A stretch of DNA of 39,247 bases from a virus: positions 1-39,247 of IMG/VR virus record IMGVR_UViG_3300033144_002179. The stretch is one strand, 5' to 3'. Under the pieces are notes generated by a model that saw only the letters and a list, made by a program, of their open reading frames with translations, searched no databases and was not told the origin of the DNA. Every line of letters begins with the position of its first letter. Position 1 is the stretch's first letter. Below are positions 1-39,247 of the stretch, piece after piece. The position numbers were made by a program, and so were the translations under genes.

Positions 1-12
1 TATTTTACTTTT

Positions 13-222
13 TTAATCATTTAATAATATGCTGTTATCTTTTAATACCTTAACCCAATCCTCTTCATCTGTATAGTAGTCTATCTCTGACCATGGAGAC
101 CTCATTGTTTGATTAACATCACAACTACCGTAAGCCTTAACGTCTACTCTGTCATTATCCCACCCAATAAACCAAGTTTTTACTGATGGTTTAGATATTT
201 TTACAAAATTTGTTTCTGACAT
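13..222 (-). CDS. Small hypothetical protein, downstream of the tail adhesin
   Basis: A 69-residue acidic protein with several Trp and Asp residues and no signal peptide or membrane segment. It begins with ATG 11 bases after the adhesin gene ends, so it is probably in the same leftward late transcript. I recognise no family. Its place beside the adhesin would suit a small tail-fibre partner or chaperone, but that rests on position only. Confidence is for it being a real gene. Confidence 0.6.
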   Translation of the reverse strand: MSETNFVKISKPSVKTWFIGWDNDRVDVKAYGSCDVNQTMRSPWSEIDYYTDEEDWVKVLKDNSILLND

Positions 223-233
223 AATATTAAATT

Positions 234-1844
234 CTAAGGATTACCGTCTGTTATTGTCCAATTAAATGTGCTTATAAGTGAGTTTTTAGCTGCTTCTGCA
301 CTACCCCCTGTTGTGTGTAATACAGTTCCAAAATCAACAAATGGAGTAAGGGTATAGCCACTTCCTGATGGATAAGCTGTTTGTAAAGCAGCTTCCCACC
401 CTATTAAAAGAGCATCATAATTAGATGTAGAAAATGGACTTGCAAAAAAGAAAGTACCGGCAGATTGTAGAGATATTGGATTCCAACTACCAATGTCTTG
501 ATTAAATGCAGCAGCATCCCTAAACATACCTGATATATTAGTCACGTTACTTATATCCCAATTACCAATAGGTTGATCAAAACTTGACGCACCCCTAAAC
601 ATACTATCCATATTAAGCATACTACCCGTGTCCCAACTATTTAAAGGTTGATTAAATGAATCTGCATTATAAAACATCATACCCGTTTGCTCTAGACTAC
701 TCACATTCCAAGATCCAATGGGTTGGTTAAAAGAAGTTGCACCGCTGAACATTCTAACCATGTCAGTAACGTTGCTTACGTCCCAACTGCTTATGTCTTG
801 GTTGAAGGATGCTGCATTCTCAAACATTACCTCCATGTCAACTACATTGCCAACATCCCAACTGCTAATATCTTGGTTAAATGCAGTAGCTCCTTTAAAC
901 ATCCACCTCATACCAGTAACATTGCTTACATCCCAACCACTAATATCTTCATCAAAAGAGGACTTATCCTGAAACAAAAAGTTCATAAGAGTCACATTAC
1001 TTACATCCCAATTTTCTATATTTCCAAATTCTCCAAGGTCTCCGTTTATGTAAGAGTCAACAGCAGCTTGAATATTGTCATTATTTAAAACAGGTAGGCC
1101 TCCCTCTTCCTCTTCAAGATTAGAAAAGCCTATACCATTATCCTCAGAATAATAATAATTAACACTTTCTTCAGTTGCTTCTTCTGCAGCAGCTTCTTCA
1201 GCCGGTGTCTCTTCTCTAGCTGATGCTGACTTGCCTATATATTCTGAATTTGATGAATTAACTATATTACTGCTTATACTGCTTGTTTTTTCAATGCTTA
1301 TACAAGGGGTTAAAGTTTTACAATCTTCTAACCCATCAGCTTCTAAAACAATAGTTATTTTTTGTTGCCTGCATCCTCCCACTGTTTCAAAGCAATAACA
1401 TATTTGTATTGTGTGTTCAGTTTCAATAGATGCATTTTGAATTGTATAAATAAGTTCTCCGTTTGAATCAGTAAAGCCAGAATTACCTCCATCTATATAT
1501 ACTTCAAATCCTTTAATTGCATTACCCAGAGAGTCCACCACACTAACAATAATACACTCTTCATCATCACAATCACCATCAGCACATAATATACACCAGG
1601 TTGGTGCATTTGATTCTTCACATGGTGTTATTGTATTAGATGGAGTAAATGTATCATATGTAATTTGTAAAATCTCAGGTGTATCTTTTTTAGCATTTTG
1701 CCAATCACATAAATATTTTTTTGATATTACTGATTGTAAATTTGATATACCTTTTACTGTTATACCAAATCTTCTAGACATGAAGTTTTGATAAACACTT
1801 TTAGCAAAAGATTGCTGAGATTCAATTATTTTAATAGGATCCAT
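234..1844 (-). CDS. Tail adhesin/receptor-binding protein with BspA-like DUF285 repeats
   Basis: A 536-residue protein and probable host-recognition tail fibre. The first ~90 residues have no recognised fold and may anchor it to the virion. A Cys-rich beta-sandwich-like part (about 95-180) is followed by a low-complexity Ala/Glu hinge (about 215-230). Then come seven 25-residue repeats of the type WDVSNVT.M..MF..A..FNQ.I and part of an eighth. This is the DUF285/BspA-like surface-protein repeat, common in Bacteroidota and mycoplasma surface proteins. The last ~70 residues form a distinct cap. There is no signal peptide, which fits a virion protein rather than a cell-surface lipoprotein. It lies at the distal end of the structural block, where adsorption genes usually sit. 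The receptor is unknown. Confidence 0.8.
   Translation of the reverse strand: MDPIKIIESQQSFAKSVYQNFMSRRFGITVKGISNLQSVISKKYLCDWQNAKKDTPEILQITYDTFTPSNTITPCEESNAPTWCILCADGDCDDEECIIVSVVDSLGNAIKGFEVYIDGGNSGFTDSNGELIYTIQNASIETEHTIQICYCFETVGGCRQQKITIVLEADGLEDCKTLTPCISIEKTSSISSNIVNSSNSEYIGKSASAREETPAEEAAAEEATEESVNYYYSEDNGIGFSNLEEEEGGLPVLNNDNIQAAVDSYINGDLGEFGNIENWDVSNVTLMNFLFQDKSSFDEDISGWDVSNVTGMRWMFKGATAFNQDISSWDVGNVVDMEVMFENAASFNQDISSWDVSNVTDMVRMFSGATSFNQPIGSWNVSSLEQTGMMFYNADSFNQPLNSWDTGSMLNMDSMFRGASSFDQPIGNWDISNVTNISGMFRDAAAFNQDIGSWNPISLQSAGTFFFASPFSTSNYDALLIGWEAALQTAYPSGSGYTLTPFVDFGTVLHTTGGSAEAAKNSLISTFNWTITDGNP
489..1013 (-). repeat. Seven 75-bp in-frame repeats encoding DUF285 units
   Basis: The Trp codon (CCA on the plus strand) recurs exactly every 75 bases, at 1008, 933, 858, 783, 708, 633, 558 and 483. 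Each unit encodes 25 residues with the core FNQ(D/P)I..W(D/N). Units differ in sequence, so this is a diverged tandem array rather than a recent duplication. The eighth unit is partial. Confidence 0.85.
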
Positions 1845-2029
1845 TATCTATGTAAATTTTTCTTTGCTCTTTTAACTTGTGCTGTCAAATTTCCTGATGA
1901 TCTTGTGTTAACTGTATAGTTATTTGCTTTATAACTTTTCATACAAGTCTTATGAACTGTTTGACCATCAGCTGCTTTTGCTTTTTGACATCCACAACTA
2001 AATCCTTTTTTGCAATATGCACATTTCAT
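1844..2029 (-). CDS. Small Cys-rich, probably zinc-binding protein
   Basis: A 61-residue basic protein. Its N-terminal half carries Cys at about 3, 6, 12, 14 and 29 and a His near 26, enough for one zinc knuckle. The rest is Lys/Arg-rich. It overlaps the start of the adhesin gene by one base and is therefore probably translationally coupled to it. I recognise no family. It could be a DNA- or RNA-binding protein or a small virion component. Confidence 0.6.
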   Translation of the reverse strand: MKCAYCKKGFSCGCQKAKAADGQTVHKTCMKSYKANNYTVNTRSSGNLTAQVKRAKKNLHR

Positions 2030-2050
2030 ATAATTGGTTTTAATATATAT

Positions 2051-2605
2051 TTAACAACAAATTGATGAGGAACAATCAATTTTGTCTAATCTTTTCTTTG
2101 CATAATTATATAATTCCATTCCTTTATTTGGACTTGAACAATATTCTACTTTAGCAACTGCAGCATCTATCAAAGTTTTAATATAACTTAGTTCATCAAT
2201 AAGTTGAGCTCTTTCACTGCTAGGTGCACAAGGTTTCATATCTATTTCACATAAAACATTATAATATTTAGCAAGTAAAGATGTAACTCTTAAATGATTG
2301 TATTCCACATAAACCTTATCTGTAGGAGATACACTATATCTAATTATATATATTCCATCTGCAATTGTTCCTCTATGATCACCACAACCATCTTGTTGTA
2401 CACCAATAGCACAACTATTTAAACATAAATCAAATCCATGCTGTACTTTTATTAATGTTGGGCTATTAAATCCCGGAGGAGTAATCAATAATTCTTCACA
2501 ATCAATTTCTAAGTCAGAAGTATACTGACTTGTATCTTTTATGCATAGTATTTCACAGTTAGAAACTGCAGAAACTTCTAAACTTAGTATATGTTTATTG
2601 GCCAT
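2051..2605 (-). CDS. Putative tail-associated structural protein, Cys-rich
   Basis: A 184-residue protein. The N-terminal ~115 residues look beta-rich, with the stretch DGIYIIRYSVSP near 85-96. The C-terminal part is helical and ends in a Cys cluster. About a dozen Cys residues are unusual for a cytoplasmic phage protein, and the neighbouring adhesin and 488-residue protein are Cys-rich too. A TTTGTATATTA promoter-like site lies about 40 bases upstream, and the terminator of the previous gene lies just beyond it, so this gene probably opens its own transcript with the adhesin. Function is inferred from position only. Confidence 0.6.
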   Translation of the reverse strand: MANKHILSLEVSAVSNCEILCIKDTSQYTSDLEIDCEELLITPPGFNSPTLIKVQHGFDLCLNSCAIGVQQDGCGDHRGTIADGIYIIRYSVSPTDKVYVEYNHLRVTSLLAKYYNVLCEIDMKPCAPSSERAQLIDELSYIKTLIDAAVAKVEYCSSPNKGMELYNYAKKRLDKIDCSSSICC

Positions 2606-2644
2606 TTAATTATATTTTAGAAAAAAACTACTTTTATATATTAA

Positions 2645-2655
2645 TAATATACAAA
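2645..2655 (-). promoter_or_regulatory. Promoter-like TTTGTATATTA site
   Basis: On the minus strand this reads TTTGTATATTA, about 40 bases before the ATG at 2605. It is one of at least six copies of this motif placed upstream of gene starts. No -33 TTG is visible at the expected spacing, so this copy is supported by the motif and its position only. Confidence 0.45.
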
Positions 2656-2677
2656 AATTAATGGACATAAAAAAGAA

Positions 2678-2702
2678 AAGGCCGGTTATTAAAACCAGCC
2701 TT
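2678..2702 (-). terminator. Rho-independent terminator after the 488-residue structural gene
   Basis: Arms 2678-2687 and 2693-2702 pair over nine of ten positions with a five-base loop. On the minus strand the hairpin is followed by a T-rich stretch (TTTTCTTTTTT). It lies 32 bases past the stop of the gene at 2735-4201. Confidence 0.8.
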
Positions 2703-2734
2703 CTCATTATAACTATAGAGTTTACAGTTAGAGT

Positions 2735-4201
2735 TTACGTTAATGCATCAACATCAGCACTAAATGGTATGTTATTTCCATTTGCTGCTGCCCATGTTGC
2801 AATTTGCCCCATGAATGTATCCATTGCAGTAATCAACGCAGAGTCACTACACTTAACATACATCTTATAGCAGTATTGATCATTATCAAATACTCCTGTA
2901 GGATTGTTAAATCTTGGAACACTATGCTGAACAACATAAGTTTTATAAAGAGCTGATCTATCAACACTTGCTAAAATATCATCAGATCCTTCAATCTCAC
3001 GTATTCTTGAAGAATCAACGTTACCTTGATTGTAAGGAGACTGCATATAAGACTCAGTCATTAGAATGTCTCTTAATACAGTTTCACCTTGACAAGATGC
3101 CATAACACCAGGAGTGTTTGTAACAACTCCACAATCAGAACAAGGATCTCCAGTTTCATCTAAAAGAGAAATAATAAGTTGAACAGGTTCTTTTCCGTAG
3201 AAATCTCTAGTGTCAAAAGAACAATCTCCAAATTTAGTTTCTACATATGCTCCCTCAACGTGTAGTATAGCAGATACGCCATCTCCAACTGGATCAGTTG
3301 AAGCAACATAAACTCCAGCATCTACCTGAGCTATTGAATATGTTTCTTTATCAACATCTAAAACTACAGTTACTGTAAATCCAGCAGCAGCACCATTAGC
3401 TACAACCATATTTGTAGTAGCAAGAGTAGCAGCAGTATATCCAGATCCAGAAGCTAAAACGCTAAATGCTGTTACAGCACCAGCAGCAACAGTATCAACT
3501 TTAACAACTGCTAAACTTGATCCTGTATCAACTGATACAATATCACCTACTGTATAGTTAGCACCGCCTGCACCTACTGTAGATGTAGAATCAACTCCTG
3601 ATAAACCAGCAGTAGCAGTAACTTCTATACCAGCAGCTACAGAACCCCATTGGCGTTCTCTTGCAAATGGAGAAATAATTGGATCAGCTAACAATTGACC
3701 ACCAGCTGCAGCTAAAGCTAAAGCAGGATCAATGTAAGTTTGACCATCTACACAGCATACATTAGCTGAATCACCAATTGCATAAGCATTGTGATTTAAA
3801 AAACGTAAAGCTGGTGAACCTTTAGCATCAAGTCTTAAATAAAGAGATGAACCGCATGGAACACATGTAGATCCTACAGATACTGTAGCAGATGATTTGG
3901 TAGCCTCTTGACATACAGTAGAATATAATCTACTAATATACTTTGGATTAATACCTTTTGATTTTACAGATTCAGTGTATCCACCGTGACCAGGATTGTT
4001 TCCAATACTGTCAACTGTGTGATAAGAACCTTGAACAATGTAACCTAAAGTGCCATCAGCTGGAGATCCTGTAGTTGATTGCCAATCAGAGTCTTCCACT
4101 AATGAAATTTCACCAGAGGTTAAAGCAGATGTTGCTGTACCATTAGCAGCAATACCTGTTGGGTTGAAGCATTTTAAAAATGCATGATTAAAATAAGCCA
4201 T
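2735..4201 (-). CDS. Virion structural protein with inserted beta domain (tail or decoration protein)
   Basis: A 488-residue protein rich in Ala, Gly, Ser, Thr and Val. The ends look like one structural domain (about 1-190 and 310-488) with many paired Cys. Between them, about 195-300, is a Gly-rich insert with repeated features of the type NYTVGD and GSGYT, as seen in phage decoration and fibre proteins. It has its own two-box promoter and terminator, suggesting high, independent expression as expected of an abundant virion protein. A tail tube, sheath or decoration role are all possible; the sequence alone does not decide. Confidence 0.65.
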   Translation of the reverse strand: MAYFNHAFLKCFNPTGIAANGTATSALTSGEISLVEDSDWQSTTGSPADGTLGYIVQGSYHTVDSIGNNPGHGGYTESVKSKGINPKYISRLYSTVCQEATKSSATVSVGSTCVPCGSSLYLRLDAKGSPALRFLNHNAYAIGDSANVCCVDGQTYIDPALALAAAGGQLLADPIISPFARERQWGSVAAGIEVTATAGLSGVDSTSTVGAGGANYTVGDIVSVDTGSSLAVVKVDTVAAGAVTAFSVLASGSGYTAATLATTNMVVANGAAAGFTVTVVLDVDKETYSIAQVDAGVYVASTDPVGDGVSAILHVEGAYVETKFGDCSFDTRDFYGKEPVQLIISLLDETGDPCSDCGVVTNTPGVMASCQGETVLRDILMTESYMQSPYNQGNVDSSRIREIEGSDDILASVDRSALYKTYVVQHSVPRFNNPTGVFDNDQYCYKMYVKCSDSALITAMDTFMGQIATWAAANGNNIPFSADVDALT

Positions 4202-4238
4202 TTTTTTTAATTTTTAAATTTTAGAAATAAATAATATA

Positions 4239-4257
4239 TACCTACTTTATGTAGGTA
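4239..4257. promoter_or_regulatory. Seven-base-pair inverted repeat in the leader of the 488-residue gene
   Basis: TACCTAC and GTAGGTA (4239-4245 and 4251-4257) form a perfect inverted repeat around TTTAT. It lies between the promoter boxes and the ATG at 4201, so it would be in the 5' untranslated leader. It may be an RNA stabiliser or a binding site. No T-run follows, so it does not look like a terminator. Confidence 0.5.
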
Positions 4258-4262
4258 CACTT

Positions 4263-4293
4263 ATAATATACAAAAAGTTTTTTAATATACAAA
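4263..4293 (-). promoter_or_regulatory. Promoter with two TTTGTATATTA copies
   Basis: On the minus strand TTTG (4293-4290) is followed after 19 bases by TATATTAT (4270-4263). This is close to the Bacteroidota vegetative arrangement, TTG-N19/20-TAnnTTTG. The full motif TTTGTATATTA occurs twice, at 4283-4293 and 4264-4274. The gene at 2735-4201 starts about 60 bases downstream. Confidence 0.65.
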
Positions 4294-4298
4294 GCAAA

Positions 4299-5009
4299 TT
4301 AATTACTTCTTTCAGCTGCTTGTTGCTCTCTTTGCATTTGTCCAAAGTTTGCAATATCTCCTGCTATAATTGCAGCAGCTTCATCAATAAATAACTCAAC
4401 AACGTCATCTTTAAACTCTGGGTCTACATCTATTGTAGCAGCTACACCTGTATATGGATCAATCACACCAGCAATTTCAATACGTAAAGGTGTTCTATAA
4501 TATGTAAATAATGGATTTACAACATCAAAATTTGTATTTCTATAAATTCTTACTTCTCCATCTATTAAAGTGCAAAAAGTTTCTCCCCACTCAAAGCTTG
4601 GATTTTTTAAAGAATCTCTCAAAATAATATTAACATTTGCTTCCTCTGCTAGGTAGACAGTCATTGACCTTGGTTCAGGGCAACATTCATCTATAGCATC
4701 AGCACTAACTCTTTTATATTCTAAATAATTGTCAGGGCCTGGAAAGTTGTTAGATTGAAAATAAGTTTCAGTCTGAATTCCTGTTAAAGGAAGCTCAGTC
4801 AAAAGAATTTGTAAATCATCAATTCTTTTCTTTGAAAGCTCATCACCTTCCTTATACATATTATTACCATGAAGATTTCTTCTGCACCACTCTAATTGAG
4901 CTTTATTAAAAGCTTCAATCATTTGCCAAGGTTCTATATTGTCATAATCTTGACTGTCTAGTTTATTTAACCTTTGTTTAAGTTTTAATTGTACAGTTGC
5001 TACATTCAT
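4299..5009 (-). CDS. Putative head-tail connector (neck/ring) protein
   Basis: A 236-residue protein with a helical N-terminus (about 1-75, containing MIEAFNKAQLEWCRRN) and a beta-rich middle (about 120-180). It ends in an acidic helix rich in Asp, Glu and Ala. Helical entry followed by a beta domain is common in phage adaptor and ring proteins, and the gene sits among proteins downstream of the capsid gene. The ATG is 12 bases after the stop of the preceding gene, so both are probably co-transcribed. The role is an inference from layout. Confidence 0.55.
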   Translation of the reverse strand: MNVATVQLKLKQRLNKLDSQDYDNIEPWQMIEAFNKAQLEWCRRNLHGNNMYKEGDELSKKRIDDLQILLTELPLTGIQTETYFQSNNFPGPDNYLEYKRVSADAIDECCPEPRSMTVYLAEEANVNIILRDSLKNPSFEWGETFCTLIDGEVRIYRNTNFDVVNPLFTYYRTPLRIEIAGVIDPYTGVAATIDVDPEFKDDVVELFIDEAAAIIAGDIANFGQMQREQQAAERSN

Positions 5010-5021
5010 GATTTATATATT

Positions 5022-6038
5022 TTATGATGTCCAGTATGGTTCTATCTTAGCTAGTAAACTATCAAGTGTTTCTTGATTTTCTGGTTTTTTTAAAAAATCT
5101 ACAACTTCTTCTTGTCTTTTTCCTAGTTTTACACCGCTATCTAAAGTTTCAATCCAACCTCCAGCTTTTTTGGTAATAAATCTATAAAACATACTATCTT
5201 TAACTAAAGCTGTAATCTTAAGATCTTCCATGCTGAACTTTGATACTTTAATAAAAATATCAGCTGCTCTTTTCTTACTACTTTCAGTACCTTCTCCATT
5301 AATATATAAATCCATATTTTCATACATAATATCTACAGGAGTGTTTTTAGTATATTGAGTACTATCAATATCTACACATTTAGATACATACATTAATTTA
5401 GTAGTATTTTTATTATACATGTCTTCTAAAGCAACTAAAGCTTTATTTCTAAGCTTACTATATTCAGTTCTTGTAGTTATTGACTCTTCAACTGTGTCTA
5501 GATAAAACTTTGGAATTGGGTTAGCTTTTTTAGCATCCTTTAGTGATTTAGCTACAATAGAAAAACCACCAGCTTTAATTGCATGAATTTTAATTAAATC
5601 ATAAGGATCTCTATCTGGATCTAGAAAGACAGGATCATTACCACATCTTAAACTAATCCTTGACCAAAATTTATCATTGTCTGGTTTTAATAAAGTAAGC
5701 TTGTTCCAAAACTCTTTATCTTCAGGATCAACAACATTTGCTGCTAAATCCTTTTCTAATTGTGAAACAAGTGCTCTTATTTCTTTTATTTTAATTTCTC
5801 TTTCTCCAGGAGGCAATGACTTTACAGCTGGTGCAAATTCATTTAATCCTGTAACATACCGTTTAACACCGTTTATTTCTAAACATGCTAAAGTTTCCTC
5901 ATGATAAACTCCATCATGAAGTGACATACCATAATTTTCTAATCCCATATTTGTTTTACTGGCATTAAAAAAAGGTCTAACAGCAACAGATCTATTTTTT
6001 TTCTGTTGATACTTTTCTACAATTGTGTAATCTTCCAT
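5022..6038 (-). CDS. Virion-module protein of unknown function
   Basis: A 338-residue, charged, mostly helical protein (about 70-110 and 160-330) with a beta-like N-terminal part. It has no membrane segment or enzyme motif. The AAVKSLPPGEREIKIKEIR-like stretch near 70-90 could be a linker helix. The gene lies between the capsid-proximal gene and the putative connector, so a neck, core or minor head protein is likely. A 16-base palindrome lies in its leader. Confidence 0.55.
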   Translation of the reverse strand: MEDYTIVEKYQQKKNRSVAVRPFFNASKTNMGLENYGMSLHDGVYHEETLACLEINGVKRYVTGLNEFAPAVKSLPPGEREIKIKEIRALVSQLEKDLAANVVDPEDKEFWNKLTLLKPDNDKFWSRISLRCGNDPVFLDPDRDPYDLIKIHAIKAGGFSIVAKSLKDAKKANPIPKFYLDTVEESITTRTEYSKLRNKALVALEDMYNKNTTKLMYVSKCVDIDSTQYTKNTPVDIMYENMDLYINGEGTESSKKRAADIFIKVSKFSMEDLKITALVKDSMFYRFITKKAGGWIETLDSGVKLGKRQEEVVDFLKKPENQETLDSLLAKIEPYWTS

Positions 6039-6083
6039 TTGTTTGGTTTTTAATTAATAATTATTTTAAAATTTACTCAAAAG

Positions 6084-6099
6084 TACATAATTATGTACA
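6084..6099. promoter_or_regulatory. 16-bp perfect palindrome in a late-gene leader
   Basis: GTACATAATTATGTAC is a perfect palindrome about 45 bases before the ATG at 6038 and beyond the hairpin closing the preceding gene. A dyad of this size between transcription units could be an operator. It is AT-rich, so chance cannot be excluded. Confidence 0.45.
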
Positions 6100-6119
6100 T
6101 TTATTATTAATATTTCTAA

Positions 6120-6137
6120 AGCCAGTATTACCTGGCT
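6120..6137 (-). terminator. Weak terminator-like hairpin after the 223-residue gene
   Basis: AGCCAG (6120-6125) pairs with CTGGCT (6132-6137) around a six-base loop, just past the stop at 6153. The T-tract on the minus-strand exit side is short and broken, so read-through is likely. Confidence 0.4.
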
Positions 6138-6152
6138 AAAGTTTTTTGAGTA

Positions 6153-6824
6153 TTAAGGTGCTGTAAAAGTTACAGTAGCATCTTTAGGAACTAAAAAGTT
6201 TATTCTAGTAAATGCTCCAGCATTTATATTATTTGCACCAGCTTGTGTTACTTTAATAAATAATCTTACTGTATCTGCAAGTGGTGTTCCAGGATTAGCC
6301 GGATCATCATTTGTCCAATACAAAACACATTCAGTTAAAGGTACTAAAGCATCTGCAACAAGATCATGTACTAACGCACCAGTTGCAAAATTACTTTGTA
6401 AACCTAATAAATTAGTGATTGAACTATCTGATGTAACAATAGAACCAGCTATTGATGTTGTAAGAACTAAAGGTCCTGAAGTATTTGTATCTATTTTAAC
6501 TCTAGCAATTTCTTCATCTATTCCAGGAGCTGCGCTCATAGTTCCAACAAAAGTACTTATATAATAACCTTTAAATTCTTGCACGCCTCCACCAAAATCA
6601 AATTTTCCTGATTCACCTGTTTCATGAGCAAAAAATCCAAGTTCATCTAAGTTATAATCAGATATTACACCTTGGAATAATTCATCTGATTGTTCTCCTA
6701 GATTATTAATATCAGCTAATCTAGCAAGTTGTGCTTGATCATAATGACCTTTTGCAGCTTCAGATTTCAATCTTCTATTTGTATCTGCAGGAGTTATTTC
6801 TGTAATTAATTTTCTGTGTGACAT
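6153..6824 (-). CDS. Putative head decoration or head-completion protein
   Basis: A 223-residue protein. It has a helical N-terminus (about 1-55, containing YDQAQLARLADINNL) and a beta-rich, Thr/Ala/Gly-rich rest of about 160 residues. It directly follows the capsid gene but is separated from it by a strong terminator, so its level may depend on read-through. Small beta-rich proteins next to the capsid gene are often decoration or head-closure proteins. No specific family was recognised. Confidence 0.55.
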   Translation of the reverse strand: MSHRKLITEITPADTNRRLKSEAAKGHYDQAQLARLADINNLGEQSDELFQGVISDYNLDELGFFAHETGESGKFDFGGGVQEFKGYYISTFVGTMSAAPGIDEEIARVKIDTNTSGPLVLTTSIAGSIVTSDSSITNLLGLQSNFATGALVHDLVADALVPLTECVLYWTNDDPANPGTPLADTVRLFIKVTQAGANNINAGAFTRINFLVPKDATVTFTAP

Positions 6825-6851
6825 GTTTAATAATCTTTTAATATTAAAAAA

Positions 6852-6879
6852 AAAGGGAGGAGTTTTATCCCCTCCCTTT
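6852..6879 (-). terminator. Strong terminator after the major capsid gene
   Basis: AAAGGGAGG (6852-6860) and CCTCCCTTT (6871-6879) form a perfect nine-pair stem with a ten-base loop. Read on the minus strand it is followed by a run of ten T. It begins 16 bases past the capsid stop codon and is the clearest terminator in the leftward block. Confidence 0.9.
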
Positions 6880-6894
6880 AAAATTAGAGTGTTC

Positions 6895-8514
6895 TTAGAA
6901 TGATCCTCCTGTTACAGGATTTCTCATTACAATTTTTAGAACTTTAGTTGGATCCTTCACCCAGATGGCCGGCATAGTTTGAGTCATCATAACTCTATAA
7001 CCATTAAAGTTACCTGTTGAAGCAAAACCTTGACTTCTACCCATATAGTCCATAGTACCATTTTGGTAGAACCACTTCAATTGATTATCCCAAGAAAGTT
7101 TCAACAAGAAAATGTTGTCATTACCTTCTTCAGTTACATCAAAAATGATAAAGCTGTAAGAGCTTAATGGTCTTCCATCAATTAATGGATTCTCAATATC
7201 ATTAGTATGTAAGTTATCAAATGCAGGATTAAGTACAAACTTAACGTTAGCTAAGAATGGAATAGTAAAGCTTGTATAAGCAAAACCAAAATCAAGATCC
7301 ATTCCTTGACCTGTTACAGCTCCTATGTCAGAAGCATTTTGTACTAAACCAGAACCATAAACTTCATCAGCAATTGCTTTATTGATCAACTGCATACCAC
7401 CAATACCTGTTTGTACAACAAGTTTTCTTTGTGGGTCTGGCCCTTTAAATTCAACTTTACCTTGATAAAAGTTGTAAAGTTCAGATTTAAACATGTCCAA
7501 AGTAAATTGAGACTTGTTATAAATTCTTTTGAAAGAGTTGTCTAATTGAGACCAAAGACCAACAGATAATCTGATGTCATCTGGACCATCTTGCTTAATT
7601 CTTCCACCTTTACCCCACATTAGGTAAGTTTCAATGTCATTAGCAATTTTAGATAAATGAGCTGCTTCCATATTAGTAATGAAAGTTCTAGTTAAAGTTC
7701 CGCTCTCAAATGCATCTCTAGCACCTGCTTTACCCATGTTTGCTACTAATTGCTCAATACTTGAAACTGAAGGATTGTTAGGATCTTGGTTAAAGTTTCT
7801 CCAGATCTCTGTTACAGGTACAGTACCATCAGCATTCAAACCACCTTTGATCATAAGATCAGCACGGCTAGAAATAGAATAGTGTACGTGAGCTTCTGCT
7901 CCTCCTACAAAATTGTAGAATTCACGGAAACCAGAACCTGTTTCAATGTCTGAAAATCTTTCACCATATTCACCTCTTGCAGAACCTTTTCTGAAATACT
8001 TAGTACCAGACACTAAATACTTAGTAGCGTCTAAAGTAGCAGCATTGTCATTGTTCACAAGTTGAACAGTGTAGATAAATCCATCTCCTGCTGGTAAAAT
8101 ATCATCAGCAGTGATGTAAAGTTCAAGACCATTGTACTTGTCATAAGTGATAATGTCACCGTGACCAAATGCTCTTTTAGATAATTTGATTTTGAAGGTA
8201 GTACCATCTCCACCGAGATCAGTAGTTGCTTCAATGTTTCCTACTGCAAAAGGAAGATCCTGTGCTACAGGTGTCTGCCATTTGTACTCTCCACGTGCAT
8301 TGTCTACCATGATAGTATTCTTTCCACCAAATGAAGCCATTTGATAAAGAGGCATTTCAACTTTTTGTGTCATTGCCCATAAATCAACCGGTCCCATATC
8401 CATAGGCTCAGCAGAACCAAGCATCTGGGTAAGGTGGTAAGAATCAACATGTGAACTTGCTTTGTAGCTAGTGTCTCTTAGGAAAATTCCGTTGTTTAAA
8501 ACTGGAGTAGCCAT
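6895..8514 (-). CDS. Major capsid protein
   Basis: A 539-residue protein and the probable main shell subunit. It lies straight after the acidic coiled-coil scaffold-like gene and after portal and TerL, the standard place for the capsid gene. Length and mixed alpha/beta content fit an HK97-fold protein with inserted domains. The region near 385-400 (QTGIGGMQLINKAIADEV) resembles the helix found in large capsid proteins of this group. Codons are relatively C/G-richer than in neighbours, as expected for a highly expressed gene, and it ends at a strong terminator. The fold assignment is inference. Confidence 0.78.
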   Translation of the reverse strand: MATPVLNNGIFLRDTSYKASSHVDSYHLTQMLGSAEPMDMGPVDLWAMTQKVEMPLYQMASFGGKNTIMVDNARGEYKWQTPVAQDLPFAVGNIEATTDLGGDGTTFKIKLSKRAFGHGDIITYDKYNGLELYITADDILPAGDGFIYTVQLVNNDNAATLDATKYLVSGTKYFRKGSARGEYGERFSDIETGSGFREFYNFVGGAEAHVHYSISSRADLMIKGGLNADGTVPVTEIWRNFNQDPNNPSVSSIEQLVANMGKAGARDAFESGTLTRTFITNMEAAHLSKIANDIETYLMWGKGGRIKQDGPDDIRLSVGLWSQLDNSFKRIYNKSQFTLDMFKSELYNFYQGKVEFKGPDPQRKLVVQTGIGGMQLINKAIADEVYGSGLVQNASDIGAVTGQGMDLDFGFAYTSFTIPFLANVKFVLNPAFDNLHTNDIENPLIDGRPLSSYSFIIFDVTEEGNDNIFLLKLSWDNQLKWFYQNGTMDYMGRSQGFASTGNFNGYRVMMTQTMPAIWVKDPTKVLKIVMRNPVTGGSF

Positions 8515-8567
8515 AATTGATAATTGTTTTTAGATTAATTAAATTGTTGTTGTTATATAAAAAAATT

Positions 8568-9878
8568 TTAGTTTCTTTTAAAAATATTATTAGGTCTTGC
8601 AATTTTTTTCTTAGACGTTCTTGATCCTTCTTTTTCTCTTTGATCAACCCCTAATGATGCTCCACCACTATTTGCTTGCTCAGTCTTTAACTTTCTTACA
8701 GTTTTTTCTACTGCTGTCTGAGCACCTTTTTCCATGATTTTACCTTTATATCCAGAAGGATCTGCTAATAACCACAGAGCTTCTGCAATAAGAGGATAAT
8801 TTGGTTCAACAAACTGATACTTCTCAAGTAAGTGACCTAACAAGTTAGTATTCTTACCACTTACAGAAGGATAGTTAGGTTGAACTAAACCATTGTATAA
8901 CATGGACTGGATTTTTCTATCCACTTTAATTTCATTTACCGTCCCCTCTTTCAATGTATTATATACATTTTCCATATATTTTTGAGAAGCTTGTTCTTGT
9001 TGCTTTCTCTTAAGTTCTTGTTGTTGGATCTTTTGAGCAACAACTTTCTCTTGCATTTTATCTAACTTAGGTTTAAACTTAGATGCTTGTTGTTCAAGCT
9101 TACCTAAGTCTTTCCAAATTTCAATTTCTTCAGCAATTTCTTCTGCTGTTCCATATCCAGTAGCACCTAGATATTCAGAAATAATTCTTTCTTGATCTCT
9201 TTCTTTCTTAATATCAAGAGATTTTGTTTCTTCTGTACCTGCAAGAGTTTGAAATAAACCTTTTAAATCAGTACCCCCTTCTGCAACATATCTTGCTGCA
9301 ACTTGCAATTCTTGAGGTAAACTCTCAAAAAATTGTTTTGGAGTTTCTCTTCTAACTTGATTAGCTTTCTCTTCAAGATTAGCCTCAATAAGTTCTTCCC
9401 AATCTTTAGTTGAATAATCTTCTAAAGCTTTATCATCATCAAAAGGAACAATCTTATCATCTTTTATAAGTTTGCTAAATACATCACTTATTCCAGAAAT
9501 CTTTTTTCTTCCTCTTGTTTCTTTTTTAACCTCTGCCTCTTCTTTACTTTCTTCAGCTTCTTCAACTAAAGAATCTAATAAATCACTTCCTGATTCTAGC
9601 GCCTCTTCCTTTTTTTCTTTAGTTTCAGCAACAGCTTCTTCAGTGGCTTCTGGTTTTTCTTCTGATACTTCATCATTTAAGTTGGTAGCATCATCAGTAG
9701 AATCTGCAAATGACATATCTACTGAATTGGAACCTTTAGAGAAAATGTTATTTTTAGGTTTAGAAGTATCTTGTGTTGGTACAGTTACACCCTCAGCTGT
9801 AGCTGCCCCATCAAAGATGGCATCTAAATCTACATCAACAGTTTCTACATTACTTTCCATTGTGTTTTTATCACTCAT
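8568..9878 (-). CDS. Scaffold-like capsid assembly protein
   Basis: A 436-residue protein. The first ~130 residues are very acidic and disordered-looking, followed by a basic patch (TRGRKK). A helical domain with a long Gln/Lys/Glu-rich coiled coil lies at about 245-300, and the C-terminus is basic. An acidic start, central coiled coil and basic end next to the capsid gene are typical of scaffolding proteins, whose basic tail binds the shell. The sequence NNIF occurs near both ends (about 42-46 and 429-433). No protease motif was seen. A TTTGTATATTG promoter-like site lies about 40 bases upstream. Confidence 0.7.
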   Translation of the reverse strand: MSDKNTMESNVETVDVDLDAIFDGAATAEGVTVPTQDTSKPKNNIFSKGSNSVDMSFADSTDDATNLNDEVSEEKPEATEEAVAETKEKKEEALESGSDLLDSLVEEAEESKEEAEVKKETRGRKKISGISDVFSKLIKDDKIVPFDDDKALEDYSTKDWEELIEANLEEKANQVRRETPKQFFESLPQELQVAARYVAEGGTDLKGLFQTLAGTEETKSLDIKKERDQERIISEYLGATGYGTAEEIAEEIEIWKDLGKLEQQASKFKPKLDKMQEKVVAQKIQQQELKRKQQEQASQKYMENVYNTLKEGTVNEIKVDRKIQSMLYNGLVQPNYPSVSGKNTNLLGHLLEKYQFVEPNYPLIAEALWLLADPSGYKGKIMEKGAQTAVEKTVRKLKTEQANSGGASLGVDQREKEGSRTSKKKIARPNNIFKRN

Positions 9879-9918
9879 TTTTATGTTGGTTTAATAGTTA
9901 ATTACTTATCTACAAGTA

Positions 9919-9929
9919 CAATATACAAA
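9919..9929 (-). promoter_or_regulatory. Promoter-like TTTGTATATTG site before the scaffold gene
   Basis: The minus strand reads TTTGTATATTG about 40 bases before the ATG at 9878, within the 127-base gap after the portal gene. It differs from the recurring motif at one base. No TTG lies at the -33 spacing. Confidence 0.45.
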
Positions 9930-10005
9930 TATATATTCAAATAAACTTTAAAAATTTTTAGAAATAATATGATTTTACGCAGTATATAGCTATCATTAAT
10001 TTTTC

Positions 10006-12777
10006 TTATTTATTTTTATCTTTTTTATCTTTATCTTTTTTAGATTGAACATCATACTTATTCTTATTTTCTCTTGCAATTTGCAAGTTTCTATCTGCAA
10101 TTTCACGCTGTGTTGCAAGTTTCTCACGTTCAATATTCATTTTTTCATTTTGTTGAGAATTTTTTACAGCTGATTGTTCTCTTTTAAAATTCATTTGCTC
10201 TCTATATTGAGATGTTTTTTGAATTTCTTCTAACCTATCTTTATAATCTGACTGAAGATTTTGATCAATATCAAATCCAGATCCATATCCTGCAGATTTA
10301 ATCTCTGCAATAGTAATATCATTTTGTCTATCTTTATCATTCTCAGATTGTTCAAACTGAAGTTTCATTTGTTCTTCTTGTTGTTTAGCTTCAATTTGTT
10401 GCTGTTGCATTTGCTGCTGTTGAGCCATTTCTTGTTCTCTTAACGCTTGCTGTTTTGTTTCAGCATCTTTAAGAATATCAGAAACTTCAGCAATACTATC
10501 AGCTTTAATAATATTACCAAGATCATAAATAGATGCACCTGTTGTATTATTAGTAAGTGCTAATTGTTTTAGCTGCTCTAAAGTAGCTCTATGATTTGTT
10601 TTAGTAGTACAGAATATATTGAAGTCTCTAAGCAAAAGATCAGTACCATTTATTTGAAAGTTTACTTTTTCAGCTTCTGAAGAAATATAAGACAATCTAA
10701 TACTTGGATTACTACTATAATAATATTGAGCTAAGTCAGTTCTCATCTGATGAACTCTAGGCATTAGGTTATCAGAGTGTTGAGTAAAATAAGTTTCTGT
10801 TTGTGCATATGACTGATTAAGTGCCTGCACAACTCCAGTTGCAGTTTCCTGACCAATTGGTGCCCCTAATCTTTGTGGATTGATTCCTATAGCATCAAAA
10901 CATTGTTGTTTAAAGTAATTAGCTAATTGTATTCTTGACATCAATCTACCAGTCTGCTCCATATTTAAAGTCTGGTAGTGATTAAAGTTTGTTGCATTTT
11001 CAGTATTTGTGATAGAAGTATCAAGAGGTAACATCTGAAAATCTTTCATGGCAACATATGCTTTAGCATAATTATGTTTACCCCAGTCTTCACCCATTGA
11101 GTGTCTTGGTAAAGAGTTTTGATCAAACATAATTACCGTACCAAGCTCATCTACAAGAATATCAGCAATTTGATTATTTACCATATTGTATCCAACTTGG
11201 TATGCTTTCATTAAATCTACCAATGAAGTAGATCTTGTGTTTCTATCTGAAAATACTCTACCTTCTACAGGCAGCTTGCAACCATATAAAGTTTCATTAC
11301 CTTTAAATTGGAATGGAATTCTACCAGGTGTAGTTCTATCTATACCAAGATATATAGGATTAATATTATCTGCAGTCATATTAGATCTCCAGAATGCAGG
11401 CATATTAGGACCTATCTTAATACCTCCCCACACTTCATTAATCCAAAACCAATCTATATGTTCTCCTTGTAGTAAATTTTCTTTTCTTTTATTCTTAAAA
11501 ATTGATGTATCATATACACCTTTTTCAGTTACCTTAAAAGTCTCATCTACAATTTCCTGAGTTATTTCACCATCATATTCAATCTTGGTAAGGTGACCAA
11601 CTTTTCTTTGAGTTTTCCAGTAACAAGTAGTTACTCTCATAAGCTCACCTTCTCCCCATACCTCAACATCCTCACCTTCATTTAGGATTGCACTAATAAC
11701 ATCACCACCTTTTGCTGGATCATTAGACCAATTACTTACAAATTGTCTATATGCTAAACCAGGCATGTTAGTATTCCACTTATGTGATCTTGATGGATCA
11801 TAATATGCACCATCATTTTGATAACCATTTACCTGATACATTGCTGATCTAGCTGGATATATTCTTTGCAAAGACTCTAATTGATTCTTGTCCATTAAAT
11901 AACCATACTTGTCAATTACATCTGACACAGTCATTAAATCAATCTTACCAACAAAGTTAGAATCAGATATATACCTAGTATCTGGGGATTTCTGATAAAA
12001 TGTTAAAACAGGATTCCATAGCTCAACATCATAATCATCCTCAAGCATACGGAAATGCCAAAACTCTCTATCAGTAATAAGCATATCTCTAAATGCTCTT
12101 TCTTCAAGTTCTTGCATTTTAAATCTTTCCTCATCAACATTTGTTTGATGAGAAGCCCATTCTTCAATAAGTGATCTATAATCCTTTGAAAAGAAGTCTT
12201 CTATTTCTGGTAAAGATTTAATGTTTTGAGGAGACATCATTTGCTGCGCTTCTTCTGATGCAGGATCTAACCCCATTTCAATCATTCTTGCTAAAAGCTT
12301 TGCTTCTGCATCTGCTAAAAGATTTTCTTCTACTTTAACTCTTTTGGCTTCAAGCATCTCATTATAAGAAGTATCATCTACAGCTCTAAACTGCACCTTA
12401 GAATATCTTTTAGAAAATTCACCAGAAAGTACATTTATAACATTTGGGATAATAGGATAAAATTTTAATTCAAGTGCAGAATTATCTTCTTTTGTAAGAA
12501 CATCCATCATGTCCTTGTAATCATTGTCTTCTTCAACAATGTAATCTGTCTTATCTATAATACCTTTAGCAAGCTTATAATTTTTAAGTAACCTTCTAGC
12601 GTTAAGTCTTAAAAACTCCAACCCTTGAAGTTCAAGCCAATCCATATTCCAAGCTTTCCAGTCATTATCTTTTTTCTTAGCTGGTAAAAATTGAATTGGT
12701 TGAGTAAGGCTAGAACTGGTAGGATACCCCTCTCCCTTTGCCCCACTCTTTATTTGCATTGCATTTAATACTCTCAT
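10006..12777 (-). CDS. Portal protein with long charged C-terminal tail
   Basis: A 923-residue protein forming the probable portal ring at the packaging vertex. It lies between TerL and scaffold/capsid, has portal-like length and mixed helical content, and includes a region near 620-680 (LANYFKQQCFDAIGINPQRLGAP type) typical of portal stem and wing segments. From about residue 770 to the end it is dominated by Gln, Lys, Glu and Asn helices, ending in a Lys/Asp repeat. Such an extension would project from the crown into the capsid and could contact DNA or internal proteins. Assignment rests on synteny, size and this motif region. Confidence 0.8.
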   Translation of the reverse strand: MRVLNAMQIKSGAKGEGYPTSSSLTQPIQFLPAKKKDNDWKAWNMDWLELQGLEFLRLNARRLLKNYKLAKGIIDKTDYIVEEDNDYKDMMDVLTKEDNSALELKFYPIIPNVINVLSGEFSKRYSKVQFRAVDDTSYNEMLEAKRVKVEENLLADAEAKLLARMIEMGLDPASEEAQQMMSPQNIKSLPEIEDFFSKDYRSLIEEWASHQTNVDEERFKMQELEERAFRDMLITDREFWHFRMLEDDYDVELWNPVLTFYQKSPDTRYISDSNFVGKIDLMTVSDVIDKYGYLMDKNQLESLQRIYPARSAMYQVNGYQNDGAYYDPSRSHKWNTNMPGLAYRQFVSNWSNDPAKGGDVISAILNEGEDVEVWGEGELMRVTTCYWKTQRKVGHLTKIEYDGEITQEIVDETFKVTEKGVYDTSIFKNKRKENLLQGEHIDWFWINEVWGGIKIGPNMPAFWRSNMTADNINPIYLGIDRTTPGRIPFQFKGNETLYGCKLPVEGRVFSDRNTRSTSLVDLMKAYQVGYNMVNNQIADILVDELGTVIMFDQNSLPRHSMGEDWGKHNYAKAYVAMKDFQMLPLDTSITNTENATNFNHYQTLNMEQTGRLMSRIQLANYFKQQCFDAIGINPQRLGAPIGQETATGVVQALNQSYAQTETYFTQHSDNLMPRVHQMRTDLAQYYYSSNPSIRLSYISSEAEKVNFQINGTDLLLRDFNIFCTTKTNHRATLEQLKQLALTNNTTGASIYDLGNIIKADSIAEVSDILKDAETKQQALREQEMAQQQQMQQQQIEAKQQEEQMKLQFEQSENDKDRQNDITIAEIKSAGYGSGFDIDQNLQSDYKDRLEEIQKTSQYREQMNFKREQSAVKNSQQNEKMNIEREKLATQREIADRNLQIARENKNKYDVQSKKDKDKKDKNK

Positions 12778-12778
12778 G

Positions 12779-12883
12779 TTAGTCTATTATACTATAACTA
12801 ATTTGTAAATTTTCTGTACAGGTAGCAACAAAATTATATTCTTCATATGATAAATCTCTTGTTGATGTTTGGTAATATCCCAT
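12779..12883 (-). CDS. 34-residue ORF packed between TerL and portal
   Basis: An ATG at 12883 opens a 34-residue frame starting MGYYQTSTRDLSYEEYNF and closing with TAA at 12779. It begins two bases after the TerL stop and ends one base before the portal ATG, exactly filling the gap. That fit, plus a plausible composition, is the evidence. It has no recognised family and might be a small packaging accessory or a translational coupling device. Confidence 0.5.
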   Translation of the reverse strand: MGYYQTSTRDLSYEEYNFVATCTENLQISYSIID

Positions 12884-12885
12884 AG

Positions 12886-15072
12886 CTATCTAAAGTTTTT
12901 AAATCCTGATCTTTTTGTTTTTTTACCTATACCACTTTTAGCCCTGCCTATGTTACTAAACGGACTATACTTTAATTTAAACAAATTTTGTGACTTATCC
13001 AAAGCTTTTACACTATCTGATTCTCTTCTTTTGCTATATCCCCTATTTGACTGTTGAACTTTAGCAAAAGCTATTAATGCTGAAAATGCAACAAGTCTAT
13101 CCACGTTAAGACCCGGATGATATGCAAGCATTTCTTTTATTAGCATTGGATCTGGTATTCTTTCTACACCTAATGTTTGAGACATTACTTCTCCATTATC
13201 ATCTAATTCTTCATCTATATGCTCTCTTAAAAACTCAATAGCATATGAAATAAGATGACTCTTAAATAAAGTACCTGTATTTTTCCAACCGTATTCTTGG
13301 TATACTGTTCTATTAGATCCAAGATCTTTAAGAAACAATATCTGTTGCTTAGGAACTAAATACTTTTGTTTTTTTCTAGCAATCATATGCTGAATAAATA
13401 ATGAAATATTGTTCTCTACTACAGTCCATGCATTATACCATTCTATAATTTTTTCTAACTGTTCATGAGTTTTATTAATATCATCATATCTACCGCACCA
13501 TGCAGCAACAATTTTATCCTTTTCTATAAAATGTTCTAAACCTTCTGATGTTTCTCTAGTAACTTCTACAGGATTTTTATAAATAAATATACTACACAAT
13601 GAATCTGATGTAGTTGTTTTACCTTCTGATACAGGGTCAACAGATGCATAATATGTACCAAACTCTGGATTCTTAGTTGGTCTTTCCCATACTACTAAAC
13701 ATCCTGTTTTATCTGATTGTTTTTTATTTACTGGAAATTGACTTATGGGTAACTTGCTAGATCTCTTTGCTATAATACCCGTTTCATCTCTATCAAGCTC
13801 AATGTGTTCATATGCATACTCTTTCTCTTCAATCCTTTTCATTTGTTTAGATAAAATACCTTGAGGAAATATAGATTCTTTTCTATATGCAAATCCTTCT
13901 GCAATATTTGTAGGTTTTTGAGATATTCTTAATTGGTATTGTTCTGCATTTAATTCTCTTTTCCACTTCTCTCTTTCTTGTATTATAGCCTGTAAAGCTT
14001 CTTCAATTTTAGAATTACCATAATTATCAATATATGGAGGCATGGACCATTGCTCAGGTATAAATAATCCTGACAAACCTATTGTACCATCTTTATCAAG
14101 AAGATTTGTTTCTACAGCATATATATCATTAACGGTTGGATTTAATATCATTTCCTTTAATGGATTACACTGATCCAAATCTCCCACAGATCCTGCAGCT
14201 ATAAACATACCTGTAGTTAACATTCCTGAAGACATTGCAGGACGCAAGTATTCATATGTCTCCATCATTTTAGGTGCAATACCTGCTTCTTCATGAAAGA
14301 AATATGTTGTAGGTCCACCTACTCCAGTAGTTGCATTCTTTTCAAAAGATGCACCTTGTATCTTAGATTTTAATCCTTTTTTAGTTTTTTTATTACCTAC
14401 CCTAACTTCAATTTGCTGTTGCCATAATAAAACTTTTTCTGGATTACTTGGTCTATACCAAGCAGTATGTTCATTTAAAAAGTCTTTATATTCATCAAGA
14501 AACTTCCATGATCCTTTATCATTAATATAATCTTTTAATGATGCTCCTATCTTACATGTACTACCTTCTTCAAACCAATAAGTATTAATTAACTTACCCA
14601 TATGGAAGTAAGAAGAAGCAATCTGTCTTTTCTTAAATATAGCTGAGTGTTTATTGTTTATCTCTGCTAATAGTTCATATAATGCCATATGGTATTGTGC
14701 ATCTCTAACCTTAGCAAATCCATACTTCTTTTCTTCTTTATCAAAAATAGGTAAGAAGTTTAACCACATGTAGTAATCTCTAGTTAAGTACCATACTTTA
14801 CCTTTATTTTTATATATGACCCCATTTCTACATTTATTCTTTTGATCATTCCAATACTCTATAAAGTCTTTTGATCTAAAAGGTTTATTACAATAAATTC
14901 CAGTATCATTAAAAAATCTGGCTTGTTCATTGAATAAAAAAGCAGTTTCATCAAAACCGTATAAACCAGGTTCTTTAAAAATTGTTTTTAAAAATTCAGC
15001 AAAGTCTTCATCTGTATTAAATGAAGACTCTGTCCAATTTCCATTTTCATATGTAGGTATTAACCTAGGCAT
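12886..15072 (-). CDS. terL: Large terminase subunit (DNA-packaging ATPase-nuclease)
   Basis: A 728-residue packaging motor protein. The N-terminal ATPase has a degenerate Walker A (KKRQIASS, about 147-154) and Walker B (TYFFHEE, about 256-262) with the catalytic Glu. The C-terminal RNase H-like nuclease carries the acidic triad: Asp in ASVDP (about 479), Glu in VVENN (about 553) and Asp in NVDRLVAF (about 658). I chose the ATG at 15072 over the in-frame TTG just before it. It overlaps the GroES-like gene by eight bases, suggesting coupled translation. No separate small terminase was recognised; one of the small genes upstream could serve. Confidence 0.9.
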   Translation of the reverse strand: MPRLIPTYENGNWTESSFNTDEDFAEFLKTIFKEPGLYGFDETAFLFNEQARFFNDTGIYCNKPFRSKDFIEYWNDQKNKCRNGVIYKNKGKVWYLTRDYYMWLNFLPIFDKEEKKYGFAKVRDAQYHMALYELLAEINNKHSAIFKKRQIASSYFHMGKLINTYWFEEGSTCKIGASLKDYINDKGSWKFLDEYKDFLNEHTAWYRPSNPEKVLLWQQQIEVRVGNKKTKKGLKSKIQGASFEKNATTGVGGPTTYFFHEEAGIAPKMMETYEYLRPAMSSGMLTTGMFIAAGSVGDLDQCNPLKEMILNPTVNDIYAVETNLLDKDGTIGLSGLFIPEQWSMPPYIDNYGNSKIEEALQAIIQEREKWKRELNAEQYQLRISQKPTNIAEGFAYRKESIFPQGILSKQMKRIEEKEYAYEHIELDRDETGIIAKRSSKLPISQFPVNKKQSDKTGCLVVWERPTKNPEFGTYYASVDPVSEGKTTTSDSLCSIFIYKNPVEVTRETSEGLEHFIEKDKIVAAWCGRYDDINKTHEQLEKIIEWYNAWTVVENNISLFIQHMIARKKQKYLVPKQQILFLKDLGSNRTVYQEYGWKNTGTLFKSHLISYAIEFLREHIDEELDDNGEVMSQTLGVERIPDPMLIKEMLAYHPGLNVDRLVAFSALIAFAKVQQSNRGYSKRRESDSVKALDKSQNLFKLKYSPFSNIGRAKSGIGKKTKRSGFKNFR

Positions 15073-15340
15073 CAACTAATATAGCAAATATATCACCTTC
15101 ATTAATTAAATAATGCTCTACTCCATCATGTCTCATAGAAACTGCTGAAGCATTTTCACTATATTGGACAAGATCTCCAATTTTAATTTGAGCAACAGCT
15201 TCACCTACTCCTACAACATGACCTTTAGGTTCTACATTCTGCTGAGGATCTGGAATAATAATATTTGTTCCAGGATAAAATTGTTCTGCTTCTAATTGTT
15301 TAATTAGAATTTTTCTTCCTACTGGTATTACTTTTTGCAT
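15065..15340 (-). CDS. GroES-like co-chaperonin
   Basis: A 91-residue protein that follows the GroES pattern end to end. It has a first strand P.GRKILIK, a loop where the GroEL-binding mobile loop sits (about 17-33, containing GTNIII in place of GGIVL), then GHVVGVGEA, IKIGDLVQY, and the closing strand EGDIFAILVDA. T4 gp31 shows that phage GroES analogues can replace the host co-chaperonin for folding a large capsid protein. Here the gene overlaps terL and is close to portal and capsid, which supports a similar job. Length equals bacterial GroES. Confidence 0.88.
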   Translation of the reverse strand: MQKVIPVGRKILIKQLEAEQFYPGTNIIIPDPQQNVEPKGHVVGVGEAVAQIKIGDLVQYSENASAVSMRHDGVEHYLINEGDIFAILVDA

Positions 15341-15356
15341 AATAATTTATTTAATA

Positions 15357-15593
15357 TTAAAATTTATCTAATTCATCATCTTTAGCTTTAAAATAAATTT
15401 CAAGCGTTTCAATTTTATCATTAGCATCTACTAATAATTGTAATGCATTTTCAGCATCTTCAAAGAAATCATTTGCTGTATGATCTCCAATACCAACTGC
15501 TTGATTTTCTAATAAATCTAAAGCCATCAAAGCTTTCTCTTTATCTGCCACAGCCTTTGCATATAAAGCATTAATTACACGTGATTTACCCAT
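15357..15593 (-). CDS. Small helical hypothetical protein
   Basis: A 78-residue, Ala/Asp/Glu-rich, almost wholly helical protein, with a likely coiled coil from about 40 to the end. It sits 16 bases before the GroES-like gene in the same direction. Small helical acidic proteins just upstream of terL are sometimes small terminases, but this one has no recognisable DNA-binding helix-turn-helix. Function unknown. Confidence 0.6.
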   Translation of the reverse strand: MGKSRVINALYAKAVADKEKALMALDLLENQAVGIGDHTANDFFEDAENALQLLVDANDKIETLEIYFKAKDDELDKF

Positions 15594-15599
15594 TTGTAT

Positions 15600-15830
15600 T
15601 TATTTAATTTTTAATTTATTAAGAGTGTGTTTTTCAAGCTCAAAATTTAAGTGATCAATTGCTTTTTGAATATCATCAATAGGCATGTCATGTTTTCTAT
15701 TTGCTCTAAGTAAATAGGTAACTGCAGTTCCTATATTATAAGATAACTCAAAGTCTTCTACTACTTTTCTTGCTTTGTATCCATGATATACACCTGTATA
15801 GTAATCTGGATCATTATGATTATTTGACAT
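15600..15830 (-). CDS. Small hypothetical protein
   Basis: A 76-residue protein with a Tyr/His-rich start (about 8-20) followed by two predicted helices, including YLLRANRKHDMPIDDIQKAIDHL near 38-60. It lies six bases before the next gene and so is part of the packaging operon. The two-helix layout could bind DNA, so it is one candidate for a small terminase, but no motif proves this. Confidence 0.6.
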   Translation of the reverse strand: MSNNHNDPDYYTGVYHGYKARKVVEDFELSYNIGTAVTYLLRANRKHDMPIDDIQKAIDHLNFELEKHTLNKLKIK

Positions 15831-15856
15831 ATTTATATTGGTTTATTAATTTAATT

Positions 15857-16318
15857 TTATTTCCAAGAACCACTTCCACCAAATGCTCCAAGCCCTTCAC
15901 CTATACCTGCAGCTGTAGCATTACCACTTGTGCCCCAAGTTACTTGACAAACGCCACCATCTTCTGCGCCAAATGCAACACCAAATGTTGTAGCTTTTAA
16001 TAAAACATCTTGATTACCATAGTATATAACACCCTCACAAGTAAGGTCTCCCACACCAATACCTCCTGATCCACCTTCATACTCATAAGTATTACCTTTA
16101 CTATCAGTAAAAGTTACTGTTACATGCGCATAAAATAAGAACCCTTCTACATTAATTTCACATGGATAACTAGTTACACCATCCATATCTTCTGTAAAAA
16201 TTGGAACTGGTATCATATCCAATACTTTTTGATTCCCATCACTATCAGGAGTGTTAGGGTTAATACCATTAGCAGCAAACCATTTTTCTGCTCTTTTTCT
16301 TTTTTGACTTTTGTCCAT
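15857..16318 (-). CDS. Hypothetical protein with Gly-rich beta C-terminus
   Basis: A 153-residue protein. The first ~30 residues are a basic helix. The remainder looks like a beta-barrel-type domain (about 45-130), and the last ~20 residues are Gly/Ala/Ser-rich. It has no signal peptide. The beta part resembles small lipocalin- or adhesin-like folds, but I cannot assign it. It is co-directional with the packaging genes. Confidence 0.55.
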   Translation of the reverse strand: MDKSQKRKRAEKWFAANGINPNTPDSDGNQKVLDMIPVPIFTEDMDGVTSYPCEINVEGFLFYAHVTVTFTDSKGNTYEYEGGSGGIGVGDLTCEGVIYYGNQDVLLKATTFGVAFGAEDGGVCQVTWGTSGNATAAGIGEGLGAFGGSGSWK

Positions 16319-16344
16319 AATTTGTTAGTTTAATATATTAATAA

Positions 16345-16863
16345 TTACATCTGATCATATGCTAGTCCTTGACCACCACGCACAGATGTTTGTTGCTCAT
16401 CTTGTAAATCTTTATAAGCTCCTTTAAAAGATTGCCTAATTGCATCAAAATCTTTAGCTACAGCTCTGATTTGACTAATGTTTCCATCTCTACCATCAGT
16501 TATAGGTGTATTAGCCATATACGTTGCCATATTGTCTAAAGCTTTCTTAATTCCTAAATATGCCCTATGTGTTGGTGTTTCATACATAGCTTCACATTTA
16601 CGTAATGCAAATATAATAGCTTTATCTTCAAGAGATTCTTCTAACCCAACCTCTTCAATAATAATATCTTCTTTATCATTTTCAGGTAAATGAAAAAAAG
16701 GATTTAAATCTGGATTTGGGCAAGTCATATAAAATAAAAATTTATAAATCTGCATGTATGTATCTGGGTAGTCAGTCATTATAACTTTTAAAAACCCCAA
16801 CGCATAACAATGTTCTGTTGGTATTAACTCACCATTTTGTATATCAAATAATTTGACTATCAT
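16345..16863 (-). CDS. Hypothetical packaging-module protein
   Basis: A 172-residue protein. The N-terminal half is helical and hydrophobic in places (YKFLFYMTCPNPDLNPFF). The C-terminal part contains DGRDGNISQIR and KDFDAIRQSFKGAYKDLQ, followed by SVRGGQ. Its start codon follows the previous gene's stop by one base, implying coupled translation. I believe similar proteins occur upstream of terL in related Bacteroidota phages, but I cannot name a family. A head or packaging role is inferred from context. Confidence 0.6.
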   Translation of the reverse strand: MIVKLFDIQNGELIPTEHCYALGFLKVIMTDYPDTYMQIYKFLFYMTCPNPDLNPFFHLPENDKEDIIIEEVGLEESLEDKAIIFALRKCEAMYETPTHRAYLGIKKALDNMATYMANTPITDGRDGNISQIRAVAKDFDAIRQSFKGAYKDLQDEQQTSVRGGQGLAYDQM

Positions 16864-16864
16864 A

Positions 16865-17257
16865 TTAAGGAGTGTTTAAAGCTAATAAATAAGTTTCAAG
16901 TTGACCAGAATTCATTCTAATATACTTTACACCCATACCTTCAATTAGTACTTCAAGTACAGATGATTCATAGTTTTTTGTTTGAGAATTATAAAATCTA
17001 TTAAAACTTTTTATACTGTATAAGTCTATTACTGATGAACCTGGTATATCTTCTATTATTACATCAACCGCACCAGAAGTACCGCTTGAAACTAAATCTA
17101 ATGGGGAATTAATAGCTGGTGTAATTACATTTCCTTGTGCATCAAATGTGGCCGGAACATAACTGTTAATATCATAACCTACTGCATTTGCTGATGTAGC
17201 GCTTCCAGATATAATTCTGCAAAATGTTACTGATATATATTGTACTGATTGTGACAT
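16865..17257 (-). CDS. Hypothetical beta-rich protein
   Basis: A 130-residue protein, Ser/Val/Ile-rich with mostly beta-strand character and no charged helices. It contains GTSGAVDVIIEDIPGSSVIDLY near 73-94 and ends one base before the next gene. This could be a small virion component. No family recognised. Confidence 0.55.
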   Translation of the reverse strand: MSQSVQYISVTFCRIISGSATSANAVGYDINSYVPATFDAQGNVITPAINSPLDLVSSGTSGAVDVIIEDIPGSSVIDLYSIKSFNRFYNSQTKNYESSVLEVLIEGMGVKYIRMNSGQLETYLLALNTP

Positions 17258-17258
17258 A

Positions 17259-18074
17259 TTATTTATTTATTTTTAACCAATTAACCAATGACCTTACTTC
17301 AGCTTTTAAATAAGGTACTTCATGCATAATAACTTCTTCTAAAACTGGCTCTCCATCTATATGTTCATTTATTGGATATCCATTTTTATCTTCACCTACT
17401 TGTTTAAACTTTACATGCTGAAGAACAAGTTTTCCAGGTTTTAATTTAGGATTATGCTTTAATATAATATACATATAAATACTCATTTGCAAGCTATAAT
17501 GATTAAAATTACAATCATCTAAATGATTTACAGGATTATACATCTTTGATGTTATACCTTCCCAATTTGTAAAACCTTCTTTTTTAATTTCTTTATTTGT
17601 TTTATAATCAGTAATATTTACATGACCATTTACAACTTCAACAAGATCTGCTTGACCGCATAAAGCTGCAGATTTTAAATATACAAAATGTTCAGGATAA
17701 ACACCTTCAGAAAGCTTTTGAGCTGGTGCAATTTTAGAACCAGTTTCTTCATCAAATAAAGGTTTAATGATTGGAACCTCTACACCTTCTCTTTCAATAG
17801 TTTTAAAGTTAAGAATATCACTTTCTCTTTGATTATGATAAAAATTACCAAGAGTAATGGCTCTATCTTTTTCACCTTCCCAAGCAGCTATTATTTCTTT
17901 AGGTGTCATCCCATACCATTTAGATCTTTTATTTTTAGCTGACTTTACAGCTTGTGCTTTTGGATCAAACTTTGGTTTAAACATTCCAATGAAAGATGTT
18001 ACACTTGTCCAATCAATAGTATCTTCATCTATACTTTCATATATATGACCTTCTTCTTTAAATATTAATCCCAT
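17259..18074 (-). CDS. PD-(D/E)XK family nuclease (Cas4/RecB-like)
   Basis: A 271-residue probable DNA exonuclease or endonuclease. Conserved positions in order are His80 in LGNFYHN, Asp143 in GQADLVE, the Asp156-x-Lys158 pair in ITDYKTNKE, and Gln196 in SLQMSIYMYI. These match motifs of the RecB/Cas4-like nuclease superfamily. No Cys cluster for an iron-sulfur centre is seen, unlike Cas4. It lies in the late block rather than with replication genes, so a role in processing packaged or recombining DNA is possible. Confidence 0.8.
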   Translation of the reverse strand: MGLIFKEEGHIYESIDEDTIDWTSVTSFIGMFKPKFDPKAQAVKSAKNKRSKWYGMTPKEIIAAWEGEKDRAITLGNFYHNQRESDILNFKTIEREGVEVPIIKPLFDEETGSKIAPAQKLSEGVYPEHFVYLKSAALCGQADLVEVVNGHVNITDYKTNKEIKKEGFTNWEGITSKMYNPVNHLDDCNFNHYSLQMSIYMYIILKHNPKLKPGKLVLQHVKFKQVGEDKNGYPINEHIDGEPVLEEVIMHEVPYLKAEVRSLVNWLKINK

Positions 18075-18076
18075 AA

Positions 18077-18250
18077 TTATAAATTTTGAACACCAGGAAA
18101 GTTATTATTTTTATCTATAGATTTATTGAATCCGTCTAATAAACTTCTTACATGTCCACCAAAATCCTGATCATTTGGGTATTCATCTTTTAGTTTAAGA
18201 ATCTTTGGGTATATGTAGTTTTCAAACATTATAAAATTAAAATCACTCAT
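18077..18250 (-). CDS. 57-residue hypothetical protein
   Basis: An ATG at 18250 opens a 57-residue frame, MSDFNFIMFENYIYPK onward, ending at 18077, two bases before the nuclease start. It overlaps the preceding short gene by eight bases. Tight packing on both sides supports it as a gene. No family recognised. Confidence 0.6.
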   Translation of the reverse strand: MSDFNFIMFENYIYPKILKLKDEYPNDQDFGGHVRSLLDGFNKSIDKNNNFPGVQNL

Positions 18251-18407
18251 GATAGTTTTCTTTTTCTAATTCAATAATAAGTTTTTCTATTTTCTCTTTA
18301 AGATCACTTGGAATATCCCACCAAAGAATTCCTTTTAAAGTTCCAATAAATTGACCTTGCATTCTTGCCAACTTAATCTTTAATTTATTTGTCTTTGAAA
18401 ATGTCAT
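18243..18407 (-). CDS. 54-residue basic hypothetical protein
   Basis: An ATG at 18407 opens a 54-residue frame with a Lys-rich first half and a helical C-terminus (LKEKIEKLIIELEKEN). It overlaps the next gene by eight bases and lies one base from the preceding stop. The stretch GTLKGILWWDIP separates the two parts. It might bind nucleic acid; no family recognised. Confidence 0.55.
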   Translation of the reverse strand: MTFSKTNKLKIKLARMQGQFIGTLKGILWWDIPSDLKEKIEKLIIELEKENYHE

Positions 18408-18408
18408 A

Positions 18409-18732
18409 TTACTCATCTTTATCTTGTATCAAATCATTTAATAAATCTTCTTCTTCTTCTGTTATCAATGCCTGCCATTTACCTTTAGGACATTCTGATG
18501 ATAAAGACCTTGTCTTAAAAGCTAAACTACATCCACAATCTGAGCAACAAGGTTGAGTTCCAGGCATTAAACATTTACTTCCTTCTGTATCCAAGTGAGT
18601 ACACTCTTTACAAATAGACCATCTTAATGCAGCTTCTGCTTCAACATGTTCTTTTTTAAAAAGTTTATTATTTATACCTTCTATAATTTGAGAACTATTC
18701 TTAAAAGCACCAAGAAACTTATTTAGATTCAT
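18409..18732 (-). CDS. Zinc-binding Cys-cluster protein
   Basis: A 107-residue protein with eight Cys at about 41, 44, 54, 62, 63, 66, 68 and 81, in the pattern C-x2-C, C, CC-x2-C-x-C and C. This should hold one or two zinc ions. The C-terminus is acidic. Its start overlaps the end of the HU-like gene by 14 bases. Similar short Cys proteins are common in Bacteroidota phages, with no known function. It could bind DNA or act as an adaptor for transcription. Confidence 0.65.
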   Translation of the reverse strand: MNLNKFLGAFKNSSQIIEGINNKLFKKEHVEAEAALRWSICKECTHLDTEGSKCLMPGTQPCCSDCGCSLAFKTRSLSSECPKGKWQALITEEEEDLLNDLIQDKDE

Positions 18733-19087
18733 TTTTATTTTTTTTAAATTGACTCTTTTTATTTATTGCTTCATTCAACATTTCTAATGCTGTCTCTTGC
18801 TTTTTCAACTTATCATTAACTGCATGAGTTTTTTCCATTCCTTTATAAGTTGTCTTTTTTAAGTTACCTAATATACTTTTATTTTTCTTTATTGCTTTTT
18901 CTAACTTTTGTTTCTTTAAAGAAAACGTACCAAGGTTTTCAACATAAACATGAACAGCAGTTAAATTTGATAAAGTTTTTCTTACCTGTGCATAGTAAAA
19001 TGAAACAAAATCATCTACTACTTCAGGATGTAGTTCTACTTTATCTGATATATCTTTTTTAAACTCACTATACTTCTTTGGTTTCAC
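18719..19087 (-). CDS. HU/IHF-like DNA-binding protein
   Basis: A 122-residue protein. Residues about 5-65 fit the dimerising half of HU/IHF: two helices, then VYVENLGTFSLKK where HU has QLVGFGNFEVR. The arm that wraps DNA in HU is not evident. Instead a Lys-rich helical tail (about 65-122) follows. HU/IHF homologues are known from crAss-like phages near their structural genes. It may help bend or condense DNA for packaging. It overlaps the gene upstream by 20 bases. Confidence 0.65.
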   Translation of the reverse strand: MKPKKYSEFKKDISDKVELHPEVVDDFVSFYYAQVRKTLSNLTAVHVYVENLGTFSLKKQKLEKAIKKNKSILGNLKKTTYKGMEKTHAVNDKLKKQETALEMLNEAINKKSQFKKNKNESK

Positions 19088-19439
19088 TACCTAAAATCTT
19101 TATATCTAGTAATACAATTCCCTCTGACTGCACATTCATACTTTTATTTATATGAATTAGTTTCTTATTCTTACCTTTCTTAAATAATAATTTCTTTTTT
19201 TCTGCTTTGCTAATTGCATTTCTTGCAGATTGCTCACTTTTAAATGTTCCCATTTTAGTAACTAGTCTGCAGAATTCAGGAAGCTCTATATCTTTATGTA
19301 GAGATAGTTCAGCCAGAAGATCTAAATCAGAACTATTTATATGAATATTATTAAAAAAACAGTATGTAAGTATTTGATACTTAATACTTTGTGAAATATC
19401 TACTTTTAATTTTTGATTTACTTTATTTACAATGGCCAT
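19068..19439 (-). CDS. Putative winged-helix DNA-binding protein
   Basis: A 123-residue basic protein. Helices at about 15-60 lead into SEQSARNAISKAEKKKLLFK (about 68-87), which looks like the recognition helix of a winged helix, followed by a beta hairpin. It starts one base after the amidase stop and overlaps the HU-like gene by 20 bases. It could regulate late genes or act in DNA packaging. The fold is inferred by eye. Confidence 0.5.
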   Translation of the reverse strand: MAIVNKVNQKLKVDISQSIKYQILTYCFFNNIHINSSDLDLLAELSLHKDIELPEFCRLVTKMGTFKSEQSARNAISKAEKKKLLFKKGKNKKLIHINKSMNVQSEGIVLLDIKILGSETKEV

Positions 19440-19440
19440 T

Positions 19441-20367
19441 TTATATACTCATTATAATATCAATAAGTCTAGGATCAGGGTAGACATCCATCTTACCTTT
19501 TCTTACATTAGTATGAGATAATAAACCTTTAACCGTTCCATTGTAAGCTTCTTGTTGAAACTCAAAGGCTTTGGTTGGTCCATATTTTTTGATCCACTGC
19601 TGTAAACCAATTCTCATATCTATCTGATCTCTCTCACCAATATGTTTTATTAATTTTTCTATTTCCTCTATTTGTTTATCAGAATATCTATGCCAGTTAA
19701 TTTTATTTCTAAAAGCTGTATCTAAAGTAATCACTTGATCTTTATCAGCTCTCTTACCAATATAACTTTTAAATTCATTGTCTAAATATCCAATAGAACA
19801 AATTTCTAATCCAACGGAGTGCTTATTCATATAACCAGATCCAGTCTTACCAAGATGCCATGCATAACCAGTTTCAGGAAATGCTTGAACCATAATACCA
19901 TCATGCTCATCATTTCCAGTTCTATAATCTTGTCCCCCCAGCACAAATTCAGTGGCTATACGCCCCCTGCTATCTCTGTCCCACATATCAATTGTTCTAT
20001 ATGGATCAGCATAATATGCAGTATGGTGAAGAAAAAAATACTCATTGTTTCTTTTTCTATCACCATTTACATATTGATTTTTGCTAAGATAATATTTATG
20101 AATTTTTTGATCATATTTTGTTTTAAAATACTGACCATTAATATCAGTATCCTCATCAATATCATCTATAAGTCCTCCAGAATTATTAAAAAGAATGCTC
20201 CAGGTATCTGATCCAACTATACCATCAGGTTTTAAATCTCTAGATAGTTGGAATTGTATGACAGTCTTTTCTGTCATAGGTCCAAAAACTCCATCTGCTG
20301 TAATATTCAGCATTGCTTGAAGCTTTTTTACTTCATACCCTTCTGATCCTCTTCTTATTAATTTCAT
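19441..20367 (-). CDS. Peptidoglycan amidase (N-acetylmuramoyl-L-alanine amidase endolysin)
   Basis: A 308-residue wall-cutting enzyme. Residues 4-60 are a peptidoglycan-binding type 1 domain (LQAMLNITADGVFGP and LKPDGIVGSDTW). Residues about 108-300 are an Amidase_2 domain, with His114 in FFLHHTA, His171 in AWHLG, and His285 and Asp294 as likely zinc ligands. There is no signal peptide, so it would need a holin or would work from the virion. No holin gene was recognised nearby. Its start overlaps the previous gene's stop by one base. Confidence 0.85.
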   Translation of the reverse strand: MKLIRRGSEGYEVKKLQAMLNITADGVFGPMTEKTVIQFQLSRDLKPDGIVGSDTWSILFNNSGGLIDDIDEDTDINGQYFKTKYDQKIHKYYLSKNQYVNGDRKRNNEYFFLHHTAYYADPYRTIDMWDRDSRGRIATEFVLGGQDYRTGNDEHDGIMVQAFPETGYAWHLGKTGSGYMNKHSVGLEICSIGYLDNEFKSYIGKRADKDQVITLDTAFRNKINWHRYSDKQIEEIEKLIKHIGERDQIDMRIGLQQWIKKYGPTKAFEFQQEAYNGTVKGLLSHTNVRKGKMDVYPDPRLIDIIMSI

Positions 20368-20702
20368 TAATCACGCTTTAGTGTTCTCTTAGCATCTGAT
20401 TTTTGCATTGCTTCAAAATCTACTTGAGCTTGCTTTGGTTGATCTGACCCTTGAGGTCCTGCTTCTTGAGCTGCATAAGCTTGAGCCATGAACATTTGAG
20501 CTTGTAATCTTTCAGCTCTTGTCTTTTCAATTTTAGTTAGATACTCTTCATAATCCAACTGCACTTTTAAGTGTTTTATATTGTCTTTATAAAAACTAGT
20601 TACTTCTTGTCTACGTTCTGCTAACTCTTCTTTTGATAATTGAGGTTCTTCAACGTTCTCTTGTATCCCTTGTGAAGGATTCATTTCTTTAACTTTTGAC
20701 AT
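20367..20702 (-). CDS. Helical, Gln/Ala-rich hypothetical protein
   Basis: A 111-residue protein, helical and highly charged from about 22 to 85, with flexible ends. It precedes the amidase with a one-base overlap. There is no transmembrane segment, so it is not a canonical holin or spanin. A TTTGTATAGTA promoter-like element lies 25 bases before its ATG, making it the likely first gene of the lysis-packaging operon. Confidence 0.55.
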   Translation of the reverse strand: MSKVKEMNPSQGIQENVEEPQLSKEELAERRQEVTSFYKDNIKHLKVQLDYEEYLTKIEKTRAERLQAQMFMAQAYAAQEAGPQGSDQPKQAQVDFEAMQKSDAKRTLKRD

Positions 20703-20726
20703 AATAATTTGGTTTTAAATTAAATT

Positions 20727-20737
20727 TACTATACAAA
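20727..20737 (-). promoter_or_regulatory. Promoter-like TTTGTATAGTA site for the lysis-packaging operon
   Basis: The minus strand reads TTTGTATAGTA, 25 bases before the ATG at 20702, with a second TTTGTATG eight bases further upstream. It varies from the recurring motif at one base. No -33 TTG is at the standard spacing. Confidence 0.45.
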
Positions 20738-20776
20738 CATACAAAGAAAGTTTAAATAATAAAAGTTTGACGTGTT

Positions 20777-21274
20777 TTATTTTGTAAAAATATAAAAATA
20801 TACTTTTTTAGAATATGATGTACGCAACAATAGCTTTTGATCATTATCATGAAGTCTATGCATTGAAAGACTATTATGTATTACACGACACCCTTTAGGA
20901 ATATTTTTGTATATATTTTTTATAGACTCATTAGAAAACGCACAACCATGAATAATTACTATTGATGGATTAAAGGGTATGTTGCAAGGATACTTATCAT
21001 TAACTAATATTAGATTATCAAGTTCATTGTTAAACTTCAATGCGTACTTATGTCTATGATTTACAAATTCTACCCCTATAAATTTTGTATCTGGTAATAA
21101 TTTAGCTCCATGTGCAATGAAGTCTGCACCCCCTGACCCAATATCCAACACCACCTGATTATGGAATTCTAATTTATCAATGAGTGTAACCCATGAGTCA
21201 GTATCAAGCTCTCCATATAGTTGCTCTTCATCTTTAACATCTTGTCTTCTATAAAGACCTGACCCCTTTCTCAT
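20777..21274 (-). CDS. SAM-dependent methyltransferase, Dot1-like
   Basis: A 165-residue Rossmann-fold methyltransferase. The SAM-binding loop is VVLDIGSGGAD (41-51), and the acidic residue ending strand 2 is Glu69 in FIGVEF. The region IVIIHGCAFSNE (105-116) followed by IPKGCRVIHNS lines up with the Dot1 histone-methylase pattern in which NNFAF is followed by a gap and GGRIV. Dot1 acts on lysine in eukaryotes, and the bacterial homologues are of unknown target. Here a host or phage protein substrate is plausible. No DNA-methylase catalytic motif (NPPY or PC loop) is seen. Confidence 0.7.
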   Translation of the reverse strand: MRKGSGLYRRQDVKDEEQLYGELDTDSWVTLIDKLEFHNQVVLDIGSGGADFIAHGAKLLPDTKFIGVEFVNHRHKYALKFNNELDNLILVNDKYPCNIPFNPSIVIIHGCAFSNESIKNIYKNIPKGCRVIHNSLSMHRLHDNDQKLLLRTSYSKKVYFYIFTK

Positions 21275-21299
21275 CTGTTTATAAAGATATAACGTCTAG

Positions 21300-21635
21300 C
21301 TAAAGGATAGGAGTTCCAACAGTTTCTGGATATAAAGAGTGGAGTTTCTTTAGTAGCTCAGCGCACCGTTCATACTCTTCATATTCCTCACTACCATAAT
21401 GAAGAATCATATTAACTAGAACATCTTTCTCTGGTCCCTCATCAGGATCATGTGCCATTAGAGCTGCACCACTCTCACCATTATACGAATCCAACAACTC
21501 ATCAAATGTTAAACGCTCTGTGATTATTAGATATGAATTATTAAATGCATCCTCTATTATCTGCTCTTCTATCAATCTTTGATCACTCTCTGTTAACCCA
21601 TCTAGTGGATCTGAGAAACTTTCATTATCATCCAT
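21300..21635 (-). CDS. Acidic hypothetical protein, first gene of the leftward block
   Basis: A 111-residue, strongly acidic, helical protein, DNA-mimic-like in charge but without a known fold. It is the first leftward gene after the divergent region and has the best promoter of the block just upstream, so it may be expressed early rather than late. It ends 25 bases before the methyltransferase gene. A host-inhibitor role is speculative. Confidence 0.6.
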   Translation of the reverse strand: MDDNESFSDPLDGLTESDQRLIEEQIIEDAFNNSYLIITERLTFDELLDSYNGESGAALMAHDPDEGPEKDVLVNMILHYGSEEYEEYERCAELLKKLHSLYPETVGTPIL

Positions 21636-21659
21636 ACCTTTTATTTTATTCCTATACTA

Positions 21660-21690
21660 TTAATATACAAATTAAATAAGCATTTTCCAA
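21660..21690 (-). promoter_or_regulatory. Leftward promoter in the divergent region
   Basis: On the minus strand TTG (21690-21688) is followed after 20 bases by TATATTAA (21667-21660), with the full motif TTTGTATATTA at 21661-21671. This is the Bacteroidota spacing, and the ATG at 21635 is 25 bases downstream. Confidence 0.65.
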
Positions 21691-21867
21691 TCTAAAACAA
21701 TAGTATTTCCAGGGACTCCCAGATCATGCATATATTAAAATTTCTTTTACCCATAATTTTTTTTTGTGTGTTTGGCATTGTCAAAGGGTCCTACTATACT
21801 GCTCCCCGGCTAAAGTTTGGTGGGCTACTGCCCCCCTTATTGTATAACCTTATAAATTTAATTAAAA
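21691..21867. other. Divergent intergenic switch region with GC-rich island
   Basis: About 180 bases with no convincing ORF between the two transcription blocks. It starts with AT-rich sequence including a run of ten T (21756-21765). It then becomes GC-rich (about 21786-21836) with a short hairpin around GGGC-TACT-GCCC (21822-21833). A rightward promoter must lie here. TTTG (21771-21774) with TATACTGC 20 bases later is a weak candidate. An origin function is possible but unproved. Confidence 0.4.
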
Positions 21868-22203
21868 ATGAAATCAAAAGTTTTTTTCCGTAGAGTGAGA
21901 ATCAATCAAGAAACTGGCACAGCCACTATCATTTGTTCTGATTCACCAATCCAACAGACACAAGCCAAGCTTGCAGGTCTGTCCGTTGCAACCCAAGCAC
22001 AATCAAATATAACATTTGGTGTGCTATCACTTAGAGACCCTGAGACGGGTTCAGTGATGGGTGCAAGTCATCCAACAATCCAAGCTTTGCAAAGCAAGCT
22101 TAATGTTGGAGATGAGATGCCTGGCTTCCAACTCTCTGACAACCCTGTTGTCAACAGAGAGACAGGAGAAGACACAGGTCTCTTTTGGGTTGAGGCTGGC
22201 TAA
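21868..22203 (+). CDS. First rightward gene: GC-richer hypothetical early protein
   Basis: A 111-residue protein with NQETGTATII at the start and a second similar NRETGEDTGLF near the end, beta-rich and with no Cys cluster. Its base composition stands out: two 60-base rows inside it (21961 and 22141) average 48 per cent GC, against 22 per cent in the row at 22921. It starts with ATG in an A-rich leader and ends inside a hairpin. Being first from the divergent region, it is probably early and strongly expressed. The family is unknown, and recent transfer is possible. Confidence 0.65.
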   Translation: MKSKVFFRRVRINQETGTATIICSDSPIQQTQAKLAGLSVATQAQSNITFGVLSLRDPETGSVMGASHPTIQALQSKLNVGDEMPGFQLSDNPVVNRETGEDTGLFWVEAG

Positions 22204-22444
22204 GCCTCTTCCCACCCTGTACAACAGGGATACTCTAAAAGACACTGAGTATAGTTACGCCACACATTACTACAAATATTCCTACTCTTGTACCAACAGG
22301 AGTGGGTTTATTGTTACTAGGGCATAACCTGTACAGATTTCTAAAGAATCTTTACAATTACAGTTGAATGTTACTACATATTGGTATTTTTTTTATTTAT
22401 GTGTATGTAGTTGAGAATGTGAGGACTCATATCCCATATTCTTA
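22187..22444 (+). other. Run of hairpins downstream of the first early gene
   Basis: Four RNA hairpins lie here. GAGGCT (22192-22197) pairs with AGCCTC (22203-22208), extended by GGG/CCC. CCCTG (22215-22219) pairs with CAGGG (22225-22229). The terminator at 22281-22306 is annotated separately. The fourth spans 22412-22444 with ten outer and two inner pairs and one bulged A. The loops of the second and third share TAC-AA. A structured 3' untranslated RNA or a processed small RNA is possible. Confidence 0.5.
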
Positions 22445-22628
22445 CCCTAATCACCAATATAAATTCAGCAATCACTGTAAAGGTATATATATAGCTATTA
22501 AACTATATGCAGGTTATTGCCTCTAGTAATAATACTAATGGTTCTTTATTATGTTCTCTCTATATAGGATGAGCATATTAGTACCCGTAATCTTATAAAA
22601 ATTTTATCACTAAAACTTATTAATAAAA
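22204..22628. other. 425-base non-coding gap
   Basis: There is no ORF with gene-like features on either strand. It contains the hairpins listed separately. From about 22445 to 22628 it is AT-rich with dinucleotide TA tracts and no recognised motif. I saw no tRNA: no cloverleaf or anticodon arm could be formed by eye. Confidence 0.5.
22281..22306 (+). terminator. Terminator-like hairpin after the first early gene
   Basis: CCTACTCTTG (22281-22290) pairs at all ten positions, three as G-U, with CAGGAGTGGG (22297-22306) around TACCAA. The following TTTATTGTT is a moderate T-tract. It lies about 78 bases past the stop of the gene at 21868-22203. Confidence 0.65.
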
Positions 22629-22910
22629 ATGAATATCACTATCAATAAACCAGCAGCATTCAGAATGCATAATCAACAAATAGGTGTCATACTTTATTGC
22701 ACACCTGAGAAATTTAACTTCTTTGTACCAGGTAGAAAGCATATAAGCTTATCCCCTGATAAACTTGTTACAATGAGAATAGACTTCATTCAAGATGAAT
22801 TAGAAGAGAATGAAGAACTAAGAGAACTTGCAGAATATCATGATCTAATCACTATTCATAGATTTGACAAGATAGCTTATTTAAATTACACTAACTCCTT
22901 TAATATTTAA
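22629..22910 (+). CDS. Hypothetical early protein
   Basis: A 93-residue protein. The first ~55 residues look beta-rich and basic, and the rest is helical and acidic (LEENEELRELAEYHDL). It follows the non-coding gap and starts with ATG after an A-run. Four bases separate it from the membrane protein gene. Function unknown. Confidence 0.6.
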   Translation: MNITINKPAAFRMHNQQIGVILYCTPEKFNFFVPGRKHISLSPDKLVTMRIDFIQDELEENEELRELAEYHDLITIHRFDKIAYLNYTNSFNI

Positions 22911-22914
22911 CATC

Positions 22915-23202
22915 ATGAAAAAGAATCTTAAAATACTATTCAAAACCTTTTTTGTAGTTATACTACCAATAACATTAACTTATGTTCTTGCTAACCTAAC
23001 AGAGATATCATTAACAACTAAAATATTTATAGTATCTGTACTATTTATACAAAGTTTCTTTTGGGCATCAATGTTAGATACCATAAAGATATTACCAAAA
23101 CTAAGCCTTTCAGGATGGACTGGTATAGGCTTAGGTATTGGGTTTGAAGATAAAGCTCTTGTTATAATACTACCATTCATAATTTTTGAATTTAAATGGT
23201 AG
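22915..23202 (+). CDS. Small membrane protein
   Basis: A 95-residue protein with three likely membrane segments (about 7-27, 35-52 and 79-93) and a Gly-rich loop (about 62-76). It has a basic N-terminus and ends FEFKW. It overlaps the next gene by seven bases. Size and topology would suit a holin or a superinfection-exclusion protein, but its early-block location argues for the latter. No homologue recognised. Confidence 0.65.
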   Translation: MKKNLKILFKTFFVVILPITLTYVLANLTEISLTTKIFIVSVLFIQSFFWASMLDTIKILPKLSLSGWTGIGLGIGFEDKALVIILPFIIFEFKW

Positions 23203-23780
23203 CAACAGCAATGAAATGGATTAAAGCCTTACAAAAACATGTAGGGCTTACTGTTTCAGAAGAAGAATATCCTAAAACACTAATGAGATTTAATAGAAAT
23301 GCATTATTTAAAGGCCATGATGGTGGTATTTCTATAAATAATAATAAGCTGTTTATATACAACAGATACTATGGCTCTAGCACTATGCAAGTAGTTGATG
23401 ATAATGGTATCGTACAAGTAGCAGTAACCGTAAGAGTAGATAAAAAACCATTGTGGTTAATTAACCTTATCAAATCATTAGAAAATAAACTAAACAAAGA
23501 TCTGGTAAGTTTATACATAAAGAAAGATGATATATATTATACCGTTGGTCAATATGAATTAAGTGCAGAACTTAAAGCATATGTTAAGATAAACAGTATG
23601 CTTAGTCATAAAGATTCTATAGATACAATAAAGCTTTTAAAACGTAGACTTTCTAAGCTTATGAAGAATATCAAATCGTGTAATGAAGAGTACCTGATAG
23701 ATATGATTAAAGGAATGAATGATAATGATGTATCAAATTTCTCTAATCAGTACAAGATACATTATGATTTATTGGATTAG
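23196..23780 (+). CDS. Hypothetical protein
   Basis: A 194-residue protein with a beta-rich first half (GGISINNNKLFIYNRYY near 45-60), then basic helices (about 95-160) and an Asn/Asp-rich end. The ATG at 23196 overlaps the membrane gene's stop. A second in-frame ATG at 23211 (MKWIKAL) is a possible alternative. It is followed by two hairpins. No family recognised. Confidence 0.6.
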   Translation: MVATAMKWIKALQKHVGLTVSEEEYPKTLMRFNRNALFKGHDGGISINNNKLFIYNRYYGSSTMQVVDDNGIVQVAVTVRVDKKPLWLINLIKSLENKLNKDLVSLYIKKDDIYYTVGQYELSAELKAYVKINSMLSHKDSIDTIKLLKRRLSKLMKNIKSCNEEYLIDMIKGMNDNDVSNFSNQYKIHYDLLD

Positions 23781-23781
23781 G

Positions 23782-23803
23782 TGGGCCCATTTTTGGGACC
23801 CCA
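23782..23803 (+). other. GC-rich bulged hairpin after the 194-residue gene
   Basis: TGGGCCC (23782-23788) pairs with GGGACCCCA (23795-23803) with two bulged bases (23798-23799) and a six-base ATTTTT loop. It lies one base past the stop. There is no T-tract after it, so RNA processing or stability is more likely than termination. Confidence 0.45.
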
Positions 23804-23860
23804 TAACAACACCAGTAATTAATATCTATAGTTACTATCTAGTGATTAAGGCTAAGAAGA

Positions 23861-23868
23861 TATATTTG
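23861..23868 (+). promoter_or_regulatory. -7 box TATATTTG upstream of a terminator-like hairpin
   Basis: TATATTTG is an exact match to the Bacteroidota -7 consensus TAnnTTTG. No TTG stands 19-20 bases upstream, so it is a partial match. If used, transcription would start near 23875, thirteen bases before the hairpin at 23888. Confidence 0.5.
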
Positions 23869-23887
23869 GTTAGATAGTGGTAACCTT

Positions 23888-23915
23888 GGGAACAGTGGTT
23901 AACGCTGCTGTTCCC
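23888..23915 (+). terminator. Terminator or attenuator in front of the gene at 23929
   Basis: GGGAACAG (23888-23895) pairs perfectly with CTGTTCCC (23908-23915) around a twelve-base loop and is followed by TAAATTTTTT. It ends 13 bases before an ATG and lies just after a -7 box. It could end transcripts from upstream or attenuate the downstream operon. Confidence 0.75.
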
Positions 23916-23928
23916 TAAATTTTTTAAA

Positions 23929-24420
23929 ATGATAAAAGAAATGAGAGAAGATAGTATAACAGTATCTACTAAGTTAATTAAAACCATGCTTGAAGAAATG
24001 GTAAATGTTAAGTGTCCTGCAAATTTAAATGTACTAACAAGTCATTTAGTAACCAGAGATAGCAGTTCTGTAGACTTCATGTTGTCTATATCTAGAATGA
24101 GCCAAGAGTTCATACCTTTAGAAAAAGGAGATTATTGTATTGCACCATATCCTGATTACTTCATTGATGAAAAGTTTAATCTTGATATAGTAAAAGAGCT
24201 TGGTTTGTATCCAGGTCCTGGTCTTTTATATGCCGTAGTTGTAAATGATACTACTTGGGCTAATACTTATAACAAGTATTCTCCTCAACTTAAAATAGAT
24301 TTCTTAGTTCATGATGAACATAGTAAACTACAAAAGATTGAAACCACAATAGATCATTTATCTCTAACAAGAATAGACAAAGAATCAATATTATATTTTA
24401 AAAGACATGGCAAAGATTAA
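23929..24420 (+). CDS. Hypothetical protein
   Basis: A 163-residue protein with helical N-terminus (about 1-30), a central Pro/Tyr-rich section (EKGDYCIAPYPDYF near 65-78) and a beta-rich C-terminal half. It opens a chain of three overlapping genes, each overlapping the next by 14 bases. It starts immediately after the attenuator-like hairpin. Function unknown. Confidence 0.6.
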   Translation: MIKEMREDSITVSTKLIKTMLEEMVNVKCPANLNVLTSHLVTRDSSSVDFMLSISRMSQEFIPLEKGDYCIAPYPDYFIDEKFNLDIVKELGLYPGPGLLYAVVVNDTTWANTYNKYSPQLKIDFLVHDEHSKLQKIETTIDHLSLTRIDKESILYFKRHGKD

Positions 24421-24610
24421 CTTAGAACTTTTAATATCAGAAAAGGACCAATGGACTAAACTTATAACTATAACAGGTGAAAGTATAGTTCCAAAGTTTG
24501 GTCATTATATGAACGTGAAATATAACTTTAATGATGATGAGCTTGCAAGTACAACTGATGTACATGATGCTTACTTCAGAATAAAAGAAAAACACGTTGG
24601 CAAAATATAG
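24407..24610 (+). CDS. Small hypothetical protein
   Basis: A 67-residue protein, mixed charge, with beta-type stretches (TKLITITGESIVP and HYMNVKYNF). It overlaps both neighbours by 14 bases, so translation is probably coupled. No family recognised. Confidence 0.55.
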   Translation: MAKINLELLISEKDQWTKLITITGESIVPKFGHYMNVKYNFNDDELASTTDVHDAYFRIKEKHVGKI

Positions 24611-24842
24611 ATTTGGTATAGTATCATATGATGTTATGTCAAACCCAGAATTATCAAGCAGAGCAAAAGGATTATATGCCTTATTGTGCTGCTATGCTGA
24701 CAAAAATAGACAGTGTTATCCAACAAAATCCAGATTAGCAGATGAATTAAATGTAAGCTATAAGACCTTAAAAAGATATTTAAAGGAATTATATGATCAT
24801 AAAATCATAAAAAGAAAGGGAATAATGATTACACTGAAATAA
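24597..24842 (+). CDS. HTH_36-type DNA-binding protein
   Basis: An 81-residue protein matching the helix-turn-helix family of phage replication initiators and regulators (HTH_36). It has LSSRAKGLYALLCCYADK (19-36), then QCYPTKSRLADELNVSYKTLKRYLKEL (39-65) as the helix-turn-helix. Family members are often fused to a longer replication protein; this one is the DNA-binding domain alone. The start is TTG at 24597, since no ATG precedes the conserved region. It may act in early regulation or origin binding. Confidence 0.75.
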   Translation: MAKYRFGIVSYDVMSNPELSSRAKGLYALLCCYADKNRQCYPTKSRLADELNVSYKTLKRYLKELYDHKIIKRKGIMITLK

Positions 24843-24856
24843 GAGTTAGCTATATA

Positions 24857-24876
24857 TATGCTATTTATTTAGCATA
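24857..24876 (+). other. Short inverted repeat after the HTH_36 gene
   Basis: TATGCTA (24857-24863) pairs with TAGCATA (24870-24876) around a six-base loop. A second five-pair hairpin, ACACC-ACAG-GGTGT (24902-24915), follows, with ATTATTATT behind it. Together they may form a weak terminator. Confidence 0.35.
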
Positions 24877-24939
24877 CACTGAGAAAATACATACTACAAT
24901 AACACCACAGGGTGTATTATTATTATAACTTTGTTTATT

Positions 24940-25203
24940 ATGATAATACAGTTACCTAATGGAAGAATTATTGAATGTTCTGTAGAACAGTACTTATCCT
25001 TAACGGATCAGGAAGTCAAAGAACTGTATGGATTAGGCTCAGCTTATACAAAAGAGGTTAATGATCCTTTTTATAACATGTTTGCTTTAGGCCGTCAGGT
25101 TGCTGAAAAAGATATGGAAGAAGAAGAGGATTATGAACCTGATCTAGATCAAATAGAAGCTGAAGAAAGAGCTGATAGCTATTTCTATCCAGATGATATC
25201 TAA
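24940..25203 (+). CDS. Acidic hypothetical protein
   Basis: An 87-residue protein with a short beta hairpin (MIIQLPNGRIIECS) and a helical middle. Its last third is strongly acidic (MEEEEDYEPDLDQIEAEE). I chose the ATG at 24940 over a TTG nine bases upstream because the sequence from MIIQLPNG looks like a natural start. It is followed by the acidic-tailed protein at 25242. Similar short Glu-rich proteins of unknown function are frequent in phage replication regions. Confidence 0.6.
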   Translation: MIIQLPNGRIIECSVEQYLSLTDQEVKELYGLGSAYTKEVNDPFYNMFALGRQVAEKDMEEEEDYEPDLDQIEAEERADSYFYPDDI

Positions 25204-25241
25204 ACAATAATTTTTTTAACCATTTAAATTTTAACATTATC

Positions 25242-25793
25242 ATGAACAAAGTTCAAATTATCCCTGATGAATTAGGGAACGTAGTAAGACAATCAAAAAA
25301 CAACTCAGAGTTTGGTTATGTAAGGTTACAACAAGACAGAGTAACTTATGGAACAAACGGTTGGGTGAAAAGATCTCAAGTAAGTACATTATTGCATGGC
25401 AAGATGGATGACTTTGATGCAATTGGCATTAAAGATCAATCAGAACTTAACGGAAAGATCATTATTAAAGAGCAAACAGAACCATTTAGTGCAAATATGC
25501 CTGACCGTGACCTGAAATATGCAGGTGATACTGGCGTTATATGCTGTATATATGGTGAACCTATTTATAGGAAAACATTTTTTGTTACTGATGTAAACGC
25601 AGAAGATGTATTTGTAGCTCATGACAACGGAGATGCAATCCGTGAAGCAAATGGGATAGTATCTAATACTATCAAACCAGAAACAGTTGCAACAACAGAA
25701 GATACAGAAGATAAATTTGATTTAGATTCTCCTATTGAAGAAGTTGAAGAGACTGAAACTGTAGAAGATATTGATGACTCATTTGAGTTATAA
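25242..25793 (+). CDS. Acidic-tailed protein, possible ssDNA-binding protein
   Basis: A 183-residue protein. Residues about 1-130 look like a beta-rich domain (VTYGTNGWVKRSQVS, NGKIIIKEQTEPFS, ICCIYGEPIYRKTFFV). A tail of ~45 Asp/Glu-rich residues ends in DDSFEL. An OB-type domain with an acidic tail ending in a hydrophobic residue is the layout of single-stranded DNA-binding proteins. The SSB-like protein at 33402 ends similarly (DDFDL). It is followed by a strong terminator, implying high expression. Assignment is tentative. Confidence 0.5.
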   Translation: MNKVQIIPDELGNVVRQSKNNSEFGYVRLQQDRVTYGTNGWVKRSQVSTLLHGKMDDFDAIGIKDQSELNGKIIIKEQTEPFSANMPDRDLKYAGDTGVICCIYGEPIYRKTFFVTDVNAEDVFVAHDNGDAIREANGIVSNTIKPETVATTEDTEDKFDLDSPIEEVEETETVEDIDDSFEL

Positions 25794-25813
25794 TATTATA
25801 TAAACAATTGAAA

Positions 25814-25840
25814 GAGAGGGAGTTGTAATGGCTCCCTCTT
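25814..25840 (+). terminator. Strong rho-independent terminator
   Basis: Arms 25814-25822 and 25832-25840 pair at nine positions (one G-U) around a nine-base loop, with a run of ten T from 25839. It lies 20 bases past the stop of the gene at 25242-25793 and is the clearest rightward terminator. Confidence 0.92.
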
Positions 25841-25874
25841 TTTTTTTATACCACCACTTTAAAAATCAAATAAA

Positions 25875-26459
25875 ATGTTATCACAAAGCCAAAAAAAAAT
25901 CTTAGAACAAGACATAGCAATTACTAAATTAAAAGAAAGAGAAGCAAGATATGCATACTTGGGTTTATTATCTGAATATCAGTTACACCCAGCAAGTTTA
26001 ATTCAAGAGTTGAGTTATACCAAACTTAATCCTTATCAACATTTTTTGTTTAAACGTATACTACATGGTTTAAACATGTTTGATAAAACAGAGATTGAGA
26101 AAATGCATTGGGATAAAAAGAGAAGGATTAAAAGAGTATGGAACAAAGGTCAACATGCTATAAATGAGCTAAAACAATATGTAGCTTATAAACTTTCTAC
26201 TAAAATTTTTAGTATCTTTGACAGCTCAACTGCAGAGTACATAATAAACACACCGTTTGAATATGTACCTGAAGTTAAGAACAAAGCAACACTAAAAGAA
26301 ATGGGTTTAACCTATGAAGACTTAATCATTAAGTTTATGTCTGAAGGTTTGCTTCCAAAAAACTTTTTATCTTTAAAACCAAATGGGAATCAGAAAAGTT
26401 TCACAAAAGATGGCTCAAAAAAACAGAGAGTACTCAAAGCTGAGAAAGCAATTTCTTAG
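25875..26459 (+). CDS. Hypothetical helical protein upstream of the HNH gene
   Basis: A 194-residue, basic, mostly helical protein with Tyr- and Lys-rich stretches (MHWDKKRRIKRVWNKGQ near 77-93). Its 3' end overlaps the HNH gene by 77 bases in another frame. It follows the strong terminator, so a new transcript must start in the gap before it. No family recognised. Confidence 0.6.
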   Translation: MLSQSQKKILEQDIAITKLKEREARYAYLGLLSEYQLHPASLIQELSYTKLNPYQHFLFKRILHGLNMFDKTEIEKMHWDKKRRIKRVWNKGQHAINELKQYVAYKLSTKIFSIFDSSTAEYIINTPFEYVPEVKNKATLKEMGLTYEDLIIKFMSEGLLPKNFLSLKPNGNQKSFTKDGSKKQRVLKAEKAIS

Positions 26460-26652
26460 TGAGAAATCTATCTGTAGAGCTAAAATAAACAACTGTAGTC
26501 TTAAAGCTACTGAAGTTCATCACATGAAGGGCCGTGGTAAGTATCACTTAGATACTACCACTTGGCTTCCTGTCTGCAGGAATTGTCATACATGGATTGA
26601 GATTAATCCAGAAGATGCTAAAGAGTTAGGATTTTCAGCAATTAGAATGTAA
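26383..26652 (+). CDS. HNH endonuclease-like protein (NinG/HNH type)
   Basis: An 89-residue protein. Cys31 and Cys38, His46-His47 in EVHHMKGR, and Cys65-x2-Cys68-His69 in VCRNCHTWIE form a zinc-finger HNH fold. It is short and complete, with a basic N-terminus for DNA contact. The start may be the ATG at 26383 or 26410 (MAQKNREY), both inside the previous gene. Free-standing HNH proteins of this size nick DNA in recombination (NinG-like) or packaging. Confidence 0.72.
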   Translation: MGIRKVSQKMAQKNREYSKLRKQFLSEKSICRAKINNCSLKATEVHHMKGRGKYHLDTTTWLPVCRNCHTWIEINPEDAKELGFSAIRM

Positions 26653-26672
26653 ATAATAAGTGATGGTTCAGT

Positions 26673-26686
26673 GGACAAATTTGTCC
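26673..26686. promoter_or_regulatory. Perfect 14-bp palindrome before the helicase gene
   Basis: GGACAAATTTGTCC is a perfect inverted repeat 22 bases before the ATG at 26709, in the 56-base gap after the HNH gene. Its G/C-containing ends make it less likely to be chance than the AT-only palindromes nearby. It looks like an operator, possibly for the HTH_36 protein or a host repressor. Confidence 0.5.
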
Positions 26687-26708
26687 CTCTAGAATTAAAA
26701 ATTAGTAA

Positions 26709-27806
26709 ATGTCAATAACAAGAAACGTAATACAAGCAGATGCTTTATCAATAGCAGTGCAACATAAAAGATGTGGATTAGGAATATCAATGGGTGTTGG
26801 TAAAACAAGAATTGCTATTCAACATATATTAAAGAATTACAATGCTTTTTTAAAAGTATTAGTAGTTGTTCCAAAGAAGTCTATTTTAGATTCTTGGTTA
26901 GAAGAATTAGATAAGATGGATTTAACAGATAAAGTGTTAAATCATATAGAGTTTGTAACTTACTTATCTCTTAATAAGAAGGATCCAAATGATTATGAGA
27001 TTCTATATTTAGATGAGTGTCATAGTCTTTTATATAGTCATGAAAAGTTTTTGAATGGTTACAGTGGTAAAATCCTAGGATTAACCGGTACACCACCTAA
27101 GAGACAAGGTAGTGAAAAGTATGAGATGGTTAGAAAATACTGTCCAATTAGATATTCATTTTCTGTTGACCAGGCTGCAGATAATAAAATATTAAATGAT
27201 TATAAAATCATAGTGCATTATCTCAGTCTATCAAAATTAAAAACTCATAAGAAAAAGAATAAAAAAGGTGGCTTTTGGTTTACATCAGAATACAATGACT
27301 ATTTATATTTTACTGAAAGAGTTCAGAGTGCAAATACACCTAAGCAAAAAGCTCATTCCTCTATTATGAGAATGAGATCTATTATGGATTATGATACTAA
27401 AGAAAGCTATGTGAAGTCATTTCTTAAAAGTAGAGAGTCTAAATGCATTGTATTTGCTAATACTCAGAAACAGGCTGATAGATTATGTACTTATAGTTTT
27501 CATAGTAAAAACCCAAATTCAGATTATAACTTAGAATTATTTAGTGATGGAAGAATTGATAAATTATCTTGTGTATTACAGCTCAGTGAGGGTATATCTA
27601 TTCCTAATCTGCGTCAAGGTATTATTATGCATGCTTATGGTAATGAAAGAAAAACGTCACAAAGAATAGGTAGACTTTTAAGACTTAATCCAACAGAGAC
27701 TGCAACATGTCATATATTGTGTTATAGAGATACAATAGATGAACACTGGGTAAGCCAGGCACTAAAGGATTTTGATTCATCAAAAATTAAATACATAGAT
27801 ATATGA
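26709..27806 (+). CDS. Superfamily 2 DEAD/DEAH-like helicase
   Basis: A 365-residue DNA helicase. Motif I is SMGVGKT (27-33), motif II is LDECH (101-105), motif III is GLTGTPP (124-130), motif IV is CIVFANTQKQADRL (about 247-260) and motif VI is QRIGRLLRL (about 325-333). Both RecA-like lobes are present, with a short inter-lobe insert of Lys-rich residues. It probably unwinds or remodels branched DNA during replication or recombination. It overlaps the next gene by four bases. Confidence 0.88.
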   Translation: MSITRNVIQADALSIAVQHKRCGLGISMGVGKTRIAIQHILKNYNAFLKVLVVVPKKSILDSWLEELDKMDLTDKVLNHIEFVTYLSLNKKDPNDYEILYLDECHSLLYSHEKFLNGYSGKILGLTGTPPKRQGSEKYEMVRKYCPIRYSFSVDQAADNKILNDYKIIVHYLSLSKLKTHKKKNKKGGFWFTSEYNDYLYFTERVQSANTPKQKAHSSIMRMRSIMDYDTKESYVKSFLKSRESKCIVFANTQKQADRLCTYSFHSKNPNSDYNLELFSDGRIDKLSCVLQLSEGISIPNLRQGIIMHAYGNERKTSQRIGRLLRLNPTETATCHILCYRDTIDEHWVSQALKDFDSSKIKYIDI

Positions 27807-28039
27807 GAATGGATTTTATAACACTAGAAGAAATAAAAAATAAATTAGGAGACTTTCAATTAAGATCTCAAGGTGATAATAAGTTTTCTTTTAAGTTTGG
27901 TTATTGGAGGCGTATAAGTGTTGAAGAGTTAAATGATATACTTCCTATGTATCTAGATGCAGAAGAAGAAATAATTGATGAAGATGAGGACTGTGGTCAA
28001 TTATTTAGTTATACAGTTAGTAGAAATAATATTATATAG
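27803..28039 (+). CDS. Small hypothetical protein, coupled to the helicase
   Basis: A 78-residue protein beginning with a helix (LEEIKNKLGDF), followed by a beta stretch and an acidic end (EEEIIDEDEDCGQ). Its ATG overlaps the helicase stop, so it is translationally coupled. An ATG at 27809 is an alternative start. It may be a helicase partner; no homology seen. Confidence 0.55.
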   Translation: MRMDFITLEEIKNKLGDFQLRSQGDNKFSFKFGYWRRISVEELNDILPMYLDAEEEIIDEDEDCGQLFSYTVSRNNII

Positions 28040-28041
28040 TA

Positions 28042-28155
28042 ATGAAAAAAAATAATAAAAAAGTAAATCAAGATAACATTGTAGATTTAATATATATAGT
28101 TGCAACACTATCTTTGATGGGAGGTTTTTTACATCAAGTTTTAAAACATTTATAG
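28042..28155 (+). CDS. 37-residue single-pass membrane protein
   Basis: An ATG at 28042 opens a 37-residue frame: a basic N-terminus (MKKNNKKVNQ) and one hydrophobic segment (about 15-31, IVATLSLMGGFLHQV). It ends with TAG at 28155, two bases before the next ATG. Packing between genes and the one-helix layout support it. The role is unknown; small phage membrane proteins often act in exclusion or lysis timing. Confidence 0.5.
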   Translation: MKKNNKKVNQDNIVDLIYIVATLSLMGGFLHQVLKHL

Positions 28156-28157
28156 TT

Positions 28158-28397
28158 ATGGGACGGATGAAACAAGTATTTATAAAAATGCAAGAGGAAA
28201 ACTATAAAGGAGATCCTCAAGAATATGTAAAAAGATATGCTGAAGAGTTAATATATTCAAGATATATGGCTGATAAGGATCCTTTTTTATGTCCAAATTG
28301 TTTAACAACTGGATTAATTGCTTCAGTTAGTGATTTAGAATGTCCTGGTTGTGGTTATGAATTTATTCAAGTTGACGGAAGTATAAGATTTAAATAA
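28158..28397 (+). CDS. Zinc-ribbon protein
   Basis: A 79-residue protein with a helical first half. A zinc ribbon follows: CPNC (about 45-48) and CPGC (about 62-65), spaced 13 residues. The pattern is typical of small nucleic-acid-binding or scaffold zinc ribbons. It lies two bases after the small membrane protein gene. The partner is unknown. Confidence 0.65.
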   Translation: MGRMKQVFIKMQEENYKGDPQEYVKRYAEELIYSRYMADKDPFLCPNCLTTGLIASVSDLECPGCGYEFIQVDGSIRFK

Positions 28398-28404
28398 TAT
28401 CTAT

Positions 28405-28788
28405 ATGAAAGATAACTTATTTGTAAATGCAGTCATCAAGGATGGTGATTTACATTTTTCTATTAAAGCAATGGGAACTAAGTATAAGAAATTCTTAGAA
28501 CAGTTTCCTGATGATACCAGGTTAGAGATCTTTATAGGAGCTAATAATTATAAAGGTAGTATAGCTCAGCTTGCAAGAATACATGCAATGATAAGAGAAA
28601 TAGCCAATGAGATTGGTTATACCTTTGAAGAGATGAAGTTAATTGTAAAAAGACAAGCAGGACTCTGCATCACTAAAGATGGAACTGAGTACTGCAAGTC
28701 TTTTGGTAAGTGTGATAAGATGGAATTAAATCTTGTTATACAAACTCTTTTAGAAATTGGAGACCTTAACGGTATGCAATTAAGATGA
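28405..28788 (+). CDS. Hypothetical recombination-associated protein (possibly NinB-like)
   Basis: A 127-residue protein with a short beta N-terminus (residues 1-25) and helices that include ARIHAMIREIANEIGYTFEEMKLIVKRQAGLC (about 56-88). It ends with SFGKCDKMELNLVIQTLLEIG. That helical arrangement recalls the NinB-type recombination protein of lambdoid phages, but the similarity is loose. Its last nine bases overlap the oppositely oriented gene at 28780. Confidence 0.55.
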   Translation: MKDNLFVNAVIKDGDLHFSIKAMGTKYKKFLEQFPDDTRLEIFIGANNYKGSIAQLARIHAMIREIANEIGYTFEEMKLIVKRQAGLCITKDGTEYCKSFGKCDKMELNLVIQTLLEIGDLNGMQLR

Positions 28789-29226
28789 TTTTTTAGATAG
28801 TAACTCAGCAAGTGCTTTGGCATTTTCTGGGTTACCACTATCCATCATTGAATGAAGAGCTTCTGCAATTTGTTCTTCTGAAAATTCTTCTTTAGATTCA
28901 ATAACTAAACCTTGATCCTGAGCATGATATTTTAATATTTGCTGTAAGTGATATAAAGTAAATACCATTTTTTCTGTTTCATTAAAATTGGGATCTTCTT
29001 CAAGCTTTTCACCAAGTATTAATTTATCAAATGACTCAAACAGTACAGGTAAACGTCTTGGATCTTCAAAGACATTAAGAGTAAAATACATTAGTATTGC
29101 TTCTAAATTCTTTATGAAGAAAGGGTTTAAAGTAATATTTTCAATTTGCTTAGTAAAGTCATAAGTGTTAGTTGGCTTATAACTTTTAGCTGCCTTGTCT
29201 GCTGCTTCTTTAATAAAATCTGACAT
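28780..29226 (-). CDS. Counter-oriented hypothetical protein in the replication block
   Basis: A 148-residue acidic, helical protein with no known motif. It is the only minus-strand gene in the right half. It converges on the gene at 28405 (nine-base overlap) and diverges from the uracil-DNA glycosylase. Such placement often marks independently controlled genes. A -7-like TATTTTTG lies about 20 bases upstream. The role is unknown. Confidence 0.6.
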   Translation of the reverse strand: MSDFIKEAADKAAKSYKPTNTYDFTKQIENITLNPFFIKNLEAILMYFTLNVFEDPRRLPVLFESFDKLILGEKLEEDPNFNETEKMVFTLYHLQQILKYHAQDQGLVIESKEEFSEEQIAEALHSMMDSGNPENAKALAELLSKKSS

Positions 29227-29246
29227 TAATTTTTAATTTAATTTAA

Positions 29247-29254
29247 CAAAAATA
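29247..29254 (-). promoter_or_regulatory. -7-like box TATTTTTG for the counter-oriented gene
   Basis: The minus strand reads TATTTTTG, matching TAnnTTTG, 20 bases before the ATG at 29226. No -33 TTG at proper spacing was found, so this is a partial match. Confidence 0.4.
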
Positions 29255-29268
29255 GTGAATTTATAACT

Positions 29269-29958
29269 ATGAATAGTATAAATATACAAGAAAAAAAAGA
29301 ATATTATATACCAATACTGGAAAAATCTGGATGGAATATTGTAAAAGAGTTTATACAACAACCATATTTTGATGAGGTTTTAGTAAAACTTATTGATCAA
29401 GTTCAAGATAATAAAAGGTTTACTCCAAAATATAAAGACATATTTAATGCATTTATAGAATGCCCATATGAAAAAACTAAAGTTGTTATGATTGGGCAAG
29501 ATCCATATCCACAACTTGGAGTAGCAGATGGTATATCATTTAGTTGTTCCCATACCAAGAAAGAGAATCCATCATTGAGATATATATTTGATGAACTACA
29601 AAAGCAGTATCCTGATGCATCAAGAGACCCTGATTTAAAAAGATGGTCTAATCAAGGTGTGTTAATGCTTAATACAGCACTTACTGTACAAGTAGGTAAG
29701 ATTGGCTCTCATTATAGTATATGGGTTCCATTTGTTGAATACTTGTTTAAAGAGCTTAATAAGCGTGATGATCTTATTATTGTACTGCTAGGTAAGAAAG
29801 CAGAACAGTATGAGTTTAAACTTAATAATAATACCATATTAAAGGTTCCTCACCCGGCTTCAGCAGCCTATAAAGGTGGAAAATGGGATTCAAAAAACCT
29901 GTTTAGTAAAGTAAATGAATTACTAAATGAGAAGGGATTTAACTTGATTACGTGGTAA
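29269..29958 (+). CDS. ung: Uracil-DNA glycosylase, family 1, variant
   Basis: A 229-residue enzyme that removes uracil from DNA. The water-activating motif is MIGQDPYP (74-81), with Asp78 the catalytic base and Phe91 for uracil stacking. LMLNTALTV (132-140) holds the uracil-specific Asn135, and HPASAAY (195-201) is the loop that in E. coli Ung is HPSPLSA. Two changes are visible: His after GQDPY is Pro, and the Leu of the minor-groove loop is missing. Length agrees with bacterial Ung. It probably corrects deaminated or misincorporated uracil in the phage genome. Confidence 0.9.
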   Translation: MNSINIQEKKEYYIPILEKSGWNIVKEFIQQPYFDEVLVKLIDQVQDNKRFTPKYKDIFNAFIECPYEKTKVVMIGQDPYPQLGVADGISFSCSHTKKENPSLRYIFDELQKQYPDASRDPDLKRWSNQGVLMLNTALTVQVGKIGSHYSIWVPFVEYLFKELNKRDDLIIVLLGKKAEQYEFKLNNNTILKVPHPASAAYKGGKWDSKNLFSKVNELLNEKGFNLITW

Positions 29959-29974
29959 GAAATTTGTATATTTG
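29944..29974 (+). promoter_or_regulatory. Rightward promoter before the DnaA-like gene
   Basis: TTG (29944-29946) is followed after exactly 20 bases by TATATTTG (29967-29974), a full match to the Bacteroidota -33/-7 consensus. It lies at the 3' end of the ung gene, and the ATG at 29993 is 18 bases downstream. Confidence 0.75.
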
Positions 29975-29992
29975 TTAACACAAAAAACCAAC

Positions 29993-30490
29993 ATGAAGAA
30001 TAATAAACTAACTCAAGTATTTCTTGAAGCAGAAAATTTTAGTGACCGTATTAAAGAAAAATATGGTGTTAAACTAGGTATGTATTTAACTGAAAATTTA
30101 AGAACACATACTATATCCCTTAAACAATTATATCATTTAGTTGAACTTGCAGTTGAACAGAATCATCCTGAAGAAGTTAAAAATTTTAATTTTAAAACTA
30201 CAAGGAGAAGAGTAATAATGAATTACCAACATGCTTTTTGTTCTATTGCATGGGAAATGCTAGGATATAAAAAAATAACAATTGGTGAATTCTTAGATAA
30301 GAATCATGCTACAGTTATTAATTCTATTAGAAATGCAGATAGTTTTTTATCTGTTAATGATGTTGAATTTAGAATAATTTATGATAGCATACTTAAAAAA
30401 TTAGAAGAACATGTGGGATTTATTTCAAAAAATACAGAGAATGATGTTAACACCAAACCAGTGTTATCTTTTATTCAGTCTGAAAAATAA
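29993..30490 (+). CDS. DnaA domain IV-like DNA-binding protein
   Basis: A 165-residue protein. Residues about 70-118 fit the DnaA-box-binding domain: a basic RRRVI, a helix AFCSIAWEMLGYK, then the signature ITIGEFLDKNHATVINSI, where DnaA has IG..FGGRDHTTVLHA. There is no AAA+ ATPase (no Walker motifs), so it would bind but not load by itself. I chose the ATG at 29993, since the upstream TTG lies within the promoter region. It is probably an origin-recognition factor for phage replication, or it competes with host DnaA. Confidence 0.75.
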   Translation: MKNNKLTQVFLEAENFSDRIKEKYGVKLGMYLTENLRTHTISLKQLYHLVELAVEQNHPEEVKNFNFKTTRRRVIMNYQHAFCSIAWEMLGYKKITIGEFLDKNHATVINSIRNADSFLSVNDVEFRIIYDSILKKLEEHVGFISKNTENDVNTKPVLSFIQSEK

Positions 30491-30989
30491 AACAACTCCA
30501 TCTACATTTAATGATAAAGATTATAATCATTTAGTAGAGATGAAGTATATAAAAGATAAAGAGATTACTATTGATGGTGATGAAGCTATTAAACTTCTTG
30601 ATAATTACTTTACTGTTAACAAGAAAAAAACAGATAAAGCATTGTTAGGAAAATCTGGATCTCTTAATATCAAACAATATAGAGAAATATTTCCTGCAGG
30701 TAAATTACCATCTGGTGTACCTGCTAGGAATAATGTTAAAATACTTACAGAAAACTTTAGATGGTTTTTTAGTGAGTATGATTATACCTGGGAAGAGGTT
30801 ATAAAAGCAACTAAAATGTATGTTAATGAGTATAGAGATAATCAATACATGTACATGCAGAATAGTCAATATTTTATATCTAAGCAAGATAAACATAGAG
30901 TTAAAACATCTAAGCTTGCTGATTACTGTGATATGATACGTGATGGTATAACAACTGAACAAGACCATTTTAAAGAAAAAGTAGTATGA
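30444..30989 (+). CDS. Putative replication protein, possible helicase loader
   Basis: A 181-residue protein from the ATG at 30444, chosen because MLTPNQCYLLFSL looks like a conserved start. ATGs at 30441 and 30411 are alternatives inside the upstream gene. The C-terminal half, with FRWFFSEYDYTWEEVIKATKMYVNEY and YFISKQDKHRVKTSKLADYCDMI, is typical of phage proteins encoded just before DnaB-like helicases. It overlaps the preceding gene by 47 bases and the next by four. A loader role comes from position only. Confidence 0.55.
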   Translation: MLTPNQCYLLFSLKNKTTPSTFNDKDYNHLVEMKYIKDKEITIDGDEAIKLLDNYFTVNKKKTDKALLGKSGSLNIKQYREIFPAGKLPSGVPARNNVKILTENFRWFFSEYDYTWEEVIKATKMYVNEYRDNQYMYMQNSQYFISKQDKHRVKTSKLADYCDMIRDGITTEQDHFKEKVV

Positions 30990-31216
30990 TAGATAATAGT
31001 AAAGATGAAGAAGTTATTGATAACAACTTGGTTGTTGAATATGCTGAAAAATTGATAAAAGAACATAGAGGATTATATGATAAAAAAGTATTTATTAAGA
31101 TGAATAGGTTCAATGCTATTAAGTCTAGTATAATTACAGCAAAAAGATTAGCCTCAGTAACAGCCAGAAAGTTTTATTATAAAGTTATTAAATATCTAGA
31201 AGATGAGCAAAGTTAA
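30986..31216 (+). CDS. Small hypothetical protein in the helicase operon
   Basis: A 76-residue basic, helical protein ending in a Lys/Tyr-rich helix. It overlaps the gene before it by four bases and the helicase after it by 14. That tight coupling to the DnaB-like helicase suggests it is a cofactor. No family recognised. Confidence 0.55.
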   Translation: MIDNSKDEEVIDNNLVVEYAEKLIKEHRGLYDKKVFIKMNRFNAIKSSIITAKRLASVTARKFYYKVIKYLEDEQS

Positions 31217-32159
31217 AAAAGCCTGGGATGGTCAATATAAATCTTTTAATGAAGCATTGAAATATATGCTTAACAGACAATCTGGTGAAGAGAAGTCTAT
31301 ATATACCCCATGGCCTAAGTTTAATGATGCTACCACTGATGGTTTAGAATGGAATACTTTAACTGTAATTGGTGGAAGACCGGGATCAGGTAAAACATTA
31401 ATCAAAGATCAAATAATAAGAGAATCTTTTGTATTAAATCCTGAAGATAAGTTTAGAGTTTTAGAGTTTCAATTTGAAATGGTTGGTAGAACATCAGCCA
31501 TTAGAGAGTTTAGTTCTATCACAGGTAAAACTTATAAACAGTTATGTAGTGCAGGTAGTGTATTAAATGCTGATGTATTAAATGAATGTCATCAGTATGC
31601 TAAGGAAAGAGTTAAGTATCCAATTGATATTGTTAGTACTCCTATGACTGTTAACCAGATGCGTGAGCAGGTTGATATGTATATGGAAGAACATAAAGGT
31701 CAAAAGACAATGATAACTCTTGATCATACCATTCTAGTTAAGAGAGCACCATATCAAAATAATAGATTAGATATGTTATTTGAACTTGGTGAGTTCTTTA
31801 CTCAATGTAAACGTGATTACCCGTGTCTGTTCATAGCACTGTCACAGTTAAATAGAAATATTGATAACCCTGACAGAGCCATAGATGGTAAGTATGGTAA
31901 TTATATTCTTGAATCAGATATATTTGGTTCAGATGCAATGTTACAACATGCTGACACTTTAATAGGTATCAACAGACCTGCAAAGCAAAAGATTAAGTTT
32001 TATGGGCCTGATAGATATATTATAGCAGATGATAGAACTCTTGTATTACATTTTCTTAAAGCAAGAAATGGTGATGCAAGAATGAGTTTCTTTAAAGCTG
32101 CATTTGAGAAGATGGAAATTAATGAAATGAATACCCCGGACCAACAACAAAGAAGATGA
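31203..32159 (+). CDS. DnaB-like replicative helicase
   Basis: A 318-residue ring helicase of the RecA-like DnaB C-terminal type. Walker A is GGRPGSGKT (57-65), Walker B is MITLDHT (about 170-176), the sensor motif is ALSQLNR (about 213-219), and the end carries HFLKARNGD with the arginine-finger region. It lacks the DnaB N-terminal primase-binding domain, so it resembles compact phage helicases. It is embedded in an overlapping gene chain and should drive the replication fork. Confidence 0.88.
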   Translation: MSKVKKAWDGQYKSFNEALKYMLNRQSGEEKSIYTPWPKFNDATTDGLEWNTLTVIGGRPGSGKTLIKDQIIRESFVLNPEDKFRVLEFQFEMVGRTSAIREFSSITGKTYKQLCSAGSVLNADVLNECHQYAKERVKYPIDIVSTPMTVNQMREQVDMYMEEHKGQKTMITLDHTILVKRAPYQNNRLDMLFELGEFFTQCKRDYPCLFIALSQLNRNIDNPDRAIDGKYGNYILESDIFGSDAMLQHADTLIGINRPAKQKIKFYGPDRYIIADDRTLVLHFLKARNGDARMSFFKAAFEKMEINEMNTPDQQQRR

Positions 32160-32674
32160 TTAAAACTAAAAAAATAGAAAAAAAAGTTATGACTCCAGCA
32201 GAACGTAAAAAGAAAGTTGTAAAACTAAGAGAAGAGCATGAAGACTATTTCCAAAGTATTGGACAAGCTAATGCTCTGTATATTCCTAAGATGGCATATA
32301 GACCTACAGGAAAAGATGAACTACATGTATCATTCTTTCCTAGTGAACTTCAAAAAGGTAAAGATATTTACACTGAGTTTGTAAGTATTGATTATGATTC
32401 TGAAGATCCAAAAAGGACTTTATACTTGTTAAAAACTAACCCTCACTGGGAACAAGAATATGAACTTGTAAAATCAAACTCTGGTTTTGAAAGACATATT
32501 ATACCGGTTAAAGAGCTTATTACAATTAATGATGTAGTATCTAGAAAAGTAAAAGATAATATACAAACTTTAGAACTTGAGTTTGGTGATGTAAAAGACC
32601 CAGATAAAAGAGATATAGTTGATGTGTTAATTGGAATTGAAAAAGCATTATTAAATATAAGTCAAAAATTATAG
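32156..32674 (+). CDS. Hypothetical replication-module protein
   Basis: A 172-residue, Lys-rich, mixed alpha/beta protein. The first ~35 residues form a basic coiled-coil-like helix. The middle section (YIPKMAYRPTGKDELHVSFFPSELQ near 42-66) is beta-rich. It overlaps the helicase gene by four bases and precedes the Sak4-like ATPase by four. No family recognised. Confidence 0.6.
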   Translation: MIKTKKIEKKVMTPAERKKKVVKLREEHEDYFQSIGQANALYIPKMAYRPTGKDELHVSFFPSELQKGKDIYTEFVSIDYDSEDPKRTLYLLKTNPHWEQEYELVKSNSGFERHIIPVKELITINDVVSRKVKDNIQTLELEFGDVKDPDKRDIVDVLIGIEKALLNISQKL

Positions 32675-32678
32675 AACA

Positions 32679-33362
32679 ATGGCACAAAGTACATTAGTTA
32701 TTGCAGACTCTGGTTCAGGTAAGTCTACATCTATTAGAAATTTAAAACCTGAAGAAACGTTTATTGTTAACATTGCTAATAAACCTTTACCTTTCAAAGG
32801 ATGGAAGAGTAAGTATACTCAAATATCTAAAGATAATCCTAAAGGTAATATGACTTCAGCATCTAGTGCTGCAGGAATTATTAAAGCTATGAAACATGTT
32901 AATGATAATATGCCTCACATAACAAACTTAGTTATTGATGACTGGCAATATATGAGTTCATTTGAATATTTTGATAGAGCAAATGAGAAAGGGTATGATA
33001 AATTTACTCAAATAGCATCTAATCTTGCACAGGTTGCAAAAATGCCAAAAGATTTGAGAGATGATTTATATGTTTTCTTTTTGACTCATTCAGAAGATTC
33101 AACTGATATTAATGGTAACCGTAGAGTAAAAGCAAAAACAATAGGTAAAATGATTGACAATGCATTAACTCTTGAAGGTTTATTTTCTATTGTATTGTTT
33201 GGTAAAGTTATCAAACAAGAAGATGGTGCTCTTGAATATGTTTTTGAAACAAAAAACAATGGAGAGAATACCTGTAAATCACCTATGGGAATGTTTGAAG
33301 AAGACAGAATCCCAAATGATCTTCAGTATGTAAGAGATAGCATAGTGAAGTTTGAAGAATAA
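32679..33362 (+). CDS. Sak4-like RecA-type ATPase
   Basis: A 227-residue P-loop ATPase. Walker A is ADSGSGKST (9-17), Walker B is NLVIDDWQ (83-90), and VFFLTHSED (about 127-135) is a later strand. The pattern agrees with the AAA_24/Sak4 family of phage single-strand annealing recombinases, which usually sit beside an SSB; an SSB-like gene follows. It likely handles strand annealing or recombination-dependent replication. Confidence 0.8.
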   Translation: MAQSTLVIADSGSGKSTSIRNLKPEETFIVNIANKPLPFKGWKSKYTQISKDNPKGNMTSASSAAGIIKAMKHVNDNMPHITNLVIDDWQYMSSFEYFDRANEKGYDKFTQIASNLAQVAKMPKDLRDDLYVFFLTHSEDSTDINGNRRVKAKTIGKMIDNALTLEGLFSIVLFGKVIKQEDGALEYVFETKNNGENTCKSPMGMFEEDRIPNDLQYVRDSIVKFEE

Positions 33363-33401
33363 ATACTAATCAATTAAATTAATAAATTAAAAAAAAAGCG
33401 T

Positions 33402-34076
33402 ATGTTAAGTACTAAAGACATGTCTGCAGGATCAGGCAAAGTAAAACCAGTAATTTCTGTTGGTAACCAAGTAATTAAAATTAATTCTATTACTTATGAT
33501 CAGACTCCTTATGATTCTGATGCACACAATATCACACTTCACGTTGAAAGTGAACCAGTGAGTGGTGAGTTTAGTGGATTTTTAAAAGATGTTAATGATC
33601 CTAATGGCCCACGTTATGAAGGTCAAGTGGGTAGAGTGAGATTTTCACCATACCCGTATAAAGATGCTACACTTCCATCAGGAAGAGAGATTCAAAAAGA
33701 TCAAGAGATCTTGAAAGCTATGGTTTATCTAAGTGAAGTTCTTGATAAAAGATATGAATTAGATATGATAGAAGCTGAGACTATTGAGCAGTTTATGACA
33801 GAATGTAATACACTGTTTAGTAATACAGGATTCTTTAATGCTTGTGTTGGAGGACGTGAATGGGAAAACAAAGAAGGTTATGTAAACTATGATTTGTTCT
33901 TACCTAGAATGTCTAAAGAAGGTATACCTTTAGAAGCCCTTAATAAGGACAACTCAAGACTACTTGAATTTAGTAAAAAAGATCACGTTAGAGAGCTTCA
34001 AAACAAAAGCACTACAACTACACAAAGCAACTTTGAACCTGCAAGCACAAGCACAGGTGATGATTTTGATCTTTAA
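33402..34076 (+). CDS. SSB-like protein with acidic tail
   Basis: A 224-residue protein. Residues about 15-100 look like a beta-rich OB-type domain (QVIKINSITYDQ, GRVRFSPYPY), then a helical part. A Ser/Thr-rich linker ends in GDDFDL, the acidic tail of SSB proteins, which recruits partners. It lies between a Sak4-like ATPase and the primase, which fits. No SSB signature proves it, so the call is based on layout and tail. Confidence 0.6.
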   Translation: MLSTKDMSAGSGKVKPVISVGNQVIKINSITYDQTPYDSDAHNITLHVESEPVSGEFSGFLKDVNDPNGPRYEGQVGRVRFSPYPYKDATLPSGREIQKDQEILKAMVYLSEVLDKRYELDMIEAETIEQFMTECNTLFSNTGFFNACVGGREWENKEGYVNYDLFLPRMSKEGIPLEALNKDNSRLLEFSKKDHVRELQNKSTTTTQSNFEPASTSTGDDFDL

Positions 34077-34092
34077 AATATAAAGATGAATA

Positions 34093-34120
34093 GTGGGGTA
34101 TGACAAATGCCATGCCCCAC
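34093..34120 (+). terminator. Terminator between the SSB-like and primase genes
   Basis: GTGGGGTATG (34093-34102) pairs with CATGCCCCAC (34111-34120) in ten pairs, one of them G-U, around an eight-base loop. TTTTT follows at 34125. It is 12 bases from the primase ATG, so termination would limit primase relative to SSB. Confidence 0.85.
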
Positions 34121-34140
34121 CATCTTTTTAAACTGAATAA

Positions 34141-35142
34141 ATGTTAAGTACTAAAAAAATAATAGTAAATATATCAGATGTTCCTAGCTATTGGGTTTTT
34201 CAATATTACTTAAATATATCAGAGATGTTAACTGGTCAGGAGCTAAAGATTAAATCAATCTTTAATCCTTCAGAAAAAACACCTAGTATGTGTTTATATG
34301 TAGAAAATGCTTATAATATTGACAAAAGTCAATCAAGGCAATATGTCTACAAAGACTTCTCTACTGGTAAATTTGGTAATAAAATTAATCTTATTATGTA
34401 CTTATTTAATCTCAACTTCTCTAATGCAGTTGAAAAAATAATACATGATTATAATAGTTACGTAAGGAATAATAATCTTGATAGTATAGTTCTTAAACCT
34501 CATGCAAGGTGGAAAGTAGATTTTGTAAAAGAACGTAATTGGAATAACAGTGATGCTAACTTTTGGTTGAAGTTTAACATTGGAGTTACTATGTTAAGTA
34601 AGTACAATGTAAAACCTCTAGATTATTATAATATAATACTGGAGGAAGAGAATGCTGCTAAAAGTCATAAAATTACAGGCCCTAACATATATGGTTATTT
34701 TGATAAGGATGGTGAAGTATATAAAATATACAAGCCCCTTAGCAAGAAGGGTAAGTTTTTCAAAGTAAAATCTCATTTACAAGGACTTGATCAGATAGAT
34801 TATAAAAATCCTTACTTAGTTATTTGTTCATCATTAAAAGATGCTATGTGTCTACAGAGCATTGGTTACAATGTAGATGTTATTGCACCTGATAGTGAGA
34901 ATACAATAATCAAACCTTATATAATTGAAAATTTAAAATCAAAGTACAAGAAGATAGTTACATTATTTGATAATGATGTAGCAGGTAAAAATGCAGTAGA
35001 TAATTATAATAAGGCTTATGGTATACAAGGTATTGTATTACCATTATGTAAAGATATATCAGATGCTGTAAAAGAGCACGGTATAGAAGTAGTTCATAAA
35101 GAACTAAAACCTTTATTAAAAAAAGCAATAAACAATGTCTAA
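34141..35142 (+). CDS. Toprim primase, DnaG-like
   Basis: A 333-residue primase. The N-terminal part (about 36-90, FNPSEKTPSMCLYV and KDFSTGKFGNKINLIMYL) has the CHC2-like pattern but lacks the zinc cysteines. The Toprim domain (about 224-300) has LVICSSLKDAM where active members have an EG pair, and LFDNDVAGKNA with the Asp-x-Asp metal site. The replaced Glu means the catalytic chemistry may differ, or the protein relies on another subunit. It follows a terminator closely and overlaps the resolvase gene by eight bases. Confidence 0.82.
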   Translation: MLSTKKIIVNISDVPSYWVFQYYLNISEMLTGQELKIKSIFNPSEKTPSMCLYVENAYNIDKSQSRQYVYKDFSTGKFGNKINLIMYLFNLNFSNAVEKIIHDYNSYVRNNNLDSIVLKPHARWKVDFVKERNWNNSDANFWLKFNIGVTMLSKYNVKPLDYYNIILEEENAAKSHKITGPNIYGYFDKDGEVYKIYKPLSKKGKFFKVKSHLQGLDQIDYKNPYLVICSSLKDAMCLQSIGYNVDVIAPDSENTIIKPYIIENLKSKYKKIVTLFDNDVAGKNAVDNYNKAYGIQGIVLPLCKDISDAVKEHGIEVVHKELKPLLKKAINNV

Positions 35143-35557
35143 AAGAAAATTTTTTATTCCTCATAATGTACCAAGTTCAAAAAATGGACGTAGGTGGACA
35201 GGTAAGTATTTCATCTCAAGTAAAACTGTAATGAACTACAGGAAAAACACAAAGAGTGAGTATGAAAAACATACTGATACGTTTAAAAAAGAATTTGAAA
35301 AATATCAAACTCCAGTTAAGATAGGATTTACTTTTATAAGAGGTAGCCGTCATAAGTTTGATTATATTAATCCAGCACAAACTGTTCAAGATGACATGGT
35401 AAAACATGGTTGGATAGAAGATGATAATGCAGATTTTATAATCCCAGTTTTTGAGCATTATAGTTATGATAAAGAAAAACCGGGAGTAATCATTGAAATT
35501 TTAAAAGTTGGAAATCAAAAGAAACAAAATAATAGCAATAAGCAATCACCTGCTTGA
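35135..35557 (+). CDS. RusA-like Holliday junction resolvase
   Basis: A 140-residue protein, near RusA length. The core HKFDYINPAQTVQDDMVKHG (73-92), then WIEDDNADFIIPV, gives the acidic site: Asp76, Asp86/87 and Asp96/97. E. coli RusA has RDLDN where this has FDYIN, so the second Asp is replaced by Ile; this variant seems common in Bacteroidota phage proteins. It would resolve recombination intermediates before packaging. The C-terminus is Asn/Gln/Lys-rich, and the gene overlaps its neighbour by 50 bases. Confidence 0.8.
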   Translation: MSKRKFFIPHNVPSSKNGRRWTGKYFISSKTVMNYRKNTKSEYEKHTDTFKKEFEKYQTPVKIGFTFIRGSRHKFDYINPAQTVQDDMVKHGWIEDDNADFIIPVFEHYSYDKEKPGVIIEILKVGNQKKQNNSNKQSPA

Positions 35558-35861
35558 TAAAGGTGTTTATAGAGTAAGTGTAGAATTTTCAGGCTCAGGA
35601 GATGATGGAGATATTGATGAAATTATATATTATGATGTAGATGATTGGGAAGTTTCAATTGATGCTGATATAGATAAAACATTAGAAGACTTCTTTTATT
35701 CTGAGATAAACAAAAGAGTTCATAGAGTTGGTGATTGGGTTAATAATGACGGTGGTTATGGAAGGCTTGAGTATCATACAGAAAGTAGAAAAGTTGGAGT
35801 TGAATATTATCAAAGAACTACTGAAGAGTATGACTTTCCTGAAGAACCTTTATTTGTATAA
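35508..35861 (+). CDS. Acidic hypothetical protein with TTG start
   Basis: A 117-residue protein with no ATG in its frame; TTG at 35508 is the best start. It contains GSGDDGDIDEI (about 28-38) and the conserved-looking GDWVNNDGGYGRLE (about 75-88). Its stop overlaps the next ATG by one base. It resembles a family of small phage proteins with GDGD and NNDGG motifs, function unknown. Confidence 0.6.
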   Translation: MEIKRNKIIAISNHLLDKGVYRVSVEFSGSGDDGDIDEIIYYDVDDWEVSIDADIDKTLEDFFYSEINKRVHRVGDWVNNDGGYGRLEYHTESRKVGVEYYQRTTEEYDFPEEPLFV

Positions 35862-36208
35862 TGGCTCATCCTAATATTCATGCAAAAAGTTCTGTTAGAA
35901 AATGGGGAGGTAATGAATCAGATTACCTAGAAATTCATGAGTGGTTTGATGAAACTAAGCAATGGCTTGGTCATTCAAATCATAGATTATGGAGACACCA
36001 TTCTGAAGGAATTTTTGAAGCAGAAAAATTATTTGGAAAAAGTTTTATCAATTCAGATGGTAAAACAGTATATACTAGATATGTTGGAGAACAACATGTT
36101 AAAGAGGATTGTAATAATTACATACCCTCTGCTAAAGAGTGGATAATTCACATAACAAATAAAAAAAGACCAGTATGGATGCAGAAATCATCAAAGATAC
36201 AAGATTAG
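35861..36208 (+). CDS. DUF6915-like conserved phage protein
   Basis: A 115-residue protein. It contains MAHPNIHAKSSVRKWGG, YLEIHEWFDETKQWL, HRLWRHHSEGIFEAEKLFG and YVGEQHVKED, which I recognise as a conserved phage and bacterial family (DUF6915-like). Several conserved His suggest metal or nucleic-acid binding. The function is unknown. Overlaps of one and 34 bases join it to its neighbours. Confidence 0.7.
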   Translation: MAHPNIHAKSSVRKWGGNESDYLEIHEWFDETKQWLGHSNHRLWRHHSEGIFEAEKLFGKSFINSDGKTVYTRYVGEQHVKEDCNNYIPSAKEWIIHITNKKRPVWMQKSSKIQD

Positions 36209-36558
36209 ATATAAATGAATTTAATCAATTAGTTAAAATGTTACAATCTTCAAATGAAGATTTTGATATAGCTTGTGAAAATGTAAAAAATTTAAATCTC
36301 AATCATGTATTATTATTACTTATAGTAAAATTTTTAACGTTATATACAAGAAGAAAGTTTATAGCATATTTAAAAACAATTGATATAAATATAAATTCTG
36401 AAGATCTAACATTTAAGAATATACACAGCATTATACCTAATGATGATTATTATAAATCTATTTTTGAAGGTATGGTGAACAATAGTATTAGCGCAAGCTA
36501 TCTTGATTTAGAAGATAATGATTACATAGAGTCAATTAAAGTTAAAATTAAATGGTGA
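36175..36558 (+). CDS. Hypothetical protein
   Basis: A 127-residue, Asn/Ile-rich protein with an internal hydrophobic stretch (NHVLLLLIVKFLTLYT near 43-58) that is short for a membrane anchor and may be a core helix. It overlaps the gene before it by 34 bases and the next by seven. No family recognised. Confidence 0.55.
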   Translation: MDAEIIKDTRLDINEFNQLVKMLQSSNEDFDIACENVKNLNLNHVLLLLIVKFLTLYTRRKFIAYLKTIDININSEDLTFKNIHSIIPNDDYYKSIFEGMVNNSISASYLDLEDNDYIESIKVKIKW

Positions 36559-37712
36559 CAATACAAGATCAAGTTGCTAGAGCAGCAAAAACATTAATTT
36601 TTGAAGAGCCTTATTACGGGCTCTTTTTAGTTAGCCTTAATAAGGTTTATAGAAAAGATATACCAACAGCAGGTGTATCTAAAAATGGTTTAGCTACTCA
36701 GCTTGCTATAAATCCAGAGTTCTTTTTAGACTTAACTGAAGAACAAAGGATAGGTTTGCTAAAGCATGAGTTGCTTCATATATCATTTGGACATTTACTT
36801 ACAAGAGAAGTTTATAATAATCATAAGCTATTTAACATAGCTGCAGATTTAGAAATTAATCAATACATTAGTGACAGTTATTTACCTCCTGGAGGTTTAA
36901 CATTGGATATGTTCCAAGAACTTAATTTAGATAAGAAAGCTGGAACTAAGTATTATTATGAAATGCTTGAACAAGCACAAGAAGATGGGACCTGTCCTAA
37001 TCTTGATAACCTTTTGGATAAAATGGATGGTAGCTCTCAATATGATCACATGACATGGGATGAGTTTGAAGAATTACCAGAAGCTGAAAAGAAGTTAGTT
37101 CAAAAACAAATTGAACATCAACTTAAAGAAACAGCTGAACAAACAGAAAAAAGAAGAGGTACAATACCTGGTGAGCTTGCTGAGCTTATAAAAAGATTAT
37201 TACATGTTGATCCTCCAAAGTTTGATTGGAAAGGGTATCTTAGAAGATTTGTTGGGAATTCCACAATAACCTATACTAAGAAACTTAGAAGGAAATACAA
37301 TAAAAGATATTCTGAAAATCCAGGACTTAAGATTAAATTTAAGAATCATATTCTTGTTGGTGTTGATACAAGTGGATCTGTAAATAGTGATGAACTAAAA
37401 GAGTTTTTTAGTGAGCTTACGCATATGCATAAGACAGGTCATAAAATTACAGTAGCACAATGTGATACCAGGTTGAACAGTGTGGATGAATTTAATCCAA
37501 GAAAAGATTGGGAGATTAAATGTAGAGGTGGTACATCATTTCAACCTGTAATAGACCATTATAATGATAAAGGGCATTATACAGCTCTAGTATATTTAAC
37601 AGATGGTGAGGCTTCTTCTCCAGAAGACTGTCCTAAGAATACATTATGGGTTCTTAGTAGTGTTTCTAATATGAATGATGAGTTACCAGGACAAGTAATT
37701 AAATTAAACTAA
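36552..37712 (+). CDS. Zincin-VWA protein (DUF2201-like), partner of the MoxR ATPase
   Basis: A 386-residue protein with two domains. The N-terminal metallopeptidase-like domain has LKHELLHISFGH (71-81), the zinc-binding HExxH plus GH. The C-terminal VWA domain has the metal site DTSGS (272-276), Thr in GGTSF (326-330), and Asp in YLTDGEAS (348-355). It precedes a MoxR-type AAA+ gene by 18 bases. Such pairs are known to act as ATPase-driven metal-insertion or remodelling machines. In phages the target is unknown. Confidence 0.85.
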   Translation: MVTIQDQVARAAKTLIFEEPYYGLFLVSLNKVYRKDIPTAGVSKNGLATQLAINPEFFLDLTEEQRIGLLKHELLHISFGHLLTREVYNNHKLFNIAADLEINQYISDSYLPPGGLTLDMFQELNLDKKAGTKYYYEMLEQAQEDGTCPNLDNLLDKMDGSSQYDHMTWDEFEELPEAEKKLVQKQIEHQLKETAEQTEKRRGTIPGELAELIKRLLHVDPPKFDWKGYLRRFVGNSTITYTKKLRRKYNKRYSENPGLKIKFKNHILVGVDTSGSVNSDELKEFFSELTHMHKTGHKITVAQCDTRLNSVDEFNPRKDWEIKCRGGTSFQPVIDHYNDKGHYTALVYLTDGEASSPEDCPKNTLWVLSSVSNMNDELPGQVIKLN

Positions 37713-37730
37713 ATAAAAAAAATAAAAAGG

Positions 37731-38996
37731 ATGGCACAAGTAAATTTAAACATTGATGAGTTAAAAGGTTTTGTAAATCATATTATAAATAATAATAGAT
37801 TCATTCAGAATGAAGGAAAAAATCCAGTTGCTGTAGAAGTAGTTGGTGAATCAGGTATTGGTAAAACATCTACCATTATAGAATTAGCTAAAGAGAATAA
37901 TCTCAATTTTGTAAAGCTTAATCTTGCTCAGATTGAGGAGCTAGGTGACTTAGTTGGTTTCCCTGTACGTCAATTTCAGATGTATAAAGAAAAAAAAGTT
38001 TCTACTAATAGAACTGATGATATAAATTATACAGCTGCTCAAAAAGCTGCAGCCTCAGCTCAAGTAGCAAATGCTAATGTAACTAAAAAGGTTGGTCAAT
38101 GGGTTGATGAGCTTGCAGTTGAAGAATATATGCGTCAAGGTTGGAAAGTAACAGGTAAGAATAGAATGTCTTACTGTGCACCAGAGTGGATTGCAGATAA
38201 AAAGCAAGGTGGTATCCTCCTGCTTGATGATTGGAACCGTGCTGACACAAGATTTATACAGGCTGTGATGGAATTAGTAGATAGACAGCAATATATTTCT
38301 TGGTCTCTACCTAAAGACTGGCATATCATATTAACTGCAAATCCAGATAATGGAGATTACATGGTTAATAGTATTGACAGTGCACAGAAGACTAGATATA
38401 TTACAGCTAATCTAAAATTTGATGTAGATGTTTGGGCACGTTGGGCAGAAGAAGCAGGTATTGATACACGTTGTATTAACTTCTTACTTATGCACCCTGA
38501 GCTTGTAACACAGGAAACAAATGCAAGATCTATCACAACATTCTTTAATGCTATTTCTAGCTTTGAAAACTTTGAAGAAAGTTTAGCTATGATTCAGATG
38601 ATTGGAGAAGGTAGTGTTGGTGATGCTTTTGCTTCTATGTTTACTACATTTATTAACAACAAGCTGGACAAACTGGTAACACCTAAAGATTTATTGACTC
38701 ATGATAATGAGCAGTATATTCTAGGTGAGTTATCAGGATGTGTTGGTAGAGGAGATGCATATCGTGCAGATATAGCATCAACACTAGCAACTAGATTAGC
38801 TAACTATGCTGTTGTGTATTCTAAAGAAAACACAGTGACTCAAAAGATTACTGATAGATTAGAATCTTTGTGTGTCAAAGAGCACTTCAGTAATGATCTT
38901 AAGTATTTAATAGTAAGAACAATATTTAATGGTAATAAGCAGAAGTTTAATAAACTAATGATGAAACCTGATATTATTAAAATGACCATGAAGTAA
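37731..38996 (+). CDS. MoxR-type AAA+ ATPase
   Basis: A 421-residue ATPase. Walker A is GESGIGKTS (39-47), Walker B is GILLLDDWNRAD (about 161-172) with an Asn-Arg pair typical of the MoxR group, and the sensor region is WHIILTANPDNGDY (about 195-209). A helical lid follows. It lies directly after its VWA/zincin partner and one base before the last partial gene. The long helical insert at about 90-130 is unusual. Confidence 0.85.
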   Translation: MAQVNLNIDELKGFVNHIINNNRFIQNEGKNPVAVEVVGESGIGKTSTIIELAKENNLNFVKLNLAQIEELGDLVGFPVRQFQMYKEKKVSTNRTDDINYTAAQKAAASAQVANANVTKKVGQWVDELAVEEYMRQGWKVTGKNRMSYCAPEWIADKKQGGILLLDDWNRADTRFIQAVMELVDRQQYISWSLPKDWHIILTANPDNGDYMVNSIDSAQKTRYITANLKFDVDVWARWAEEAGIDTRCINFLLMHPELVTQETNARSITTFFNAISSFENFEESLAMIQMIGEGSVGDAFASMFTTFINNKLDKLVTPKDLLTHDNEQYILGELSGCVGRGDAYRADIASTLATRLANYAVVYSKENTVTQKITDRLESLCVKEHFSNDLKYLIVRTIFNGNKQKFNKLMMKPDIIKMTMK

Positions 38997-38997
38997 T

Positions 38998-39247
38998 ATG
39001 GCAAGTAAAACAGTATATCAAAATTATAATGAAGATGCACTGAAACATTTTAGTTTGGAGAACCAGCCCAAGTATGGGTTGGTTACTTCAGACAAAGTGG
39101 AAGATGTGCTTATAACACAAGATCAAACAACATTTGAAAAAATTCATGATTTGTTTGAATATAATACTTCATATCCTAATAAGAGTGTGTCAAAGATTCT
39201 TTCTGGTTATAAAAAAGTATTTGTCTTACCTAGATGTCCTGTATCTT
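38998..39247 (+). CDS. Partial hypothetical protein, runs off the right edge
   Basis: The ATG at 38998 opens a frame (MASKTVYQNYNEDALKHF onward) that stays open to the window end, giving 83 residues. It follows the MoxR gene by one base and is probably part of the same operon. The sequence NKSVSKILSGYKKVFVLPRC near 62-81 is basic. No family recognised. Confidence 0.65.
   Translation, partial: MASKTVYQNYNEDALKHFSLENQPKYGLVTSDKVEDVLITQDQTTFEKIHDLFEYNTSYPNKSVSKILSGYKKVFVLPRCPVS

Follow-up and report, generated by a model that had tools for sequence, protein, structure and literature searches.

The virus record analysed here, a 39,247-bp IMG/VR sequence that is complete as recorded (the window), encodes a co-chaperonin of the GroES fold whose gene overlaps terL, the gene for the large terminase subunit. 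Its distinctive traits are a coupling of groES to terL that runs through a whole clade of related phages and a roof loop shortened as in T4 gp31; phage GroES proteins as such are already known. On balance, the product would probably act as a gp31-like, nearly roofless lid for the GroEL of the host, made from the late block and with the major capsid protein as its likeliest main client.

Results

The window encodes one GroES-fold co-chaperonin upstream of terL

The window harbors exactly one groES gene (Table 1), and no groEL gene was found in its 39,247 bp. A tRNA scan of the window returned no hits, and a scan for promoters and terminators was uninformative, the sites being no more frequent than in shuffled sequences.

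Table 1. Features of the groES-terL region in the window
Feature	Position	Strand	Basis
groES, Cpn10 co-chaperonin, 91 aa, 10.0 kDa, ATG start	15065..15340	-	PF00166 and PHROG 3188; AlphaFold2 fold
terL, terminase large subunit, 728 aa, 84.5 kDa	12886..15072	-	PHROG 6681, E 2.6e-66
Portal protein, 923 aa, 107 kDa	10006..12777	-	PHROG 6547, E 6.8e-92
436-aa gene between portal and capsid genes	8568..9878	-	position only
Major capsid protein, 539 aa, 59.8 kDa	6895..8514	-	PHROG 11589, E 5e-31
172-aa gene, adjoins groES in most relatives	16345..16863	-	locus comparison
78-aa gene, in the window lineage between the 172-aa gene and groES	15357..15593	-	locus comparison
Overlap (8 nt) of groES stop (TAG) and terL start (ATG)	15065..15072	-	sequence
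Mobile-loop core GTNIIIP, residues 24-30	15251..15271	-	comparison with E. coli GroES and 79 aligned Bacteroidota sequences
Shortened roof loop EAVAQ, residues 47-51	15188..15202	-	alignment

The protein matched the Pfam profile Cpn10 (PF00166) with an E-value of 3.8e-11 and 43.3 bits (cut-off 21.1) over profile positions 1-92 of 93, as well as PHROG 3188 'co-chaperonin GroES' (E 4.8e-12). An AlphaFold2 model of the monomer (mean pLDDT 89.4) gave a GroES beta-barrel, for which the best structural matches were GroES chains in GroEL complexes, with 8wuc GroES at the top (Z 12.6, rmsd 2.0 over 85 residues) and 1aon_O at Z 11.4. Comparison of the model with gp31 yielded Z 9.5 (2cgt) and 8.5 at 16-18% identity; a link between the window GroES and gp31 at the sequence level was not found. 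It had originally been predicted that the packaging operon encodes a full-length co-chaperonin, with T4 gp31 as a precedent, and this is borne out: the gene is real, it is matched over nearly the whole profile, terL lies next to it, and profile, fold and phylogeny support both its assignment to the GroES-fold co-chaperonins and the comparison with gp31. Similarity to the GroES-like domain of alcohol dehydrogenases was weak (PF08240, E 0.066), and cellular GroES ranked well above such folds. A chance open reading frame or a misannotation was ruled out by the Cpn10 profile, by the repeated arrangement in relatives and by dN/dS ratios well below 1.

Because most relatives align from the ATG at 15072 (MPRLIPTYENG...), this codon is the likeliest start of terL, so that the start of terL and the groES stop share 8 nt (ATGCCTAG). 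With the TTG at 15075, the start listed by the ORF caller, the overlap would be 11 nt. Downstream of groES, the genes for TerL, the portal protein, the 436-aa protein and the capsid protein follow in this order on the same strand. As the capsid gene thus lies four genes downstream of groES, coupling to terL does not imply separation from the capsid gene, and the contrast previously drawn between a terL-coupled and a capsid-coupled copy is a false one. By position, the 436-aa gene corresponds to a gene annotated as 'peptidase' in Crassvirales cr50_1.

The location in the structural block also bears on the idea that the lid competes with host GroES on GroEL and thereby acts on host physiology or defence, with virion folding being secondary. 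A host-type tripeptide in the mobile loop (see below) would fit this, yet groES is not situated among early host-takeover genes and no other evidence for such a role was found, which makes it the least probable of the readings considered here.

The 172-aa gene upstream of groES and terL is highly conserved in nearly all relatives. It had no PHROG match of weight and no fold match, and its profile resembled only weakly that of the gene preceding terL in Crassvirales cr50_1; by its position it is possibly a small terminase. In the window lineage, a 76-aa protein with DUF3310/nucleotide-kinase-associated similarity (15600-15830, minus strand) is encoded between the 172-aa gene and groES.

The roof loop is shortened and the mobile loop mildly changed

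For comparison with cellular proteins, 79 Bacteroidota GroES sequences were used, each taken from beside groEL. Two records in which Bacteroidota-type groES-groEL genes were detected are titled Rokubacteria and Streptomyces griseus (L192 and L232) and are probably mis-binned or mislabelled.

The window protein shares fold and family with Bacteroidota GroES. In the alignment, its mobile loop reads YPGTNIIIPD, compared with TASGIIIPD in the hosts. The GroEL-binding tripeptide III, the commonest one in Flavobacteriia GroES, is kept, whereas the residue preceding it is Asn instead of the Gly present in 79/79 Bacteroidota sequences, and one extra residue is inserted before the tripeptide. A Gly at this place is frequent in the GroES family but does not define it. 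The mobile loop had been described beforehand as changed (GTNIII); the sequence is as stated, but the change is mild, with an intact tripeptide and loss of the preceding Gly. Within the clade the loop varies widely. This Gly is found in only 40 out of 96 phage sequences and differs in 55, some relatives carry a full host-type loop and others lose part of the motif (GTTIL, then a gap), while the first tripeptide position is I, L or F in 95/96 (one gap). Judging from these residues, the window GroES would bind GroEL through the III tripeptide.

The exchange of a Gly that is invariant in the host set weighs against the proposed lid function. Together with the relatives that lack part of the motif, it would fit a protein that has kept the GroES fold and lost GroEL binding, either as a degenerate form or for reuse as a virion part. 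We regard this as very improbable, since the hydrophobic tripeptide is retained, the gene is under purifying selection and a relative that has this gene also encodes a GroEL.

A second change, which the original prediction had missed when it pointed out the mobile loop, concerns the roof. The roof loop comprises 5 residues in 94/96 phage sequences of the clade, compared with 9 in 74/79 Bacteroidota GroES and 14 in E. coli GroES, the sequence of which was confirmed against 1aon_O. Since the aligned roof of the Bacteroidota hosts is already shorter than that of E. coli, the step to 5 residues appears smaller than the E. coli comparison suggests. That this length is constant in 94/96 sequences suggests that the design is being maintained. 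When sequences of other phages were aligned, roof loops of about 4-6 residues were also seen in Cellulophaga phages phi18:3 and phi13:2, Bacteroides phage DAC16 and DSL-LC05, that of gp31 comprised about 6 residues, and long roof loops were found in PBR31, CRP-902, HTVC023P and immuto. Gp31 is reported to be devoid of roof loops, to provide a slightly larger chamber and to be essential for the folding of the ~56-kDa capsid protein gp23 (PMC6318259; PMC3012670).

The groES-terL pair is near-fixed in the clade

Among 80 contigs anchored on TerL, groES was located directly upstream of terL in 77 and absent in one (L011), and two contigs were cut off at this place, which corresponds to 77/78 informative contigs. 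In 79 contigs anchored on the capsid protein, it was upstream of terL in 54 and absent in six, with 18 contigs cut off at this place and one contig lacking terL (54/60 informative). Both samples consist of the nearest relatives returned and partly overlap, and these frequencies are therefore not unbiased. Of 84 related loci, 46 had a groES/terL overlap of 8 nt, 18 one of 1 nt and 14 one of 11 nt. When 23 whole contigs were searched, 15 contained groES in exactly one copy each; the other eight comprised seven fragments devoid of groES plus L094, which breaks off within terL. For pairs with dS >0.1, dN/dS of groES was mostly about 0.07-0.26, indicating purifying selection. The assumption that a terL-coupled copy is unusual did not hold: the overlap is near-fixed in the clade rather than peculiar to the window copy, and other phages also carry groES in a terL-portal-capsid block.

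A direct overlap with terL in most relatives, of 8 nt in over half of the loci, could be taken to mean that the lid serves TerL itself. However, the closed GroEL cage is usually given as ~60 kDa, and TerL, like the portal protein, is therefore too large to be enclosed. The groES-less relatives described below have other genes in the slot with the same kind of overlap, and one of them encodes a TerL that is 88.6% identical without groES. TerL as the client is thus improbable, if a little less so than a loss of GroEL binding.

In a variant of the lid reading, the nearly roofless lid would, throughout the clade, leave the cage open enough to act on late proteins that are too big to enclose, terminase and portal included, and the overlap would set the ratio of lid to motor. 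We consider this unlikely too, and slightly less so than a lid for TerL; if true, translational overlap with terL would match the dose of the lid to that of the motor.

Several relatives carry other genes in the groES slot

L011 and L092 share a junction in which an 81-aa gene overlaps terL in the groES position. In both, the relative of the window's 78-aa gene lies directly against terL. L011 lies inside a supported TerL clade of ten rows, the other nine of which possess groES; being nested among nine carriers, it represents a secondary loss or exchange. In L161, the slot holds a 562-aa Core-2/I-branching glycosyltransferase-like gene (L161:1900-3588) overlapping terL; L162 and L165 have the 172-aa gene there, which adjoins terL or overlaps with it, and in L167 and L168 a 72-aa gene takes the slot. 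The TerL of L165 (L165:2820-6029) comprises 1069 aa and contains an intein with a LAGLIDADG-type homing endonuclease signature (Hom_end_hint, E 1.6e-11). An assembly artefact is unlikely, as the junctions of L011 and L092 came from two separate metagenomes, and likewise those of L167 and L168. In total, the TerL tree requires at least three changes of groES state, although the deepest of the groES-less branches, that of L167, is long and its placement unsure.

No groES was found elsewhere in the contigs of the groES-less relatives, which are fragments of 10-32 kb. The capsid protein of L092 is 97.0% identical to that of the window, with only conservative changes. As L092 lacks groES here, a phage lid is not a strict requirement of the capsid protein, barring a copy in the unseen ~80 kb of that genome. 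The groES slot is thus exchangeable, and groES is useful and not indispensable, unless it has moved into unseen sequence.

These observations would favour a lid without a special client. Such a lid would serve many late phage proteins, among them those for capsid, portal, tail and lysis, either by increasing total GroES activity or by releasing GroEL from control by the host, and the short roof would reflect drift or broad tolerance. Dispensability in several lineages, an unchanged capsid protein in the absence of groES and the wide variation of the mobile loop would all agree with it. Against it stand the 5-residue roof in 94/96 sequences and the persistence of groES in the head block, and we regard such a general lid as a real though doubtful alternative.

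The phage group is related to crAss-like phages and may infect Flavobacteriia

The named phages with a TerL related to that of the window are Crassvirales, Flavobacterium phages of the FpV type and Cellulophaga phages, with identities of about 21-26%. The window is accordingly placed in an uncultured group of its own that is related to the crAss-like phages; related viral contigs reach 115-120 kb. The group is presumably marine, mainly according to its flavobacterial links and general knowledge of such contigs rather than sample records. In the GroES tree, phage sequences were placed on one side of a branch opposite Bacteroidota cells with 98% SH-aLRT, although only 97 columns could be aligned and many nodes of the tree lack resolution; the topology is consistent with one old acquisition of groES in the clade.

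One relative, the 114.8-kb contig of L075 (G013:C1:91476-92969), encodes a 544-aa GroEL (L171:5399-7033) that is nearest to Flavobacteriia, with up to 74% identity (Algibacter lectus). The gene adjoins a 663-aa DNA-polymerase-like gene and is far from the groES of the same contig. No GroEL was found in the 46 other related contigs searched. By its similarity, the L075 GroEL points to Flavobacteriia as hosts of this relative; for the window phage itself, the host can only be inferred.

Many other phages carry groES, in several cases within the head operon

For GroES, 82 viral models had E-values up to 0.001. A Flavobacteriia GroES query matched 54 phage-collection records, some of which are evident host contigs, and none of the phage records listed for this query bore a crAss-like name. 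In the one paper found to contain both 'crAss-like' and 'GroES', the former occurred only in the title of a reference. Head or packaging blocks with groES are present in Xanthomonas phage PBR31, Pelagibacter phage HTVC023P, Roseobacter phage CRP-902, Manatee Spring ct2os315 and ct2G2228, and DSL-LC05; in none of these was a direct groES/terL overlap seen, and in PBR31 groES is one short gene upstream of terL. In HTVC023P-type pelagiphages, groES is part of the core genome (PMC9599517). Cellulophaga phages phi18:3 and phi13:2 and Bacteroides phage DAC16 are Bacteroidota phages with groES and, like the window, a roof loop of 4-5 aa, but their gene is not located at an identified terL; its neighbour is a RusA/RNase H gene, or it is found close to where the genome record ends. 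Conversely, Crassvirales and the Flavobacterium phage FpV4 group have related terL and portal genes and share the order terL-portal-(436-aa/peptidase-like gene)-capsid with the window, but no annotated groES was found upstream of terL in FpV4 and cr50_1.

T4 gp31 and RB49 CocO resemble the window protein in being phage co-chaperonins of the same fold with a missing or very short roof, in phages with a capsid protein of 55-60 kDa. Apart from the low identity, gp31 differs in gene neighbourhood, as T4 gene 31 lies between rIII and 31.1 and no capsid gene was located beside it in the stretch examined. Its mobile loop is lengthened (22 versus 16 residues), whereas that of the window is only about one residue longer than in host GroES. 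By analogy with gp31, a dependence of the capsid protein on the lid is at most predicted here.

Discussion

According to the proposed gp31-like function, the groES product would form a heptameric lid of the GroES type that caps host GroEL late in infection, alongside or instead of host GroES. With the roof trimmed to 5 residues, the capped cage may be roomier or open-topped, which would suit bulky phage clients. Overlap with terL would keep the lid gene in the late block, where it may be co-transcribed with the downstream genes. Due to its size, its abundance and the gp31 precedent, the capsid protein is the best candidate for the main client. A phage lid would thus help infection without being an absolute necessity for each lineage, as the near-identical capsid protein of L092 suggests.

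Shortening of the roof appears to be a recurring phage change, as it is also seen in T4 and in Cellulophaga and Bacteroides phages. The present findings add a large uncultured, presumably marine phage group to those with a chaperonin lid of their own. Since near-identical capsid proteins occur with and without groES in close relatives, this group offers a natural experiment on the need for an own lid; the question of when a phage needs one has otherwise been studied mainly in T4.
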